A stretch of 64,000 bases of DNA. It comes from Ancylobacter gelatini (GTDB taxonomy: Bacteria > Pseudomonadota > Alphaproteobacteria > Rhizobiales > Xanthobacteraceae). The translations under genes and the position numbers were made by a program. The notes under the pieces were generated by a model. It worked only from the letters and a program-made list of their open reading frames with translations. It had not been told where the DNA came from and did not search any database. This document shows positions 1 through 64,000 of this stretch, piece after piece. Numbering within the stretch: position 1 is the first letter of the stretch; every line of letters begins with the position of its first letter. The DNA lies in the NCBI RefSeq assembly GCF_022601675.1, contig NZ_JAKVIL010000015.1, positions 1 through 64,000 of the forward strand. The letters run 5' to 3'.

Positions 1-73
1 GCTGATGCGCGTCAAGTCCGACAAGGGCACCCGCTTCGTCGCCATCTCCCTCAACGACGACAGCAAGGGCTGA
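1..73 (+). CDS. C-terminal end of an unidentified protein (partial)
   Basis: Only the last 23 codons are inside the window; codons run from base 2 and end in TGA at 71-73. The tail is rich in charged residues (ending SLNDDSKG) and codon use matches the high-GC neighbours. I do not recognise the family from so short a piece. It is followed 45 bp later by a strong hairpin that would end its transcript. Confidence 0.6.
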   Translation, partial: LMRVKSDKGTRFVAISLNDDSKG

Positions 74-118
74 GCCACCCGCTCCGCTCCGCTCACGGGC
101 GACGGCGCTTCATATTAT

Positions 119-148
119 CGGGAGCGCATCCGAACGGGTGCGCTCCCG
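119..148 (+). terminator. Hairpin terminator candidate downstream of the first gene
   Basis: A 13-bp stem (119-131 with 136-148, one G-T wobble) closes a GAAC tetraloop. It lies 45 bp after the stop at 73. No T-tract follows, so it may act as a processing or stabilising hairpin instead of a classical intrinsic terminator. Its arms start CGGGAG and end CTCCCG, resembling the two later hairpins in this gap. Confidence 0.5.
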
Positions 149-155
149 TGTCATC

Positions 156-239
156 GGCCAGGCTGTGGCCCGTTCCGTCGCCCCCTTGGGGCTGCAGTCC
201 AACCGATCGCGGGAAGTCCTCCGAAAGGGGGGCTTCCCG
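156..239. repeat. Structured extragenic element, copy A
   Basis: An 84-nt unit with three consecutive hairpins: GGCCA/TGGCC (156-170), GCCCC/GGGGC after a CCGTCG box at 175, and a 13-bp stem from 210 to 239 with a GAAA loop and arms CGGGAAG/CTTCCCG. The same order of boxes recurs at 351-434. The units differ in stem sequence but keep pairing, which suggests a structured element. Confidence 0.45.
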
Positions 240-254
240 TTGTCGTTTGCGGCC

Positions 255-293
255 GGCGCGCACATCGCTCCCAAATGGGAAATGGTGCGCGCC
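255..293. other. GC-rich inverted repeat in the 74-454 intergenic region
   Basis: GGCGCGCAC at 255-263 is the exact complement of GTGCGCGCC at 285-293, with a smaller CCC/GGG pairing inside the loop. It sits between the two copies of the 84-nt element. The rest of 74-454 holds no convincing gene: the open frames here are alanine/arginine/proline-rich shadows without ribosome sites. Confidence 0.4.
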
Positions 294-350
294 CGCGCGG
301 TCGCCTAGGCAGGGGGCGCGAGGATCCTGTGCCGCCCGAGGCTTCCGGGT

Positions 351-434
351 GGCCTGCCATTGGCCGGTCCGTCGCCCTTCCGTCGCCCCCCGGGGGCGGG
401 CCGCCAATCCCGGGAAGCTCGCGAGAGCTTCCCG
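351..434. repeat. Structured extragenic element, copy B
   Basis: Second copy of the 84-nt unit: GGCC/GGCC hairpin (351-365), CCGTCG boxes at 369 and 380, a GCCCCC/GGGGGC stem, then a perfect 10-bp stem at 411-434 with a GCGA loop (GNRA type). Compared with copy A the middle stem changes sequence on both arms, and the box CCGTCGCC is duplicated. The unit ends 20 bp before the stop of the convergent purine operon, so it could also act as that operon's terminator. Confidence 0.45.
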
Positions 435-454
435 CGGGCCGCCGTCTCCCGGGC

Positions 455-1342
455 TCAACTGCCGCGATAGGTCGAATAGCTCCACGGCGTCACCACCAGC
501 GGCACATGATAATGCCCCTCGGGGTCGCTCACCCCGAAACGGATCGGCACCGTGTCGAGAAAGGCCGGCTCCGGCAGCACGAGGCCGCGCGCGGCAAAAT
601 GCGCGCCTATATGAAACACCAGCTCATAGCGCCCGGCCCGCAGCGGCACGCCTGAAATCAGCGGCGCATCGGTGCGCCCGTCGGCATTGGTCACCGTCTC
701 CCTGAGCAGCGCGCGCGCCGAACGCCCGACCTCGTAAAGTTCGATGCGCACGCCCTCGGCCGGGCCGCCCTTATGGGTGTCGAGGACATGGGTCGACAGT
801 CGCCCGGCGACGTTCGGCATGCCGGACCCTTCCACGCGCTCGACGAGCCGCAGCCGGGTGATGAAGCCGATCTCCTCGATTGCGGCCGCAAGCTCCGCCT
901 CAGGATCATTGCCGAGCCGGCGCTCGAAGGCGTCCAGCACCGCGTCCCGGGTCAGCCGGCGCACGCAGACGACGAAGGGAAAGCCGAACCGCGCGCGATA
1001 GGCCGCGTTCAGCGCCTCGAATCGCGAGAACTCGGCGTCAGACAGTCGGTCGAGTCCGAGCCCGGCCTGCTCGGCCACCGAGGCCGGGGCAATGTCGCCG
1101 GCCCGCGCCGCCTTGCCGCCAAGGTCCGGATGGGCGCTGACAAAGGCGATGCGCGCCGCGCGCGGGCGCGACCGCACCACCGCCATCAGTGCCGCGTGCA
1201 GCGCGCTCACGCTGGCGAACGGCCCGGCGGCATGGGCGCCTTCCGCGACCCAGGGTGTGTGCTCGAAAATCCCGTCCAGCGCGGCACAGAAACCGGCGGC
1301 GTCCATCGCGTTCAGATCGTCGAGGGCAATGCGTTCGGACAC
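455..1342 (-). CDS. Bifunctional OHCU decarboxylase / 5-hydroxyisourate hydrolase
   Basis: Converts the unstable products of uricase to allantoin: the C-terminal half opens 5-hydroxyisourate and the N-terminal half decarboxylates OHCU to S-allantoin. Residues about 1-165 match OHCU decarboxylase. Residues about 175-295 are transthyretin-like HIU hydrolase, starting LSTHVLDTHKG and ending in the diagnostic YRGS tetrapeptide. I place the start at GTG 1342 (295 aa), 6 nt after an AGGAAG ribosome site and 10 bp past the stop of the upstream xanthine dehydrogenase gene. A longer frame reaching 1441 would overlap that gene and has no ribosome site. It is the last gene of the urate operon. Fusions of these two activities are known in bacteria and plants, so the call is firm. 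Confidence 0.92.
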   Translation of the reverse strand: MSERIALDDLNAMDAAGFCAALDGIFEHTPWVAEGAHAAGPFASVSALHAALMAVVRSRPRAARIAFVSAHPDLGGKAARAGDIAPASVAEQAGLGLDRLSDAEFSRFEALNAAYRARFGFPFVVCVRRLTRDAVLDAFERRLGNDPEAELAAAIEEIGFITRLRLVERVEGSGMPNVAGRLSTHVLDTHKGGPAEGVRIELYEVGRSARALLRETVTNADGRTDAPLISGVPLRAGRYELVFHIGAHFAARGLVLPEPAFLDTVPIRFGVSDPEGHYHVPLVVTPWSYSTYRGS

Positions 1343-1352
1343 GTCGGTCTTC

Positions 1353-4073
1353 CTATTTCTGGTCGGGCAGCAGGCGATAAAGGCGGTCGGCGGTGAAGGG
1401 GGTTTGCGTGAGGCGCACCCCGGTCGCCTCGCATATCGCATTGGCCAGCGCGGCGGCGACGGGATTATACGGGCTTTCGCTCATCGACTTGGCGCCGAGC
1501 GGTCCGACGCGGTCATAGGTGTCCGCGAACAGGACCTGCGTCTGCGGCAGGTCGGCGAAAGAGGGGATGTGATAGCCGCGAAAGCTGGGATTGGCGATGG
1601 CGCCGGTGTCGTCGACGATCATCCGCTCATAGAGCGCGGCGCCGATGGCCTGGGCGACGCCGCCCTGCACCTGCCCGCGGCACTGCATCGGGTTGATCAC
1701 CGTGCCGGCATCGGCGGCATGGACGGAGCGCAGGATGCGGATCTCGCCCGAGCGGCGATGCACCGCCACCTCGAAGCCCTGCACGTTGAAGGCGATGGAG
1801 CGCGGCGAGCCGCTGGCGTGGCCCACCGCCTCCAGCCCTTCGGGCGCCAGTGCAGACAGCGCAAGACGCTGCTCGCCCGCCACCACCGCATCGCCGTCGA
1901 GACGGCAGGCCTCCGGCGCGACGCCGAGCCGGGACGCGGCGGCGGCGCGGATCATCTCCGCCAGCGCCTGTGCCGCGCGCTGCGTCGCCTGCCCGGCGAC
2001 GACGGTACCGGTCGAGCCATAGGCGCCGGTATCGTGCCTGACATGCTCGGTGTCGGACTGGCTGAGGGCGATGTTCGCGGCGCGCGTGCCGAGCGCGGTG
2101 GCGGCGACCTGCCGGTGCACCGTGCTGGTGCCGTTGCCGAATTCCGCCGTGCCGACGCTGAGCTGATACGTACCGTCCGCCAGCAGACGCAGCCGGCTTT
2201 CCGCCGTGTGCCCGCGCGGGGGGATGGTGTCGATCATCGCCGCCGCCATGCCTCGCCCGACCATCCAGTCGGGACCGGGATCGCCCGGGACGGCGTCGGC
2301 GAACGCGTTCTCCACCAGGTCGAGGCACTGGTCGAGGCCATAGCTGCCATATTCGACATCGTGCGGGTGCGGGTCGTAGGAGATGAGCGGGTCGTCCGGC
2401 ACCACCACATTGCGCCGGCGCAGCGCGAACGGATCGATGTCCAGCGCCCGCGCGAGCTCGTCCATGGCGGATTCCACGGCGAAATTGGTCTGGCTCAGGC
2501 CATAGCCGCGAAAGGCGCCGGACGGCAGCGTGTTGGTATAGACGGCATGGCCATCCACCTTCTTGTTGGCGCAGCGATAGAGCGCGATACACTCATTGGC
2601 GCCGTGGAACAGCACCCCGCCGCCATGATTGCCATAGGCGCCGGTATTGGAAAGGATCTCCATCTCGATGGCGGTGAGCGTGCCGTCTGCCTTGGCGCCG
2701 AGCTTCACCCGCACCGTCATCGGGTGGCGGGAGGTCGAGGCGGCGAACTGCTCGGTGCGGGTGAATTCCAGCTTCACCGGGCGCCCGGTCTTCATCACCG
2801 CCAGCGCCACGATGTCCTCGGTGATCATCTCCTGTTTGCCGCCGAAGCCGCCGCCGACACGCTCGGCGAACACCCGCACCCGATCGCGCGGCAGGCCGTA
2901 GAGCCGGCACAGCGCGTCGCGGGTCAGGAACGGGGTCTGGGTCGAGGAGCGGATGACCAGCCGGCCGTCCGTGTCGCGCCAGCCGATGGCGCCGTGGGTT
3001 TCCAGATGCGCGTGCTGGACGCGCTGGCTGGTGTAGCTCCGCTCAAGGATCAGGTCGGCCGCGTCGAAGCCCTGATCGACATCGCCAATATGGCCGTGCA
3101 GTTCGGCGACGATGTTGCGCGAGATATCGGCGATGCGCGAAGTCGCCGGCTTGTCATGGATCACCGGCGCGCCGGGGGCCATGGCCGCTTCGGGGTCGAA
3201 CACGGCGGGCAAGAGCTGGTAATCGACCGCGATGGCCGCGCAGCCGGCCTCCGCCGCCGCCTCGCTCTGGGCCACCACCACTGCCACGCGGTCGCCAACG
3301 AACCGCACCACCTCGTCGAGCACCCGCGTGTCGTCCACGTCGTCGGAGTGGTGATGATGGCGCGCCGTGGAAAATAGCGCGTCGGGAGCATCCTTATGGG
3401 TCAGCACCGCCACCACGCCGGGAACGGCAAGGGCGCGGGTGCTGTCGATGGCCCGGATGCGGGCATGGGGGTGGGGCGAGCGCAGGATCTTCAAATGCAG
3501 CAGGCCGGCGAGGTCGCCCACGGGCGCGGCGTCCATGGTGTAGCGCGCCTGTCCGGTCACGATATCCGGCCCGGCGGGAGCCGGCAGGCTGCGCCCGCTC
3601 GCCGCGCCATCGGCGTCCGCATCGAGCGAGCAGCGGCCGGCAATGGCGTCGGCGATGGCGCTGTAGCCGGTGCACCGGCAGAGATTGCCCTTGAGCGCGC
3701 GCGGCAGCTCGGCCTTCTGCGCGGGGTCGAGCGTGCTTGCCGTCATCACCATGCCGGCGGTGCAGAAGCCGCACTGGAAGCCCTGCGCATCGAGAAAGGC
3801 CTGCTGCATCGGGTGCAGACCCTCGCCGGGAACGGTGTCGGCTAGGCCCTCGATGGTGGTGATGGTGCTCCCCTCGGCGCGGAACGCCGGGACGAGGCAG
3901 CTATGCACCGGCTTTCCGTCGAGATGCACGGTGCAGGCGCCGCAGTCGCCGGCATCGCAGCCCTTCTTGACGCCGAACCAGCCGAGTTCGCGCAGCAGGG
4001 TGCGCAGGCATTGGCCGGGGCGGGGCTCGGCCTGCTGTGCGCGGCCATTGACGGTGAGGGTGATCAGGCTCAC
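1353..4073 (-). CDS. Xanthine dehydrogenase, fused 2Fe-2S and molybdopterin subunit
   Basis: Oxidises hypoxanthine/xanthine to urate with the FAD subunit encoded just upstream. The 906-aa protein joins two normally separate subunits. Residues 1-140 carry both 2Fe-2S clusters (Cys39, 44, 47, 59 of the plant-ferredoxin type; Cys101, 104, 132, 134 of the CGFC...CRC type). From about residue 170 it is a molybdopterin-binding xanthine oxidase large domain with GGGFGGKQE and a terminal catalytic Glu region (SMSESPYNP). The ATG overlaps the FAD-subunit stop by four bases (ATGA), indicating translational coupling. No XdhC-type maturation gene is visible nearby. Substrate is inferred from the adjacent uricase; related fused enzymes act on other heterocycles or aldehydes. 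Confidence 0.88.
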   Translation of the reverse strand: MSLITLTVNGRAQQAEPRPGQCLRTLLRELGWFGVKKGCDAGDCGACTVHLDGKPVHSCLVPAFRAEGSTITTIEGLADTVPGEGLHPMQQAFLDAQGFQCGFCTAGMVMTASTLDPAQKAELPRALKGNLCRCTGYSAIADAIAGRCSLDADADGAASGRSLPAPAGPDIVTGQARYTMDAAPVGDLAGLLHLKILRSPHPHARIRAIDSTRALAVPGVVAVLTHKDAPDALFSTARHHHHSDDVDDTRVLDEVVRFVGDRVAVVVAQSEAAAEAGCAAIAVDYQLLPAVFDPEAAMAPGAPVIHDKPATSRIADISRNIVAELHGHIGDVDQGFDAADLILERSYTSQRVQHAHLETHGAIGWRDTDGRLVIRSSTQTPFLTRDALCRLYGLPRDRVRVFAERVGGGFGGKQEMITEDIVALAVMKTGRPVKLEFTRTEQFAASTSRHPMTVRVKLGAKADGTLTAIEMEILSNTGAYGNHGGGVLFHGANECIALYRCANKKVDGHAVYTNTLPSGAFRGYGLSQTNFAVESAMDELARALDIDPFALRRRNVVVPDDPLISYDPHPHDVEYGSYGLDQCLDLVENAFADAVPGDPGPDWMVGRGMAAAMIDTIPPRGHTAESRLRLLADGTYQLSVGTAEFGNGTSTVHRQVAATALGTRAANIALSQSDTEHVRHDTGAYGSTGTVVAGQATQRAAQALAEMIRAAAASRLGVAPEACRLDGDAVVAGEQRLALSALAPEGLEAVGHASGSPRSIAFNVQGFEVAVHRRSGEIRILRSVHAADAGTVINPMQCRGQVQGGVAQAIGAALYERMIVDDTGAIANPSFRGYHIPSFADLPQTQVLFADTYDRVGPLGAKSMSESPYNPVAAALANAICEATGVRLTQTPFTADRLYRLLPDQK

Positions 4074-4891
4074 GGCGCGCCCTCCGCCAGTTCCGCCCTT
4101 ATCTCCTCGGCGAACAGCACGGTCATGTGGCGGCGCCAGTCCGGCAGGCCGTGGAGGTCGTCATAATAGAGCGAGAGCGGGATCGAGGTGACGGCGTGGT
4201 GCAAGGCGTCGCGCGTCGGCACTTCGTCGAAGCGCAGCGGTACCGGGCGCCGTGTGGCGGCGGTGATGGTGAGGGCGAAATCATCGTCGCGCGCGCGCGT
4301 CCCGATCAGCAGCACACCGGAACGCCCGAGCGGCGTGAGCGAGGCGCGACGGAAGGCGAAGCGCCGGGTCAGCGCCTCGACGGGAATCTCGATGGCGCGC
4401 AGAACCTCGCCCGGCGCCAGCGCGGGATCTTGTGGCCCGCGTGCGAACCCCACGGCCGGCATGCGGCGCTCGCCGCCTTCCGCCGTCCAGATCACGCAGT
4501 CCCCCTCCAGCGCCGCGCAGAGTGAGATCATCGGCCCGGCGGGCAGGGAGAGGCAGAGATTGCCGCCCACGGTCGCGGTGTTCCAGACCTTGAACGAGGC
4601 GAGAAAGGCGCGGCAGCATTCGCCGATCAGCGGCGCCGCGTTCCAGCCCGGCGGCGCCTCGAAGGCGTAAAGCTCCGCCACCGTGCAGGTGGCGGCGATG
4701 GTGAGCCCGTGCGCGCCCGCCTCCAGTGCCGGCCAGCGCAGCGCGCCGAGGTCGATCAGCCGGCGGACATGCGGCTGCGGCTCCGAGAACAGCCAGGTGC
4801 CGCCACCGAGGAGGGCATCCCCGGCACGCGGCGGGCCGATCTCGTCGCGCCCGCGCGGGCGCACGACGTCGCTGATGGAATGGAGGTCCAT
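4070..4891 (-). CDS. Xanthine dehydrogenase FAD-binding subunit
   Basis: Medium subunit (273 aa) of the molybdenum hydroxylase, passing electrons from the 2Fe-2S clusters to NAD+ through FAD. The N-terminal half shows the FAD signatures GGGTWL and TVGGNLCLSLPAGPM typical of CO-dehydrogenase/xanthine-dehydrogenase medium chains. The C-terminal part fits the flavoprotein C-domain. The length is slightly short for the family (about 280-300 aa) but nothing obvious is missing. It lies 34 bp after the uricase stop and overlaps the next gene by ATGA, so the three are almost certainly one transcript. Confidence 0.88.
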   Translation of the reverse strand: MDLHSISDVVRPRGRDEIGPPRAGDALLGGGTWLFSEPQPHVRRLIDLGALRWPALEAGAHGLTIAATCTVAELYAFEAPPGWNAAPLIGECCRAFLASFKVWNTATVGGNLCLSLPAGPMISLCAALEGDCVIWTAEGGERRMPAVGFARGPQDPALAPGEVLRAIEIPVEALTRRFAFRRASLTPLGRSGVLLIGTRARDDDFALTITAATRRPVPLRFDEVPTRDALHHAVTSIPLSLYYDDLHGLPDWRRHMTVLFAEEIRAELAEGAP

Positions 4892-4925
4892 GACCCGCGC
4901 TCCCGGGCCGTTCGCGCGCGCTCGC

Positions 4926-5765
4926 TCAGTCCCGGCCGACCGTGCACTCGATCTGGCCGTGCGGCTCGTCGGTGGGGGTGAACACCTGCTTGTCGAAGGC
5001 GCGGCCGAAGGGCGAGAGGTCGATCGGCAGGTAATGCTTGTTCGGGCAGGCCATGGAGATTTCGGCGATCTCCGGCACCGCCGCCAGCACGGCCTCGCCC
5101 ATGAGGTACATGGTGTTCTGCACGCCGGGGCTGTAGGTGGTGGCGACGACGTTGAGCACGGTCTCGATCACCTTGGCATTGGCGGCCTCATAGGAGGCCG
5201 GTACGGACGACCACAGCCAGGAGGCGTCCATCGCGGTGGCCAGCATGCGGTCGCCGGTGGGCTTCAGCGTGGTGTTCTCGTCGAACCAGTAGTCTTCCCA
5301 GCCGGATTCCGTGGTCTTGAGGAAGGTGAAGCCGGAAATGCCGGAGATGACGGTGCTGCCTTCGCGCGTCGCCGAGAGCTTCACGAAGGGCTTGCCGTTG
5401 CCGTCGAGCACGAAGCTGTGGTCATGGGGCGCGCCATTGATCGGGATGCGCGCCCATTTGGTCTCATGGGCGGTGATGTCCACCTTCTCGACATGGGCGT
5501 AGCGATCGAGAAAATATCGGGCGAGCGCGCCGGCATAGGCCTCGTTCTCCAGTCCCACATTGTCGCGGGCGACGATGTTGACGATGTTCTTCACGGTATC
5601 GGTGGCGATCACCGAACGGTTGTCGCCCTGGGTAAAGGACGGGCCGAAGGCGCCGGAGAGCATGGCCTGCACGCTGAGTTCGCGCACCTCGTGGCGGGCC
5701 TCGTCGCGCTTCACGCGCATGATGCGCACCCGGCCCTTGCCGTATGTGTTGCGAATGAGCGGCAT
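4926..5765 (-). CDS. Urate oxidase (uricase), cofactor-independent
   Basis: Oxidises urate to 5-hydroxyisourate with O2, releasing H2O2. The 279-aa protein has the full tunnelling-fold uricase layout: N-terminal YGKGRVRIMRV, the TDTVKNIVNIVAR segment carrying the catalytic Thr, HDHSF, and a C-terminal half with LPIDLSPFG and DEPHGQIECTV. It is the first gene of the operon, followed by the xanthine dehydrogenase and OHCU/HIU genes, so hypoxanthine to allantoin is covered by four genes. There is no peroxisomal-type C-terminal signal, as expected in bacteria. An AGGGGAGAG ribosome site lies just upstream of the ATG at 5765. Confidence 0.93.
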   Translation of the reverse strand: MPLIRNTYGKGRVRIMRVKRDEARHEVRELSVQAMLSGAFGPSFTQGDNRSVIATDTVKNIVNIVARDNVGLENEAYAGALARYFLDRYAHVEKVDITAHETKWARIPINGAPHDHSFVLDGNGKPFVKLSATREGSTVISGISGFTFLKTTESGWEDYWFDENTTLKPTGDRMLATAMDASWLWSSVPASYEAANAKVIETVLNVVATTYSPGVQNTMYLMGEAVLAAVPEIAEISMACPNKHYLPIDLSPFGRAFDKQVFTPTDEPHGQIECTVGRD

Positions 5766-5984
5766 GCTGGACTCTCCCCTTTAGCCTCGGCGACCTCACA
5801 TTCATGCGAATCCGATGCCAAGGCGCGCGGCGTCGGTATCGGCATATGGTCGCGTCCAATGCCAAGTGTAGCGGCCCGCACCGGCTCCGAAAGCCTGAAT
5901 GTCGCAAACGGGTGGCGCGGCCGGATGCCCTGTCGCATGAAGGGGGTTGGAATACGCCGGGATCACCCGCCAAGGAGAGTGCCG
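5766..5984. promoter_or_regulatory. Divergent promoter region between urate operon and SDR gene
   Basis: The 219-bp gap separates two divergent genes and must hold the promoters of both. I see the two ribosome sites and a near-palindrome TTCATGCGAA close to the uricase side (about 5801-5810), but no confident -35/-10 pair. A regulator for the urate operon is not encoded next to it. Confidence 0.4.
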
Positions 5985-6773
5985 ATGTCGGCTGCCGCCC
6001 CGTCCCGCCCGCCCTTTTGCCTCGCCGGCCGGGTTGCGCTCGTCACCGGTGCCGGGCGCGGCCTCGGTTTTGAAATGGCGAAGGCGCTGGCGGCCGCGCA
6101 GGCGACCGTCGTGATCAACGGGCGCGATGCCGGGCGGCTGGAAGCGGCGGCGCAGGCGCTACGCGGGATGATCGCGGGCGCGCAGGTCGGGATCGCGCCG
6201 TTCGACGTCGCGGACACGGATGCCGGTGTCGAGGCGATCGACGCGATCGAGGCCCGGCATGGCGCGCTGGACATATTGGTCAACAATGTCGGCGCCCGCG
6301 ACCGGCGCGCTCTTGCCGATTTTTCGGCGACGGAGGCGGCGGCGTTGATCGGCACCGACCTGATCGGCCCGATGATGCTGGCGCGCGAGGCGGCCGGGCG
6401 CATGGCGCGGCGCGGCCATGGCCGGCTGATTACCGTGACCTCGATCGCCGGTCATGTCGCGAACCGCGACGACCCGGTCTACACCGCCGCCAAGGCCGGG
6501 CTGACCGGGCTGATGCGCGCCATGGCGGTCGATTATGCCCGGGCCGGCATTACCTCGAACGCCATCGCCCCCGGCATGTTCGCCACGGAGACCAATCGAG
6601 GGCTTGTCGAGGACGCCGCCTTCTCCGCCTTTGTCGATATCCGAGTCCCGGCGGGCCGCTGGGGCCGGCCGCCGGAAATCGGCGGCGCGGCGGTGTTTCT
6701 CGCATCCGACGAGGCGTCCTTCGTGAACGGTCACGTTCTGGTGGTTGATGGCGGTCAGACCGTCCGCATGTAG
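5985..6773 (+). CDS. SDR family oxidoreductase, gluconate 5-dehydrogenase-like
   Basis: Classical short-chain dehydrogenase of 262 aa. It has the TGAGRGLG cofactor-binding motif, NNVG, a catalytic Ser in TSIAG and the YTAAK motif, then the usual C-terminal VNGHVLVVDGG. The opening (FCLAGRVALVTGAGRG...VVINGRD) resembles gluconate 5-dehydrogenase and related 3-oxoacyl reductase-like enzymes that prefer NADP(H). The substrate cannot be fixed. I chose ATG 5985 because AAGGAGAG lies 6-7 nt upstream; the frame is open much further 5' but only as antisense to the urate genes. A TenA-like gene follows 78 bp later, with its own ribosome site. Confidence 0.75.
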   Translation: MSAAAPSRPPFCLAGRVALVTGAGRGLGFEMAKALAAAQATVVINGRDAGRLEAAAQALRGMIAGAQVGIAPFDVADTDAGVEAIDAIEARHGALDILVNNVGARDRRALADFSATEAAALIGTDLIGPMMLAREAAGRMARRGHGRLITVTSIAGHVANRDDPVYTAAKAGLTGLMRAMAVDYARAGITSNAIAPGMFATETNRGLVEDAAFSAFVDIRVPAGRWGRPPEIGGAAVFLASDEASFVNGHVLVVDGGQTVRM

Positions 6774-6851
6774 CGGCGCGGCACTGCCGCCCCTCGACGC
6801 GGGCCGCGCGTGGCGCGATACAACGCACGGACCCACGGGAGGAAGGCAAGG

Positions 6852-7499
6852 ATGACCGGCTTTTCCGATCGGCTGCGCGCCGAGACGACAGAGAACTGGC
6901 AGGCGGCGACCCGCCATCGCTTCGTCGACGAGATCTTCGCGGGGGCGGTGCCGCCCGAGATCATGGTTCGCTATCTGACCCAGGACTACCAGTTCATCGA
7001 CCGCTTCGTGGCGCTGCTCGGCATGGCGATCGCCACGGCCGACCTTTATCCCTCGCGCATCCGCTTCGCGCAGTTCGCGGCGATGATCACCAGCGACGAG
7101 AACACCTATTTCCAGCGCGCCTTCGATGCGCTCGACGTGCCGGCGAGCGAGCGCGTGGCGCCTGCCCTCGCCGCGCCGACGCTGGGCTTCCAGGCGCTGA
7201 TGCGCGAGGCGGCGCAGAGCGGGCGCTATCTGAACTGCCTCGCCGTGCTCACCGTGGCCGAGTGGCTCTATCTCGACTGGGCGGACCGCGCGGAGGCGGC
7301 GCTGCCGGGGGATTTCGTTCATGCCGAATGGATCACGCTGCACAATAATGACGGCTTCCGCGCCTTCGTGATCTGGCTGCGCGGCGAACTCGACCGGGCC
7401 GGTGCCCGCGCGGACGCGGCCGGGCAGGCCGAGGCGTCAGGCTATTTCCAGCGCGCGGTGGCGCTGGAGCGGGCCTTTTTTGATCACCTATACGAATAG
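6852..7499 (+). CDS. tenA: TenA family protein, probable TenA_E type aminohydrolase
   Basis: All-helical TenA/THI-4 fold protein of 215 aa. Family members hydrolyse aminopyrimidine breakdown products of thiamin for salvage. The segment that holds the catalytic Cys in TenA_C enzymes here reads AVLTVAEWLYLDWA, with no Cys but a Glu. This matches the TenA_E subgroup, whose members lack that Cys. A YLTQDYQFIDRF motif and a C-terminal ERAFFDHLY motif also fit. The start at ATG 6852 follows GGGAGGAAGG. No thiamin gene is next to it, so its substrate is open. Confidence 0.72.
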   Translation: MTGFSDRLRAETTENWQAATRHRFVDEIFAGAVPPEIMVRYLTQDYQFIDRFVALLGMAIATADLYPSRIRFAQFAAMITSDENTYFQRAFDALDVPASERVAPALAAPTLGFQALMREAAQSGRYLNCLAVLTVAEWLYLDWADRAEAALPGDFVHAEWITLHNNDGFRAFVIWLRGELDRAGARADAAGQAEASGYFQRAVALERAFFDHLYE

Positions 7500-7845
7500 T
7501 TCCAGCCCTACGTCTTTTGGCATACGGCATGGAAAGGCCAAAGTGCTGGGTGTGATCGCTCGAAACATGAGCGACTCAAGCAATGCCGACGTTTCGTTGC
7601 ATACAATGCGCGCTGCGATCTGCGGGAAAACTCCATATCCGATAACCGATGGTGCAGCTTGCGGCATTTATCATAATCTCGAAATATCGGACCGGCCGAG
7701 GCGGATGCCACGGCCTGAAACCATAGGCGAATGCTGAGTCTTGTTCGCTCTTATTTCGAAGATGACACCAATTAAGCCATCAGATATTTGTTGACGTTAT
7801 CCGTGGCGGTGTTACACGCGTACAGGCTTTGCAAGGAGAGTTTAG
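7500..7845. other. Intergenic region upstream of mucR
   Basis: 346 bp with visibly lower G+C than the flanking genes. The open frames on either strand lack ribosome sites and recognisable sequence. The AT-rich part near 7740-7800 fits a regulatory region, possibly the autoregulatory site of the MucR-type gene that follows. Confidence 0.4.
7791..7818 (+). promoter_or_regulatory. Candidate sigma-70-type promoter of mucR
   Basis: TTGACG (7791-7796), then 16 bp, then TACACG (7813-7818). The -35 element matches consensus at five of six positions; the -10 is weaker. Transcription would start about 20 bp before the AAGGAGAG ribosome site of the gene at 7846. Confidence 0.4.
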
Positions 7846-8310
7846 ATGTCGGAACAGGACAGTTCGACGGTCGATTATCTGGGTCTCACGGCTGATGTCG
7901 TCGCCGCGTTTGTCGGGAATAATTCCGTTCCGTCGACCGAGCTTCCTGACCTCATCGCCAAGGTTCACGGCGCTCTGCTTCGCCTGACGGCTCCGACGCC
8001 GGTTGTCGTCGAAGAAGTTCTCAAGCCCGCGATCCCGGTCAAGAAGTCGGTGACGCCGGAATATATCATCTGCCTTGAGGACGGCTTGAAGTTCAAGTCG
8101 CTGAAGCGTCACCTGCGGACGAAGTACAACATGACGCCGGAAGAATACCGCGCGAAATGGGGTCTTCCCAATGATTACCCCATGGTGGCGCCGAGCTATG
8201 CCGAGGCGCGCTCCAATCTCGCCAAGAAGATGGGTCTCGGCCAGCAGCGCAAGAAGCCGGTCGCCGTCGCGCCGGCCAAGACCCGCGGCCGGGCGAAGAA
8301 GATCGCCTGA
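7846..8310 (+). CDS. mucR: MucR/Ros-family transcriptional regulator
   Basis: A 154-aa DNA-binding protein of the alphaproteobacterial Ros/MucR family, global regulators that repress or activate exopolysaccharide, motility and virulence genes by binding AT-rich DNA. The N-terminal 60 residues form the oligomerisation part. The zinc-finger-like DNA-binding domain spans about 70-125 (YIICLEDG...LKRHL...[21 protein letters not shown]). Of the usual metal ligands I see Cys76, Asp79 (in place of the second Cys) and His89, but the final His is replaced (Lys93-Tyr94). Such ligand variants exist in the family. The start follows AAGGAGAG. It is monocistronic, with a hairpin terminator after it. The exopolysaccharide locus starting 30 kb downstream is an obvious possible target. 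Confidence 0.92.
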
Positions 8311-8360
8311 TCCGTTTCGGGTCGCCCTTGCCGGGCATATATCGGCCGGAAAGATCTATC

Positions 8361-8390
8361 GGGGGCGCTTGAAGCGCCCCCGTCGCGTTT
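8361..8390 (+). terminator. Intrinsic terminator candidate of mucR
   Basis: GGGGGCGCTT (8361-8370) and AAGCGCCCCC (8372-8381) are exact complements, forming a strong GC stem with a 5-nt effective loop, followed by a short TTTC stretch. It lies 50 bp after the mucR stop. The remaining 8391-8621 up to the next stop shows nothing I can call. Confidence 0.65.
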
Positions 8391-8621
8391 CTGGAGCCCG
8401 CTCAGGAGCGCGATTGCGCTGGTGTAACGGCGCCATCCGCCGGGCTGTTGCGATCGAGGATGGCGCGCGGCGTGCCGTCGGCCCGGATGGCTTCAATGCT
8501 GTCCGTGAACGGCGTCCGTGCCGGCGGACGACAAGCGGCCGCGCTCGGGTAAGACCCACCGGCTCCCGCCTCTGCGCCACTGCGCGGACGAGATCGGCGT
8601 GGAGGGCTTTCCGGGCTCGCC

Positions 8622-9347
8622 TCAGCGGTCCGGCCGGATCTCGTTCCCAAGCACCAGGCGCGTGACCCGCCAGCCATTGAGGTGGTGAGCGCGCAGCAAT
8701 TCCCGAAGCAGCGGACCTTGCCGCTGCTTGAGCGCCTGCAGGATCTGTTCGTGCTCCATCACCGCGCAGCTCCAGCGCTGCCGGACGCGGTTGCCGGCGA
8801 AGCGGTAGAGCCGGACCCTTGCGCTCTCGGCCCGATAGACCCGCGAAAGCGCGGGATTATGGGCGCAGTCGACGATGTTCTGGTGGATGTCCTGGTTGAT
8901 GCGGAAATAGCCCATCAGATCGCCGTCCCGCTGACAGGCCACCATCTGGCCATGCAGCGCCTCGACCGCCGCGAACTGGGCGGCCGTTGCGCGGGCGCAG
9001 GCCGGCTCGGCGGCCACGCTTTCCAGCCCGACCAGCAGTTCCATCGCCATGTCGACGTCGGCCGGCGACAGTTCGGCGACCTGCGCCCCGCGATTGGGCA
9101 CGATGTGCAGCAGCCCCTCGGTCTCCAGGATCTTGAAGGCTTCCCGCAGCGGCGTGCGCGTCACGCCGAGTCCCTCGGTCAACATACGCTCGGAAATCCG
9201 CCGGCCGGCTGGCAGATCGCCGCCAAGGATCATGTCGCGCAGGCGTTCGGCGACATGGGTCGCGCTGCGGCCGCGCAGGCTGCGAAAGCCTTCCGGCGCA
9301 ACGACGGACGCCGTTTCGGCAGGGGCCATGTCGGAGTCAGATTGCAT
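8622..9347 (-). CDS. GntR-family regulator with FCD ligand domain
   Basis: Transcription factor of 241 aa with an N-terminal winged helix (AERLRDMILGGDLPAGRRISERMLTE, then TRTPLREAFKILETEGLL) and an all-helical FCD effector domain with its D-x3-H and later His positions (INQDIHQNI, EHEQIL). FCD regulators usually sense small organic acids. It is divergent from the amidohydrolase-Tct operon, so it probably controls that operon and itself. The start is uncertain: ATG 9347 (AAGGGG 10 nt upstream) is chosen, ATG 9329 is possible, and ATG 9395 with a nearby AGGA would add 16 residues. Two near-identical boxes lie at 9341 and 9404; the first overlaps the chosen start. Confidence 0.85.
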   Translation of the reverse strand: MQSDSDMAPAETASVVAPEGFRSLRGRSATHVAERLRDMILGGDLPAGRRISERMLTEGLGVTRTPLREAFKILETEGLLHIVPNRGAQVAELSPADVDMAMELLVGLESVAAEPACARATAAQFAAVEALHGQMVACQRDGDLMGYFRINQDIHQNIVDCAHNPALSRVYRAESARVRLYRFAGNRVRQRWSCAVMEHEQILQALKQRQGPLLRELLRAHHLNGWRVTRLVLGNEIRPDR

Positions 9348-9415
9348 GCAAATGCATCCCCTTATTTTGCTTTTGCGGCAATTCTCATTGACCACGTCCT
9401 ATAATTACATGCAAT
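9341..9415. promoter_or_regulatory. Paired GntR operator candidates in the divergent region
   Basis: ATTGCATGCAA (9341-9351) and ATTACATGCAA (9404-9414) differ at one base and are nearly palindromic around CATG. Their start-to-start distance is 63 bp, about six helical turns, so two dimers would sit on the same face of DNA. They lie between the GntR gene and the Tct operon and are the best operator candidates. Confidence 0.45.
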
Positions 9416-9494
9416 ATAGGAAATAGGCGCTATGAGCTTCGCGTGAAGACGAGGCTGGGGGCCGCTGAGGAAAACGTCACAGGAGAGAACAGGC

Positions 9495-9548
9495 ATGTCC
9501 CCGTTCGATGCCGGATCGCGTCCCGTCCGCCCGGAGGCGCGGCTATGA
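9495..9548 (+). CDS. Short leader ORF coupled to the amidohydrolase gene
   Basis: A 17-codon frame (MSPFDAGSRPVRPEARL) begins at ATG 9495, 4 nt after a strong AGGAGAGAAC ribosome site. Its TGA (9546-9548) overlaps the amidohydrolase ATG (9545) as ATGA. The amidohydrolase has no better ribosome site of its own apart from GGAGG inside this frame. It may be a leader for translational coupling, the remnant of a larger gene, or chance. Confidence 0.4.
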   Translation: MSPFDAGSRPVRPEARL

Positions 9549-10516
9549 CGACGGAGCGTGCGACCGTGTCCGCGCCTGCGGAAAGCAAGGCGCCGGAACG
9601 TTTTCCCGATGACGACCTCCCGATCATCGACGCCCATCACCATTACTGGGATCTGTCGCTGCGCAAGCATCCCTGGCTGATCGACGCGCCCGTGCCGGGA
9701 CATCGCTATGGCGACTATCGCGCGTTCTGCGTCGATTTCTGGCCGGAAGATTATGCCCGTGCCGTTGGCCGTCACCGGATTGTCGGCAATGTCTATATGG
9801 AAGCCGAGTGGGATCACGACGACCCGATCGGCGAGACGCGCTGGATTCACGACCTGGCGGCGCGCACCGGCTTTCCCCACGCGATGATCGCCCAGGCCTG
9901 GCTCGACCGCGACGATGTCGCCGAGGTGCTGGCGGCGCAGGCGCAGTTCGAGCTGGTCCGCGCCATCCGGCACAAGCCCAGGGGTGTTGCCCGCTGGCAG
10001 GACTGGACGCCCGGCCACGGCCTGCCCGGTTCCATGCTCTGTCCGCGCTACCGCGAGGGTTATGCGCGTCTGGCCGACCACGACCTGCATTTCGAATTGC
10101 AGACCCCGTACTGGCACCTGCCGGATGCCGCCGACCTCGCCCGCGCCTTTCCGCACATCCTCATGGTGATCAACCATGCCGGGGTGCCCGGAGACCGCGA
10201 TCCCGACACGCTGCGGCGCTGGCGCGCGGCGATGGCGGAGGTGGCGACGTGCCCGAACGTGATGGTGAAGATCTCCGGCCTCGGCGTTCCCGGCGAAGCC
10301 TGGACCCGCGAGTCCAACGACTATGTGGTGCGCGAGACCATCGCGCTGTTCGGCGCCGAGCGCTGCATGTTCGCGAGCAATTTCCCCGTCGACGGCCTGT
10401 TCCGCTCGCTGGAAGGCATCTTCGACGACTTCAAGGCGATCACGGCCGGGCTGGCGCCCGCCGATCGTCTTCGCCTGTTCCACGATAACGCCAAGGCCGT
10501 CTACCGGCTGACCTGA
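9545..10516 (+). CDS. Amidohydrolase-2 family hydrolase, lactonase-like (COG3618 type)
   Basis: TIM-barrel metal-dependent hydrolase of 323 aa. It has IIDAHHHYWD near residue 30 (the HxH metal site), a long middle barrel and LPDAADLARAFPHILMVINHAG with a conserved His, then FASNFPVDGL in place of the usual xGSDWP. Relatives open sugar-acid or aromatic lactones (for example L-fucono- or 2-pyrone-4,6-dicarboxylate lactonases). It is first in an operon with a Tct transporter, a DRL oxidoreductase and a PdxA homologue, so it may hydrolyse an imported lactone or an intermediate. The start ATG 9545 overlaps a 17-codon leader frame. A GTG at 9443 in frame is less likely. Confidence 0.75.
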   Translation: MTTERATVSAPAESKAPERFPDDDLPIIDAHHHYWDLSLRKHPWLIDAPVPGHRYGDYRAFCVDFWPEDYARAVGRHRIVGNVYMEAEWDHDDPIGETRWIHDLAARTGFPHAMIAQAWLDRDDVAEVLAAQAQFELVRAIRHKPRGVARWQDWTPGHGLPGSMLCPRYREGYARLADHDLHFELQTPYWHLPDAADLARAFPHILMVINHAGVPGDRDPDTLRRWRAAMAEVATCPNVMVKISGLGVPGEAWTRESNDYVVRETIALFGAERCMFASNFPVDGLFRSLEGIFDDFKAITAGLAPADRLRLFHDNAKAVYRLT

Positions 10517-10527
10517 AGGAGGAAACC

Positions 10528-11529
10528 ATGCGCCTGATCGACACTCTCATGTCGTCACGACCCCTGCGCCTCGGCGCCGTCGTGGCGGCGCTTTTCGCGC
10601 CGCTCGCGGCCCCGGCCGTGGCCGCCGACTATCCCAGCCGCCCGATCACCGTCTTCGTTCCCTATCCGGCGGGCGGCGGCACCGACATTGTGGCGCGCAC
10701 CCTCACCGGCCTGCTCGAGAAGGAACTCGGGGTGCCGATCAACGTCGTCAACAAGGCCGGCGGCGGCGGCATTCCCGGCCAGACCGCGGTCGCCAATGCC
10801 AAGCCCGACGGCTACACGCTCGGTGTCATCGCCAGCGATATCAGCCTCTACAAGCCCCAGGGTCTGGCCGAGCTGACCTTCGCCGACATGACCCCCATCG
10901 GCCAGACCAATGAACTGGTCGGCGGCGTCACCGTGATCGAGGGTTCACCCTACAAGACGATGCAGGAGCTGGTCGCGGCCATCAAGGCCAAGCCGGGCGA
11001 GCTGAAGGCCACCGGCGCGGCGCCGGGCTCGAACTGGAACATCGGCTTCGCCGGCATGATGCTCGGCCTCGGCCTCGACCCGGCCACGGTGATCTGGGTG
11101 CCGACCCAGGGTGGAACCGCCGGCCATCTCGACGTCGCCGCCGGCAACTCGACCTTCGCGACCGCCTCGCTCGCCGAAGGCCGCGCCCTCATCGAATCCA
11201 ACAAGATCAAGCCGCTGGCGGTGATGTCGAAGCAGCGCCTCGACAGCTTCCCGGACGTGCCGACGTTGAAGGAAACCACCGGCATCGACTGGACCTTCGC
11301 GCTCTGGCACGGAATGGTCGGCCCCAAGGGCCTGCCGGACGATATCGTCGCCAAGCTCGCGCCCGCGGTGAAGAAGGTCGCGGAGAGCGAGGAGTTCCGC
11401 AAGCCGCTGCGCGAGCGCGGGTTTACTCCGGTCTATCGCGACCCGGCGCAGTTCCGCGAATTCATGGCGCAGGATCTGTCCGAGATGCAGCGCGTGTTCG
11501 ACCAGCTCGCCAAGCTGAAGCAGAACTAG
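10528..11529 (+). CDS. tctC: Tripartite tricarboxylate transporter solute-binding protein
   Basis: Periplasmic receptor (333 aa) of a TTT/Bug-family carboxylate importer. A Sec signal peptide ends near residue 33 (AAPAVAADYPSRPI). The mature part begins with the family motif YPSRPITVFVPYPAGGGTDIVAR and has GGGGIPGQTAVANAKPDGYTLG for the ligand carboxylate loop. AAGGAGG precedes the ATG by a few bases. The TctB and TctA genes follow directly, completing the system. The ligand is unknown, but family members bind citrate, dicarboxylates, aromatic acids or sugar acids. Confidence 0.9.
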   Translation: MRLIDTLMSSRPLRLGAVVAALFAPLAAPAVAADYPSRPITVFVPYPAGGGTDIVARTLTGLLEKELGVPINVVNKAGGGGIPGQTAVANAKPDGYTLGVIASDISLYKPQGLAELTFADMTPIGQTNELVGGVTVIEGSPYKTMQELVAAIKAKPGELKATGAAPGSNWNIGFAGMMLGLGLDPATVIWVPTQGGTAGHLDVAAGNSTFATASLAEGRALIESNKIKPLAVMSKQRLDSFPDVPTLKETTGIDWTFALWHGMVGPKGLPDDIVAKLAPAVKKVAESEEFRKPLRERGFTPVYRDPAQFREFMAQDLSEMQRVFDQLAKLKQN

Positions 11530-11539
11530 GAGCACGGCC

Positions 11540-12013
11540 TTGAAGATCGGCGGTGGCCTGCTCGGCCTGCTCATTGTCGCGCTCGGCCTCGCCGTGATCT
11601 GGAACGTGCGCGGCTTCCCGTCCATGCCCGGTCACAGTTTCGGGCCGGGCCTGTTCCCCACCATGATCGCCGGCGGCCTTCTGGTCTGCGGCGGCCTCCT
11701 GCTGGTGCGCGTCCTCCGGGCCGCACCGGCAGGCGCCTTCAGCGTCGATGCCGGCGCCTGGCGCGACAATCCCCACGGCGCCGTCAGCGGCGCCATGATG
11801 GTGGCGGCGATCCTCGCCTTCATCTTTCTCGGCGATGAGATCGGCTTCCAGATCATCGGGTTCGTCACCCTGTGCGCGTTTTATCTCTGGCTCGGGCGGG
11901 GGCCGGTAAAGGCGCTGACCATCGCAGCGCTCGTGATCGTCTCGCTCGACCTGTTGTTCCGCATCGTCCTGCGCGTGCCCGTGCCGTCGGGCCCCCTTAC
12001 CGGCTTGTGGTGA
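11540..12013 (+). CDS. tctB: Tripartite tricarboxylate transporter small membrane subunit
   Basis: A 157-aa inner-membrane protein with four predicted helices (about 5-22, 40-60, 80-100, 110-145), the layout of TctB. The start is TTG 11540, 9 nt after TAGGAG; no ATG or GTG fits better. The gene sits between tctC (10 bp upstream) and tctA (6 bp downstream). TctB sequences diverge strongly, so position and topology carry the assignment. Confidence 0.85.
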   Translation: MKIGGGLLGLLIVALGLAVIWNVRGFPSMPGHSFGPGLFPTMIAGGLLVCGGLLLVRVLRAAPAGAFSVDAGAWRDNPHGAVSGAMMVAAILAFIFLGDEIGFQIIGFVTLCAFYLWLGRGPVKALTIAALVIVSLDLLFRIVLRVPVPSGPLTGLW

Positions 12014-12019
12014 TCCCTC

Positions 12020-13543
12020 ATGGATATGTTCATCGCCGCCCTTCACATGGTGATCGAGCCCTCGACGCTGCTCACGCTGGTCGCCTCCAGCCTGTTCGGC
12101 TTCGCCGTGGGCTGTCTTCCCGGCCTTACCGCCACGATGGCGGTGGCGCTGCTGGTGCCCATGACGTTCTTCATGAGCCCGATCGCCGCCATCACCTCCA
12201 TTGTCGCGGCCTCCGCGATGGCGATCTTTGCCGGCGACATTCCCGGCGCGCTGCTGCGCATGCCGGGCACGCCGGCCTCCGCGGCCTATGTCGAGGATTC
12301 CCATATTCTCACCAAGCGTGGCGACGCGGGGCTGGTCATCACCTCGAACGCCGCGTTCTCCGCGATCGGCGGCATTTTTGGCACGCTCGTCCTGATCGTG
12401 GCGGCGCCGGCCCTTGCCGATTTCGCGCTCGATTTCAGCGCCTATGAGTTCTTCTGGCTCGGTGTGCTCGGGCTCTCCTGCGCGGTGTTCGTGGCGGGGG
12501 ATGATCTGGTCAAGGGCATGACCTCGCTGATGTTCGGCCTGCTCATCGCCACCGTCGGAATGGACTACACGACCGGGCACCCGCGTTTCACCTTCGGCAT
12601 CGTCAACCTGCTTGAGGGCGTCAGCTTCATTCCCGGCCTGATCGGCATGTTCGCCCTGCCGGAAATCCTGCGCTCGCTGCTCACGCCGGGCCATGTCGCC
12701 ACCGTGGCGAAGATCCAGACCAGGGGCGCGTGGCGCAAGACCTGGGAAGCGGGGAAGCGCTACTGGGGGCAGATGGTGGGCGGCAGCGTGCTCGGCACCA
12801 TCATCGGCGCACTGCCCGGTGGCGGCGCCGATACCGCCGCCTGGATCAGCTATGCCATGGCGAAGAAGACCTCGAAGGAGCCGGAGAAGTTCGGCAAGGG
12901 GCACATCGAGGGCATCGTCGCCGGCAGCGCCGCCAACAATGCCGCCCTGAGCGGGGCGTGGATCCCGGCCATCGTCTTCGCCATTCCCGGCGACACCATC
13001 ACCGCCATCGGAATCGGCGTTCTCTACCTCAAGGGCGTCAATCCCGGCCCGACGGTGTTCATCAACAATGGCGAGCTGTTCTACGCCGTCTTCATCGTCT
13101 TCATCCTCGCCAATCTGCTTATGTTTCCGCTCGGCTCCCTCGCCATGCGCATCGCGCAGGTGGTGCTGCGCATCCCGCGCGACCTGATCCTGCCGGCGCT
13201 GCTCGTGCTCTCCGTCACCGGCGGCTATGCGATCGACAATGACTTCTTCGGCATCTGGATCCTGCTGGGTCTCGGGGCGATGGCCTATCTGATGGAGGAG
13301 AACGGGTTCCCGATCGCCCCCATGGTGCTGGGAATCGTGCTGGGCGAGATCGTCGAGCAGAACTTCATGCAGGCGCTGATCAGCAGCAACGGCAATCTTC
13401 TCGGCCTGTTCAGCCGGCCGATCGCCGGCGTGCTCGGCGCCGCCACCATCATCATCTGGACGGTCCCGCTGCTGCGGTGGATCTGGTCGCGGTTCGTCGC
13501 CGCGCCGGGCGTGCCGGCCAGCGGACATCGGGGACACGAATGA
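12020..13543 (+). CDS. tctA: Tripartite tricarboxylate transporter large membrane subunit
   Basis: Twelve-helix permease (507 aa) that carries the substrate through the inner membrane together with TctB. Typical TctA segments are present: GCLPGLTATMAVALLVP in the first helices, AGDIPGALLRMPGTPASAA, and the later GGSVLGTIIGALPGGGADTAAW and PGDTITAIGIGVLYLKG repeats. Its stop overlaps the start of the DRL-type oxidoreductase gene by ATGA, tying transport to the downstream enzymes. Confidence 0.93.
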   Translation: MDMFIAALHMVIEPSTLLTLVASSLFGFAVGCLPGLTATMAVALLVPMTFFMSPIAAITSIVAASAMAIFAGDIPGALLRMPGTPASAAYVEDSHILTKRGDAGLVITSNAAFSAIGGIFGTLVLIVAAPALADFALDFSAYEFFWLGVLGLSCAVFVAGDDLVKGMTSLMFGLLIATVGMDYTTGHPRFTFGIVNLLEGVSFIPGLIGMFALPEILRSLLTPGHVATVAKIQTRGAWRKTWEAGKRYWGQMVGGSVLGTIIGALPGGGADTAAWISYAMAKKTSKEPEKFGKGHIEGIVAGSAANNAALSGAWIPAIVFAIPGDTITAIGIGVLYLKGVNPGPTVFINNGELFYAVFIVFILANLLMFPLGSLAMRIAQVVLRIPRDLILPALLVLSVTGGYAIDNDFFGIWILLGLGAMAYLMEENGFPIAPMVLGIVLGEIVEQNFMQALISSNGNLLGLFSRPIAGVLGAATIIIWTVPLLRWIWSRFVAAPGVPASGHRGHE

Positions 13544-14961
13544 ACTATCATCGCTATTTCGCCGTTGACCGCGAGCCGGTCGAGACCTGCGTCATCGGCA
13601 CGGGCGGCTTCGGCCGCAGCTTTCTGGCGCAGGGCCTGAGGGTGCCGCGGATGCGGGCGCGCGTCGCCGTGGACCGGGAGGCAGGCATCGCCGCGCAGGC
13701 GCTCGCCTCCGTCGGGGTGGAGCCGGGCCGCATCCATGTCTGCACCAGTCCCGCCGAAGCGAGGGCGGCTTTCGCGGCCGGTGATTTCGTGGCGGCGGGC
13801 GATCTTGCCGTGGTCATCGACCTGCCGCTGGACGTGGTGATCGAGGCGACCGGGCATCCCGGCGCCGGCGCGCGCCATGCCCGGCTGGCACTGGCCGCCG
13901 GCCGGCATCTCGCTGTCGTCACCAAGGAACTCGACAGCGTGGTCGGTCCGGGCATTGCCCGGCTGGCCGCCGAACGCGGCAAGGTGTCCAGCCCGGTCGA
14001 CGGCGATCAGCCGAGCCTGCTGATCGGCCTCATCACCTGGGCGCAGACGCTGGGCTTCGAGATCATCGCCGCCGGCAAGTCCAGTGAATATGATTTCGTG
14101 TTCGATCCCGCGACCGGCCTTCTGAGCAGCAATGGCCGCACGGTGTCGGCCCCCGCCATGGGCGATCTTCTCACGCTCGGGGACCGGCCGACCGCGGAAC
14201 TCGCCGCCGCCCGCTCGCAAGCCGCCGCCATGCTACCCCAGCGGGCCGTGCCCGATCTGTGCGAATTGCTGATCGTCGGCAACGCCACCGGCTTCCTGCC
14301 GGACCGGCCGGATCTTCATGCGCCCATCGCGCGGATATCGGAAGTCCCGAGCTTCCTCGCCACCCGGGCCGAGGGCGGCCTGTTGGCGGGCGAGCAGCGG
14401 ATCGACGTGTTCCACTGCCTGCGAACGCCGGACGAACCGAGCTTTGCCGGCGGCGTGTTCGTGATCATCCGCTGCCATGACCGCGAAACGTGGGACATGC
14501 TGGCCGAGAAGGGCCATGTGGTGAGCCGCACCGGCGACACCGCCATGCTCTATCTGCCGCGCCACCTGCTGGGACTGGAGGCGGCGACCAGCATTCTGGA
14601 GATCGCGCTTCTCGGCGCCTCGAGCGGGGGGCTCGCGCCGCGCCCGCATCTCGATCTGGTGACCCGCGCCACGCGTGACCTGCCGGCCGGCACCATGCTC
14701 GACATGGGCGGGCATCATCACACGATCGACGGGGCGACCGGCGAACTGGCGCCCGCCGCGCCATTGATGCCGGACGCGCCGGCGCCGTTCTATCTGGCCG
14801 CCAATTGCCGTCTGGCCCGTGCTGTCGCGCGCGGCCGGATCGTCACCATGGCCGACCTCGACATTTCCGAGGACTCCGAACTGCTGACACTTCGCCGGCT
14901 GCAGGACGCAGCCTTCTTCGACCCGGCCATGACGGCCGGCAGGATGTCGGAAGACGCCTGA
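13540..14961 (+). CDS. DXR-like (DRL) / SAF-domain NAD(P) oxidoreductase
   Basis: Protein of 473 aa in the homoserine-dehydrogenase-like family with a C-terminal SAF domain. An N-terminal Rossmann motif (VIGTGGFGRSF, residues 18-28) is followed by TKELDSVVGPG and a conserved DGDQPSL loop (residues 154-160). A SAF segment (RATRDLPAGTML ... CRLARAVARGRIVTMADLDI) closes the protein. The family includes Brucella DRL, a 1-deoxyxylulose-5-phosphate reductoisomerase; others are linked to sugar-acid catabolism. Here it is flanked by tctA (ATGA overlap) and pdxA (TGATG junction), so I infer oxidation or isomerisation of a hydroxy-acid phosphate or similar substrate. A second member of the family lies at 50440-51786. 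Confidence 0.78.
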   Translation: MNYHRYFAVDREPVETCVIGTGGFGRSFLAQGLRVPRMRARVAVDREAGIAAQALASVGVEPGRIHVCTSPAEARAAFAAGDFVAAGDLAVVIDLPLDVVIEATGHPGAGARHARLALAAGRHLAVVTKELDSVVGPGIARLAAERGKVSSPVDGDQPSLLIGLITWAQTLGFEIIAAGKSSEYDFVFDPATGLLSSNGRTVSAPAMGDLLTLGDRPTAELAAARSQAAAMLPQRAVPDLCELLIVGNATGFLPDRPDLHAPIARISEVPSFLATRAEGGLLAGEQRIDVFHCLRTPDEPSFAGGVFVIIRCHDRETWDMLAEKGHVVSRTGDTAMLYLPRHLLGLEAATSILEIALLGASSGGLAPRPHLDLVTRATRDLPAGTMLDMGGHHHTIDGATGELAPAAPLMPDAPAPFYLAANCRLARAVARGRIVTMADLDISEDSELLTLRRLQDAAFFDPAMTAGRMSEDA

Positions 14962-14990
14962 TGACCTTTGCCGGCACCAAGGAGATGTTC

Positions 14991-15998
14991 ATGAAACCCC
15001 GTATTGCCCTCGCGCCGGGCGATCCCGCCGGCGTTGGCTCCGAACTCATCGTCCGGCTTCTGGCCAATGCCGTGAACCGGGACGCTGCTGACATCCTGCT
15101 GGTCGCCGATCGCGGCGAGCTGGAGGAAGGCATGCGCATCTGCGGCGAGCGCTTCGAGTACGCGGTGGCCGACGCCGATGGCGCGCCGGCCTTCGCTCCG
15201 GGCATTCCGGTGTTGGTCGATTATCGTGGCCGGGCCGAGGCCCCCTTCGAGCGGGCGGCGTCCACGGCCAATGGCGGACGCTACGCCATGGACACGCTGC
15301 GTCGCGCCATCGAGTACACGGTCGGGGGCGTGACCGATGCGGTCTGCTTCGCGCCGCTCAACAAGCATTCGCTGCATCTGGGCGGCCTTGGCCATCCCGA
15401 CGAGACGCATTGGTTCGCCGAAATGCTGCATCCCAATGGCCCCTATGGCGAACTGAACGCGCTTGACGGGCTGTGGACCAGCCGCGTCACCAGCCATGTG
15501 CCGCTGAAGGATGTGTCCGGCCTGCTCACCGAGGAGCGCATCGTCGGTGCGATCCGGCTGATCCACTCCACACTGGTCGGCGTCGGCGTCAGCGAGCCGC
15601 GCATCGCCCTGTGCGGCCTCAATCCGCATGCCGGCGACAATGGCAGCTTCGGGCGCGAGGAAATCGACGTGATCGGCCCGGCGATCGAGGCGGCGCGCCG
15701 ACAGGGATTGCCGGTGATCGGCATGTATCCGGCCGACACGATCTTCCTGAAGAAGGACGAGGTCGACGCGATCGTGACCATGTATCACGACCAGGGTCAG
15801 ATCGCGATGAAGCTGATGGGCTTCTCACGCGGTGTTACCGTCCATGGCGGCATGCCGATCCCGATCGCCACCCCGGCCCATGGCACGGCCTTCGACATCT
15901 ACGGCCAGGGCGAGGCCGGTTGGGGCGCAATCCAGGCGGCGTTCGATGTCGCCTGCCGCATGGCACGGGCCCGCCAGGCAAGGCAGCACGCCGCCTGA
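14991..15998 (+). CDS. pdxA: PdxA-family 4-phospho-hydroxy-acid dehydrogenase (PdxA2-like)
   Basis: A 335-aa oxidative decarboxylase. It begins with the family signature RIALAPGDPAGVGSEL and has NKHSLHLGG, the zinc/substrate histidines in GLNPHAGDNGSFG, and MYHDQGQIAMKLMGF. PdxA makes pyridoxal precursors from 4-phosphohydroxythreonine, but PdxA2 homologues act in D-threonate/D-erythronate use and other relatives act on cis-dihydrodiols. Its place in a Tct transporter operon argues for catabolism. The DUF1537 kinase normally paired with PdxA2 is not in this window. The start at ATG 14991 follows AAGGAG by 6 nt; ATG 14961 (TGATG with the previous stop) is an alternative. Confidence 0.85.
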   Translation: MKPRIALAPGDPAGVGSELIVRLLANAVNRDAADILLVADRGELEEGMRICGERFEYAVADADGAPAFAPGIPVLVDYRGRAEAPFERAASTANGGRYAMDTLRRAIEYTVGGVTDAVCFAPLNKHSLHLGGLGHPDETHWFAEMLHPNGPYGELNALDGLWTSRVTSHVPLKDVSGLLTEERIVGAIRLIHSTLVGVGVSEPRIALCGLNPHAGDNGSFGREEIDVIGPAIEAARRQGLPVIGMYPADTIFLKKDEVDAIVTMYHDQGQIAMKLMGFSRGVTVHGGMPIPIATPAHGTAFDIYGQGEAGWGAIQAAFDVACRMARARQARQHAA

Positions 15999-16005
15999 CG
16001 ACCAT

Positions 16006-16050
16006 GGGGCGCCGCGAAGCGGCAGGCCCGGCGCGGCGCCCCTCTCTTAT
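16006..16050 (+). terminator. Intrinsic terminator candidate of the tct-pdxA operon
   Basis: GGGGCGCCGC (16006-16015) and GCGGCGCCCC (16033-16042) are exact complements around a 17-nt loop, followed by TCTCTTATGTT. It begins 7 bp after the pdxA stop. Confidence 0.6.
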
Positions 16051-16519
16051 GTTGACCGCCACGTCCGCCCGGCTTTGGCTGGTTGCGCGTCAGCGCCGCC
16101 CGGCGTTGCGCGCCAGTGCGCCCTGACCCACGCGATCGTGCAAATCGCGCGTAGCGGCCGGGCGTGAGGCGTCTGTCATCCGCGCGGTCGTTCTGCGCGC
16201 TCATGCCACCCGTGACGCCGCCGGGAACCTTCCGGGGCAGGCGGGCGAGACCCCTGTCCCACCGCTCGTTCATCCGATTGCGCAAGCGACCGCGGAGGCC
16301 GCGTAGCCTCTTCGGCTGCGCGTTGTTGCAGCGTCTTCCCTTCCATCATGCAGGTCGTGACCCTCTCATCGGCATCGATTGCCGCTGGCAGCGGTCCCGT
16401 ATTTCCAGACTCAAAAGTCAAACAATATGACTATTCAAGGCGCGTCTCCTGTGACATAAATTCCGCGTCCAGAAGCGCCCGGGACGTGGCACGCGGACGA
16501 TCCCATGGGAGAAACGCCA
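16043..16519. other. Intergenic region upstream of the sugar island
   Basis: 477 bp without a credible gene; the open frames are arginine-rich shadows. The last 110 bp turn AT-rich and hold the likely control region of ytfQ: an inverted repeat AGTCA-N7-TGACT (16416-16432) and, just after it, a weak promoter candidate. The FadR-type regulator encoded at 21193 is the natural candidate to bind here. Confidence 0.45.
16416..16462 (+). promoter_or_regulatory. Operator-like repeat and candidate promoter of ytfQ operon
   Basis: AGTCA (16416-16420) and TGACT (16428-16432) form an inverted repeat. TTCAAG (16434-16439) and TAAATT (16457-16462) are spaced 17 bp and could be -35 and -10 elements; both are only partial consensus matches. 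The start codon is 58 bp downstream. Confidence 0.3.
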
Positions 16520-17485
16520 ATGAATTTCAAAGCTGTGCTACTTGCGAGCGCCCTCTCCGGTGCGCTGTTTTCCGTCGGTGCCAACGCCGCGGAGCTCACG
16601 GTCGGCTTTTCGCAGATCGGTTCGGAATCGGGATGGCGCGCGGCCGAGACCACCGTCTCCAAGGCCGAGGCCAAGAAGCGGAACGTCAATCTCAAGATTG
16701 CCGACGCCCAGCAGAAGCAGGAAAACCAGATCAAGGCGATCCGCTCCTTCATCGCGCAGGGCGTGGACGCGATCTTCCTCGCGCCCGTCGTCGCCACCGG
16801 CTGGGATTCGGTGCTGAAGGAGGCCAAGGAGGCCAGCATTCCGGTCGTGCTGCTCGACCGCGACATCGATCCGTCCGGCAAGGAGCTGTACCTCACCGCC
16901 GTCACCTCCGATTCGGTGCATGAAGGCAAGGTCGCCGGCGAGTGGCTGGTGAAGACCGCCGCGGGCAAGCCCTGCAACGTCGTGGAGCTTCAGGGCACCG
17001 TCGGCGCCTCGGTCGCCACCAACCGCAAGAAGGGCTTCGAGGACGGCATCGCCGGCGCCTCCAACGTCAAGATCGTCCGCAGCCAGACCGGCGACTTCAC
17101 CCGTGCCAAGGGCAAGGAAGTGATGGAAAGCTTCATCAAGGCCGAAGGCGGCGGCAAGACGATCTGCGCGGTCTATGCCCATAATGACGACATGATGGTC
17201 GGCGCGATCCAGGCGATGAAGGAGGCCGGGCTTAAGCCGGGCACCGACATCCTCACCGTTTCCATCGATGCCGTGCCGGACATCTTCAAGGCGATGGCCG
17301 CCGGCGAGGCGAACGCCACCGTCGAACTCACCCCCAACATGGCCGGTCCCGCCTTCGACGCGGTCATGGCCTTCAAGGCCAAGGGGACGGTTCCGCCCAA
17401 GTGGATCCAGACCGAATCCAAGCTCTACACGCAGGCGGACAACCCCATGGCCGTCTACGAGTCGAAGAAAGACCTTGGATACTGA
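16520..17485 (+). CDS. ytfQ: Galactofuranose-type sugar-binding protein of ABC importer
   Basis: Periplasmic binding protein of 321 aa in the ribose/galactose family, closest in pattern to YtfQ, which binds galactofuranose and galactopyranose. A signal peptide ends at about residue 24 (GANAAELTVGFSQIG). The mature start ELTVGFSQIGSESGWR and the segments FLAPVVATGWDSVLKEAK and VLLDRDID are typical. ATG 16520 is preferred over 16505, with GGGAGA 7 nt upstream and the signal peptide starting cleanly. Genes for the ATPase and two permeases follow. Relatives also bind L-arabinofuranose-like pentoses, which would fit the enzymes downstream. Confidence 0.88.
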   Translation: MNFKAVLLASALSGALFSVGANAAELTVGFSQIGSESGWRAAETTVSKAEAKKRNVNLKIADAQQKQENQIKAIRSFIAQGVDAIFLAPVVATGWDSVLKEAKEASIPVVLLDRDIDPSGKELYLTAVTSDSVHEGKVAGEWLVKTAAGKPCNVVELQGTVGASVATNRKKGFEDGIAGASNVKIVRSQTGDFTRAKGKEVMESFIKAEGGGKTICAVYAHNDDMMVGAIQAMKEAGLKPGTDILTVSIDAVPDIFKAMAAGEANATVELTPNMAGPAFDAVMAFKAKGTVPPKWIQTESKLYTQADNPMAVYESKKDLGY

Positions 17486-17493
17486 GCCCGTCG

Positions 17494-17562
17494 CGCCGCG
17501 TGCCTTCGGTGCGCGGCGTCGCTCGGCCCCTCCCGCGAGCCGGTACCCTCCGCCGGCTCGCG
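17494..17562 (+). promoter_or_regulatory. Two strong stem-loops between ytfQ and ytfR
   Basis: The first hairpin pairs CGCCGCG (17494-17500) with CGCGGCG (17512-17518), with an inner GCC(TTC)GGT, i.e. a C(TTCG)G loop. The second pairs CGCGAGCCGG (17534-17543) with CCGGCTCGCG (17553-17562). No T-tract follows either. Their position after the binding-protein gene suggests mRNA stabilisation or partial termination, giving more YtfQ than membrane components. Confidence 0.5.
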
Positions 17563-17590
17563 ACGGTCACCCTGTCGTTCCGAGACTGCC

Positions 17591-19153
17591 ATGCAGACGC
17601 TTGATCCCCTCCTCCCGCCATCTCCGGCGACCGGCCATGTGCCGCTGCTGCAGGTGACCGGTTTCAGCAAGGCCTTCGCCGGGTTTCCGGCTCTCGACAG
17701 GGTGAATCTCAATCTGGGTCATGGCGAGATCCACGCCCTTTTGGGCGAGAATGGCGCGGGCAAATCCACGCTGATCAAGACCATTACGGGCGTCGTCGCC
17801 CGCGACGCCGGCCAGTTGCGGCTCGACGGCGTGGACATCGCGCCGCGCTCGGCCGGAGAGGCGCTGACGGCCGGCATCGCGACCGTCTATCAGGAAGTGA
17901 ATCTCGCCCCCAACCTGTCGGTCGCGCAGAACCTGTTTCTCGGCCGGCAGCCGACACGGTTCGGCCTGGTGCGCGAGCGCGAGATGCGCCGGCGCGCCCA
18001 GGCGCTTCTGGCGGAGTTCGGCCTGTCGATCGATGTCGGCGCGCCGCTCGAGAGCTATTCGGTCGCGATCCAGCACATCGTCGCCATTGCCCGTGCCGTC
18101 GACCAATCCGCGCGCGTCCTCATTCTCGACGAACCCACCGCGAGCCTCGACGCTCAGGAGGTCGAGGTGCTGTTTGCCGTCATGCGGCAGCTCAAGGCCC
18201 GCGGCATCGGTATCCTGTTCGTCACGCATTTCCTCGATCAGGTCTATGCGGTCTGCGATCGCATCACCGTGCTGCGCAACGGGCGTCTGGCCGGTAGCGC
18301 GCCGATCGCCGAACTGCCGCGCATCGAGTTGGTGAAGCTCATGCTCGGCCGCGAGCTGAGCGAGGCGACGGCCGCCCGCCCGGCGCGCGCTCCGGGCGCA
18401 TCCGGCGCGCCGGTGGCCGCCTTCACCGGCTATGGCAAGACCGGCTATGTCGCCCCCTTCGATCTCGACCTCCCTGCCGGCCACGTCGTCGCGCTGGCGG
18501 GCCTGCTTGGCTCCGGACGCACGGAAACGGTGCGGCTCGTCTTCGGGGCGGAGAAGGCCGATTGCGGCACTGTCCGGACGGCCGGTGCGGTCGCGGCGGT
18601 CGGGTCGCCGCGCGAGGCGATGCGCCTTGGCTTCGGCTACTGCCCCGAGGAACGCAAGACCGAGGGCATCGTGGCCGATCTCTCGGTGCGGGAGAATATC
18701 GTGCTGGCGCTTCAGGCCCAGCGCGGGCCGCTGAGGCCGTTGTCGCGCCGCGAGCAGGACGAGATCGCGGCAAGGTTCATCCGGTTGCTCGATATAAGGC
18801 CGCCGGATCCCTCGCGCCCGATCGGGCTGCTGTCGGGCGGCAACCAGCAGAAGGCGCTGCTGGCCCGCTGGCTTGCCACCAAGCCGCGCCTGCTGATCCT
18901 CGACGAGCCGACGCGCGGGATCGACGTCGGCGCCCATGCCGAGATCATCAAGCTGATCCGCGAACTGTGCGACGAGGGCATGGCGCTGCTGGTGGTCTCT
19001 TCCGAGCTCGACGAGATCGTCACCTATGCCGACGAGGTGATCGTGCTGCGCGACCGGGCCCATGTCGCGCGGCTCACCGGTTCGCAGATCGACGTCCCGG
19101 CCATTCTCGCCGCGATCGCCGACACGCCGCCCGGCGCGGCGGCGACGGCGTAA
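17591..19153 (+). CDS. ytfR: Sugar ABC transporter ATP-binding protein, YtfR-like
   Basis: Cytoplasmic ATPase (520 aa) with two nucleotide-binding domains in tandem, as in all CUT2 sugar importers. The first has GENGAGKST (Walker A), the signature region around SVAIQHIVAIARAV and [12 protein letters not shown] (Walker B). The second has a degenerate Walker A (GLLGSGRTET), [16 protein letters not shown] and [14 protein letters not shown]. This asymmetry is normal in the family. It pairs with the two permeases encoded immediately downstream. Confidence 0.92.
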   Translation: MQTLDPLLPPSPATGHVPLLQVTGFSKAFAGFPALDRVNLNLGHGEIHALLGENGAGKSTLIKTITGVVARDAGQLRLDGVDIAPRSAGEALTAGIATVYQEVNLAPNLSVAQNLFLGRQPTRFGLVREREMRRRAQALLAEFGLSIDVGAPLESYSVAIQHIVAIARAVDQSARVLILDEPTASLDAQEVEVLFAVMRQLKARGIGILFVTHFLDQVYAVCDRITVLRNGRLAGSAPIAELPRIELVKLMLGRELSEATAARPARAPGASGAPVAAFTGYGKTGYVAPFDLDLPAGHVVALAGLLGSGRTETVRLVFGAEKADCGTVRTAGAVAAVGSPREAMRLGFGYCPEERKTEGIVADLSVRENIVLALQAQRGPLRPLSRREQDEIAARFIRLLDIRPPDPSRPIGLLSGGNQQKALLARWLATKPRLLILDEPTRGIDVGAHAEIIKLIRELCDEGMALLVVSSELDEIVTYADEVIVLRDRAHVARLTGSQIDVPAILAAIADTPPGAAATA

Positions 19154-19164
19154 GGGAGGGGCGC

Positions 19165-20160
19165 ATGGCACTGCGGCTTCCGCGCATCGGCACGTCCCAG
19201 ATCGTCGCGCTGGTGCTCATCCTGGCGGCGAACTGGTTGGTCTCCCCGCAATTCTTCGACATCCGCCTGCAGGATGGCCGGCTGTTCGGCAGCCTGATCG
19301 ACGTGCTCAACCGTGGCGCGCCGGTGGCGCTGCTTTCGCTTGGCATGGTGCTGGTCATCGCCATGCGCGGCATCGACCTGTCGGTCGGGGCGATCATGGC
19401 GATCTGCGGCGCCATCGCCGCGAGCCTCGCCGACAGCCATTCGTTGCCGGTGGTTCTTGGCGCCGCGCTCGCCGCGGGCCTCGCCTGCGGTCTATGGAAC
19501 GGCTTTCTCGTCGCGGTGCTGGGCATACAGCCCATCGTGGCGACGCTGATCCTGATGGTGGCCGGGCGCGGCATCGCGCAACTGATCACCGAAGGACGGA
19601 TCGTCACCTTCAATTCGCCCGAGCTGGCCTTTCTCGGCGGCGGCTCGGTGCTCGGCCTGCCGACGCCGGTCGTGCTCGCGCTCTCCATGCTGGCGCTGAC
19701 GCTGATCATCGTGCGCGGCACGGCGCTCGGCCTGATGATCGAGGCCACCGGCGGCAATCCGCGCGCCAGCGCGCTCGCCGGCATCGGCACCCGGCTGATC
19801 ACCGTCGCCGTCTATATGTGGAGCGGCCTGTGCGCCGCGCTGGCCGGTATCGTCGCGGCCGCCGACATCCTCGGCGCCGATGCCAACAATGCCGGGCTGT
19901 GGCTGGAACTCGACGCCATCCTTGCCGTCGTGATCGGCGGCACCTCCCTGTTCGGCGGCCGCTTCTCCATCATTCTCGCCGTGGTCGGCGCGCTGATCAT
20001 CCAGGCGATGAATACCGGCATCCTGCTCTCCGGCCTGCCGCCCGAGACCAACCTCGTGGTGAAGGCGGTGGTCGTGCTCGCCGTACTGCTCGCCCAGTCG
20101 CCGAAGCTGGGCGGCCACGCGGCCGGGCTCGGCGTGCTGTTCAGCCGGAAGAAGGCGTGA
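19165..20160 (+). CDS. ytfT: Sugar ABC transporter permease, YtfT-like
   Basis: Inner-membrane permease of 331 aa with about nine to ten hydrophobic segments and the CUT2 landmarks MRGIDLSVGAIMAICG and the ATPase-contacting loop EATGGNPRASALAGIG. It ends in a basic tail. GGGAGG lies 5-6 nt before ATG 19165, and the gene starts 11 bp after ytfR. A longer frame extends upstream into ytfR but has no ribosome site. Confidence 0.9.
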   Translation: MALRLPRIGTSQIVALVLILAANWLVSPQFFDIRLQDGRLFGSLIDVLNRGAPVALLSLGMVLVIAMRGIDLSVGAIMAICGAIAASLADSHSLPVVLGAALAAGLACGLWNGFLVAVLGIQPIVATLILMVAGRGIAQLITEGRIVTFNSPELAFLGGGSVLGLPTPVVLALSMLALTLIIVRGTALGLMIEATGGNPRASALAGIGTRLITVAVYMWSGLCAALAGIVAAADILGADANNAGLWLELDAILAVVIGGTSLFGGRFSIILAVVGALIIQAMNTGILLSGLPPETNLVVKAVVVLAVLLAQSPKLGGHAAGLGVLFSRKKA

Positions 20161-20170
20161 GGAGACCGAC

Positions 20171-21196
20171 ATGACCTCGTCCATATCCGCCCCCGCCGCC
20201 CTTGGCCGCCTGCTGCCGGTCCTCGCCACCACCCTGGTCTTCATCGCGGGATTTCTGGTCTGCGCGAGCATCTATCCCAACTTCGCCTCGATGCGCGTGG
20301 TCATGAACCTGCTCACCGACAACGCGTTTCTCGGCATCGTCGCCGTCGGCATGACCTTCGTGATCATTTCCGGCGGCATCGATTTGTCGGTCGGCTCGGT
20401 CATCGGCTTCACCACGGTCTTCCTGGCACTGGCGATCGAGCGCTGGGGCGTGCCGCCGCTCGTCGCCTTCGCGATGATCCTGCTGATCTGCGCGGCGTTC
20501 GGCGCCGGCATGGGGGCGGTGATCCAGTATTTCGACCTGCCGCCTTTCATCGTCACCCTCGCCGGCATGTTCCTGGCGCGTGGCTTGAGCTTCCTGCTCT
20601 CGACCCAGTCCATCCCGATCAATGCGGAGCTTTACTCCCACCTGTCCGACTACGCGCTGCGTTTCGGTGCGGGGGCGCGGCTCACCGTGCCGGCCATGAT
20701 CATGCTCGCGGTCGTTGCCAGCGGGATGGTGCTGCTTCACCTCACCCGTTTTGGCGCCAATGTCTACGCGCTTGGCGGCTCGCGCACCGCCACGGCGCTG
20801 ATGGGCGTCAACGTCAACCGCTCCACGGTGCTGATCTACACGCTCTCCAGCGCTCTCGCCGGCCTGTCCGGCATCGTGTTCTCGCTGTACACCTCGTCGG
20901 GTTACTCGCTGTCGGCGGTGGGTGTCGAACTCGACGCCATCGCCGCGGTGGTGATCGGCGGCACGCTGCTCTCGGGCGGCTACGGCTTCGTCTTCGGCTC
21001 CTTCGTCGGCGTGCTGATCCAGGGCCTGATCCAGACCTACATCAGCTTCGACGGCACGCTGTCGAGCTGGTGGGCCAAGATCGCCACCGGCCTGCTGCTC
21101 TTCGCCTTCATCGCCTTCCAGCAGCTGACGCTTCACATTGCCGGCCGGTCGGGGCGCCGCCCGCGCCTTGCCACAGCAGGAGCCGCACAATCGTGA
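20171..21196 (+). CDS. yjfF: Sugar ABC transporter permease, YjfF-like
   Basis: Second permease (341 aa) of the same importer; Ytf systems use a YtfT/YjfF heterodimer. It has [15 protein letters not shown], the [17 protein letters not shown] segment typical of YjfF, and the coupling loop YALGGSRTATALMGVNV. GGAG precedes the ATG at 20171. The stop overlaps the start of the following GntR gene as GTGA, coupling regulator synthesis to the transporter operon. Confidence 0.9.
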   Translation: MTSSISAPAALGRLLPVLATTLVFIAGFLVCASIYPNFASMRVVMNLLTDNAFLGIVAVGMTFVIISGGIDLSVGSVIGFTTVFLALAIERWGVPPLVAFAMILLICAAFGAGMGAVIQYFDLPPFIVTLAGMFLARGLSFLLSTQSIPINAELYSHLSDYALRFGAGARLTVPAMIMLAVVASGMVLLHLTRFGANVYALGGSRTATALMGVNVNRSTVLIYTLSSALAGLSGIVFSLYTSSGYSLSAVGVELDAIAAVVIGGTLLSGGYGFVFGSFVGVLIQGLIQTYISFDGTLSSWWAKIATGLLLFAFIAFQQLTLHIAGRSGRRPRLATAGAAQS

Positions 21197-21915
21197 CCTC
21201 GCAGATCATCGTCATTCCCGCCCGGCGCGCCCATTCCAACCATGGGGAAGTCGCGCGCACCATCGGCATCGACATCATCGCCGGTCGCTATGGCGAGGGC
21301 GCCAAGCTGCCGGGGGACGCCGAGCTGACGCTGTTGTTCGGCGTGTCACGGCCGGTGCTGCGGGAGAGCGTGAAGACGCTGGTGGCCAAGGGCCTGCTGT
21401 CGACCAAGGCGCGTGTCGGCACCGTCGTGCTCGAGCGCGCGGCGTGGAACATGTTCGATCCCGACGTCCTCGCCTGGCATCTCGATGCCGGCATCGACAA
21501 GCGCTTCCTGCGCGACCTCTCGGAAATCCGGCTCGCGGTGGAACCCCGCGCCGCGGCGCTGGCCGCCGAGCGCCGGAGCGAAGATGATCTCGCCGTCATG
21601 CGCCGGGCGGTCGCGCGAATGAGGAGCGAGCCCGGCGCCTCCGACGGTTTTGCCGAGGCGGACCTCATTCTGCACGTCGCGGTCGCCACCGCCTCGGGCA
21701 ATCCCTTCATGCGGTCGATCGGCGCGGTGATCGAGGCGGCGTTGCGCGCTTCGTTCGTGCTCAGCGCGCCCGGCGACGCACGCGAGCACGACATCGCGGT
21801 CGCCGCGCATGAGCGCATCGTCGAGGCCATCGCGGATCGTGACGCCGAGGCGGCCGGCGCGGCGATGATGAACGTGATCTTCAATGGCCTGCGCCGCCAG
21901 GGCGCGGCAGGCTGA
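21193..21915 (+). CDS. FadR-type GntR regulator of the sugar operon
   Basis: A 240-aa winged-helix regulator with an FCD effector domain. The DNA-binding part is VARTIGIDIIAGRYGEGAKLP and SRPVLRESVKTLVAKGLL. The C-terminal domain has the metal/ligand residues in EADLILHVAVATASGNPF and later His. Start is GTG 21193, overlapping the yjfF stop, with CAGGAG about 10 nt upstream. Being inside the operon between transport and catabolic genes, it is likely a repressor relieved by a sugar acid such as arabonate or 2-keto-3-deoxy acid (inference). A candidate site lies before ytfQ. Confidence 0.87.
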   Translation: MTSQIIVIPARRAHSNHGEVARTIGIDIIAGRYGEGAKLPGDAELTLLFGVSRPVLRESVKTLVAKGLLSTKARVGTVVLERAAWNMFDPDVLAWHLDAGIDKRFLRDLSEIRLAVEPRAAALAAERRSEDDLAVMRRAVARMRSEPGASDGFAEADLILHVAVATASGNPFMRSIGAVIEAALRASFVLSAPGDAREHDIAVAAHERIVEAIADRDAEAAGAAMMNVIFNGLRRQGAAG

Positions 21916-21927
21916 ACAGGTGCGCAG

Positions 21928-23676
21928 ATGAGCGATGACGGGTCGAGACATGACGACAAGAAGGCGCTGCGCAGCCAGGCCTGGTTCGGCCGCCAGGACA
22001 AGATGGGCTTTTACTATCGGTCCTTCCTGAAGAATTCCGGCCAGCCGCAGGACCGCTTCGACGGGCGACCCGTGATCGGTATCTGCAACACCTGGTCCGA
22101 ACTCACGCCCTGCAACATCCATTTCCGCGACCTTGCCGAGCATGTGCGGCGCGGCGTGCTGGATGCCGGCGGCTATCCGCTGGAATTCCCGGTCTCCTCG
22201 CTTGGCGAGGTGACGATGCGCCCGACCGCCATGCTGTTCCGCAATCTCGCCTCGATGGATGTCGAGGAGGCGATCCGCGCGCATCCGCTCGACGGCGTGG
22301 TGCTGCTGATGGGCTGCGACAAGACCACGCCGGCGCTGCTCATGGGCGCCGCGTCCGCCGATCTGCCCGCCATCGGCGTTTCCGGCGGGCCGCAGCTGCG
22401 CGGCGTCTATCGCGGCCAGATCATCGGCTCGGGCACCAACATCATCTCGATGAGCGAGCAGCTGCGCGCCGGCGAAGTGACGCTGGAAGAGTTTCACGAG
22501 GCCGAAGCCGGGATGAACCGCTCGTCCGGCTCGTGCATGACCATGGGCACCGCCTCCACCATGGCCTCGATGGTCGAGGCACTGGGGCTCGGCCTGCCCG
22601 AGAACGCCGCCATTCCGGCGGTCGATGCCCGGCGCAACCTACTGGCCCGCATGGCGGGCCGGCGCATCGTCGAGATGGTGGGCGAGGACCTCAAGCCCTC
22701 GGACATCCTCACACGCGCCGCCTTCGAGAATGCCATCCGCACGCTGGCCGCGATCGGCGGCTCCACCAATGCGGTGGTGCATCTGCTCGCCATCGCCGGC
22801 CGGGTCGGCATCGAGCTGACGCTGGCCGATTTCGACCGGCTCGGACGCGACATCCATTGCCTCGTCGATCTGATGCCTTCGGGACGCTTCCTGATGGAGG
22901 ATTTCTATTATGCCGGCGGCCTGCCGGCGGTGCTGCGCACGCTCGGCGAGCGCGGCCTGCTCCACAAGGACGCCCGCACCGTCAACGGACGCACCGTCTG
23001 GGAAAACGTCGAGAAGGCGCCGAACTGGAATCCCGAGGTGATCACCCCGTTCGAGGCGCCGTTCAAGCCCGATGCTGGTATCGCCATCCTCACCGGCAAC
23101 CTCGCCCCGGACGGCGCGGTGATCAAGCCGAGCGCAGCGTCGCCGCATCTGATGCAGCACACCGGCCGCGCCGTGGTGTTCGAGAGCGTCGAGGAGATGC
23201 ACCACGCGGTGAACGACGAGGCGCTCGACATCGACGAGAGCTGCATCATGGTGCTGAAGAACTGCGGGCCGAAGGGCTATCCCGGCATGGCCGAGGTCGG
23301 CAACATGCCGCTGCCGGCCAAGCTGCTGCGCCAGGGCGTGCGCGACATGATCCGCATTTCCGATGCCCGCATGTCCGGCACGGCCTATGGCACGGTGGTG
23401 CTCCATGTCGCCCCCGAGGCGACCGCCGGCGGCCCGCTGGCGCTGGTGCGCAGCGGCGATCTTATCACGCTCGATGTCCCTGCCCGCTCGCTGCACCTGC
23501 ATGTGGACGAGGCCGAGCTTGCCGCCCGCCGCGCCGCCTGGGTGCCGCCGGCCCCCCATGCCAGCCGTGGCTACCAGCGCCTGTACATCGACCATGTGCT
23601 GCAGGCCGACCGCGGCGCCGATTTCGACTTCCTCGTTGGGCGCTCCGGTTCGCCGGTCGGCCGCGACAATCACTGA
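21928..23676 (+). CDS. IlvD/Edd sugar-acid dehydratase, L-arabonate dehydratase type
   Basis: Dehydrates a sugar acid to the 2-keto-3-deoxy acid using a 2Fe-2S cluster and Mg2+. The 582-aa protein keeps the three cluster Cys at 62 (ELTPCN), 130 (GCDKTTPA) and 203 (GSCMTMG), at positions offset by three from those known in rhizobial L-arabinonate dehydratase. The opening QAWFGRQDKMGFYYRSF and GICNTWSELTPCN match that enzyme. The next two genes encode the following two steps of the oxidative L-arabinose route, so L-arabonate is the likely substrate; D-fuconate or D-galactonate are possible side substrates. Confidence 0.87.
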   Translation: MSDDGSRHDDKKALRSQAWFGRQDKMGFYYRSFLKNSGQPQDRFDGRPVIGICNTWSELTPCNIHFRDLAEHVRRGVLDAGGYPLEFPVSSLGEVTMRPTAMLFRNLASMDVEEAIRAHPLDGVVLLMGCDKTTPALLMGAASADLPAIGVSGGPQLRGVYRGQIIGSGTNIISMSEQLRAGEVTLEEFHEAEAGMNRSSGSCMTMGTASTMASMVEALGLGLPENAAIPAVDARRNLLARMAGRRIVEMVGEDLKPSDILTRAAFENAIRTLAAIGGSTNAVVHLLAIAGRVGIELTLADFDRLGRDIHCLVDLMPSGRFLMEDFYYAGGLPAVLRTLGERGLLHKDARTVNGRTVWENVEKAPNWNPEVITPFEAPFKPDAGIAILTGNLAPDGAVIKPSAASPHLMQHTGRAVVFESVEEMHHAVNDEALDIDESCIMVLKNCGPKGYPGMAEVGNMPLPAKLLRQGVRDMIRISDARMSGTAYGTVVLHVAPEATAGGPLALVRSGDLITLDVPARSLHLHVDEAELAARRAAWVPPAPHASRGYQRLYIDHVLQADRGADFDFLVGRSGSPVGRDNH

Positions 23677-23692
23677 TCCGCACGAAGGGTGC

Positions 23693-24628
23693 ATGATGAC
23701 GACCAACTCCGCCGCCGGTCCCTATAAAGGTGTGTTTCCCGTTGCGCCGACGGTGTTCGACGACGAGGGGCGGCTTGATCTCGACGGCCAGAAGCGCGCC
23801 ATCGACTTCATGATCGATGCCGGCTCGCATGGCCTTTGCATCCTTGCCAACTTCTCCGAGCAGTTCGTGCTGACCGACGAGGAGCGCGACCGGGTGATGG
23901 AGGCCGTGCTGGCGCATGTCGCGGGCCGCGTGCCCGTCATCGTCACCACCACCCATTTCGCCACCCACATCTGTGCCGAGCGCTCGCGCAGGGCGCAGGA
24001 TCTGGGCGCGGCGATGGTGATGATCATGCCGCCCTATCACGGCGCGACCTTCCGCGTGCCGGAGCCGGCGATCTATGATTTCTATCGCGCGGTCTCCGAC
24101 GCCATCGACATCCCGATCATGGTGCAGGATGCCCCCGTGGCGGGCACGCCGCTCTCCGTCCCCTTCCTCGCGAAGATGGCGCGGGAAATCGAGCACCTCG
24201 CCTATTTCAAGATCGAGGTGCCGCAGGCCGCCGCCAAGCTGCGTGCGCTGATCGAGGCCGGCGGGGATGCCATCGTCGGGCCATGGGACGGCGAGGAGGC
24301 GATCACGCTGATGGCGGATCTCGACGCCGGCGCGACCGGGGCCATGACCGGCGGCGGTTATCCCGACGGCATCCGCCAGATCCTCGACCCCTATGTCGCC
24401 GGCGACCGCGAGGCGGCGCTCGACGCCTATATGCGCTGGCTGCCGCTGATCAACTATGAGAATCGGCAATGTGGCCTCGCGGCCTGCAAGGCCCTGATGA
24501 AGGAAGGCGGCGTCATAGCCCATGACACGGTGCGCGCGCCGCTGCCGGCGATGCACCCCGCCACCCGTGCGGGACTGATCGAGATCGCGACGCGGCTCGA
24601 TCCGCTCGTGCTGAAATGGGGCAAATGA
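23693..24628 (+). CDS. 2-keto-3-deoxy-L-arabonate dehydratase (DapA family)
   Basis: Class I aldolase-fold enzyme of 311 aa that removes water from L-2-keto-3-deoxyarabonate to give 2-oxoglutarate semialdehyde. It has the Schiff-base Lys in HLAYFKIEVP, the Tyr region MIMPPYHGATFRVPE and FPVAPTVFDDEGRLD at the N-terminus. Compared with dihydrodipicolinate synthase it has NFSEQF where that enzyme has a TTGE motif, as in arabinonate-pathway members. Two ATG codons in tandem (23693, 23696) follow GAAGGG; either could be used. It lies between the dehydratase and the semialdehyde dehydrogenase genes. Confidence 0.85.
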   Translation: MMTTNSAAGPYKGVFPVAPTVFDDEGRLDLDGQKRAIDFMIDAGSHGLCILANFSEQFVLTDEERDRVMEAVLAHVAGRVPVIVTTTHFATHICAERSRRAQDLGAAMVMIMPPYHGATFRVPEPAIYDFYRAVSDAIDIPIMVQDAPVAGTPLSVPFLAKMAREIEHLAYFKIEVPQAAAKLRALIEAGGDAIVGPWDGEEAITLMADLDAGATGAMTGGGYPDGIRQILDPYVAGDREAALDAYMRWLPLINYENRQCGLAACKALMKEGGVIAHDTVRAPLPAMHPATRAGLIEIATRLDPLVLKWGK

Positions 24629-24629
24629 C

Positions 24630-26216
24630 ATGATCACCGGTGCCACCCTCATCGGATCGCGCGACCTGTCCACTACCGCGACGTTCCGCGCCGTCGACCC
24701 GTCGCGCGGCATCGAGATGGAGCCGGCCTTCAGCGATGCGGGGCCGGCGGAGGTCGACATCGCCACACGCCTCGCGGCGGAGGCGTTCCCGATCTACCGC
24801 GCCACCGTGCCGGAACAGCGGGCCGCCTTTCTCGACCTGATCGCTTTGAAGGTCGAAGACGTCGGCGACGCCCTGATCGAGCGGGCGACGCAGGAGACCG
24901 GCCTGCCCACCGCGCGCCTTGAGGGTGAGCGTTCCCGTACCACCAGCCAGTTGCGGCTGTTCGCGAACTGGGTGCGGGCGGGCGGCGCCGACGAACCGCG
25001 CCTCGACAGCCCGCTTCCCCAGCGCACGCCGCTGCCGCGCGCGGATCTGCGCCAGCGCCATATCGGCATCGGGCCGGTCGCCGTGTTCGGCGCCTCGAAT
25101 TTCCCGCTCGCCTTCTCGGTGGCGGGCGGCGATACCGCCTCGGCGCTGGCCGCCGGCTGCCCGGTCATCGTGAAGGGCCATCCGGCGCATCCCGGCACAT
25201 CGGAGCTGGTCGGCCGCGCCGTGCGCGACGCCGTTGCCGCGTCCGGCCTGCCCGAAGGCGTGTTCTCGCTGCTCACGGGCCGCTCCAACGAACTCGGCGG
25301 CGCATTGGTGGCGGATCCGCGCATCAGCGCCGTGGGCTTTACCGGCTCGCGCGCCGGCGGCCTCGCCTTGATGAAGATCGCCACGGCGCGTCCGGTTCCG
25401 ATCCCGGTCTATGCGGAGATGAGCAGCATCAACCCGGTATTCCTGCTGCCCGGCGCGCTGAGGGCGCGGGCCGAGGCGCTCGCGGCGGGATTCGTCGCCT
25501 CGCTCACGTTGGGCGCCGGCCAGTTCTGCACCAATCCAGGGCTGGTGATCGCGCTGGCCGGCGAGGACGTCGATCGTTTCATTGCCGCGGCGGGCGCGCG
25601 GGTGTCCGGCGCGTCGGCCGCAACGATGCTCACCCCCGGCATTGCAGGCGCCTATGCGAAAGGGATATCGGCGCTGGAGGCCAGCCCCGGCGTAACCGAG
25701 GTCGCGCGTGGCGGGGAGGGGGGCCCGAACGGCTGCCGCCCATCGCTGTTCGTCGCGGATGCCGACCTGTTCATGACGGCTCCGGTGCTGGCCCATGAGG
25801 TGTTCGGCGCGTCTTCCCTCGTCATCCGCTGCGCGGATGAAGACGAAATGCGCGCCGTCGCGCACGCGCTGGAAGGCCAGCTCACCGCCACCCTGCATCT
25901 GGAGCCGTCGGACCACGATCTGGCCGCTTCCCTGCTGCCGGTGCTGGAGGACAAGGCCGGGCGCATCCTCGCCAATGGCTGGCCGACCGGCGTCGAGGTC
26001 TGCCACGCCATGGTGCATGGGGGGCCTTTCCCGGCGACCAGCGACCCGCGCTCGACATCGGTCGGCACGCTGGCCATCCGCCGCTTCCTGCGGCCCGTCT
26101 GTTATCAGGACCTGCCCGAGGATCTTCTTCCCCCGGCGGTGCGCACCCGCAACCCGCTCCATCTGCCGCGCCTCGTCGACGGCGCGGTGGACCTGCCCAC
26201 GGAGCCGCGCTCATGA
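24630..26216 (+). CDS. 2-oxoglutarate semialdehyde dehydrogenase
   Basis: Aldehyde dehydrogenase superfamily protein (528 aa) that oxidises 2-oxoglutarate semialdehyde to 2-oxoglutarate, the last step of the oxidative pentose route. Cofactor and catalytic features are visible: IGPVAVFGASNFPLAFS, GFTGSRAGG, the general base Glu in YAEMSSINPVF and the nucleophile Cys in GAGQFCTNPGL. The N-terminus (GATLIGSRD) and the absence of a C-terminal extension match the KGSADH subgroup seen with arabinose, xylose and glucarate pathways. The start is one base after the previous stop and the end overlaps the next ATG by ATGA. Confidence 0.9.
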   Translation: MITGATLIGSRDLSTTATFRAVDPSRGIEMEPAFSDAGPAEVDIATRLAAEAFPIYRATVPEQRAAFLDLIALKVEDVGDALIERATQETGLPTARLEGERSRTTSQLRLFANWVRAGGADEPRLDSPLPQRTPLPRADLRQRHIGIGPVAVFGASNFPLAFSVAGGDTASALAAGCPVIVKGHPAHPGTSELVGRAVRDAVAASGLPEGVFSLLTGRSNELGGALVADPRISAVGFTGSRAGGLALMKIATARPVPIPVYAEMSSINPVFLLPGALRARAEALAAGFVASLTLGAGQFCTNPGLVIALAGEDVDRFIAAAGARVSGASAATMLTPGIAGAYAKGISALEASPGVTEVARGGEGGPNGCRPSLFVADADLFMTAPVLAHEVFGASSLVIRCADEDEMRAVAHALEGQLTATLHLEPSDHDLAASLLPVLEDKAGRILANGWPTGVEVCHAMVHGGPFPATSDPRSTSVGTLAIRRFLRPVCYQDLPEDLLPPAVRTRNPLHLPRLVDGAVDLPTEPRS

Positions 26217-27139
26217 GCCCCATCCGCCTCGCCATCATTGGCCTTGGCAAGATCGCCCGGGATCAGCATCTTCCCGCCATCGCGGCCACTCCCGGCATCG
26301 AGCTGGCCGCGATCGCCAGCCGCAACGCGACGCTGGACGGCGTGCCCCATTTCCCGACGATCGAGGCGTTGCTGGCCTCGTCGCAAGCCATCGACGCGGT
26401 GGCGTTGTGCACGCCGCCGCAGGGCCGGCACGCGCAGGCCGCCGCCGCGCTGGAGGCGGGCAAGCATGTGCTGCTGGAAAAGCCGCCCGGTGCGACGGTG
26501 AGCGAGCTTGCCCCCCTCATCGAGGTCGCCCGGCGCTCCGGTCGCACGCTGTTCACGACCTGGCATTCGCGTTTCGCGCCGGCGGTCGAGCCGGCCCGCG
26601 CCTTTCTGGCGCAGCACGCCATCCGCTCGGTGACGATCGAGTGGAAGGAAGATGTGCGGGTGTGGCATCCGGGGCAGGAATGGATCTGGGAGCCCGGCGG
26701 TCTCGGCGTGTTCGATCCGGCGATCAACGCGCTGTCGATCCTCACCTGCATCCTGCCGCGTCCGGTCTTCGTGACCGGCGCGCATCTCGCCTTTCCCGCC
26801 AACCGCGCGGCGCCGGTGCGGGCCGAGGTCGACCTCACCGACACCGCTGGCGTGCCGATCCGCGCCGAGCTGGATTTCCTGCAGACCGGGCCGCAGACCT
26901 GGGACATCCGTGTCGAGACCGACGGCGGTAGCCTCACCCTGTCTTCGGGCGGGGCGAAGCTGTTCCACGACGGCGCGCCGCTGATCGACGAGAAGGAGGC
27001 CGAATATGCCGGCATCTACCGGCATTTCGTCGATCTGATCGCGAATGGGCGCTCCGATGTCGACGCCACGCCGCTCGCGCTTGTCGCCGATGCCTTTCTG
27101 ATCGGCCGGCGCAGCGTCGTCGAGCCTTTCGAGTACTGA
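26213..27139 (+). CDS. L-arabinose/D-galactose 1-dehydrogenase (Gfo/Idh/MocA family)
   Basis: Oxidises an aldose at C1 to its lactone. The 308-aa protein has an N-terminal Rossmann motif (AIIGLGKIARDQHLPAI), the EKPPGATVSEL segment with the conserved catalytic Lys, and a C-terminal beta-sheet domain containing WEPGGLGVFDPAINALSI. Length and pattern match the Azospirillum L-arabinose 1-dehydrogenase, which also accepts D-galactose. This dual specificity would feed both the arabonate branch and the DgoK/DgoA branch encoded nearby. The start overlaps the previous stop (ATGA). Confidence 0.85.
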   Translation: MSPIRLAIIGLGKIARDQHLPAIAATPGIELAAIASRNATLDGVPHFPTIEALLASSQAIDAVALCTPPQGRHAQAAAALEAGKHVLLEKPPGATVSELAPLIEVARRSGRTLFTTWHSRFAPAVEPARAFLAQHAIRSVTIEWKEDVRVWHPGQEWIWEPGGLGVFDPAINALSILTCILPRPVFVTGAHLAFPANRAAPVRAEVDLTDTAGVPIRAELDFLQTGPQTWDIRVETDGGSLTLSSGGAKLFHDGAPLIDEKEAEYAGIYRHFVDLIANGRSDVDATPLALVADAFLIGRRSVVEPFEY

Positions 27140-27142
27140 GCG

Positions 27143-28225
27143 ATGACCATGGCCGCCGCCCTCGATCTTCCCGTCATCGACCTGTTCGGCCTCATGCCCG
27201 ACGGGGCGCCGGTGGAGCGCATTCGCCTGCGCGGCGCGGACGGCTTCGAGGTGTCGGTGCTTACGCTCGGCGCGATCATACAGGCCCTGCACGTGCCCGA
27301 TCGCAGGGGCGAGACGGCTGACATCGTGCTCGGTCACGACACGCTCGAACCCTATCTGCGGCATCGCCGCTATTTCGGCGCGGCGGTCGGGCGCTATGCC
27401 AACCGCATTCGGGGCGGGACATTTTCGCTCGACCGGAGGGACTGCCGGGTTCCGGCGAATGACGGCCTCAACGCCCTGCATGGCGGACCGGACGGGTTCG
27501 ACCGGCGGCTTTGGAAGATTGAGGCGACGGAGGGCGGGGCGACGCCCTCGGTCACGCTCGGCCTCGCCAGCCCGGATGGCGATCAGGGCTTTCCCGGGGA
27601 GCTGCGCGCGCAGATCACCTACCGTGTCAGCGGCACGGAACTCTCCATCGCCTTCGCGGCGACCACGACGCAGCCGACCGTGGTCAACCTGACGCATCAC
27701 GGCTTCTTCAATCTGGCCGGCATCGAGCGGTCGAGCGACGTGCTGGACCATGTCCTGACGCTGGACGCCGAGGCCTATCTGCCGGTCGACGCGACGGCGA
27801 TCCCGCTCGGCGGTCCCGCGGCGGTCGCCGGCACGCCGTTCGATTTCCGCACGCCCGTGGCCATCGGTGCGCGCATTCGCGAGGGGCATGAGCAAGTGCG
27901 GCTCGGGCGGGGCTACGACCATAATTACTGCCTGCCCGGCGGCCCGTCCGCGACGCCGCGACGCGCCGCCCGGGTCGAGCATCCCGGTTCCGGCCGGGTG
28001 ATGGAACTGCTCACCGACCAACCCGGCCTGCAGTTCTATTCCGGCAACTTCCTCGACGGTACGGCGGAGGGAAAATTCGGCCGGCTCTACCGCCAGTCCG
28101 ACGCCTTCTGCCTCGAACCGCAGGCCTGGCCGGACAGCCCCAACCGGCCGGACTTCCCCTCCGCCCGGCTCGACCCCGGCGAGACCTACCGCCACCTCTC
28201 GCTTTACCGCTTCTCGACCCTCTGA
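27143..28225 (+). CDS. galM: Aldose 1-epimerase (mutarotase)
   Basis: Interconverts alpha and beta anomers of imported aldoses so that the C1 dehydrogenase gets its preferred form. The 360-aa protein carries GALM-family hallmarks: [11 protein letters not shown], the [13 protein letters not shown] segment, [15 protein letters not shown], the catalytic His region [12 protein letters not shown] and the catalytic Glu replaced context QFYSGNF with a following [13 protein letters not shown]. It starts 3 bp after the dehydrogenase stop. An in-frame second ATG at 27149 is an alternative start. Confidence 0.92.
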
Positions 28226-28239
28226 CCATGGAGCGCGCC

Positions 28240-30045
28240 ATGCACGGCACCTCACCCGAAACCGAGCGTACGCTCCGCTCCCGCGCCTGGTTCGACAACC
28301 CGGCCAATGTCGACATGACCGCGCTGTATCTGGAGCGCTACCTCAATTTCGGCCTCAGCCAGGACGAGCTGCAGAGCGGGCGGCCGATCATCGGCATCGC
28401 CCAGACCGGCTCGGACCTCTCGCCCTGCAATCGACATCATCTCGAACTCGCCAAGCGGGTGCGTGATGGCATCCGCGAGGCTGGTGGCATCGCCATCGAG
28501 TTTCCGGTGCACCCGATCCAGGAGACCGGCAAGCGCCCCACCGCCGGCCTCGACCGCAACCTCGCCTATCTCGGCCTCGTGGAAGTGCTTTATGGCTACC
28601 CGCTCGACGGCGTGGTGCTCACCATCGGTTGCGACAAGACCACGCCGGCCTGCCTGATGGCCGCCGCGACCGTGAACATTCCCGCCATCGCGCTTTCGGT
28701 CGGGCCGATGCTCAACGGCTGGTTCAAGGGCGAGCGCACCGGATCGGGCACCATCGTGTGGAAGGCGCGCGAACTGCTCGCCAAGGGCGAGATCGACTAT
28801 CAGGGCTTCGTGAAGCTGGTCGCCTCCTCGGCACCGTCGACCGGCTATTGCAACACGATGGGCACGGCGACCACGATGAACTCGCTCGCCGAAGCGCTGG
28901 GCATGCAGCTGCCCGGCTCGGCGGCGATCCCCGCCCCCTATCGCGATCGGCAGGAAATCGCCTACCGCACCGGACTGCGCATCGTCGAGATGGTGCGCGA
29001 GGACCTCAAGCCCTCCGACATCCTCACCCGCGAGGCGTTCGTCAACGCCATCCGGGTCAACTCCGCCATTGGGGGCTCGACCAACGCGCCGATCCACCTC
29101 AACGCGCTTGCCCGCCATGTCGGCGTGGAACTGGGCATCGACGACTGGCAGACCTATGGCGAGGATGTGCCGCTGCTGGTGAACCTCCAGCCGGCCGGCG
29201 ACTATCTCGGCGAGGATTACTACCACGCCGGCGGGGTGCCGGCCGTGGTGAAGCAATTGATGGATCAAGGGCTCATCGCCGAGGACGCCGTCACCGCCAA
29301 CGGCCGCACGCTCGGCGATAATTGCCGCGAGGCGCGGATCGAGGACGAGGCGGTGATCCGCCCCTATGACCGCCCGCTCAAGGCGAAGGCCGGGTTCCGC
29401 GTGCTGCGCGGCAACCTGTTCTCCTCCGCCATCATGAAGACCAGCGTGATCTCGGACGAGTTCCGGGCCCGCTACCTCGCCAACCCCGACGATCCCGAGG
29501 CCTTCGAGGGCCGGGCCGTGGTGTTCGACGGGCCGGAGGATTACCACGCCCGCATCGACGACCCCGCGCTGGCCATCGACGAGACCACCATCCTGTTCAT
29601 GCGCGGCGCCGGGCCGGTCGGCTATCCCGGCGCGGCGGAGGTCGTGAACATGCGGGCGCCGGACTACCTCATCAAGGCGGGCATCCACGCCCTGCCCTGC
29701 ATCGGCGACGGGCGCCAGTCGGGAACGTCGGGCTCGCCTTCCATCCTCAACGCGTCGCCGGAAGCGGCGGCCGGCGGCGGCCTCGCTTTGCTGCGCACCG
29801 GCGACCGCGTGCGCATCGACCTCAGGCGCAACAGCGCCAACATGCTGGTGCCCGAGGACGAGCTGGAACGCCGCCGGCAGGAATTGGCGGCGGCCGGTGG
29901 CTATGCCTATCCCGCCAGCCAGACGCCCTGGCAGGAGATCCAGCGCGGCTTCGTCGGCCAGCTTGAAACCGGCGCCGTTCTGGAGCCAGCCGTGCGCTAC
30001 CAGCGCATCGCCCAGACCATGGGGATGCCGCGTGACAATCACTAG
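28240..30045 (+). CDS. IlvD/Edd sugar-acid dehydratase, D-xylonate dehydratase type
   Basis: Second sugar-acid dehydratase of the operon, 601 aa from ATG 28240 (GGAG 6 nt upstream; ATG 28228 has none). Cluster Cys are at 63 (LSPCN), 131 (GCDKTTPAC) and 204 (GYCNTMG). The segments [20 protein letters not shown] and [21 protein letters not shown] closely resemble Caulobacter D-xylonate dehydratase, a different subgroup from the paralogue at 21928. With DgoK and DgoA downstream and no enolase-type galactonate dehydratase present, it may act on D-galactonate, D-xylonate or both. Confidence 0.83.
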
Positions 30046-30955
30046 CCCCGCCCCCCTTGCCGCTGCGACCCCGGAATGGGTGCCGGTCACCGTGCTGTGT
30101 GAGCAGCACTGCCATCTCGGCGAGGGCGCGGCCTATGATCCGGCGCGGGACACCGCGTGGTGGTTCGACATACTGGAGCGGCGCCTGTTCGAGGCGACGC
30201 TTGCGACCGGCGAGATCGTCACCCATGCGCTGCCGGTGATGGCGAGCGCGCTGGCCGCCGTCGACGAGCGCCGTCAGTTGCTCGCCACCGAGCTTGGCCT
30301 GATGCTGCGCGACATCGCCTCCGGCGCCGTTGACCTGATCGCCCCGGTCGAGGCGGGCAATCCGGTGACGCGCTCCAATGATGCGCGCGTGCATCCGAGC
30401 GGCACGTTCTGGTTCAGCACCATGGGCCGTGAGGCACAGGAAGGGGCCGGCACGATCTACGCCTATTGCGCCGGCCGGGTGGTGCCGCTGTTTCCGGGCC
30501 TCGCCATTCCCAACGCCATCTGCTTCTCGCCGGACGGCATGACCGGCTATTTCGCCGACACCGGCGCGAACCGCCTGCACCGGGTGCGTCTCGATCCGGC
30601 GACCGGGCTGCCGTTGGAAGCGCCCGCCGTGATCCATCTGCACCAGGGGGCCGGCGGGCTCGACGGCGCGGTGACGGATGACGAGGGGCTCATCTGGTGC
30701 GCCATGTGGGGAGGCGCCCGGCTCAATGTCTATTCCCCGGTCGGGGAGCTTGTCCGCAGTGTCGCGGTGCCGGCCCTTCAGGCCAGTTGCCCGGTCTTTG
30801 TCGGCGCGGACTTCGACCGTCTGCTGGTGACCTCCGCCTTTCAGCACATGGACGAGGCCGCCCGCGCGGCGGATCCCCATCACGGGCGCACCTTCCTGCT
30901 CGAGATCGGGGCGCGCGGCCGGGCCGAACCTCGCGTCAGGCTGGGGGGCGCGTGA
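30032..30955 (+). CDS. SMP-30/gluconolactonase family sugar lactonase
   Basis: Six-bladed beta-propeller hydrolase (307 aa) that opens the aldonolactone made by the C1 dehydrogenase. Metal ligands are recognisable: Glu in [10 protein letters not shown], Asn in [11 protein letters not shown] and Asp in [12 protein letters not shown]; the conserved [11 protein letters not shown] follows the first. Start is GTG 30032, overlapping the dehydratase gene by 14 bp, with GGGG about 8 nt upstream. Its position points to L-arabinono- and/or D-galactono-lactone as substrate. Confidence 0.85.
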
Positions 30956-31896
30956 TGGCACCGCAATTCGACCGGCTTTCCCACATCGCCGTCGACTGGG
31001 GCACGTCGAGCTTCCGCCTCTGGGCGCTCGACGCGCAAGGCAACGTGCTGGCGGAGCGGCGTAGCGCACAGGGGCTTGCCGCCGCGTCGTCCGAAGGTTT
31101 CGAGACCACGCTCGAAGCCCACCTCGCCGCGCTCGCCGTGCCGGACGGTGTCCCGGTCATGATGTGCGGCATGGTGGGCTCGCGCAGCGGCTGGGTCGAG
31201 GCCGCCTATGTCGACACGCCGGCGACGCTCGACGGGCTGGTCGCCCAGGCCGTGCAGGTTCCCTCCACGCGGCGGCGAATCCGCATCCTGCCCGGCCTTG
31301 CTCAGCGTGATCCCGCGCGGCCTGATGTCATGCGCGGCGAGGAAACCCAGTTGCTCGCCCTCGCCAGCGCGGGCGTGACGGGGCCGGCCTGCCTGCCCGG
31401 CACCCATTCCAAATGGGTCAGGATGCAGCGGGGCGAGGTGGAGCATTTCGCCACCTTCATGACCGGCGAACTGTTCCAGCTGCTGCGCGCCCAGTCGGTG
31501 GTCGCGCCCGCGGTCGCCGGGGCGGTGGAGAGCGACCCCGCCGGTACCGCCTTCGCGCTGGGGGTCGGCGAAGGTCTTTCGGCCCCCGAGACGGTGAGCC
31601 ATGCGCTGTTCCGGCTCCGGGCGGCCTGGCTGCTGACCGGCGCCGAGCCGGCCGACACGCTGTCGCGGCTCTCGGGCCTGCTCATCGGCGCTGAACTCGC
31701 GGGCGCCGCCCGGCTGTTCGGGACGCTGGACGGCGTCGCGCTGGTGGCGTCGGGACCGCTGGCGCGGGCCTATCGCGCCGCCCTCAGCATCGCTGGCGTC
31801 GGCAACGTCGCCTTTTTCGACGCCGAGAACTGCGTCCGGGCGGGGCTGCACGCCGCCGCAATCACCACCTTCCGACTGGAAAGGAACGCGCCATGA
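30955..31896 (+). CDS. dgoK: 2-dehydro-3-deoxygalactonokinase
   Basis: Phosphorylates 2-keto-3-deoxygalactonate at C6 in the De Ley-Doudoroff galactose pathway. The 313-aa protein starts with AVDWGTSSFRLWALD, the phosphate-binding loop of this kinase family, and has MCGMVGSRSGWVEA and LPGTHSKWVRMQRGEVEHFATFMTGE, all typical of DgoK. The start overlaps the lactonase stop (TGATG) and the stop overlaps dgoA (ATGA). Confidence 0.9.
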   Translation: MAPQFDRLSHIAVDWGTSSFRLWALDAQGNVLAERRSAQGLAAASSEGFETTLEAHLAALAVPDGVPVMMCGMVGSRSGWVEAAYVDTPATLDGLVAQAVQVPSTRRRIRILPGLAQRDPARPDVMRGEETQLLALASAGVTGPACLPGTHSKWVRMQRGEVEHFATFMTGELFQLLRAQSVVAPAVAGAVESDPAGTAFALGVGEGLSAPETVSHALFRLRAAWLLTGAEPADTLSRLSGLLIGAELAGAARLFGTLDGVALVASGPLARAYRAALSIAGVGNVAFFDAENCVRAGLHAAAITTFRLERNAP

Positions 31897-32564
31897 CCCC
31901 GCTTACGCCGCCCGTCCCATGGCCGCGCCTGCGGCGCCCGCTGGTCGCCATCCTGCGCGGCATCCTCCCGCAGGAGGCCGCCTCGATCGCGGGCGCGCTG
32001 GTCGAGGAGGGGTTCGAGGCCATCGAGGTGCCGCTCAATTCGCCGGACCCGTTCCGCTCCATCGAGACGATGGCCCGGCTTGCGCCGTCGGGCGTGCTGA
32101 TCGGCGCCGGAACGGTGCTGGAGACGGCCGAGGTCGACCGGCTGGCCGATGCTGGCGGGCGGCTCATGGTCAGTCCCAATGTTGACGCTGACGTCATCGG
32201 CCGGGCGGTGGGGCATGGGATGGTCACCATGCCGGGCGTGCTGACTCCGACGGAAGCTCTCGCGGCGGTGAAGGCGGGGGCCTCGGCTCTCAAGTTCTTC
32301 CCCGCCAATCTGCTCGGCCCTTCCCTCATTCAGGCGATCGCGGTGGTGCTGCCGGCCGGCACGATTGTCGGCGCCGTCGGCGGCGTCGGCGAGAGGGAGT
32401 TCGCCGCCTATGGCGCGGCCGGAATCCGTACCTTCGGCCTCGGCTCCAGCCTCTATCGGCCGGGGGCCACCGCCAGCGAGGTCAGGGAGAAGGCGCGGGC
32501 GGTCATCGCCGCCTACGACGCCGCCTTCCCGATGGCCCAGGAGACATTGCGCGCCGACGGATGA
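31893..32564 (+). CDS. dgoA: 2-dehydro-3-deoxy-6-phosphogalactonate aldolase
   Basis: Class I KDPG/KDPGal aldolase of 223 aa that cleaves its substrate to pyruvate and glyceraldehyde-3-phosphate. It shows [12 protein letters not shown], the Glu of [26 protein letters not shown] and the Schiff-base Lys in [12 protein letters not shown]. The PLNSP sequence, where KDPG aldolases have TLRTP, favours the galactonate type. It is the last enzyme gene before the ChvE transporter genes, 97 bp downstream. Confidence 0.9.
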
Positions 32565-32661
32565 GGCGCGCACTCGCGGGAGCCCCGCCAAAAAACGGCA
32601 CGCCGAAGGCGGCCAAGGAAACGCTGAATCGCAGAGCCCCAACGCTCAAGGAGCTGACGAC

Positions 32662-33732
32662 ATGAAACGCCTGACGACGCTATTCTCCGCAACCGCGCTG
32701 GCGCTCGGCGCCATGGCCCTCGCTTTGCCCGCGAGCGCCCAGGACAAGGGTACGGTCGGCATCGCCATGCCCACCAAATCCTCCGCCCGCTGGATCGCCG
32801 ATGGCGACAACATGGTGAAGGTGCTCAAGGAGCGCGGCTACACCACCGACCTGCAATATGCCGAGGACGACATTCCCAACCAGCTCTCGCAGATCGAGAA
32901 CATGGTGACCAAGGGCGCCAAGGTGCTGGTGATCGCCTCGATCGACGGCACCACCCTCTCCGACGTGCTGAAGCAGGCGCATGACAAGGGCATCAAGGTG
33001 ATCGCCTATGACCGCCTGATCCGCGACACGCCGAATGTCGACTACTACGCGACCTTCGACAATTTCCAGGTCGGCGTGCTGCAGGCGGAATCCCTGCTCA
33101 AGGGGCTCGGCTATCCCCAGAACAAGGGCCCCTTCAACGTCGAGCTGTTCGGCGGCTCGCCAGACGACAACAACGCCTATTTCTTCTACGATGGCGCCAT
33201 GTCGGTGCTGAAGCCGCTGATCGACAACGGCACGCTGAAGATCGCCTCCGGCCAGATGGGCATGGACAAGGTCTCGACCCTGCGCTGGGACGGCGCCACC
33301 GCCCAGGCGCGCATGGATAATCTGCTGAGCGCCTACTACACCGACAAGAAGCTCCACGGCGTGCTCTCGCCCTATGACGGGCTGTCGATCGGCATCCTGT
33401 CCTCGCTCAAGGGCGTGGGCTACGGCTCCGGCAACATGAAGATGCCGGTGGTGACCGGGCAGGACGCGGAAGTGCCCTCGGTCAAGTCGATCCTTGCCGG
33501 CCAGCAATATTCGACCGTGTTCAAGGACACCCGCGACCTTGCCAAGGTCACCGCCGACATGGTCGACGCCACGCTGTCGGGCAAGGATCCCACGGTCAAC
33601 GACACCAAGACCTACAATAACGGCGTCAAGATCGTGCCGTCCTACCTGCTCAAGCCGGTCGTCGTCGACAAGGGCAACTGGGAACAGGTGCTGGTCGGTT
33701 CCGGCTACTACAAGCCTGATCAGGTCAACTGA
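32662..33732 (+). CDS. chvE: Multiple-sugar periplasmic binding protein ChvE
   Basis: Periplasmic receptor (356 aa) for L-arabinose, D-galactose and related sugars. In Agrobacterium it also signals to the VirA sensor. The signal peptide ends at ALPASAQ (about residue 26). The mature protein starts [19 protein letters not shown] and has [20 protein letters not shown] and [20 protein letters not shown], diagnostic of the ChvE/MmsB-type receptor. AAGGAG lies 8 nt before ATG 32662. It is transcribed with gguA and gguB. Confidence 0.92.
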
Positions 33733-33763
33733 CGATCCTTCGCGGACTATCTGGAAGACATCA

Positions 33764-33799
33764 CGATCCGCGCCCGCCGTTTCGGGCCGGCGCGGATCG
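33764..33799 (+). promoter_or_regulatory. Stem-loop between chvE and gguA
   Basis: CGATCCGCGCC (33764-33774) and GGCGCGGATCG (33789-33799) are exact complements around a 14-nt loop. No T-tract follows, and gguA starts 22 bp later. Same position and kind as the ytfQ-ytfR stem-loops, so probably involved in differential expression of receptor and transporter. Confidence 0.5.
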
Positions 33800-33820
33800 G
33801 ATACGGGAGCGAGCGAGGCC

Positions 33821-35352
<1,532 letters not shown>

Positions 35353-35356
<4 letters not shown>

Positions 35357-36537
35357 GCGACGCGGCGCTGAAGAAGCCTGGACACGCCGGCTTTCTGAAG
35401 AACAACCTGCGCGAATACGGGATGCTGATTTCGCTCTTCGCCATCATGGTGTTCTTCGAGGTGGTCACCAACGGTACGTTGATGCGGCCGCTGAACCTCA
35501 CCAATCTCGTGCTGCAGAACAGCTACATCGTCATCATGGCGCTGGGCATGCTGCTGGTGATCGTCACCGGTCATATCGACCTCTCGGTCGGCTCGGTCGC
35601 CGGATTCATCGGCGCGGTGGCGGCGGTCCTGATGGTGAGGTACGGCGTGCCTCCCCTGCTCGCCGTCCTGATCTGCCTGGCGCTGGGCGGCCTGATCGGC
35701 GCGGCGCAGGGCTATTGGGTGGCCTATTTCAAGATCCCGTCCTTCATCGTCACGCTCGCCGGCATGCTGGTGTTCAAGGGGCTCGCGCTGGCGATCCTGG
35801 CCGGCCAGTCTGTGGGGCCCTTCCCCCCGGAATTCCAGCGGCTCTCTTCCGGCTTCATTCCCGAGCTGGTGCCGGATACCGGATCGCTCTACCCGACCTC
35901 TCTCGCGCTCGGCGCCCTGCTAGCCCTCGCGCTGGTCTGGCTGAATTTCCGCGGCCGGAGCCGTCAGGAGGCGCATCACATCGAGACCGAGCCCTACGGC
36001 TTCTTCCTTCTGAAGAACGCGCTGCTGTTCGGCATCATCGTGTATTTCGCCTATCTCATCGCCTCGCATCGCGGCCTGCCCAACGTGCTGGTGATCATGG
36101 TCGCGCTCATCGCGCTTTACGCCTTCGTGACCACGCGCACCACGATCGGCCGGCAGGTCTATGCGGTCGGCGGCAATGAGAAGGCGGCCAAGCTTTCCGG
36201 CATCAAGACCGAGCGGCTGACCTTTCTCACCTTCGTCAATATGGGCGTGCTGGCGGCGCTCGCCGGCCTCATCTTCGCCGCGCGGCTCAATACGGCGACC
36301 CCCAAGGCCGGCCTCGGCTTCGAGCTCGATGTCATCGCCGCCTGCTTCATCGGCGGCGCCTCGGCCTATGGCGGTGTCGGGCGCGTCGGCGGCGCCGTGA
36401 TCGGCGCGCTGATCATGGGCGTGATGAACAACGGTATGTCGATCCTCGGCATCGGCATTGATTATCAGCAGGTGATCAAGGGGCTCGTGCTGCTGGGGGC
36501 GGTGTGCCTCGACGTCTATAATCAGAAGCGCGTCTGA
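35353..36537 (+). CDS. gguB: Sugar ABC transporter permease GguB
   Basis: Inner-membrane permease (394 aa) of the ChvE system, about ten hydrophobic segments. It has [20 protein letters not shown], the [20 protein letters not shown] segment, a central hydrophilic insert (about 195-215, [11 protein letters not shown]) characteristic of this longer GguB subgroup and the coupling loop [20 protein letters not shown]. It forms a homodimer in known relatives, consistent with a single permease gene. It is the last gene of the island. Confidence 0.93.
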
Positions 36538-36575
36538 CTTCCGCTCGCCGCTCCGGGCGCTTCCCCGCTACAAAA

Positions 36576-36603
36576 CAGGCCGCCGGAGCGATCCAGCGGC
36601 CTG
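36576..36603 (+). terminator. Weak hairpin after gguB
   Basis: CAGGCCGC (36576-36583) pairs with GCGGCCTG (36596-36603) around 12 nt. There is no T-tract; it is the only obvious candidate for the end of the sugar island transcript. Confidence 0.35.
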
Positions 36604-36647
36604 CGTGCTTCGTAGATGACGTGTCAAACCGTCATTGCGAGGTCGCC

Positions 36648-37025
36648 ATGAACCGCCGGCTTGCACTGCTTGTTCCGCTGCTTCTCACCTTTCCCGCTCT
36701 CGCGCAGGCGCGTGCGCCGGATCCAAACGGCGTGTGGATGCGCGGCGACGGTAATGCGCGCGTGCGGATCGCCTCCTGTGGCAGCAAGCTGTGCGCCACC
36801 AATCTGTGGATCGGCGATACCTCGGGCGGCGAGGCGGTGGGTCATCGGCTGGAGCTTACGCTTAAACCGAAGGACGACGCCACGCTGGTCGGCACCGCCT
36901 ACGACCCGCAACGCGACTTGAACTATTCGATGCAGATGACCGTCGGCAAGGAGCAGTTGCTGACGCGCGGCTGTGTGCTCGGTGGCCTGCTGTGCAAGTC
37001 CGTCACCTGGTCGCGGTCGGAGTGA
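36648..37025 (+). CDS. Small secreted protein, DUF2147-like
   Basis: A 125-aa protein with a Sec signal peptide (MNRRLALLVPLLLTFPALAQA, cleavage near residue 22). The mature part begins DPNGVWMRGDGNARVRIASCGSKLCATNLWIG and has LTLKPKDDATLVGTAYDP, the pattern of DUF2147 proteins of unknown function. Three mature Cys besides the one in CGSK could form disulfides in the periplasm. GCGAGG is 6 nt before ATG 36648. It is separated from gguB by 110 bp and probably has its own promoter. Confidence 0.7.
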   Translation: MNRRLALLVPLLLTFPALAQARAPDPNGVWMRGDGNARVRIASCGSKLCATNLWIGDTSGGEAVGHRLELTLKPKDDATLVGTAYDPQRDLNYSMQMTVGKEQLLTRGCVLGGLLCKSVTWSRSE

Positions 37026-37127
37026 GCGGAGCGTGAGGCCTTCGCCATCCGCCGCCTTCTACGATCCTCAGCGACGTATCCCATGCGTTACCGCCCGGAT
37101 CAGCGGGCCGTCAGCAGAGTTGAACTC

Positions 37128-38156
37128 ATGACCCTCATTGCCACTGCCGGCCGCGTCGCCGAACGCCTGCCGGTCCCCGACGCCGTCACTCGGTTGGGGA
37201 TCGAGATGCTGGTCGACCGGACACGCCGTGCTCTGGCCGCCCGGCCATCCGGCGAGGAACGCCGTTTCGTCGAGGAGATGGCCACCCGGCCCATCGCCGA
37301 GCATCCCGAGAGCGCCAACGACCAGCATTACGAACTGCCGCCCGAGTTTTTCGCGCTCACCCTCGGCCCGCGCCGGAAATATTCCTGCTGCCTCTACGAG
37401 GATGGGGCGGAAACGCTGGACGCCGCCGAAGTGCGGGCCCTGGAGGAGACGGTTGATCATGCCGCGCTGGCGGATCGACAGCACATTCTCGAACTGGGCT
37501 GCGGCTGGGGCTCGCTGACCCTGTTCATGGCGGAGCGCTTTCCGGCCGCGCGGATCGTCGCGGTGTCGAATTCGGCGCCGCAGCGCCTGTACATCGAAGC
37601 GGCCGCCCGTGAACGCGGCCTTCGCAACGTCACGGTCGTCACGGCCGACATGAATGCTTTCGAGACCTCGGACCGGTTCGACCGCATCGTTTCGGTGGAA
37701 ATGTTCGAGCACATGGCGAACTGGACGGCGCTGCTCGGGCGCGCGCGTGGATGGCTGCGGCCGGAGGGACGGATGTTCCTCCATGTCTTCACCCATCGTT
37801 CCACCCCGTACCGCTTCGATCATGGCGATCAGGACGACTGGATCGCCCGCCACTTCTTCACCGGCGGCATCATGCCGAGCGAGGGGCTGGTGCGCTGCGC
37901 GACCGACCATTTCACGGTCGAGCAGGAATGGCGCTGGAGCGGCCGCCATTACGTGCGAACCGCGCAGGACTGGCTGGCCAATTTCGATGCCAACCGGGAG
38001 CGGATCGACGCTGTGCTGCACGATGTCTATGGCGCTCAGGCCGGGCTGTGGCGGCGGCGATGGCGGCTGTTCTACCTCGCCACCGCCGGCCTGTTCGGCC
38101 ATCGCGGCGGCGACGAATGGGGCGTCAATCACTACCGCCTGCGCCCGCGCGACTGA
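37128..38156 (+). CDS. SAM-dependent methyltransferase, cyclopropane-fatty-acid-synthase-like
   Basis: Class I methyltransferase of about 342 aa. It has HYELPPEFFALTLGPRRKYSCCLY before the fold and SAM motif I ILELGCGWGSLTLFMAERFP, then SVEMFEHMANW and HVFTHRSTPYRFD, the core of the CFA synthase/mycolic methyltransferase family. The C-terminal catalytic part ends HYRLRPRD. It may modify membrane lipids, but relatives act on other substrates. I prefer ATG 37128 (MTLIATAGRVAERLP) because homologues usually begin there; ATG 37083 would add 15 residues. The gene converges with the exopolysaccharide locus. Confidence 0.78.
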   Translation: MTLIATAGRVAERLPVPDAVTRLGIEMLVDRTRRALAARPSGEERRFVEEMATRPIAEHPESANDQHYELPPEFFALTLGPRRKYSCCLYEDGAETLDAAEVRALEETVDHAALADRQHILELGCGWGSLTLFMAERFPAARIVAVSNSAPQRLYIEAAARERGLRNVTVVTADMNAFETSDRFDRIVSVEMFEHMANWTALLGRARGWLRPEGRMFLHVFTHRSTPYRFDHGDQDDWIARHFFTGGIMPSEGLVRCATDHFTVEQEWRWSGRHYVRTAQDWLANFDANRERIDAVLHDVYGAQAGLWRRRWRLFYLATAGLFGHRGGDEWGVNHYRLRPRD

Positions 38157-38216
38157 TCTCGCGGCGGGCGGGCGATGACGCATCGTGAGCCTGCGCGCTG
38201 GCCGGGGCATCAGGAG

Positions 38217-38240
38217 CCGCGGCCTCGGTCCGGCCCGCGG
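38217..38240. terminator. Weak hairpin between convergent genes
   Basis: CCGCGG at 38217-38222 pairs with CCGCGG at 38235-38240 in the 91-bp gap between the convergent methyltransferase and glycosyltransferase genes. The stem is short and lacks a T-tract on either side. Confidence 0.25.
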
Positions 38241-38247
38241 GAAAGTG

Positions 38248-39198
38248 TCAGCGGGATTTATAATAGGTCCGGTAGGTCCGTATCATGCTGGGCACGAACT
38301 CGCGTATGATGGACTTTATCCCAAGCGCCTTGCCGTTCTGACGATAGATGAAGTTGAATACAATCGCCCTCATGACGTCTTCAGGATAGGTTTCCTTGAA
38401 GAGCGACAGCGAATTATTTTCTTTCAGGACATGATGAAGATAAGATCCATCGGGCGGAAGCATTTGCTTCCAGTAACCTATTTTCGTCAGTATGTTATTG
38501 AAAATGTGAAGCGTCGATGCATTCGTGCATCGGCTTGAACAAAAATCGAAATATTCTGGAAGAAGTATCTTCCATATATCGTGATAGCCGATGGGATAAA
38601 AATAAGAGTGATTAGTCGTCTCGATAGGTTTCTTTAAATGGTTGTTGACCTTTTTGATGAGATTTGGCCCGGTCTCACCCCAACGTAGTTCCTTGTCGAA
38701 GAGATCGTATATTTCTTCACGGAGATGATCGAGGAAGGCGTGATCGGAAATATAGATGATCGCATTATTTAGCCCGTGAGGCTCTTCCGAGATCAGCAAA
38801 TTCTTGTGGCCGGAAAAATCCCCGTCCGCGATCATCAGCACATCGGTATCGACCCATGTGAGGTTTCTCTGCCGGATCATTTCGTAACGGAAGAAATCGG
38901 AAAAATGGCAGATGTCGGGGCGGCCATTATAGATGATGCGCTGGCCCAGGGATTCCGGGACGATCGCGGCCGCGTCGGCGACCTCGATGCCCTTCGGCAC
39001 GTTCTCCAGCGGCGCGTAGGAGAACAGGGTGAGCTTGATGCCGCGGCGCAGGAAAGACAGCAGGCACGCCTGATCGAGCGGGCTCAGCGCGCCGCGCGCC
39101 CAGAAGGCGCCCACCCCGGCGCCCGGAAAGGCGTTGCCAGTCACCGGAGGGCCCGGGGGTCGCAGGGCCGGAGCAACATCCGTCGTCCGTACTGCCAT
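38248..39198 (-). CDS. Glycosyltransferase with DXD sugar-binding motif
   Basis: GT-A-type transferase of about 316 aa, similar in layout to capsular-polysaccharide and alpha-1,4-galactosyltransferase-like enzymes (Gly_transf_sug). It reads FWARGALSPLDQACLLSFLRRG, then HFSDFFRYEMIRQRNLTWVDTDVLMI, where DTD is the metal/nucleotide-sugar motif. I place the start at ATG 39198 with AGGGAG 8 nt upstream. ATG 39288, overlapping the GH16 stop by ATGA, is an alternative. The C-terminal two thirds are clearly AT-rich and Asn/Ile/Lys-rich compared with the neighbours, a sign of separate origin. It is the last gene of a four-gene minus-strand group. Confidence 0.75.
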   Translation of the reverse strand: MAVRTTDVAPALRPPGPPVTGNAFPGAGVGAFWARGALSPLDQACLLSFLRRGIKLTLFSYAPLENVPKGIEVADAAAIVPESLGQRIIYNGRPDICHFSDFFRYEMIRQRNLTWVDTDVLMIADGDFSGHKNLLISEEPHGLNNAIIYISDHAFLDHLREEIYDLFDKELRWGETGPNLIKKVNNHLKKPIETTNHSYFYPIGYHDIWKILLPEYFDFCSSRCTNASTLHIFNNILTKIGYWKQMLPPDGSYLHHVLKENNSLSLFKETYPEDVMRAIVFNFIYRQNGKALGIKSIIREFVPSMIRTYRTYYKSR

Positions 39199-39284
39199 CA
39201 CCTCGTCTCCCTGGTAGTTCATGGCCTCATCGCTCCCGAAAACTGTCCGCCCGCCAAGGCGCTTCACTTCAACCCTCGCGCCCG

Positions 39285-40172
39285 TCATGGCGGATCGTCT
39301 GCGGCCGCTTGCTCGTCGGTACAGTCCGGCGCCGGCTCCCTGAAGCTGTAGGCACGGATGTAGTCGACCAGCATCGTCGTCGGATTGGGTGTGTCGCTGA
39401 TGGAAAATCCCGAACCAAGCGCCAGATTGACAAGCAGCATCAGTCGGTTGCGATGGCTGGCGGGCGTCGGCACCTGCCACATGGGCTGGCGATCGAGATA
39501 GAAGGTGATGTGGTCGGGGGTGACCTTGGCTCCGTACGTGTGGAAGTCGGCTTCCAGCGAGCCATTGGGCACCGCGAAGGTGGTCAGTCCTCCACCCTCG
39601 CGGCTCGGGTCCGCCGACCAGAGATGATAGGCGGCCTGATAGGAAGCGCGCGCATGGCCGTAATATTCGAGGATGTCGACCTCCATGGTCGCATCGGCCG
39701 CCGTGTCGTCCGGGATCGCGTTCAGCCAGAACGCCGGCCAGGTGCCGGGGCCGGTTGGCAGCTTGCTCCGCGCCTCGAAATAGCCGTATCGCAGCCCGAA
39801 GCCGCGGCCGGTGCTGTCGGCCGAGGCAAGCAGACCGGAGCGCCAGGTGCCGTCGGCATCCTTGCTGGCGGTGATCGCGAGAATGCCGTCGCGAACCGTG
39901 AAGGGTGAACCGGGGCCGGGATCGGAAAACACCGCATCGCCGAAGTCGCCGCCCCAGGGCGTGTGCGCGATCCAGCGGGCCGAGCCGAGTTCGCGCGGCG
40001 CGATGCTCAGATCATCGAATTCATCGGCAAAGGCGAGTTCCATACGGCAGAAGGAGAGGGCGGCATCGGTCATCTCGGGCGCCGCCGCCGCTTCCCGTGT
40101 CGCGGTAAGCGCCATTGCCGTCGCGAGGACGGTGAGGGCTGCGGAAGTCAGGGGGCCGGGCGTGGGCGTCAT
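39285..40172 (-). CDS. Secreted glycoside hydrolase family 16 enzyme (ExoK-like)
   Basis: Periplasmic or exported endo-beta-glycanase of 295 aa. An N-terminal signal peptide ends near residue 31 (TREAAAAPE). The catalytic GH16 motif ExDxxE is present as MEVDILEYYG (Glu164, Asp166, Glu169). The strands FGLRYGYFEARSKLPTGPGTWPAFWL and the C-terminal MLVDYIRAYSF complete the jelly-roll fold. In rhizobial exopolysaccharide loci such enzymes trim polymer length. It overlaps the upstream glycosyltransferase gene by 4 bp. Confidence 0.88.
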   Translation of the reverse strand: MTPTPGPLTSAALTVLATAMALTATREAAAAPEMTDAALSFCRMELAFADEFDDLSIAPRELGSARWIAHTPWGGDFGDAVFSDPGPGSPFTVRDGILAITASKDADGTWRSGLLASADSTGRGFGLRYGYFEARSKLPTGPGTWPAFWLNAIPDDTAADATMEVDILEYYGHARASYQAAYHLWSADPSREGGGLTTFAVPNGSLEADFHTYGAKVTPDHITFYLDRQPMWQVPTPASHRNRLMLLVNLALGSGFSISDTPNPTTMLVDYIRAYSFREPAPDCTDEQAAADDPP

Positions 40173-41407
40173 GGTATGTCCCCCAACAAGGACCGCGTCA
40201 GTTCGACATGGCGGGCGATATAGGCGTGGCAGCCGAGGTCGCCGCGCCGCATGCGGGCCTGCGCGCGCTGCGCCAGCGCGAGGGCGCGATCGGGCGCGGC
40301 GATCAGGGCGCGCACATTCGCCAGCAATGCCGCCGCGTCGCCGGGCGGCGTGTAGCAGGCGGCGTCGGCGTCGAAATAATCCTTCAGCCCGCCCGTATCG
40401 GTCACCACCATGGGAAGCCCCCGCAACGCGGCCTCCTGCATCACGGTGATGCCGCTTGCGTGCCGGTTCGGCTGGAGCGGCACGACCATGAGCGTCGCGT
40501 CGGCCATCAGGCGCTGCAACGCGTCATTATCGGCGAGCGCGACGATGCGGATGTTGGGTGCGCCGCGCGCCAGCGATGCCGGCGCCGTCTGCGAGACGAT
40601 GGTCAGTTCGATGTCCGGTTGGCCGCTCATGGCGGCGGCGAGGGTGCGCCAATCCCGGTGGCGATCATTGCCGACGCTGATCACCCGCGCCGGTGCGCCG
40701 GTGCGAAGGCGCGGCGCGGTCGACACTTCGCTCGGTATGCCGAACAGCACCATTTCGGAGCGCTTCTGCGGAAACGCCCGGCGAAGCACGGCGAGGTTTT
40801 CCATCGACAGGGTGGTCAGCAGATCCACCTCCCGGATGAGGCGTCGCAGGAGCGCGCGGCGGATCACCGAGAGCGTGTCCCATCGGTCGAACATCCACAC
40901 GCTCTGGCCGATCAGCTTCGGCCGTCCGGATGGCCGGCGCCCGCGCCGCGCGAGCAGGAGCGCGACGGCGAGATACTGCGATTCCGTGTGGGTCCACACG
41001 ATGTCCGAGGCGAGCATGTTGTCGGCATTGAAGGCGGCGTGGAGGTAATCGAAACCCAGCACCGCCCGCAGCCCCAGGCGGACCAGTTTTCGCAGGCGCC
41101 CTTCCCTGGCGGCGCGCGAGAAGGTGACGCGGCACCCCATCTCCCGCGCCCGCGCATAGCCATAGGGCGACGGATCGTTCACGCCGATGAGGCGCCCCGC
41201 GTGCCAGCGCCGTTCCCACTCGCGCGCATCCTGCCCCCAGGCCAGATGCACGAACACCTTCGGCTCAGTGCAAGTGGTAGTCGCGTCGCCCGCCTCCGGC
41301 CGACTGGCGAGAGACGATGCGCCATGATCCATCACGGCCTGCGCGTCATGGCGGTCCGCAGGCTCGTCGCGGGCGACAAAAATATCGATGGGCGAGGATG
41401 TGTCCAT
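40169..41407 (-). CDS. Glycosyltransferase, GT-B fold (group 1)
   Basis: A 412-aa cytoplasmic transferase adding a sugar to the lipid-linked repeat unit. The C-terminal domain has RVISVGNDRHRDWRTLAAAM, then MVVPLQPNRHASGITVMQEAALRGLPMVVTDTGGLKDYFD, the group 1 nucleotide-sugar site with a conserved acidic position. The N-terminal 45 residues are polar and may not be translated: ATG 41332 is an alternative to ATG 41407. Neither has a strong ribosome site. The stop overlaps the GH16 start by ATGA. Confidence 0.78.
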   Translation of the reverse strand: MDTSSPIDIFVARDEPADRHDAQAVMDHGASSLASRPEAGDATTTCTEPKVFVHLAWGQDAREWERRWHAGRLIGVNDPSPYGYARAREMGCRVTFSRAAREGRLRKLVRLGLRAVLGFDYLHAAFNADNMLASDIVWTHTESQYLAVALLLARRGRRPSGRPKLIGQSVWMFDRWDTLSVIRRALLRRLIREVDLLTTLSMENLAVLRRAFPQKRSEMVLFGIPSEVSTAPRLRTGAPARVISVGNDRHRDWRTLAAAMSGQPDIELTIVSQTAPASLARGAPNIRIVALADNDALQRLMADATLMVVPLQPNRHASGITVMQEAALRGLPMVVTDTGGLKDYFDADAACYTPPGDAAALLANVRALIAAPDRALALAQRAQARMRRGDLGCHAYIARHVELTRSLLGDIP

Positions 41408-41416
41408 GCGCGTCGA

Positions 41417-42517
41417 TCACGGTCGTTCGATCACGCCGTCGGCAATGGCCATCTCGGTGAGATAGGCCTCCGCAGACGAGGACCAGGAGAATTCCTTGGC
41501 GCGCTCGCGCCCCATCGCCACCAGATTGAAGCGCAGGGCCGGTTCGGCGCGCAGTTGCTTGAAGGCATCGATCCAGGCCTCCGGCTGGTCGGGCGGGGCA
41601 TAGAGCGCGGCGGCGCCGCAGATTTCCGGCAGGCTCGCGCGGTCTGACACGACAACCGGGCATCCCAGTACCATCGCCTCCAGCGGCGGCAGGCCGAACC
41701 CCTCGACGAAGGAGGGAAAGGCGAGGCAGAGGGAATTGATGAGCAGCGCCGCCAGTTCGCTGTCCGAAAGGCGGCCGAGAACCGCGACGTTCGGTTTAGC
41801 CACCGCGTCGGGCGGGGATTGAAAGACCCTGCTGTCCAACTCGCCGACGAGTGCGAGGCGAAAGCCGATCGCCGCCAGCTGCGGAGCCAGATCCAGCAGC
41901 ATGCCGATGTTCTTGTGCGGCGCCGGACTGCCGAGGACGATGACGGTGTTGGAACTCGCCGCCTGGCGCGTCTCCTCCGAGTGCTTCGGCACCCATGCCA
42001 GTGCGTGCTCATGGCCGCAGGGAATGACGGTGATCTTATCCGCAGCGCAAATGCTCTTCCGGGACAGTTCGCTCGCGGAGTACGAGGACACCGTCGCCAC
42101 CCGCGCCACGCTGCGCGCCAGCAGCGGTACCAGGAGGCGGTGAAACAGGCGGTACTGGAGCGAATAGCTCTGCGGAAACGCCCAGACGTTGGCATCGTGG
42201 ATGCACAGGATCTGCTTGCGGACCCGAAGCGGGCCGGTGTTGCACAGGCAGAGCAGCCCGTCGCCCACCTGTCCCGGCAGCGTCATCTGCTCCCACACCT
42301 GCCCGCTGGACTCACCCACCCGACGAAGCGCGATCTGGTTGAGGGCGCAGTCCTCGGCGTGGGTGGGCGCCACCAGCTCCAGTTCCAGCCCGCGTGCGAG
42401 AGGGTGCCGGTCGGCGATCAGGCGGTCCAGTGCCGAGACAATTTCGTGGGCATAGCGTTGAACGCCGTTGAGAGGTTGGGTCAGGAAGCGTCCGTTGATC
42501 GTCCAGCGCCTGATCAT
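41417..42517 (-). CDS. Group 1 (GT4-type) glycosyltransferase
   Basis: A 366-aa GT-B transferase. It begins WTINGRFLTQPLNGVQRYAHEIV, a common start of mannosyl/rhamnosyl-transferases in EPS loci, and has IHDANVWAFPQSYS in the acceptor domain. The donor domain holds VIVLGSPAPHKNIGMLLDLA and FPSFVEGFGLPPLEAMVLGCPVVVSDRASLPEICG with the E-x7-E motif. First gene of the minus-strand group 42517-38248; the 197-bp region upstream is AT-rich and should hold its promoter. Donor sugar unknown. Confidence 0.87.
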   Translation of the reverse strand: MIRRWTINGRFLTQPLNGVQRYAHEIVSALDRLIADRHPLARGLELELVAPTHAEDCALNQIALRRVGESSGQVWEQMTLPGQVGDGLLCLCNTGPLRVRKQILCIHDANVWAFPQSYSLQYRLFHRLLVPLLARSVARVATVSSYSASELSRKSICAADKITVIPCGHEHALAWVPKHSEETRQAASSNTVIVLGSPAPHKNIGMLLDLAPQLAAIGFRLALVGELDSRVFQSPPDAVAKPNVAVLGRLSDSELAALLINSLCLAFPSFVEGFGLPPLEAMVLGCPVVVSDRASLPEICGAAALYAPPDQPEAWIDAFKQLRAEPALRFNLVAMGRERAKEFSWSSSAEAYLTEMAIADGVIERP

Positions 42518-42714
42518 GCTAAATAAACGCCTCTTCCACCACTACCGCGATCAACGACCGCGCCTTTCAGTGTCGTGTATCACCCGACAGCGTGCCAGTT
42601 CACATTGGCGGTATAGGACCGCGAAGACATACCTCATCCGAACGATGACATTTGACCGAAGTGCGGATGTCACCATTGTTTGCGGATGAACTAATTTGTC
42701 ATCGGCATCATCAT
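42518..42714 (-). promoter_or_regulatory. AT-rich promoter region of the glycosyltransferase/GH16 group
   Basis: 197 bp between the polymerase gene stop and the next minus-strand start, clearly less GC-rich than the genes around it, with several T-A steps (for example CTAATTTGTCAT near 42690). I cannot point to a reliable -35/-10 pair. Confidence 0.35.
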
Positions 42715-44211
42715 TTAGATCCCGCGGCGTTGCTCGGCTTGAGGCGGAGCATGCCGGGTTCGGCCCCGTTGCGCCGCCGGGCGCCTTTGCAGGGCACCAG
42801 TGCGCGGGCGCGGCGCAAGGACCGGGACGGCCGCCAAGGCGTCGCGACACGACAGCACGGTGGCGAGGCAGATGAAGAACAGGATCCCGGGATCCGCATT
42901 GCCACCGGAGATGATGGCGGGCACCAGGATCCACAGGCCGGTGGCGCGGGCGGCCTCGTGCAGGGCCAGAGGGCCGGCGTCGCGGCGCGTGTCGGTCGGC
43001 GGCGGGCGCAGGAACAGCGCGGCAAGCGCCAGCAGCGGCAGGGTTCCGATCACGCCGATCTGGCTGAGCGCCGCGATCAGCCAGTTCGACGCCCGCGAGC
43101 TTCCCATGCCGATGCCGATGCCGCCGGTCTGGATGAGCGCCTCAAGGCTGCGGTAATTGGCGTAGCCGCGCTCGCGCGCCGAGGACGATTGCGACTTGTT
43201 GAGAACCGCATCCTCGAACAGCCGCTGCACATTCGCAAAAGCGCTGGAATCCACCAGGTAAACCCCGAGGCACACCGTGGCGACGAGGAGGGCAAGCCCG
43301 GCCAGGATCAGATCGGAGCGGCGGATGTGGCCGCGAAACGGGAACAGGCAGGCTGAGATCGTAAGCCATGCCGCATAGGCCCCCAGGCACGCATAGCCGG
43401 TGCTCGACGTGGACATCAGCAGCAGTCCCAGCGCGAGCAGCATGAGGGCGAACGCCCGCGGGTTCTGCGTGACCCGCCAATAGGTCATGCTGAACACCAG
43501 CCCGGCGAAGATGCTGGCGGCGAAGGCCGACGCTTCGGAATGGCCGCCGGCGATGCGGAAGAAGCCGACGGCGATGTCATCGGTCAGCAGGGCATAGCTC
43601 GCCGTACGGATCGGCAGCAGCACATCGCCGATGCCGGCGAGCTTGCCAAGCAGATCGACCAGCCCCAGCCCCACATTCATCGCCACCCATGCGAGAAAGC
43701 CCATCTCCATGGCCCGCAGGGCGCCGGGCCGGCGTAGGCCGATGCACAGAGTGAGGCAGGTCAGCCCCCCCAGCGCGAAATAGCTCGACTGGGTGATGTT
43801 GCCGGAGGTCGGCGCCAATGGCACTTCGAGCCCGCCGGACTCGCGCATGTCGAACATGCCGACATCGCCCTGGAACAGCCGTGGCAGGATAATTGCGCTG
43901 CCGCACACATAAACGATGAGCAGAAGAACGACGACGCAGCTCGGATGGCGCGCGAGTTCGGCACGCACCTCCTCCAGTCCGTCGCGCTGCAGTGCGAGGC
44001 GCCCGATGAGAATCAGGGCGAACAGTGTATAGATGAGGGGTGACGACCCTCCCAAGCTCGGCAGAACCGCGAAGGCGGTGGAGCCGAACGCCAGGGACGC
44101 CATGAGCGCGACGATCACCGCGGAGCCGAGAGTTTGGCCGAGAAGCAGCAGAGCCGCGCAGACCAGAAGTCCTGTCGGGGACGGTATCATCTCAGGTCGC
44201 GGCCGGTTCAC
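42715..44211 (-). CDS. Exopolysaccharide polymerase, Wzy/ExoQ-like O-antigen ligase family
   Basis: Integral membrane protein of up to 498 aa with about eleven hydrophobic segments and a large periplasmic loop (about 100-150 and 330-370). The sequence SSTGYACLGAYAAW and the loop with ARERGYANYRSLEALIQTGGIGIGMGSSRASNWLIAALSQIGVIG match the Wzy_C/O-antigen-ligase layout, where a conserved Arg and Gly-rich turn precede the last helices. It should join repeat units in the periplasm. The start may be GTG 44211 or ATG 44190; neither has a clear ribosome site. The last 40 residues are basic and low complexity. Confidence 0.8.
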   Translation of the reverse strand: MNRPRPEMIPSPTGLLVCAALLLLGQTLGSAVIVALMASLAFGSTAFAVLPSLGGSSPLIYTLFALILIGRLALQRDGLEEVRAELARHPSCVVVLLLIVYVCGSAIILPRLFQGDVGMFDMRESGGLEVPLAPTSGNITQSSYFALGGLTCLTLCIGLRRPGALRAMEMGFLAWVAMNVGLGLVDLLGKLAGIGDVLLPIRTASYALLTDDIAVGFFRIAGGHSEASAFAASIFAGLVFSMTYWRVTQNPRAFALMLLALGLLLMSTSSTGYACLGAYAAWLTISACLFPFRGHIRRSDLILAGLALLVATVCLGVYLVDSSAFANVQRLFEDAVLNKSQSSSARERGYANYRSLEALIQTGGIGIGMGSSRASNWLIAALSQIGVIGTLPLLALAALFLRPPPTDTRRDAGPLALHEAARATGLWILVPAIISGGNADPGILFFICLATVLSCRDALAAVPVLAPRPRTGALQRRPAAQRGRTRHAPPQAEQRRGI

Positions 44212-44231
44212 AGCCGGCAGGGAGCGGCCGT

Positions 44232-44471
44232 TTGAGCGCGTGGTGGGCGATACCCCCGCTGCTGGGCGTGGTCACCGGCCTGTTGCTGCGGGTGCCGGGC
44301 CTGCTCGCCGTGACGCTGCTCGTCGCGATCCTGGCGATCGCTGCCGGCCGTGCGGCGGATGAGCCGTTCGCGACGCTCGTGCTGCACGCGCTGGCGGCTA
44401 TCGTACTTCTCCAGCTCGGGTACCTTCTCGGCGTGCTCATCGCGTCGCACTGGCTCTACCGGAAAAAATAG
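44232..44471 (+). CDS. Small membrane protein, possible ExoX/SyrA-type EPS repressor
   Basis: A 79-aa hydrophobic protein with about three membrane segments (4-20, 22-41, 49-74) and a basic end (LYRKK). Start is TTG 44232, 8 nt after AGGGAG; no ATG exists in frame. The C-terminal segment PFATLVLHALAAIVLLQLGYLLGVL resembles my recollection of the short ExoX/SyrA exopolysaccharide-repressor family. In rhizobia exoX sits beside exoY and curbs the first step of EPS synthesis. Here it faces the exoY-like gene tail to tail. The match rests on a short segment, so the assignment is tentative, but the ribosome site and lone plus-strand orientation support a real gene. Confidence 0.55.
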   Translation: MSAWWAIPPLLGVVTGLLLRVPGLLAVTLLVAILAIAAGRAADEPFATLVLHALAAIVLLQLGYLLGVLIASHWLYRKK

Positions 44472-44540
44472 TCGGGGCGCCGCCACGGGAGCGCTTGGCC
44501 CCGGTGCCGAAAGCGAGCGCCCGTTGCGGATGCGCGCGCG

Positions 44541-45239
44541 TCATGACGTCTCCTGCGTGCGCAGAAGGGCCGGGATGGTTCGCAGGATGATGGCCACATC
44601 GGTCCAGAACGACCAGTTCCGCACATAATCGGCATCGATGGCGACGCGCTCGGCGTAGGAGAGGCGGCTGCGGCCGCTCACCTGCCACGCCCCGGTCATC
44701 CCCGGACGAACGCTCATGTAATGCTCGGCCATCTGTCCATAGAGCGCGATCTCGTCGCGCACGATCGGGCGCGGGCCCACACAGCTCATCTCGCCGCGCA
44801 GCACGTTCAGCAGTTGCGGAAGCTCGTCGAGGCTCGAATTGCGCAGAATGCGGCCGATGAAGGTCACACGCGGGTCGTTTTCCAGCTTGCGGGTGAGCTG
44901 CCACTCCTCCGCCGCCGCGGGATCTGCACGCAAATGCTCCTGAAGGACGCGCTCGGCGTCACAGACCATCGTGCGAAACTTGTAGCAATAAAACTCCCGG
45001 CCGCCGAAGCCGACCCGCCGATGCGCGAAGACCACCGGGCCGTCCGTCGAGGCCTTGATGAGAACCGCGGTCATCATAATGACCGGCGACAGCAGAACCC
45101 CCGCCGTCGCGGCGATGCACACATCGAGAATGCGCTTGGCCGCCCCGCCCGGCGCCCGCTCGGCCAGCAGCGGGTCGCTCGGCCTCGATCCAGAGAACGG
45201 GCCCGTCGGGATTCCAAGAAATGAATGATCGTCCAGCAC
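44541..45239 (-). CDS. Undecaprenyl-phosphate sugar phosphotransferase (ExoY-like)
   Basis: Initiating enzyme of repeat-unit assembly: transfers a hexose-1-phosphate (galactose in ExoY) to undecaprenyl phosphate. One N-terminal membrane helix ([22 protein letters not shown]) precedes the conserved catalytic region: [39 protein letters not shown] and [18 protein letters not shown]. Length (232 aa from GTG 45239, with GGGGGT upstream) equals that of ExoY. A TTG at 45293 would add 18 residues but lacks a ribosome site. It is monocistronic or last after the Wzz-like gene; a palindrome lies about 100 bp upstream. Confidence 0.88.
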
Positions 45240-45336
45240 GTAAACGACCCCCGTCTGCTTTCCTCTTGATTTTCGGACGGAGCCGCTCGCCAAACCAGCG
45301 CGTAGAAGACGTAATCGTTAATATAAAGCTGCATGT

Positions 45337-45354
45337 CCCCTTAGCACTAAGGGG
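45337..45354. promoter_or_regulatory. Perfect inverted repeat upstream of the exoY-like gene
   Basis: CCCCTTAG-CA-CTAAGGGG, 8-bp arms with a 2-bp spacer, in the AT-rich 311-bp gap between the exoY-like start and the Wzz/kinase stop. On the minus strand a TATATT element follows about 10 bp downstream. An operator is more likely than a terminator, since no T-tract follows on the minus strand. Nothing else in 45355-45550 stands out. Confidence 0.4.
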
Positions 45355-45550
45355 TAAGATACAGGTGCCCGGCCTACCACTTCGATACCGAAAACTGGAA
45401 CGCGTGTTTGCCGTCCACCCGCCTGCCGGTCGAAGGCCGTGCGAGAACTGTCTCACGTCCCCCATCGCTGGGGGTGACACGGCAGCATCGACTGGTCGCG
45501 CCAGCGGGGCCGGAGCGCTCGCCGATGGTTTGGGATAAGTTCCGGTGGCG

Positions 45551-47383
45551 TCAGACCGCCTTGTTGAGAACAGTGCCCAGCACGCGGCTGCCGGTGGTCT
45601 CGAGCCGGTCGACGGCTTCGGTGATCAACTGGGTGGGCGTCTGCCCCCATTCGACCACGACGAGCAGGCCATCCAGAAGTGGGCCCATGGCGATCGCCGC
45701 CGAACTCTGCTCCAGCGCGGGAAGGTCCACCACCACGATGTCGTGGTTCCGCAGCGCCTCATCCAGACAGCGCATCATGGCGACCGAGCCCAGAAGCGCC
45801 TCGGAAATGGCGGAGCTGAACTTCCGGGTCGGCACCAGTTCGATATGGGTGTGCGGGACCGGAATGGCGCATTCGGCGACGGGCCGGTACTCCAGCAGTA
45901 TCTGCATCAGGCCGGGCTGCTGTTCGGAGGCGGCCGCGGCGCGTGTCAGGGTGCAGCGCTGGAAATCCGCATCGATGACGAGTACCCGCGTGCCGGACGC
46001 ACCCAGCAGGCAGGCGAGGTTGCCGGCAATGGTGGTCTTGCCTTCGCCGGTGAGCGCGGAGGTGATGCCGATGGTCCGCGTCTGATGCGAACGAACCCGT
46101 TCAAGAGCGATGAGCGTCGTGCGCACATTGGCGAGGGCGTTGAGGAACGGATCGCCGCCGAGCTGGTCATGCGTGATGAAACATTCCAGGTCGGGCCGCC
46201 CGAAGCGGCGCTTCATGCCGGCGAGGATGGTTCCCAGGCCGCGATAGAAGGAGCGACGCGCCGACCATCCGGTATGCCGCGTGCGGTGGAACCGGGGCAG
46301 GGCGCCGAGACAGATGCGGCCGAGCTTCTGGTTGGCGTGCCGGACCGAGCGGACGCTGGTGTCGAGATTTTCCCGCAGCACCGCGGCACCGACCCCGACG
46401 ACCCCGCCGAGAAGCAGGCCGAAGCTGAGGATCATCTTGGATCGCGGATAGCTCTTGCCGAGCGGCGTGGTCGCCGGAGTGAGCAGGCGCGTCTCGACCA
46501 GCGGGTTGGACTGGCGCTGCAGCGCCTCGGCATAGCCCTGTACGGCGCTCTCATAGATCTTCTTGTAGGCGAGCGCGGTGCTCTCGAGTTCCTCCAGCGT
46601 ATTGCGGTCGGTGGCCGCGCTCTGGCCGGGCGGGGGCGCGCCGGGAGCCGTCCCGGCCGGTGCGGCGAGGTTGCGGGCGGCGGCGCTGCTGCGGCCGGCG
46701 CGGAACTCCTGCTGCGCCAGTGCCGCCGCGTTCATCTGCTGGCGCAGTTTCCCCACCCGGCTTTCCAGCCAGTCGGAGCCGGCGCGTGCCGCCCGCGTGC
46801 GCGATTCCAGCTGATCGCGGATGTAGACGTCGGCGGTCGCGTTGGCGATTTCCGCGGCGAGTTCCGGGTCGGGCGAGGAGAAGCTCAGATCGATGACATA
46901 GGAGAGGCCCGCGCGCCGCACGTCGAGCCGGTCGGCGAAGGCGCCCAGGGCCTGCCGCAAAGACACGGCCTCCTCGGAATCGCTCGCGTTCCGCGTCATG
47001 AAGGCAGGGTTGTTCAGAAGGTCGAGTTGCTCGATGACCGCCTTGGCGACCCGCTCGGAGCGCAGCACCACCAGCTGGCTTTCGATCTGCGCCGCATCGA
47101 TCGCGTTTGACTGCATCTCCTCCCGCGTGGGCTGGGACGATTTTGGATCGATCAGCAACTGGGCGCGGGCGGTGTAGAGCGGTGTCGCCAGATTCACATA
47201 GACCAGCGCACAGCCTCCGCCGATCGCAAGTGCGGTGAGAACGATCAGCACATGCCGAAGAACAAAGACAGACATTTCCGAGACCGTGATCGTATCGGCC
47301 CGGAAGTCCGTGCTTGAGAAATCGACGTGTTCGCCGACCGTATTCGATACAATTTGGCGTGCATCGCGCCTCTTGAAGCTCAT
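45551..47383 (-). CDS. Wzz-type chain-length / BY-kinase-like protein (ExoP-like)
   Basis: A 610-aa inner-membrane protein controlling polymerisation and export. Two membrane helices (about 41-62 and 318-337) flank a periplasmic coiled-coil domain with a proline-rich insert (240-254). The second helix is preceded by PATTPLGKSYPRSK, typical of Wzz. The cytoplasmic domain has Walker A SALTGEGKT (442-450), Walker A' VLVIDAD and Walker B IVVVD (549-553). No Tyr occurs after residue 499, so the C-terminal Tyr cluster that BY-kinases autophosphorylate is absent. I chose ATG 47383; a longer frame to 47521 runs through AT-rich DNA and an inverted repeat. Confidence 0.88.
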   Translation of the reverse strand: MSFKRRDARQIVSNTVGEHVDFSSTDFRADTITVSEMSVFVLRHVLIVLTALAIGGGCALVYVNLATPLYTARAQLLIDPKSSQPTREEMQSNAIDAAQIESQLVVLRSERVAKAVIEQLDLLNNPAFMTRNASDSEEAVSLRQALGAFADRLDVRRAGLSYVIDLSFSSPDPELAAEIANATADVYIRDQLESRTRAARAGSDWLESRVGKLRQQMNAAALAQQEFRAGRSSAAARNLAAPAGTAPGAPPPGQSAATDRNTLEELESTALAYKKIYESAVQGYAEALQRQSNPLVETRLLTPATTPLGKSYPRSKMILSFGLLLGGVVGVGAAVLRENLDTSVRSVRHANQKLGRICLGALPRFHRTRHTGWSARRSFYRGLGTILAGMKRRFGRPDLECFITHDQLGGDPFLNALANVRTTLIALERVRSHQTRTIGITSALTGEGKTTIAGNLACLLGASGTRVLVIDADFQRCTLTRAAAASEQQPGLMQILLEYRPVAECAIPVPHTHIELVPTRKFSSAISEALLGSVAMMRCLDEALRNHDIVVVDLPALEQSSAAIAMGPLLDGLLVVVEWGQTPTQLITEAVDRLETTGSRVLGTVLNKAV

Positions 47384-47400
47384 GGCGGAACCTGATGAAA

Positions 47401-47423
47401 CCGTATCGATGACATCGATACGG
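47401..47423. promoter_or_regulatory. Perfect inverted repeat upstream of the Wzz/kinase gene
   Basis: CCGTATCGAT-GAC-ATCGATACGG: 10-bp exact arms and a 3-bp spacer, 18 bp before ATG 47383. It could be an operator, or a hairpin ending or attenuating transcripts from the gene ending at 47440, as TTTC follows on the minus strand. A further ATTAC-N10-GTAAT repeat lies at 47450-47469 in AT-rich DNA. Confidence 0.5.
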
Positions 47424-47439
47424 GGCCGCGCGCTCGAAT

Positions 47440-48792
47440 TTATAATATAATTACAAGAAATAATGTAATATGCGTCGCATTCGACAGTAAGTCCTCTAAA
47501 ATAGGTAGGCTGTATAAGCACAACGAGCTAACCCAGGCGGCGCCGGCCTCCCGCATTAGGGGGATATCGAGTCGTCCACGGGCCGGCCAGATTGCCTCCC
47601 ACCGCTCCCCCAGCTCTTTCCGCACCTCCTTCAGGTAGGACTTTGCGCCCAGGGCGGTCTCCACCGTCGGCGCGGAGGCATCCGGCGCCCGCTCCAGCCA
47701 GGCTTCGCGCCACCAGCAATAGATGGCGCGCGGACAGAAGACGCGCTTGCCGCTGATCAGCCCCCGGCACCACACGTTTTCGAGGATGACGGCGGGTGTC
47801 TTCATCGTCCGCATGACGCCGGTCTTCTCGTCGAGGAACCGCTCGACCCGCGCACGCACGCGGTAGACGCCGCCGCAATAGGGCACCATCTCACCATCGA
47901 AATAGAGCCCGCGATGGTGGTTTCGCGCATCGATGGTCATCAGGATCTCGTCCAGCGGCTTCACCCGCACGAGTTCGCCCGGCTGCAGGCCCAGCGGGTA
48001 GATCGGCGCCTCGGCGGCGTTCTCCAATCGACCCCAGCGGCGCGGATAGGGCACGCCGCCCCAGAATGACTGGAACCGGTCGTACAGCCACAGGCCCGGC
48101 GCGCCGAAGCGCGAGCGCGGACGTGCAAGCGCCTCATAGGCGAAATAGGCCGCGCTTTTCAGCATGGTGCCGAGCCCGACATTGCGCGAGGCGAGATCTT
48201 CGGCGAACTGGCTGATGTTCCAGGGGCCGATCAACTTGGTGAAGGCCGGAAAATCCGTGGCCTGACACTGCCAGCGCGGTTTGCCGGAGGCCGACACGCC
48301 ATTGCGTGCGGCATCGATCACCTGGCTTTCCGTGCAACCCTGTCCGACGCCGGTCGCGGGAGCCCCTGCTGGCGCCAATTCGGCGCCGCTGGCGTCGATC
48401 CGCCTGAGCCACGCCTCCTTCCAGAACACGCTGCACGCGGCCTGACAGCCGCCATGTGCCGCGCCGCTGCAGCGCACCCCCTCCAGCAGCACGCCGTCCA
48501 CGAGGCTGCGGCTGCTCACGGGGTGGAGGGTATCGCAGCTCTTGTGGCCGCGCCGGGCGACGCGGATGCGCTGGCCGCAATAGCTGAACATTTCCGGCAT
48601 GAAGGGCATGCCGTCCAGCCGACCGTTTCGGTCGAGCGTGGCGAGGATCTCGTCCCGGCTGCGCACCGCCACCCAATCCCCCGCACAGGAGCGTATGGGG
48701 GACGGGTGCGCCGGCGCGCGGTCCGGCGGCGATCCGCCGCCTGTCTGCGCCAGGCCCATGCCCGGCAGGGAGTCTTCATCGGCCTGAGCCAT
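47440..48792 (-). CDS. Unrecognised protein with a duplicated cysteine-containing domain
   Basis: I do not recognise this 450-aa protein. It has two copies of a domain of about 90 residues (40-130 and 275-368). Shared positions: [VR]V[RK]xxDEIL, a Thr-[LI]-Asp, Gly-x-x-Phe, EM-x-x-YCG, RV, V-x-LE-x-V-x-C-x-G, a further Cys and W-[KR]-EAWL. Three Cys are kept in both copies (72/306, 108/342, 116/353), which suggests metal binding or disulfides. There is no signal peptide and no clear membrane helix except a hydrophobic tail (about 421-450) encoded in AT-rich DNA. The start ATG 48792 has an ideal AAGGAGG 6 nt upstream. It lies 12 bp after the PIG-L deacetylase gene, implying a joint role. Confidence 0.75.
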   Translation of the reverse strand: MAQADEDSLPGMGLAQTGGGSPPDRAPAHPSPIRSCAGDWVAVRSRDEILATLDRNGRLDGMPFMPEMFSYCGQRIRVARRGHKSCDTLHPVSSRSLVDGVLLEGVRCSGAAHGGCQAACSVFWKEAWLRRIDASGAELAPAGAPATGVGQGCTESQVIDAARNGVSASGKPRWQCQATDFPAFTKLIGPWNISQFAEDLASRNVGLGTMLKSAAYFAYEALARPRSRFGAPGLWLYDRFQSFWGGVPYPRRWGRLENAAEAPIYPLGLQPGELVRVKPLDEILMTIDARNHHRGLYFDGEMVPYCGGVYRVRARVERFLDEKTGVMRTMKTPAVILENVWCRGLISGKRVFCPRAIYCWWREAWLERAPDASAPTVETALGAKSYLKEVRKELGERWEAIWPARGRLDIPLMREAGAAWVSSLCLYSLPILEDLLSNATHITLFLVIIL

Positions 48793-48803
48793 TGACGCCC
48801 TCC

Positions 48804-49454
48804 TTAAATTTTCAACAGCAGCTTGCGAGCCATAAAACCCTCGGCGTAGTGCGCGCGGCATTCGACGCCGCGCAGCCGCGCGAGGCCCCGGAACGTCTCG
48901 GCGTCGAACCACGCCTTCGTGCGCTGTGTGCCGAAATGGCGCTGAAGGATTTCGATCTTGCGCGCGAGGATGTCGTCCGAAAGAGCGACGTAGACGTTCG
49001 GCCGGCCGAGATCGCCGTCCCATTTCGGGATTTCGACCTCCAGGATGAGATGATCCCGAAAGGTGTTCCAGGCGAACTCGGCAAGCAGCCGATGGTCCTG
49101 ATGGGCATCGTCTCGATGATGGGTGAGCACCACATCGGGATCGAAGCGCTCCTTGAGCGACTCCACCCATTCCTTTACAGCCGCCCGGTCGGCGGGGAGG
49201 AAACCGTCGCGGAAGCCGCCGATGCGGATATCGACCGCGGCGGCGCCCTCCAGCAGGTCCGCCGCACTCGCCCGCGCCTCGTCCTCGCGCGCCCCGGCCG
49301 CGCTCGCCACGCACCACAGCACCTCAAGTGCGGCTCCGGCGGCAATCCAGCTGAGCAGGGCTCCGCCCGCGCCAATCTCGATGTCGTCGGAATGGGCGCC
49401 AAGGCACAGCACCTTGAGTGTCTCGCCTGGACGCAGGAGTGCGAGGTCGCGCAT
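48804..49454 (-). CDS. PIG-L/LmbE family sugar deacetylase
   Basis: Zinc-dependent N-deacetylase of 216 aa acting on GlcNAc-type groups of small glycosides or sugar nucleotides. The metal motif is AHSDDIEIG (His21, Asp23, Asp24; Ser replaces the usual Pro), and the second metal region is THHRDDAHQDH (His113, Asp116, Asp120, His121). No signal peptide, so it acts in the cytoplasm. It sits 4 bp after the cytidylyltransferase gene and 12 bp before the duplicated-domain gene, so it may deacetylate the sugar made by this cassette. Confidence 0.87.
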   Translation of the reverse strand: MRDLALLRPGETLKVLCLGAHSDDIEIGAGGALLSWIAAGAALEVLWCVASAAGAREDEARASAADLLEGAAAVDIRIGGFRDGFLPADRAAVKEWVESLKERFDPDVVLTHHRDDAHQDHRLLAEFAWNTFRDHLILEVEIPKWDGDLGRPNVYVALSDDILARKIEILQRHFGTQRTKAWFDAETFRGLARLRGVECRAHYAEGFMARKLLLKI

Positions 49455-49458
49455 GGCG

Positions 49459-50262
49459 TCACGCCCGCGATGCGATGGCCTGCGGGGCCGCCCCGCATCG
49501 GCGCCAGGGCATCTGCCCTTTCTCGATCATGTCTTCGAGGCTCTGGCGGTCCTTGAGCGTATCCATGGCGCGCCAGAAGCCTTCATATTTGTAGGCAAGA
49601 AGCTGGTCGGCCTTGATCAGCCTGGCGAAGGGTTCGACCACCAGTTCCTCGCCGTCGCGCATGTAGTCGAAGATTTCCTTGCGGAAGATGAAGTATCCGC
49701 CATTGATCCACATGTCGGCAGCGTCGGAGGCCTGCATCTCGCGAACCCGCCCGGTGTCGTCGATCTGCGCCAGATGGAAGGTGAGCATGGGATGCACCGC
49801 GAGGAAGCACGCCACCTTGCCGCTGCGCTTGAAGGTCTCGATCATCTCGTCGAGCGGCGCATCGGACAGGCCGTCCGAATAGTTGGCGAGGAACATTTCC
49901 TCGTCCTGAACGAGATGGCGCACCGCCCATAGCCGCGAGCCGATGTTGCGCCACACGCCGGTGTCGACGAGCGACATCCGCCAGTCCACCGGCTTTTCGC
50001 CGAGAATGTCGACGGTTGCGCCGCCATTGCAGACCACGAGGTCGCTGTAGATCTCGGGGCGGTGATTCAGGAAGAATTCCTTGACCACATTGGCCTTGTA
50101 TCCAAGGCACAGCACGAAATCGCGATGCCCGAACCGGCTGTAATAGTCCATTACATGCCAGAGGATCGGCTGACCGCCGACGGGTATCATCGGCTTCGGA
50201 ACAGATTCCGAGTATTCCCGGATGCGCGTCCCCAGACCGCCGCAGAAGAGGATTACTTTCAT
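49459..50262 (-). CDS. rfbF: Glucose-1-phosphate cytidylyltransferase-like nucleotidyltransferase
   Basis: Activates a sugar-1-phosphate with CTP (inferred from RfbF/DdhA-like pattern). The 267-aa protein starts MKVILFCGGLGTRIREYSESVPKPMIPVGGQPILWHVMDYYSRFGH, with the nucleotide-binding GGLGTR and the Lys of VPKPM. It has DTGVWRNIGSRLW, LANYSDGLSDAPLDEMI and FIFRKEIFDY, close to RfbF, which makes CDP-glucose. No CDP-glucose 4,6-dehydratase of the usual RfbG type is adjacent; the SDR at 52432 may replace it. Start is ATG 50262; the frame up to 50286 lacks a better site. Confidence 0.85.
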   Translation of the reverse strand: MKVILFCGGLGTRIREYSESVPKPMIPVGGQPILWHVMDYYSRFGHRDFVLCLGYKANVVKEFFLNHRPEIYSDLVVCNGGATVDILGEKPVDWRMSLVDTGVWRNIGSRLWAVRHLVQDEEMFLANYSDGLSDAPLDEMIETFKRSGKVACFLAVHPMLTFHLAQIDDTGRVREMQASDAADMWINGGYFIFRKEIFDYMRDGEELVVEPFARLIKADQLLAYKYEGFWRAMDTLKDRQSLEDMIEKGQMPWRRCGAAPQAIASRA

Positions 50263-50304
50263 GGCGATAATCCATCTAATGAACATTTAAGTAAATTTAA
50301 ACGA

Positions 50305-50326
50305 ATAGTATAAAAATCCATACTAT
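50305..50326. promoter_or_regulatory. AT-rich inverted repeat upstream of rfbF-like gene
   Basis: ATAGTAT (50305-50311) and ATACTAT (50320-50326) are exact complements 8 bp apart, 43-65 bp before the start at 50262. The surrounding 50287-50350 is the most AT-rich stretch of the locus. Likely promoter/operator of the rfbF-PIG-L group. Confidence 0.4.
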
Positions 50327-50439
50327 CAATTATATAGAAGCAAATACCTCTTTCGAGTGAGAGTACGGTAGGTTTTCTCTGCGCGGACACAGACATCAAC
50401 CGGCCTTGTCATTCCGACGGGAGGCCGGCGGTAAGGGGC

Positions 50440-51786
50440 TCAGGCCGGCGCAAGGGTCGCGGTCGGGTGGGCAGAGAGACGCTCGCTCAGCCAGGTCTCG
50501 CCGCGAAAATGTTCGTACTGTTCGGCACGCAGCCGGTCGGCGAGGCGTCCGGCGGGCAACTCGACGTCGTCATAGGTGATCACGGCGTCCCGGAGCACCG
50601 GACGCACGAGCCGGCAGCCCTGCACCAGCCCTTCGGGCAGGTAGCGGCCGCGGCTCATCTCATCGACATTGGCGGCCTCGCCATAGGTCATGTACATGCC
50701 GTAATCGTCGAGGATCTCACCGGCCTGAAGGTCGCGCTTCGCGACCGCGCACACCTCGACGACGGGCCCCCCGAGCGGCGGGGCGAGAGTGTCGCCGAAC
50801 AGGACGACCCGCGCGATCGCGCTGGGCGTCTCGAAATGCACGAGGTGATAGGGCACCCAGAACGGGTAGAGCGGTCCTTCCCCCAGCTTGTAGAGATTGA
50901 GGTAGTGCCGCTGCTTCGGGTCGCTGTGCTCGGCGAGGATGAAGGCCTTAACGCCGGCTGGCCCTACCGTGTAGTCCACGATGCCGCCCAGCGCGCGCAG
51001 CTCCTCGAGGTCGTAGAGCTGGTGGATGTCCATGATCGAGCCCGCATATGCCGTCCCGCGGCTCATGCCCCGCCTGCGCACCTTGAAGCCGGTGGCGTTG
51101 GCCACGATGGTCTGCTCGAAGCTGATCTTGGAGCCGTCGGCGAAGGAGGTCACCATCGCGGCATTCTGTTCCCACCGCTCCGCCCACGCCCGCTGGGTCG
51201 TCGGGTTGCGATAGGGATCCTGAAGCCCCTTGACGTTGCCGATGACGCGCGGCGTCAGCCCCAGACCCTTCACCCACCGATACAGGTTCATCTGCAGGCC
51301 CGGCTCATCGCCGTCGCAGGCCGAGAGAAGGACGCCCTGTCGGCGCGCGTAGACCTGCAGGATGGGCCCGAGCGTGGCGTCGACCTCGGCATTCATCATC
51401 ACCACGTGCTTGCCGTAGAGGAAGGCCTCCAGGAACACGTTGGCGCCGAATTCCACCGACCCGGTGACGTCGACGATCACGTCGATCATCTGCGAGCGGC
51501 AGATCAACGAGGGGTCGTCGGCCACCACCGGGCGCCCTGCCCGGATCGCCGCGTCGAGCGTGGCGACGGTGTCGGCGCGGACCACGTCCCCGAGGCCGGC
51601 ATAGTGATACACCCGCACGGCCCGTTCCGGCGTCCGGTTGTAGATGGCGGACATCTGCATGCCCGGCACGCTGTTGACGATCTGGTTGGTGAGGCCCTGG
51701 CCCATGAAGCCGGCGCCCAGCATGCCGACCCGGATCGGCCGTCCGGCGGCCGCGCGGGCTTTCAACGCCGTGTCGACGAGGATCAC
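50440..51786 (-). CDS. DXR-like (DRL) / SAF-domain oxidoreductase of the EPS cassette
   Basis: A 448-aa member of the same family as the protein at 13540. It has the Rossmann motif VGMLGAGFMGQGL (20-32), NAEVDATLGPIL, the family loop DGDEPGL (158-164), KGLQDPYRNPTTQ, and a C-terminal SAF domain (VCAVAKRDLQAGEILDDYG ... VQGCRLVRPVLRDAVITYDDVEL). The start is GTG 51786, overlapping the RmlC-like stop as GTGA. Family knowledge: the Brucella DRL enzyme rearranges and reduces deoxyxylulose-5-phosphate to a branched product. Here, between a cytidylyltransferase and two sugar-nucleotide enzymes, I infer action on an activated sugar or its precursor. Function is not established. Confidence 0.8.
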   Translation of the reverse strand: MILVDTALKARAAAGRPIRVGMLGAGFMGQGLTNQIVNSVPGMQMSAIYNRTPERAVRVYHYAGLGDVVRADTVATLDAAIRAGRPVVADDPSLICRSQMIDVIVDVTGSVEFGANVFLEAFLYGKHVVMMNAEVDATLGPILQVYARRQGVLLSACDGDEPGLQMNLYRWVKGLGLTPRVIGNVKGLQDPYRNPTTQRAWAERWEQNAAMVTSFADGSKISFEQTIVANATGFKVRRRGMSRGTAYAGSIMDIHQLYDLEELRALGGIVDYTVGPAGVKAFILAEHSDPKQRHYLNLYKLGEGPLYPFWVPYHLVHFETPSAIARVVLFGDTLAPPLGGPVVEVCAVAKRDLQAGEILDDYGMYMTYGEAANVDEMSRGRYLPEGLVQGCRLVRPVLRDAVITYDDVELPAGRLADRLRAEQYEHFRGETWLSERLSAHPTATLAPA

Positions 51787-52376
51787 AGCACGGCCTCCTG
51801 CGCGACATCGGCGCCGAAACGCATCCGCGCACGCAGCGCCGGCTCGATCTCGTCGAGCAGCGGCCACGCCTCGTCTTTCGGCGACATCTGCGTCACCGGC
51901 AGCGGCCAGTTGAGCCCCAGGCGCGGATCGTCGTGCCGCAGCCCGCCTTCAGCCGCCGGAGCATAGAACTCGCCCACCTGATAGCTGGTCTCGGTGCGGT
52001 CCTCGAGCACCTGATAGCCGTGAGCGAAACGCTCGGGCACATAAAGCGCCGTGTGCGTGTCCGCGGTCAGCTCGACGGCGATGTGCTGGAGATAGGTTGG
52101 GCTTTCCGGCCGCAGATCGACGATGATGTCGAGGATCGCCCCGCGCGTACAGCGAACGAGCTTGGTCTCGGCGGCGGGGGGGTACTGGAAATGCATGCCG
52201 CGCAGCGTGCCGCGCTGCCGGTTGAACGCCAGATTGGCCTGCGCGATGGCCGGCTTCAGTCCGTGCGCGGCGAACTCCTTCTGGCAGAAGGTGCGAGCGA
52301 AGAAGCCGCGTTCATCCTCGCGGCGGTCCAGTTCGATGATGAACGCTCCGGCGAGGCTGGTTTCGTTGAAGATCAT
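51783..52376 (-). CDS. dTDP-4-dehydrorhamnose 3,5-epimerase-like protein
   Basis: Cupin-fold sugar-nucleotide epimerase of 197 aa. It has RGTLRGMHFQYPP with the catalytic His, then VDLRPESPTY, YVPERFAHGYQVLED and the conserved Tyr region TSYQVGEFYAPAAEGGLRHDDPRLGLNWP. All the RmlC active-site segments are present. No RmlA/B/D genes are adjacent, so the substrate is probably a CDP- or other NDP-4-keto sugar from this cassette and not dTDP-rhamnose. ATG 52376 follows GGAGG by 6 nt; the frame upstream overlaps the SDR gene. Confidence 0.85.
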   Translation of the reverse strand: MIFNETSLAGAFIIELDRREDERGFFARTFCQKEFAAHGLKPAIAQANLAFNRQRGTLRGMHFQYPPAAETKLVRCTRGAILDIIVDLRPESPTYLQHIAVELTADTHTALYVPERFAHGYQVLEDRTETSYQVGEFYAPAAEGGLRHDDPRLGLNWPLPVTQMSPKDEAWPLLDEIEPALRARMRFGADVAQEAVL

Positions 52377-52431
52377 GTCGGCCTCCATTCGTGGATGGTG
52401 CGTGGCGCTGCGGCAGACCGGTGGCGGCCGA

Positions 52432-53499
52432 TCAGCCGGCGGCGGTCTTTCCGACCGGTTGCAGGGTCGGCGCGTGCCCGGTCCAGCGCAGCGAGGCATC
52501 GAGCCGGCCCTCGGCGATCAGCCGCTTGAGCGTGTCGATGCGCCGGAAGCGCGGCCCCTCGAAATCCTCGACGGTGACGCCGACCTCCCGATAGGCCGCG
52601 TAGAGCTGCTCGACGCCGCGCCGCGCGGTCCATTGCGGCTGGAATTCGGGGAGCTGCCGACGAACCTTTTCGAAGCTCACGCTATAGGAGCGCTTGTCCG
52701 GTTCGCCGCCGGGGGCGTACTCGATCACGCAGTTCGGCACGATCTGCTCGACCATGTCGGCCAGGCCGCGGATCTGGTAGTTTTCCTCGTCCCGCCCGAT
52801 GTTGAACGCCTCGTTGTGCACGCGCTCACGGGGGGCGCGCGCTGCGGCGATGAAGGCGCGGGTGATGTCCTCGATATGAACGATCGGGCGCCACGGTGTG
52901 CCGTCGCTCTTGATCAGTACCCGGCTTTTGGCGACCGCCCAGGCCGTGAGATTGTTGAGCACCAGATCGAAGCGCAGGCGTGGCGACAGCCCGTAGGCGG
53001 TGGCGTTGCGCAGGAAGACCGGGCTGAAATTCCTGTCCGCCATCGCCGCCAGCGACCATTCCACCATCGCCTTCGAGCGGGCATAGGGCGTGATCGGCGC
53101 AAAAGGCGCCTCTTCCGTCACCGCTCCGTCGCCGGAGGCGCCGTAGAGGCTGCAGGAGGAGGAGAAAAGGAAGCGCTCCACGCCGGCCTGCTTGGCGGCA
53201 CTCGCCAGCCGCACGGTGGCGGCATGGTTGAGCTCATAGGTCAGGTTGGGATTGAGGTCGCCGAGCGGGTCGTTGGACAGCGCCGCGAGATGGAACACGG
53301 CGTCGAAGCCTTCCAGATCGCGCGGCGTCAGGTCGCCGACATGGGCCCGGATGTGGCGGGCCGCCCGTGGTGCCGGCTGAAACAGGCAGGCCTCGAAGAG
53401 ATCCGCATCGACGCCGACGACGTCGAAGCCCTGTTCCACCAGCATCGGAACCATGACCGAGCCGATATATCCGGTATCTCCGGTGACAAGCACTTTCAT
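52432..53499 (-). CDS. NAD-dependent epimerase/dehydratase (extended SDR)
   Basis: Sugar-nucleotide-modifying SDR of 355 aa. It has VTGDTGYIGSVMV (NAD loop), FHLAALSNDPLGDLNP, catalytic Ser in FLFSSSCSLYG and YARSK, and VFLRNATAYGLSPRLRFDLVLNNL. This subgroup is commonly found with cytidylyltransferase and RmlC-like genes in surface-polysaccharide loci; the reaction may be 4-epimerisation, 4-reduction or 4,6-dehydration. Start is ATG 53499, the first residue of the Rossmann strand. It is followed by the RmlC-like gene after 55 bp. Confidence 0.82.
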   Translation of the reverse strand: MKVLVTGDTGYIGSVMVPMLVEQGFDVVGVDADLFEACLFQPAPRAARHIRAHVGDLTPRDLEGFDAVFHLAALSNDPLGDLNPNLTYELNHAATVRLASAAKQAGVERFLFSSSCSLYGASGDGAVTEEAPFAPITPYARSKAMVEWSLAAMADRNFSPVFLRNATAYGLSPRLRFDLVLNNLTAWAVAKSRVLIKSDGTPWRPIVHIEDITRAFIAAARAPRERVHNEAFNIGRDEENYQIRGLADMVEQIVPNCVIEYAPGGEPDKRSYSVSFEKVRRQLPEFQPQWTARRGVEQLYAAYREVGVTVEDFEGPRFRRIDTLKRLIAEGRLDASLRWTGHAPTLQPVGKTAAG

Positions 53500-53628
53500 G
53501 AGACTGATCCAATCTGTTGGGGAAGGCTCGACCCGTACCGGCAATGACAGCCGCGCCGCCGTCGCCGGGACGGGATCGAGGACTCCCGCGCGACGCATGA
53601 CGCAGGAACAAGGGACGGCACGGGAGGC

Positions 53629-54654
53629 TCAGGCGGTCAGTCTTGTCGGCTCGCGGATCGGAAAGGCCGGGGACTTCAGGCCGAACCGGATGGCGGCCTT
53701 CCGCGCCTGCCAGGCGGCACGCAGAAAGGGCCACTCCAGAACGGCGTGGAGATAGGCCTGCGATGTCGGCAGGGCGGAAGCACGGCCCAGCCAGTCCAGA
53801 TGCATGGCCCGCGTTTCCTGCGCGCCGGTGGCCAGCCAATAGAGCAGCCAGCGATAATAATAACGCAGGTGACGTTCCCTGCATTCCAGGTATTCGGACT
53901 TCCGGTCGAACACCTTCGGCCCCCATCGATCGATGATCTGCAAGATCGACCAGAAATCGATAAAGTTCTTTTCCTTGTAGGTCGCGGTGATCGAGGCGTC
54001 GTGCATGCGCGAAACCACGAGCGGCTCGTGCACGCAGGCATAGGCGCCGCGCGACAGCGCACGGATCGCCGCATCGAGGTCGACATCCAGCAGCGGCGTT
54101 CCGTAGAACTCGGTGTCGTAGAAGGTTTTCGTCATCGCGCCCGCCGGCTTGCGGTAGAGGCAATGCTGGTAGGGCGGCCCGTGGATTTCCTTGCGCAGCT
54201 TGTGCCGGGCAATGGCGCGGCCATTGAACAGTGACCGGTCCGTCGGCAGGTCCCCGCCGAACAGTACGTCGTTGTTCCAGCCATAACAGCCGATGACGCT
54301 GGCCTGCGGATAGCGCTCGCCCACCGCGACCATTTTCTCGATGCAATTCGGCACCATGAGGTCGTCGGCGGGAAGAAGACGGAAATAGCGCGCCTGCGGC
54401 GGCACCCTTGCCAGCGCCGCGTTCCAGTTTTCAAGCTGCGGCAGCGTCTGCGCATTTCGGTAAACGACGATCGGAACGGGACCGTCGCGGTATTTCGCGA
54501 GGATCTGCGGGGTCTCGTCGCTGCTGGCATTGTCGAGAATGCAATGCACCAGCCGGGGATAGGTCTGCGCCTGCACGCAGGCCATCGTCTCGTCGAGAAA
54601 CCTCCCGCCATTATAGACGGGCGTCGCGATGGCTACGAGCGGTGCGGAGGCCAT
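53629..54654 (-). CDS. Family 2 glycosyltransferase
   Basis: GT-A transferase of 341 aa: IATPVYNGGRFLDETMACVQAQTYPR, DNASSDETPQILAKY and RLLPADDLMVPNCIEKMV with the metal-binding ADD motif. No membrane helices, so it works at the cytoplasmic face. ATG 54654 follows AAGGA by 9 nt and is preferred over the open frame to 54690. It has a 129-bp gap before the SDR gene; the upstream 54655-54898 gap (244 bp) shows no feature I can name. Donor and acceptor unknown. Confidence 0.82.
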   Translation of the reverse strand: MASAPLVAIATPVYNGGRFLDETMACVQAQTYPRLVHCILDNASSDETPQILAKYRDGPVPIVVYRNAQTLPQLENWNAALARVPPQARYFRLLPADDLMVPNCIEKMVAVGERYPQASVIGCYGWNNDVLFGGDLPTDRSLFNGRAIARHKLRKEIHGPPYQHCLYRKPAGAMTKTFYDTEFYGTPLLDVDLDAAIRALSRGAYACVHEPLVVSRMHDASITATYKEKNFIDFWSILQIIDRWGPKVFDRKSEYLECRERHLRYYYRWLLYWLATGAQETRAMHLDWLGRASALPTSQAYLHAVLEWPFLRAAWQARKAAIRFGLKSPAFPIREPTRLTA

Positions 54655-54898
54655 GTGCGGACGTCCTTCATGAACCGGGCGGCGGAACAAGCGCGCCGGG
54701 AATGCGCCGATCGCTCCGCGTGGGCGCCAATCCGGGCTCGCTGAAGACGTCGGCTACAAATTGAGGATAATGGCGGTGTCCGCTGGGGAACGGCGATAAT
54801 ACGGCGTAGCGCCGTCGCTCTTCCGAGGGAGGGGACAGGCCCGATTATCTTCCCGGCCTACCGAATCCGGCTCCCCCAAAATACCTCTGCCGGCGAGG

Positions 54899-55954
54899 TC
54901 AGCGTCGCGTCGCGGGGGCGGCGGTTTCAGCCGGAGGCTTGCCGCCCAGGATCACCTTGGCAAAGCCCAGGGCGGAGCGGCGGTGCACGCTTTGCCCGCG
55001 ATAGGCCAGCAGGGCCATGGCCCGGTCGCCGGGCGCCATCCAGGAGAGCAGGAAGAACAGAGCCAGCCCGGCCTTGTGCTTGAGAGGCAGCGGCTCGCCA
55101 AGCAGCGTGACCAGCAGGCCGGGCAGGCCGGCGGCCCGCGGCCATCGTCCCGAGGCGATGTCGAGGTAAAAGCTGCGCTCGCGAAAGAAGAAGGTCCGGC
55201 GCGGGTCCACCAGCCGCCTGTCGGGGGCGCAGCTCTCGATGATGCGGCGCAGATGGCTCATGCGCCGCAGGAAGCGCGCAATGTCCCGCTCGATCAGCCG
55301 CGCCTCCGGCGGCCGGTGGAGCGCGGAATCGTTGGCGTCGTGGATCCGGTAGCAGCCCAGTTCGTCGGACAGGCTCACAATGTCACCGAAGAACGGCGCC
55401 GCGAACAGGATGATACCGTCGATCGAGGGCTCGTAATCGATGTCCCGCAGGAGGCCGCACAGGTCGCGGCGAAACACGTTGCCGGAGGTCGGCGGGGTCT
55501 TGTAGGCGCCACTGCGAAGGATCTGGCGCGCCGGCCCCTCCCGGTCCCGGAACGTCTCGAACCGCGCCGGCCCGCAGGGCAGCTCGTTGCCGTCCGCGTC
55601 GATCCGGGTGAGCGAGAACTGCAGTTTCGCGACATCGGGGTCGAGCCGGCGGATGATCGTTTCAAGAGCGTGCGGCTTGAGTTCGTCGTCGGCATCGAGG
55701 AACAGCACGAAGGGCGCGCTGGTGCGCTCCAGCCCGTAGCGGCAGGCATGGAGTTGGCCGGCATTCTCGATCCGATACGCGCTGACGCCGGTGCGGCAGA
55801 TGACCTCCCATGCGCCGTCGGTCGACCCGTCGTCGACCACCACGAGTTCGCAAGCGGGATGGGCCTGATCCCGGACGCTGCGAATGGCTCGTTCGACGAA
55901 CCTCGCATAATTGTGGCAGGCGATGATCACCGCCAGCTTCGGGCCCTCGGGCAT
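54899..55954 (-). CDS. Family 2 glycosyltransferase
   Basis: A 351-aa transferase. LAVIIACHNYARFVERAIRSVRDQ, ELVVVDDGSTDG and FVLFLDADDELKPHAL give the nucleotide-binding and DAD metal motifs. The second half (residues 230-340) holds an Arg-rich stretch and a hydrophobic segment (LALFFLLSWMAPG) that may attach it to the membrane. GGGGG lies 7 nt before ATG 55954. It is 56 bp downstream of the next glycosyltransferase gene and probably co-transcribed. Confidence 0.84.
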   Translation of the reverse strand: MPEGPKLAVIIACHNYARFVERAIRSVRDQAHPACELVVVDDGSTDGAWEVICRTGVSAYRIENAGQLHACRYGLERTSAPFVLFLDADDELKPHALETIIRRLDPDVAKLQFSLTRIDADGNELPCGPARFETFRDREGPARQILRSGAYKTPPTSGNVFRRDLCGLLRDIDYEPSIDGIILFAAPFFGDIVSLSDELGCYRIHDANDSALHRPPEARLIERDIARFLRRMSHLRRIIESCAPDRRLVDPRRTFFFRERSFYLDIASGRWPRAAGLPGLLVTLLGEPLPLKHKAGLALFFLLSWMAPGDRAMALLAYRGQSVHRRSALGFAKVILGGKPPAETAAPATRR

Positions 55955-56010
55955 CGGAAAACCCCCGTGGAACGGCGTGTACGGGCAGCGGTCATTCGAC
56001 CCGGCCGGTG

Positions 56011-57174
56011 TCAGGGCGCGCGCCAGCGGTTGGCCGGTCGATGCACGTCCATCGCCATGTCGAACGCCCGGCGGATGCCGTGGTGAAAACGGCTGGTTGA
56101 GAACAGTTCGGCGCGGGCGCGGCAGGCCTCGGGAAGGAAGCCGGCACGGCTCGCCTCGAATGCCTCGACCGCGGCCACCAGCGCGGCCTCGTCCTGATGG
56201 CCGAACAGCAGGCCCGTCGGCTCCTGCCCGCTATCCGGCGGCACGACGATATCGCGCGCGCCACCTCGCCCGAAGGCGATCAGCGGCGTGCCGAGTGCCT
56301 GCGCTTCCGCCAGCGCGATGCCGAAATCCTCGCAGCCGGCGAAGACGAGCGCGCGCGCACGGGCAACGGTGCGCAGATAATCGGCGCGCGGCAGAAAGCC
56401 GGTGAACGCGACATTCGGTCCGGCGAGGGTGCGCAGCGCGCGCGCCTGCTGCCCCTCGCCAACCACCAGCAGCCGCTTCGCCGGCATGGCGTTGAAGGCG
56501 CGGATGACGAGGTCCGTCCGCTTGTAAGGCGCGAGGAAGGAGGCGGTGACGTAGTAGTCGTCTTTCTCCGCGCTGAACGCTTCGGGGGGCACCTCTACCG
56601 GCGGAAACACCACCTCGGCATCGCGCCCGTAAATGCGCCGGATGCGCGCCCGCACATAATGCGAGTTGGCGACCATGACATCCGGCCCATGCGCGGTGCG
56701 CGCGTCCCACATCCGCATGTGGTGCAGGACGAGGCGAAAGAGCAGCCGGCCGAGGCTGCCGGCGCGCATCTGGTCGATGTAGGAGAACTGCTCGTCCCAC
56801 GCATAGCGCATCGGGCTGTGCACGTAGCACAGATGCGGCTGGTCCGGTCGGGTGATGACGCCGCGGGCGAAGGCGGCGGACGAACTGATCACGGCGTCGA
56901 ACCGGCTGACGTCGAACTGCTCGATGAGAAGGGGGCAGATGGGAAAAAGGCCGCGGTAGATCCGGCGAATGCCCGGCCAGTCATTGGCGATCGAGGTGTG
57001 GAACGTTGCCCCGTCGAAATGGGCGTCCAGCACATCCTGTTCGAGAAACTGAAACAGCGTGAAGATGGTCCGGGCACCGGAAAACTTCATCAGCTCCGCC
57101 AGCACCCGCTCGCCGCCCCGGAAGGAAGGGCACCAGTCATGGACCAGCGCGACCGAGCCGCTGACACCGCCCAT
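56011..57174 (-). CDS. Group 1 (GT4-type) glycosyltransferase
   Basis: A 387-aa GT-B transferase: VALVHDWCPSFRGGERVLAEL at the start, CYVHSPMRYAWDEQFSYI in the middle and YVTASFLAPYKRTDLVIRAFN plus FAGCEDFGIALAEAQALGTPLIAFGRGGARDIV in the donor domain (E-x7-E type). I prefer ATG 57174 (AAAAGG 8 nt upstream, family-typical start); ATG 57237 would add 21 polar residues. It is divergent from the glycosyltransferase-exoF pair, with a shared promoter region up to 57487. Confidence 0.87.
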   Translation of the reverse strand: MGGVSGSVALVHDWCPSFRGGERVLAELMKFSGARTIFTLFQFLEQDVLDAHFDGATFHTSIANDWPGIRRIYRGLFPICPLLIEQFDVSRFDAVISSSAAFARGVITRPDQPHLCYVHSPMRYAWDEQFSYIDQMRAGSLGRLLFRLVLHHMRMWDARTAHGPDVMVANSHYVRARIRRIYGRDAEVVFPPVEVPPEAFSAEKDDYYVTASFLAPYKRTDLVIRAFNAMPAKRLLVVGEGQQARALRTLAGPNVAFTGFLPRADYLRTVARARALVFAGCEDFGIALAEAQALGTPLIAFGRGGARDIVVPPDSGQEPTGLLFGHQDEAALVAAVEAFEASRAGFLPEACRARAELFSTSRFHHGIRRAFDMAMDVHRPANRWRAP

Positions 57175-57237
57175 CTGCGCGACCTTTTCGGAAGCGCGCT
57201 CCACGGTCCGGCTGGTCTCATCGGCGAATGTGTACAT

Positions 57238-57487
57238 GGCAGGGTCCCGCCGGGCCTTGCGCAGCCCTATGGGCGTAGTGTCCGCCGGTTCGATCTTCCC
57301 GCCAATCGACCCATTCGACTTGGGGGCGGTTCTCCTATGTTGCGATTTCGGCCAGAAAGACTACCTCATTTTATGTATTCATGGATACGGACGCGCCTTA
57401 TTTCGCCTGAAATCGGTAATCGGTCGGCCAGCGTTCATGAATATACTCCCTGTCGGCTTCCGCATGTGAGACGGTTACGGGGACAGC
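57238..57487. promoter_or_regulatory. Divergent promoter region upstream of the GT2-exoF pair
   Basis: The part from about 57330 to 57450 is AT-rich and holds ATTTC-GCCT-GAAAT and a TATACT element at 57442-57447 that could serve as a -10 for the plus-strand genes. No good -35 sits 16-18 bp before it. Confidence 0.3.
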
Positions 57488-58360
57488 ATGCATATTACGC
57501 TCATTATCCCGACGAGCGGCCGCCCGGCGGTTGTCGCGCGACTGCTGTCGCATCTGGAGCACCAGACCCGGCTGCCCGACCACGTCATCGTGTCCGCCAC
57601 GACGGCGGACGATATCGGGACTGTCCGCGCATATGATTTCACGCTGTCCTGCGTGTACGGCGCTCCTGGCCTGTGCGCCCAGCGCAATCGCGGGCTGTCG
57701 CTGTGTGAAGCCCGTACGGATATCGTCGCCTTCCTCGACGACGATTTCGTGCCGGCGGATACCTATCTGGCGGCGCTGGAACGGGCCTTCGCCCAGCATT
57801 CCGATTACGCGGTGGTCACCGGCAACGTGCTGGCCGATGGCGCCTGCGGGCCCGGCCTGAGCTTCGACGAAGCGCTCGCCAGGCTGGCGTCCCACCGTCG
57901 GCTGTTCCCGTCGGTTCCGCGGGTCGAGGATCGCGCGGGCGCCTATGGCTGCAATATGTCGGTCCGCGCCAGCCTGATCAGGGGGCTGCGCTTCGATGAG
58001 CGCCTGCCGCTTTACGGATGGCAAGAGGACACCGATTTCACCAGCCAGCTTCGCTCGCGCGGACGCATCGTCTGCGTCGAGGATCTTCTGGGCGTCCATC
58101 TCGGGGTCAAGGGCGGCCGCGTGAGCGGCGTGCGGCTGGGTTACTCGCAGGTCGTCAACCCGGTCTATCTCATGGGCAAGGGGACGATGACGCCCGGCTA
58201 CGGTTTGCGGCTGATCTGCCGGAACCTTGCGGCAAACACCACCAAAAGCCTGAAGCCGGAGCCGTATATCGACCGCCGGGGCCGCCTGATGGGCAATCTG
58301 ATCGGGTGCGTCCACGTGCTCACACGGCGCGCCGATCCCGAATATATCCTGAAACTGTGA
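57488..58360 (+). CDS. Family 2 glycosyltransferase
   Basis: A 290-aa transferase: MHITLIIPTSGRPAVVARLLSHL, then GLCAQRNRGLSLCEARTDIVAFLDDDFVPADTYL with the DDD metal motif, and YGWQEDTDFTSQLRSRG carrying the catalytic-base ED motif. GGGGA precedes the ATG. It is followed 10 bp later by exoF and is probably co-transcribed. Donor unknown. Confidence 0.86.
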   Translation: MHITLIIPTSGRPAVVARLLSHLEHQTRLPDHVIVSATTADDIGTVRAYDFTLSCVYGAPGLCAQRNRGLSLCEARTDIVAFLDDDFVPADTYLAALERAFAQHSDYAVVTGNVLADGACGPGLSFDEALARLASHRRLFPSVPRVEDRAGAYGCNMSVRASLIRGLRFDERLPLYGWQEDTDFTSQLRSRGRIVCVEDLLGVHLGVKGGRVSGVRLGYSQVVNPVYLMGKGTMTPGYGLRLICRNLAANTTKSLKPEPYIDRRGRLMGNLIGCVHVLTRRADPEYILKL

Positions 58361-58370
58361 GGATGCGCCC

Positions 58371-59678
58371 ATGCGGATCTCCTGGAGACACACGCTTCTC
58401 CTGATCGCCGCGATAACGCTGGCGGTGCCGGCCATTGCACCGGCGGCCCGCGCGGCGGAGCCCTATCTGCTGGGGCCGCAGGATCGGCTGCGGATCCGCG
58501 TGTTCGAATGGCGCAGTTCGCAGGACAAGATCGTGCAGTGGGAGGGGCTCAACGACGAGTTCACGGTGTCCGACAGCGGCAGCGTCAGCCTGCCTCTGGT
58601 CGGCGAGGTGGTCGCGCTCGGCCGTACGCCGCCCCAGATTGCCACCGAGATCGCGGAGCGATTGCAGCGGCGCATGGACCTGATCGCCCCTCCGGACACC
58701 AGCGTCGAGGTTTCCCAGTATCGCCCGATCTATGTCGTCGGCGATGTCATGAAGCCCGGCGCGTTCCCGTTCCGGCCGGGCATGATCGTCATTCAGGCCA
58801 TTTCGCTCGCGGAAGGCATTTTCCGTACGCCGAACCAGGTGCGTGAGATGGTCACCGCCCAGGGCGAAATGAGCGAGATCGCGCTGAGGATCGATGCCCT
58901 GATCGCACGGCAGGCCCGGCTGGAAACCGAGGCGGCGGGCGATGAGACGATCCGCTTCCCCCCGGCGCTGCTGCAACGCCGGTCGGTGCCGGCCATCGCC
59001 GCACTCATCCGTCAGGAGACGCTGATCTTCCAGATGCGGGCGGAAGCCTATCGCACGCAGACCGAGGCGCTGCGCGATCTTCAGTCCTATCTCACTAAGG
59101 AGGTCGCCTCTCTCGATGCGCAGATGGAGGCGGAGGTGACCCAGGCTGATCTCCTCAACAAGGAACTGGAGGGGATCGCCTCCCTCGTCGCCAAGGGGCT
59201 GGCCGTCGCTCCGCGCCAATACGCTTTGGAGAGATCCAAGGCGGAAATTCAGGGCGACCGGCTGCGGCTCGAGGGCAGCATGCTGCGCGTGCGCCAGGAG
59301 ATGAGCAAGGCCGACCTCAGCCTGCTGGAGCTCCGGAACAAGCGCCAGGGCGATATCGCCCTCGAAATCCGCGCCACTGCGCAGGAACTCCGCCAGTTGG
59401 AGAACCGCAGCCGAATTGCGGAAGGCCTGCTCCGGCAGATCGACCCGCTGTCCATCGGTGGCAACCGGAGCCGGCCAAAACCGATCTTCATGATGCTGCG
59501 CGCCGGGCAGAATGGCGGCGAGGCCTTCGTGATCAAGGACACCGATCCGGTCCTTCCCGGCGACACGATCATCGCGTCGCTGCCGGCGCTCGACACGGGC
59601 CAGCCGCAGGATGTCCCACCCGAGGCCGCACGTCCCGACATCCGGCCCAATCCGGCGTCGGTCACGGTGGCGAACTGA
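58371..59678 (+). CDS. exoF: Exopolysaccharide export protein ExoF
   Basis: Periplasmic polysaccharide export protein of 435 aa. The signal peptide ends near residue 28 (AARAAEPYLLG). The Poly_export domain (LGPQDRLRIRVFEWRSSQDK, then SLPLVGEVVALGRTPPQIATEIAERLQ) and the SLBB-like part (PIYVVGDVMKPGAFPFRPGMIV) precede a long coiled coil (about 190-370), the layout of rhizobial ExoF and unlike the short Wza lipoproteins. There is no lipobox Cys. It should link the Wzz-like protein to the outer membrane exit. Confidence 0.9.
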   Translation: MRISWRHTLLLIAAITLAVPAIAPAARAAEPYLLGPQDRLRIRVFEWRSSQDKIVQWEGLNDEFTVSDSGSVSLPLVGEVVALGRTPPQIATEIAERLQRRMDLIAPPDTSVEVSQYRPIYVVGDVMKPGAFPFRPGMIVIQAISLAEGIFRTPNQVREMVTAQGEMSEIALRIDALIARQARLETEAAGDETIRFPPALLQRRSVPAIAALIRQETLIFQMRAEAYRTQTEALRDLQSYLTKEVASLDAQMEAEVTQADLLNKELEGIASLVAKGLAVAPRQYALERSKAEIQGDRLRLEGSMLRVRQEMSKADLSLLELRNKRQGDIALEIRATAQELRQLENRSRIAEGLLRQIDPLSIGGNRSRPKPIFMMLRAGQNGGEAFVIKDTDPVLPGDTIIASLPALDTGQPQDVPPEAARPDIRPNPASVTVAN

Positions 59679-59705
59679 TCGGCGCTGGTCGACGCCAGAT
59701 CTTTT
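59677..59705 (+). terminator. Intrinsic terminator of exoF
   Basis: GATCGGCG (59677-59684) pairs with CGCC-A-GATC (59693-59701, one bulged A) around an 8-nt loop and is followed directly by TTTT. It starts inside the exoF stop codon. Confidence 0.55.
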
Positions 59706-59994
59706 CGTTCTGCCCGACTGGTGTTGTCCTTAATTGAAGACGTAGTTCGTTAGAAAAAGTTCGATTAAATGATGTATAGGAAAAATATTCATCCATAAGC
59801 ATGTACCAAGCTGATAGAAATTATCTATTCAGTTCACGATAATTTGCCGGCACATAATCGAATGATCCATGTCGTTTATGGGGGGGTATCAGCTGGATAC
59901 ATATCCCCCGTGCCGGGACGCCCGCCGAGTCCGCCCGAGGATATCCGGCGCCCGTGACGCTTTCCATGTCTCTCGTCTGGTGGAGCAAGGTCCC
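59706..59994 (+). other. AT-rich intergenic region upstream of galE
   Basis: About 290 bp without a gene. The first 160 bp are strongly AT-rich with many T-A steps (around 59730-59860), unlike the flanking genes, and are the likely promoter/silencer region of galE. A hydrophilic open frame from 59869 exists but lacks a ribosome site. No confident -35/-10 call. Confidence 0.4.
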
Positions 59995-60984
59995 ATGGCA
60001 GTGCTGGTAACGGGCGGGGCGGGATATATCGGCAGTCACATGGTTCTGGCGCTTCTCGATGCCGACTTCGAGGTCGTGGTGCTGGACGATCTGTCCACTG
60101 GCTTCGACTGGCTCGTGCACCCGGAGGCCGCGCTGGTGCGTGGCGATGTCGCCGATGCGGCGCTCGTGCGCGGCATCGTCGAGAGGTACGATATCGAGGC
60201 CGTGGTGCATTTTGCGGCGCGGATCGTCGTGCCGGAGTCGGTGATCGATCCGCTGGGCTATTATCACGCCAACACCGCGAAATCGCGGGCGTTCCTGGAG
60301 GCGCTGATCGCCGCCGGCGTTCGGCAGATCATCTTTTCCTCGACCGCAGCCGTCTACGGCATGGTCGGCTGCGATCCGGTCCACGAGGACGCGGCGCTGG
60401 CGCCGATCTCCCCTTATGGGCGCTCGAAGCTGATGACCGAGTGGATGCTGCTCGACGCGGCGATGGCTCACCCGCTGAAATATGTCGCGCTGCGCTACTT
60501 CAACGTCGCCGGTGCCGATCCGGCCGGTCGGGCCGGCCAGTCGACGCGCGCCGCTACCCATCTCATCAAGGTCGCGGCCGAGGCCGCGCTCGGCAAGCGC
60601 GCGGGTCTCGACATCTTCGGCACCGATTATCCGACACCGGATGGCACCTGCCTGCGCGACTACATTCACGTCACCGATCTCGTCGCCGCGCATCTGGACG
60701 CACTGCGCTATTTGCGGACGGGCGGGGCGAGCCGCGTGCTGAATTGTGGCTATGGCTGGGGCTATTCGGTTCGCGAAGTGGTGGACACGGTGAAGCGGGT
60801 GTCGGGGATCGACTTCCCGGTCCGCATCTGTCCGCGCCGCGTCGGCGATCCGCCTGCCATCGTCGCCGGTGCGCAATGCATCAGGAGCGATCTCGGCTGG
60901 TCGCCCAAGCTCGCCGATCTCGACGTCATCGTCGCGCACGCCCTCTCCTGGGAACGCCAGCTTGGCGAGCGCAACCGGATGTGA
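59995..60984 (+). CDS. galE: UDP-glucose 4-epimerase
   Basis: Interconverts UDP-glucose and UDP-galactose (ExoB function), supplying UDP-galactose for exopolysaccharide and possibly for the ExoY-like initiating enzyme. The 329-aa protein has VTGGAGYIGSHMVLALLD, FAARIVVPESVIDPLGYYHANT, FSSTAAVYG, YGRSK and LRYFNVAGADP, and later PDGTCLRDYIHVTDL, all GalE signatures. ATG 59995 lies a few bases after GGAGCAAGG and starts the Rossmann strand directly. Confidence 0.92.
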   Translation: MAVLVTGGAGYIGSHMVLALLDADFEVVVLDDLSTGFDWLVHPEAALVRGDVADAALVRGIVERYDIEAVVHFAARIVVPESVIDPLGYYHANTAKSRAFLEALIAAGVRQIIFSSTAAVYGMVGCDPVHEDAALAPISPYGRSKLMTEWMLLDAAMAHPLKYVALRYFNVAGADPAGRAGQSTRAATHLIKVAAEAALGKRAGLDIFGTDYPTPDGTCLRDYIHVTDLVAAHLDALRYLRTGGASRVLNCGYGWGYSVREVVDTVKRVSGIDFPVRICPRRVGDPPAIVAGAQCIRSDLGWSPKLADLDVIVAHALSWERQLGERNRM

Positions 60985-61012
60985 TCCTCTTTCCGGCCGG
61001 CCAGCGTCGTCC

Positions 61013-62191
61013 TTACCGGCAAGCGGGCCGGCCCGCGCCCTGTTCCGACCGGGCGGCCGACCGCAGCGCATCGGCGTGCAGGTGTACGACATTCTCCAAG
61101 CTGAACCGGTCGACATAGTCCTGCCGGTACCGTGAGAACGCCCGCTCATGGTGCAGATTGTCGTGATACGCGCTCATGGCATCCACGAGCGCGTCCTCAT
61201 CGCGCGGCGGCACCAGCCTCCCCAGCCGCGTGTCGACCAGGATGTCGCGCGGGCCGAAGTCGCAATCCACCGCGATGACCGGAAGCCCGAACCGCAGCGC
61301 CTCGCAGATGACCAGGGACCACCCCTCCCAGCGGGAGGTCGAGACATAGATGTCGCTGGCGGCGAGCGCCGCGTGCGGATCGGTCGGGTGATATTCGATG
61401 TCGACCACGGCATTCAGCTTCAGGCGCTCGATCTGCGCGCGCAACGCCGGCTCGTCCCCGCCGTGGCCCACCAGCTTGAGGCGCACATTCGGCTGGCGTC
61501 GGTACAGCTTCGCGAAGGCGCCGATGAGGATGTCCTGGCCCTTCTGGTGATCGAACCGGCCGACATTGACAAAGGTGGTCGGGCGCGCCGGCTCCTCGCC
61601 CCGACGTTGCAGCGCGCCGAACGAGCGCACCGGGTTCGGAAGCCACCGCATCTCGGCCTTCAGCTCGTACCGATCCTTGAAGGCGTCGATCTGGGCCGGG
61701 GATGTGCCGAAAATGTAGGGAATGCGCCGGAGTACGCAGGCCTCGGCGATGAAGAACATGATCCTCGCCTTCAGGCGGGTCCGCTCATGCGCCGGGTTGC
61801 CGTGCAGATGCAGCGCGAAGCGGCAGTTCAGGCCGATGCAGGCCAGCCAGCAGAACGCCATGGGCTCGATCTGCGGGACGACCACCAGATCGTAGTTGCC
61901 GCGCTGGATCAGGCGTCGATAGGTGAAAATCCGTGAGAGCGGGGTCGGCGCCTCGCGAAGGATTCGATTGTATTTCCGCGCATCGGCCGGAAAATTCTGG
62001 TGTGAGGATGTGTACAGCACGTCGACATCGAATTCCGTGCCGTATTGATTGACCAGTTCGGTGCAGACGCTGTCGATGACCCGTTCGATCCCGGCGAAAA
62101 GCCGCGTTCCGGGCTGGATGTAGAGGATCTTCAGTTTTGCCCCCGGCGCGGCCGGGCGCAGAGCGGTCCGCATGGGTTCTGCCGTGGTCAT
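61013..62191 (-). CDS. Group 1 (GT4-type) glycosyltransferase
   Basis: A 392-aa GT-B transferase: KILYIQPGTRLFAGIERVIDSVCTEL, HLHGNPAHERTRLKARI, then TFVNVGRFDHQKGQDILIGAF and YVSTSRWEGWSLVICEALRFGLPVIAVDCDFGPRDIL with the E-x7-E motif. ATG 62191 follows GAGAGGAAA by about 8 nt and is preferred over the open frame to 62356, which overlaps the flippase. It lies 70 bp downstream of the flippase gene and converges with galE. Confidence 0.88.
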   Translation of the reverse strand: MTTAEPMRTALRPAAPGAKLKILYIQPGTRLFAGIERVIDSVCTELVNQYGTEFDVDVLYTSSHQNFPADARKYNRILREAPTPLSRIFTYRRLIQRGNYDLVVVPQIEPMAFCWLACIGLNCRFALHLHGNPAHERTRLKARIMFFIAEACVLRRIPYIFGTSPAQIDAFKDRYELKAEMRWLPNPVRSFGALQRRGEEPARPTTFVNVGRFDHQKGQDILIGAFAKLYRRQPNVRLKLVGHGGDEPALRAQIERLKLNAVVDIEYHPTDPHAALAASDIYVSTSRWEGWSLVICEALRFGLPVIAVDCDFGPRDILVDTRLGRLVPPRDEDALVDAMSAYHDNLHHERAFSRYRQDYVDRFSLENVVHLHADALRSAARSEQGAGRPACR

Positions 62192-62261
62192 CAGGCTTTC
62201 CTCTCTGGCGGACCTTGGAGCGGCAGTTCCTGCGTTGCGGTCGATGGTTGTCGGTCTCCCG

Positions 62262-63791
62262 TCAGCCGGCACGGCTGCGCAGCGCCTGCAGGCGGGCCAG
62301 CATGTAGCGCACCGGCTCCGGCGCCAGGTGCCACACGCAGAAGGCGTAGAAGCCAAGCGCGAGCACCGGGGCGATGACGAGTTGCTCGGCGGACGAGAGG
62401 TTGGCGACGAGAGCGGCGCTCCCGAAGGCGCCGATGGCCGCCGGCACCGCCGGCACCAGATAGATGGCGGCGTAGCGCGGAATGGAGACGTGCGCGACGC
62501 GGTTGACCACGGTGTAGCAGACGCAAGGCTGCACGAGCGCGAAATACGCAGCCACGCCGAGGGCGACCCCGTAGTCGGGGCTGAACCAGGCGCCGGTGAT
62601 GATCAGGGTGAAAAAGATGCCGGTGTTCATGATGGCGTAGCCGATGAGCCGCCGGAAATGCCCGTTGGCGGGCAGCAGCGGCCCGATCACCCATGTGACG
62701 GCATCGAATGCCAGCCCGATGCTGAGGATCTGCATGTAGAACGTCGCCCCGGCCCATTCCTGGTTGAAGACGAGGTCGATGAAGGGGCCCGCCATGGCGG
62801 CCTGGATGAAGCAGATGGGCATGACCACGATGGCCAGAACCTGCGAGGCGATCAGCGCGGCGTCGCGCTGGCGCGCCGCGTCGTGGCTCAGGTGGATAAG
62901 GGCGGGAAACAGCACGCTGCCGATGCTGCTCCCCAGAAGCCGCACCGGCTGGGCGGCGATCCGGTAGGCGAAAAAATAGAGGCCGACGCGCACATCGCTG
63001 GCCACCAGCCCCAGCACCAGCGCGTCGCCCTGGCTCATAAGGGTGGTCAACAGGCGGGTGCCGGAGACGGCGAGGGATTTCGGTAGCAGCAAGGTCCAGC
63101 GGAAATGCCGGCGGCGTCTCGGCAGCTCGGCTCGGGTGATCGCCCACGCCGCGCCGCTGAAGACCACGGCGCCGATCGGGATCGGCACGGCGAAACTATA
63201 GGCGCCGAAATCGCCGGCGGCGAGGGCGATGGTCGCCATATTGATGACCACGACCTCGGCAAAGCCCAGCATGGACAGCAGCCGGAAGTTCATCCGCGAG
63301 CGGATGATCGCGACCGGAACCGTGCTGAACGCGCGCAGCGGCACAGCGAGCGCGATCACCACCAGCAGCCCGGCGAGCTGGGGGTGATCGTAAATCTGCG
63401 CCACGAGCGGCGCCACGGCCACCAGCAGCAGGAAACACGCCACGGCGGGCCCGAGGCTGAACCAGAACAGCGCGCCGAACCACACGGGCATCTTGTGCCG
63501 GCGTTGCAGGACCACATCGTCCAGCCCCAGCTGGAACGCCGTGCTGACGATGCCGGAGACCATCAGCGCCAGGCTGATCAGCCCGAAATCGGCCGGCAGG
63601 AGCAGCCAGGCCAGCACGATCTGCGAGCCGGCCTGCACCAACCGCGATGCCGCATTCTGGCCGAAGAACCACAGCATGCCATGGACGACGGCATGGCCCA
63701 CCATCCCGTGCCGTGCGTCCGTATGAGAGTGAAGCGGGACGGCGGGCTTCTTGATGGCGGGAGAAGGCAGCGCGTGGAGGTCGGCCGTCAA
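62262..63791 (-). CDS. Polysaccharide flippase, Wzx/ExoT-like
   Basis: Inner-membrane transporter of about 509 aa with 12-14 hydrophobic segments (Polysacc_synt_3/MATE-like fold), moving lipid-linked repeat units across the membrane. Typical segments: FFGQNAASRLVQAGSQIVLAWLLLPADFGLISLALMV, MNFRLLSMLGFAEVV and VGLYFFAYRIAAQPVRLLGSSIGSVLFPAL. Start is TTG 63791 with AAGGGA 7 nt upstream; the frame to 63977 is low-complexity and lacks a site. An internal ATG at codon 29 or so is an alternative. With the polymerase, Wzz-like protein and ExoF this completes a Wzy-dependent route. Confidence 0.87.
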   Translation of the reverse strand: MTADLHALPSPAIKKPAVPLHSHTDARHGMVGHAVVHGMLWFFGQNAASRLVQAGSQIVLAWLLLPADFGLISLALMVSGIVSTAFQLGLDDVVLQRRHKMPVWFGALFWFSLGPAVACFLLLVAVAPLVAQIYDHPQLAGLLVVIALAVPLRAFSTVPVAIIRSRMNFRLLSMLGFAEVVVINMATIALAAGDFGAYSFAVPIPIGAVVFSGAAWAITRAELPRRRRHFRWTLLLPKSLAVSGTRLLTTLMSQGDALVLGLVASDVRVGLYFFAYRIAAQPVRLLGSSIGSVLFPALIHLSHDAARQRDAALIASQVLAIVVMPICFIQAAMAGPFIDLVFNQEWAGATFYMQILSIGLAFDAVTWVIGPLLPANGHFRRLIGYAIMNTGIFFTLIITGAWFSPDYGVALGVAAYFALVQPCVCYTVVNRVAHVSIPRYAAIYLVPAVPAAIGAFGSAALVANLSSAEQLVIAPVLALGFYAFCVWHLAPEPVRYMLARLQALRSRAG

Positions 63792-64000
63792 GATGACATC
63801 CCTTCTGAATGTTCGCGCCGCGGTGCAGGCGCGCGAGCCCCGAAGCGGGGGCGGCCTGACGCGACAACGGGGCCCGCCTCCCTGCGAGGAGGCGACCGTG
63901 AAAACGGGCGTTTCACATGCGCGGACACTGGAAGAGAGCCGTACGGCACCGCGCTGATGCCGCCCGGGCGGGGTCATTGCGCGTCGGCGAACCCACGGTA
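63792..64000. other. Window end upstream of the flippase gene
   Basis: 209 bp, GC-rich, presumably the leader and promoter of the flippase-glycosyltransferase pair. I see no reliable promoter, repeat or gene start here. Confidence 0.3.

What the first reader, a model, noticed from the sequence alone, without database searches (positions are those of the whole stretch)
49459..53499. Candidate pathway for a CDP-linked, possibly branched sugar
Cytidylyltransferase, DRL/SAF enzyme, RmlC-like epimerase and extended SDR are contiguous, with GTGA overlap between DRL and RmlC genes. The one well-characterised DRL activity rearranges a linear sugar phosphate to a branched one, whose next step in the MEP pathway is cytidylylation. 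The same pairing of DRL and a cytidylyltransferase here suggests a surface-sugar pathway with similar logic. The usual RfbG and RmlABD genes are absent, so it is not a standard CDP-dideoxyhexose or dTDP-rhamnose set.
Basis: partly seen in the sequence, partly recalled or inferred. Interest (0 to 1): 0.72.

Follow-up and report, generated by a model that had tools for sequence, protein, structure and literature searches.

The report
Likely enzyme for branched surface sugars
A gene set for a cell-surface polysaccharide very likely makes an unusual sugar, and its odd enzyme, a cousin of one used to make isoprenoids, may reshape and branch the sugar ring, a step for which no enzyme has yet been shown in a similar bacterial pathway.

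Summary
In detail: SDR, RmlC, DRL and a cytidylyltransferase lie in a row at 49459-53499 (minus strand) with a GTGA overlap, in an exopolysaccharide cluster; a 177-nt AT-rich gap precedes the cytidylyltransferase. The DRL is probably not the genome's isoprenoid enzyme: a paralogue groups with Brucella DXR-II, this one does not. Its close relatives have an RmlC-type gene nearby in 85 of 89 loci (many phyla), against 0 of 22 loci of other DRLs. Their operons suggest the chemistry: RfbF (CDP-glucose), then a C4-dehydrogenase-like SDR, often with L-2-hydroxyglutarate oxidase, or, in 6 loci, the dehydratase RfbG instead; then RmlC, then DRL. DXR chemistry maps atom for atom onto ring contraction of such a sugar, giving a 3-C-hydroxymethyl-furanose (dihydrohydroxystreptose type). 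By accession order, the Coxiella relative lies beside an SDR and the RmlC proposed for that sugar, where no ring-contraction enzyme is assigned. Plain C4 reduction is the main rival. No product is shown; branched reading about 50%.

The parts
52432..53499 (-). extended SDR, proposed CDP-sugar C4-dehydrogenase
   Evidence: PF01370; best PDB match 6vo6 (that this is Cj1427 is recalled); has SSSCSLYG where the two aligned RfbG proteins have TTDKSY / TSDKCY
51783..52376 (-). RmlC-type 3,5-epimerase
   Evidence: PF00908 210 bits, TIGR01221 above cut-off
50440..51786 (-). DRL/SAF oxidoreductase, proposed CDP-4-ulose reductoisomerase (ring contraction plus reduction)
   Evidence: PF21135, PF03447, PF08666; AlphaFold pLDDT 93, Foldseek top 3upl/3upy TM 0.88-0.91; clade with RmlC nearby
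50263..50439 (.). AT-rich gap between DRL and the cytidylyltransferase, with one sigma-70-like match at 50356-50329
   Evidence: consensus match only (2 found in the region scanned, 0.9 expected)
49459..50262 (-). sugar-1-phosphate cytidylyltransferase, divergent RfbF
   Evidence: TIGR02623 219 bits, below cut-off 300; PDB 1tzf 183 bits; next match in the genome 35 bits
48804..49454 (-). PIG-L family de-N-acetylase
   Evidence: PF02585; present in 20 of the 20 loci, out of 89, that carry this kind of cytidylyltransferase
47440..48792 (-). conserved protein of unknown function with a repeated domain
   Evidence: 11-member alignment, no Pfam family over its cut-off; the last 55 residues are not shared with the nearest relative
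53629..54690 (-). family 2 glycosyltransferase upstream
   Evidence: PF00535

Best explanation
The set makes a CDP-linked C3-branched, ring-contracted sugar for an exopolysaccharide. (1) The cytidylyltransferase activates a sugar 1-phosphate, glucose in the RfbF-type relatives. (2) The SDR oxidises C4 without dehydration, probably regenerating NAD+ on 2-oxoglutarate. (3) RmlC inverts C3 and C5 of the 4-ketose. (4) The DRL migrates C2 from C3 to C4 (alpha-ketol rearrangement), so the pyranose contracts and C3 becomes a formyl branch, which NADPH reduces to CH2OH. The product would be a CDP-3-C-(hydroxymethyl)-L-lyxofuranose (dihydrohydroxystreptose type). Shown: the genes, their recurrent association, the swap of 4-keto-forming enzymes, the residue changes. 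Inferred: each activity in this organism, the order, the rearrangement, the stereochemistry and the sugar.
For: RmlC-type gene in 85 of 89 loci of the clade (above 70 bits); of the four misses, L094, L109 and L149 have only 179, 1,833 and 71 nt upstream of the DRL. 0 of 22 control DRL loci have RmlC, SDR or cytidylyltransferase. SDR in 69 of 89, 48 of these with LhgO; RfbG (200 bits or more) in 6 of 89, all without SDR or LhgO. Deinococcus ficus carries rfbF-lhgO-SDR-rfbC-DRL as one run. Cj1427 reoxidises its bound NADH on 2-oxoglutarate to L-2-hydroxyglutarate (passages of PMC10680097), which LhgO could remove. In the RfbG loci DRL is the only reductase-like gene that I recognised beside RfbG and RmlC. 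DXR mapping (established chemistry): C1-C5 of DXP correspond to C5-C1 of a 4-ulose, with the diphosphate where the phosphate was. Coxiella RSA 493 DLO1 is NP_820815 (PMC3847144); CBU_1910 = NP_820887 and CBU_1829 = NP_820808 by list order place it at about CBU_1836, beside SDR CBU_1837 and the 3,5-epimerase CBU1838 proposed for dihydrohydroxystreptose, where the rearrangement step is unassigned.
Against: No product or activity is known to me for any clade member. Simple C4 reduction would explain the same gene set. The window cytidylyltransferase is below the RfbF cut-off and differs at the TMTGG and TYGDG stretches; PIG-L goes with it and LhgO does not, so the window sugar may be N-substituted and the 2-oxoglutarate link is by analogy. 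LhgO was seen only in cyanobacterial loci (47) and Deinococcus (1) at 200 bits or more. Published heterocyst polysaccharide compositions, as I recall them, list only common sugars. PMC9095892 favours an RmlD paralogue for ring contraction, and another region, cbu0825-cbu0856, has also been proposed for dihydrohydroxystreptose. One clade locus (L068) has no RmlC in its 16 kb. 19 of 89 DRL loci also hold a sugar C-methyltransferase.
Confidence: 0.5

Rival explanations
1. The DRL is a plain C4-ketoreductase in the slot of RmlD or of the Campylobacter heptose C4-reductases: the SDR oxidises C4, RmlC epimerises, DRL reduces C4 to give a CDP-L-hexose (a CDP-6-deoxy-L-hexose in RfbG loci). No branching.
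For: Same gene logic as Cj1427 / 3,5-epimerase / C4-reductase (passages of PMC10680097) and as the CDP-6-deoxy-L-altrose route (abstract of PMC12369002). Weaker structural matches include the sugar 3-ketoreductase KijD10.
Against: The closest fold by far is DXR-II (TM 0.88-0.91 against query TM 0.35-0.42 for the other chains listed), an enzyme that rearranges before reducing. The Coxiella placement ties the clade to an organism whose O-antigen has a ring-contracted sugar.
Confidence: 0.3
2. One reading: DRL rearranges a linear sugar phosphate to a branched one, which the cytidylyltransferase then activates, as in the MEP pathway.
For: DXR-II acts on DXP; a cytidylyltransferase is nearby.
Against: K191 and T229 of Brucella DXR-II are N in 92 of 92 and I in 91 of 92 clade sequences. 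The partners are RmlC and a 4-keto-forming enzyme, which work on nucleotide sugars. The cytidylyltransferase is RfbF-like, with only 19 bits to the MEP cytidylyltransferase model.
Confidence: 0.05
3. As the best explanation, but the window type works on an amino sugar: the cytidylyltransferase activates an N-acetylhexosamine 1-phosphate and PIG-L deacetylates it before or after the ring step.
For: PIG-L in 20 of 20 loci with this cytidylyltransferase and in none with only the RfbF type. The cytidylyltransferase diverges from RfbF.
Against: PIG-L also goes with the same core plus a C-methyltransferase where no clade DRL is present, so it may serve another step. Substrate untested.
Confidence: 0.12

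Closest known systems
DXR-II / DRL of Brucella (PDB 3upl, 3upy)
   Same: fold (TM 0.88-0.91), domain order, and D160, D217, K220, E224, N230, H314, invariant in a mixed set of 32 DRLs and shared with Brucella
   Different: outside the clade of Brucella DXR-II; anchors K191 and T229 replaced, K193 kept; the C14 paralogue of this genome falls in that clade
DLO1 family (PMC3847144)
   Same: Ile at the position of T229, as stated for DLO1; its list includes Nostoc and Deinococcus, genera in which this clade occurs
   Different: DLO1 was named without a function; its listed proteins themselves were not in my tree
Dihydrohydroxystreptose proposal of Coxiella burnetii (PMC9095892)
   Same: C4 oxidation, 3,5-epimerase, then an unassigned ring-contraction step; a DLO1 maps to about CBU_1836 beside them
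   Different: dTDP instead of CDP; the authors favour an RmlD paralogue; no enzyme shown for the rearrangement
Campylobacter heptose pathway Cj1427 / Cj1430 / C4-reductase (PMC10680097)
   Same: C4-dehydrogenase using 2-oxoglutarate, then an RmlC-type epimerase, then an NADPH enzyme
   Different: GDP-heptose; the last enzyme is a C4-reductase, not a DRL
CDP-6-deoxy-L-altrofuranose pathway (PMC12369002, abstract)
   Same: CDP-glucose, 4-keto step, 3,5-epimerase on a CDP-sugar
   Different: C4-reductase plus FADH2-dependent mutase instead of DRL
HEP island of Anabaena PCC 7120, alr2825-alr2841 (PMC4390870)
   Same: gene order and annotations match L104: cytidylyltransferase, SDR, rfbC, NAD(P)-dependent oxidoreductase alr2831
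   Different: L104 has a genuine RfbF plus LhgO where the window has a divergent cytidylyltransferase plus PIG-L

Membership tests
DXR-II (isoprenoid reductoisomerase) | falls in the clade with Brucella DXR-II | tested here: not met
   39-tip clade with Brucella, support 0.998, does not hold the window DRL; the 92 sequences of the window's group form their own clade, support 0.80
DXR-II (isoprenoid reductoisomerase) | fosmidomycin anchors K191, K193, T229 | tested here: not met
   N184, K186, I221 in the window; the same in 92, 92 and 91 of 92 clade sequences
DXR-II (isoprenoid reductoisomerase) | makes MEP | not testable with these tools
   PMC3847144 states that four representative DLO1/DLO2 proteins failed to complement a DXR mutant; none is from this organism
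DLO1 | Leu, Ile or Val at position 229 | tested here: met
   I221; criterion from PMC3847144
DLO1 | clusters with the listed DLO1 proteins | tested here: inconclusive
   listed proteins not in the tree; gene order of the HEP island, whose organism is on the list, matches L104
CDP-3,6-dideoxyhexose set (RfbFGH) | RfbG 4,6-dehydratase beside RfbF | tested here: not met
   SDR scores 36 bits on TIGR02622, cut-off 278; no TDK/SDK motif
dTDP-L-rhamnose set (RmlABCD) | RmlA, RmlB and RmlD beside RmlC | tested here: not met
   no match over the cut-offs of these models among the ten proteins scanned; not searched genome-wide
RmlC 3,5-epimerase | TIGR01221 above cut-off | tested here: met
   162.5 against 155.75 bits
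Cj1427-type C4-dehydrogenase | oxidation at C4 with 2-oxoglutarate recycling | not testable with these tools
   best PDB match 6vo6 (identity recalled); LhgO present in 48 of 69 SDR loci, not in the window type
Dihydrohydroxystreptose-type pathway | ring-contracted 3-C-hydroxymethyl product | not testable with these tools
   needs biochemistry

The most novel reading that the evidence does not exclude
The DLO1-like DRL clade is the missing nucleotide-sugar ring-contraction enzyme: it performs on NDP-4-keto-hexoses the rearrangement-plus-reduction that DXR performs on DXP, and so makes streptose-like branched furanoses in many phyla, including in the heterocyst envelope polysaccharide of cyanobacteria and the O-antigen of Coxiella.
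Probability: 0.45. Interest if true: 0.85.

Novelty: new variant of a known kind. Interest (0 to 1): 0.7.

Why it matters
It offers a concrete candidate family for the unassigned ring-contraction step of streptose-like sugars, predicts that such sugars are widespread rather than confined to two organisms, would give a function to DLO1 proteins that were named without one in 2013, and proposes one chemistry (alpha-ketol rearrangement with reduction) shared by isoprenoid and surface-sugar synthesis. It also predicts a sugar in heterocyst envelope polysaccharide that, as far as I recall, has not been reported.

Tried and rejected
Viral contigs: no match to the window DRL patterns. Reaching the Coxiella sequence itself: a class sample of 369 genomes was screened for DotI/IcmL and 50 of the 51 positives were searched with the DRL (G083 left out); 1 of 50 gave a partial match at 28% identity, so the Coxiella placement rests on accession order in three papers, not on sequence. 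Streptomyces griseus YP_001827426 is listed as DLO1; that it might lie in the streptomycin cluster is recall, and a paper search and one paper looked into gave nothing usable, so it is not used. The idea that DRL and the C-methyltransferase exclude each other was rejected: 19 of 89 DRL loci have both. The idea that this DRL is the genome's DXR was rejected. The unknown protein gave a moderate model (pLDDT 71) and no Foldseek match at E 0.001 or better. No p-values are given for the locus counts because the loci are related and 80 of the 89 are the best 80 of 513 relatives of one query alignment. The phmmer alignment put K186 against K191; the multiple alignment puts it against K193, and I use the latter.
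Full report
WHAT IS THERE. The four genes are present as described: on the minus strand SDR 53499-52432, RmlC 52376-51783, DRL 51786-50440 and cytidylyltransferase 50262-49459, with the GTGA overlap between RmlC and DRL. They lie in an exopolysaccharide cluster with a Wzz plus tyrosine-kinase-like protein (45551-47521), a sugar transferase (44541-45293) and glycosyltransferases, and a Poly_export protein at 58371-59678. Two qualifications: a 177-nt gap of low G+C with one promoter-like match separates the DRL from the cytidylyltransferase, and the cytidylyltransferase is followed by a PIG-L deacetylase and a conserved unknown protein.

PROBABLY NOT THE ISOPRENOID ENZYME. The genome (4.31 Mb, 99.83% complete) has no match to canonical DXR (PF02670; found in 10 of 14 control genomes) and four DRL-domain genes. 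The one on contig C14 matches Brucella DXR-II at 461 bits, the window DRL at 250, the one on C13 at 207. In a FastTree tree of 147 distinct sequences, Brucella DXR-II and the C14 gene fall in a 39-tip clade (local support 0.998) without the window DRL, which falls in a clade of 92 (support 0.80; 0.93 with one further sequence). The 92 were chosen by similarity to the window DRL (above 250 bits), so only the separation from DXR-II is a test. Of the residues reported to anchor fosmidomycin (K191, K193, T229; PMC3847144, parts 1 to 3 of 8 and passages), the clade has N in 92 of 92, K in 92 of 92 and I in 91 of 92. Ile at 229 agrees with what that paper reports for its DLO1 family. The AlphaFold model (28 sequences, mean pLDDT 93.2) matches 3upl and 3upy at TM 0.88-0.91; the other chains listed reach query TM 0.35-0.42. 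Twenty-nine positions are invariant over 32 mixed DRL sequences, among them D160, D217, K220, E224, N230 and H314, which Brucella shares. So much of the core is kept while two anchors have changed; that this means the same chemistry on another substrate is inference.

NEIGHBOURS TELL THE PATHWAY. A scan of genome contigs with five clade sequences gave 513 relatives, of which the best 80 were kept. An RmlC-type gene (above 70 bits, anywhere in the locus) is present in 85 of 89; within 8 kb it was found in 77 of the 80. Of the four misses, L094, L109 and L149 have 179, 1,833 and 71 nt upstream of the DRL, and L068 is a true absence in its 16 kb. A cytidylyltransferase of either type is in 77 of 89. 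In 22 loci of DRLs outside the clade (9 to 20 kb each) there was no RmlC, SDR or cytidylyltransferase match above 70 bits. The record titles name Acidobacteria, Deltaproteobacteria, Nitrospira, Acidimicrobiia, Limisphaerales, Alpha- and Gammaproteobacteria and Cyanobacteria, and the plasmids add Deinococcus and Persicobacter.

THE 4-KETO STEP IS SWAPPED. Of the 89 loci, 69 have the SDR (150 bits or more) and no RfbG, 6 have the CDP-glucose 4,6-dehydratase RfbG (200 bits or more) and no SDR, 14 have neither and none has both. Of the 14, eight have under 2 kb on one side of the DRL, three more are of the window's cytidylyltransferase type (L095, L098, L128), and three are neither (L082, L097, L167). 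At the looser 70 bits one SDR locus, L093, also has a weak RfbG-like match (30% identity, 9.4 kb away). The six RfbG loci are five cyanobacteria (L111, L124, L138, L153, L155) and Persicobacter (L166). LhgO, L-2-hydroxyglutarate oxidase (NF008726, 625 bits against a cut-off of 299 in L104), occurs in 48 of the 69 SDR loci (47 cyanobacterial and Deinococcus ficus) and in 0 of 6 RfbG loci. This fits an SDR that works like Cj1427, whose tightly bound NADH is reoxidised by 2-oxoglutarate, giving L-2-hydroxyglutarate (PMC10680097, passages); the SDR's best PDB match is 6vo6, which I recall to be Cj1427. The 21 SDR loci without LhgO include 15 of the window's PIG-L type, so for the window this recycling is by analogy only. 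In Deinococcus ficus the run is rfbF, lhgO, SDR, rfbC, DRL. In the five cyanobacterial RfbG loci RfbF, RfbG, RmlC and DRL are the pathway genes recognised, with glycosyltransferases and unknowns between; Persicobacter has RfbG, two RmlC-type genes and DRL, and no RfbF in the stretch. DRL is thus the one reductase-like gene I recognised there. The swap of the upstream enzyme with RmlC and DRL kept is the strongest reason to place DRL on a CDP-4-keto sugar. The loci are related and were chosen by similarity, so I give no p-values.

WHY RING CONTRACTION. DXR turns DXP (C1H3-C2=O-C3HOH-C4HOH-C5H2OP) into MEP by moving C4 from C3 to C2 and reducing the freed C3 aldehyde (established knowledge). An NDP-4-hexulose read from C5 to C1 has the same order: C5, C4=O, C3HOH, C2HOH, C1-O-PP. 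The same steps move C2 from C3 to C4, contract the pyranose to a furanose, and leave C3 as a CH2OH branch: 3-C-hydroxymethyl-L-lyxose after 3,5-epimerisation of 4-keto-glucose, or dihydrostreptose in the RfbG version. Dihydrohydroxystreptose is known from the Coxiella O-antigen (PMC9095892, part 1 of 7 and passages; PMC5843353, passages). PMC9095892 proposes C4 oxidation, then the 3,5-epimerase CBU1838 (activity shown), then a ring contraction it could not assign, with an RmlD paralogue favoured; the word oxidoreductase has no hit in its main text. It names two candidate regions, cbu0825-cbu0856 and cbu1831-cbu1838; PMC5843353 links the first of these, not the second, to this sugar. PMC3847144 lists a Coxiella RSA 493 DLO1, NP_820815.1. 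CBU_1910 is NP_820887.1 (table in PMC8623512), and CBU_1829 pairs with NP_820808.1 by order in PMC10740251 (my inference). NP_820815 is then CBU_1836 if no locus number is skipped just there, CBU_1838 at most; CBU_1837 is an SDR (PMC3539893, passages, discussed there for another sugar). So a DRL, an SDR and RmlC probably stand together in the organism with the known ring-contracted sugar. I could not read that sequence.

HETEROCYSTS. The order in L104 (cytidylyltransferase, LhgO, SDR, glycosyltransferase, unknown, RmlC, DRL, glycosyltransferase) follows alr2825-alr2832 of the HEP island as annotated in PMC4390870 (passages), where alr2830 is rfbC and alr2831 a probable NAD(P)-dependent oxidoreductase. 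Published compositions of this polysaccharide, as I recall them, contain only common sugars. That is evidence against a branched product unless it was lost in acid.

WINDOW TYPE. The window's cytidylyltransferase falls below the RfbF cut-off (219 against 300 bits), has no near rival in the genome and departs from RfbF at the TMTGG and TYGDG stretches. PIG-L accompanies it in 20 of 20 loci. In a sample of 398 genomes, 5 carry this type at 48% identity or more, own genome included. Three of those five (G344, G130, G405) have no clade DRL in the 16 kb read, and genome-wide G344 and G405 have no DRL match at 1e-40 and G130 only DXR-II-clade ones. There cytidylyltransferase, PIG-L, SDR and an RmlC (46-48% identical) stand with a sugar C-methyltransferase (PF08484/PF08421 in the two scanned) and a DUF4910 protein. 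The same core can thus go with a C-methylation, though DRL and methyltransferase are not exclusive (19 of 89 DRL loci have both). Which sugar the window type activates is open.

LITERATURE. Ten searches of the open library were made. As far as titles and the starts of abstracts show, none listed a paper that assigns a function to DLO1 or links a DRL to ring contraction; most subscription papers are not held. PMC12369002 was read as abstract only; PMC6384241 and PMC10232511 were looked into for passages and gave nothing used here.

VERDICT. Observation confirmed. The sugar pathway reading is partly supported: CDP-linked and perhaps branched, but with DRL on the nucleotide sugar. My estimates: about 0.85 that DRL acts on a nucleotide 4-keto sugar downstream of RmlC; about 0.5 that it contracts and branches the ring; about 0.3 that it only reduces C4.

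Noticed in passing
window 13477-14961 (+): A second, distant DRL-domain protein (25% identical) next to TctA/TctC transporter genes, a PdxA-like gene and an amidohydrolase, perhaps a catabolic operon.
   Followed up: partly
G000:C14:196047-197252 (L036): Probable true DXR-II in a genome without a canonical DXR-I match, so isoprenoid synthesis here may rest on it.
   Followed up: partly
window 47440-48792: Conserved protein with a repeated cysteine-containing domain, no Pfam family over its cut-off, found in 10 of the 89 loci; the window copy has a 55-residue tail not shared with its nearest relative.
   Followed up: partly
L084: A Limisphaerales contig with both an RfbF-type and a window-type cytidylyltransferase and two DRLs of the clade.
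   Followed up: no
L140: Two tandem clade DRLs (60% and 50% identical to the window DRL) behind one RmlC in a cyanobacterium.
   Followed up: no
L101, L108, L117 and 14 more cyanobacterial loci: A sugar C-methyltransferase gene, lying between SDR and RmlC in those whose positions I compared (L101, L147, L152), hinting at a second branched sugar.
   Followed up: partly
L168: A DRL of the DXR-II clade on a Shinella plasmid beside 2-oxoacid dehydrogenase genes, suggesting another role of that family.
   Followed up: no
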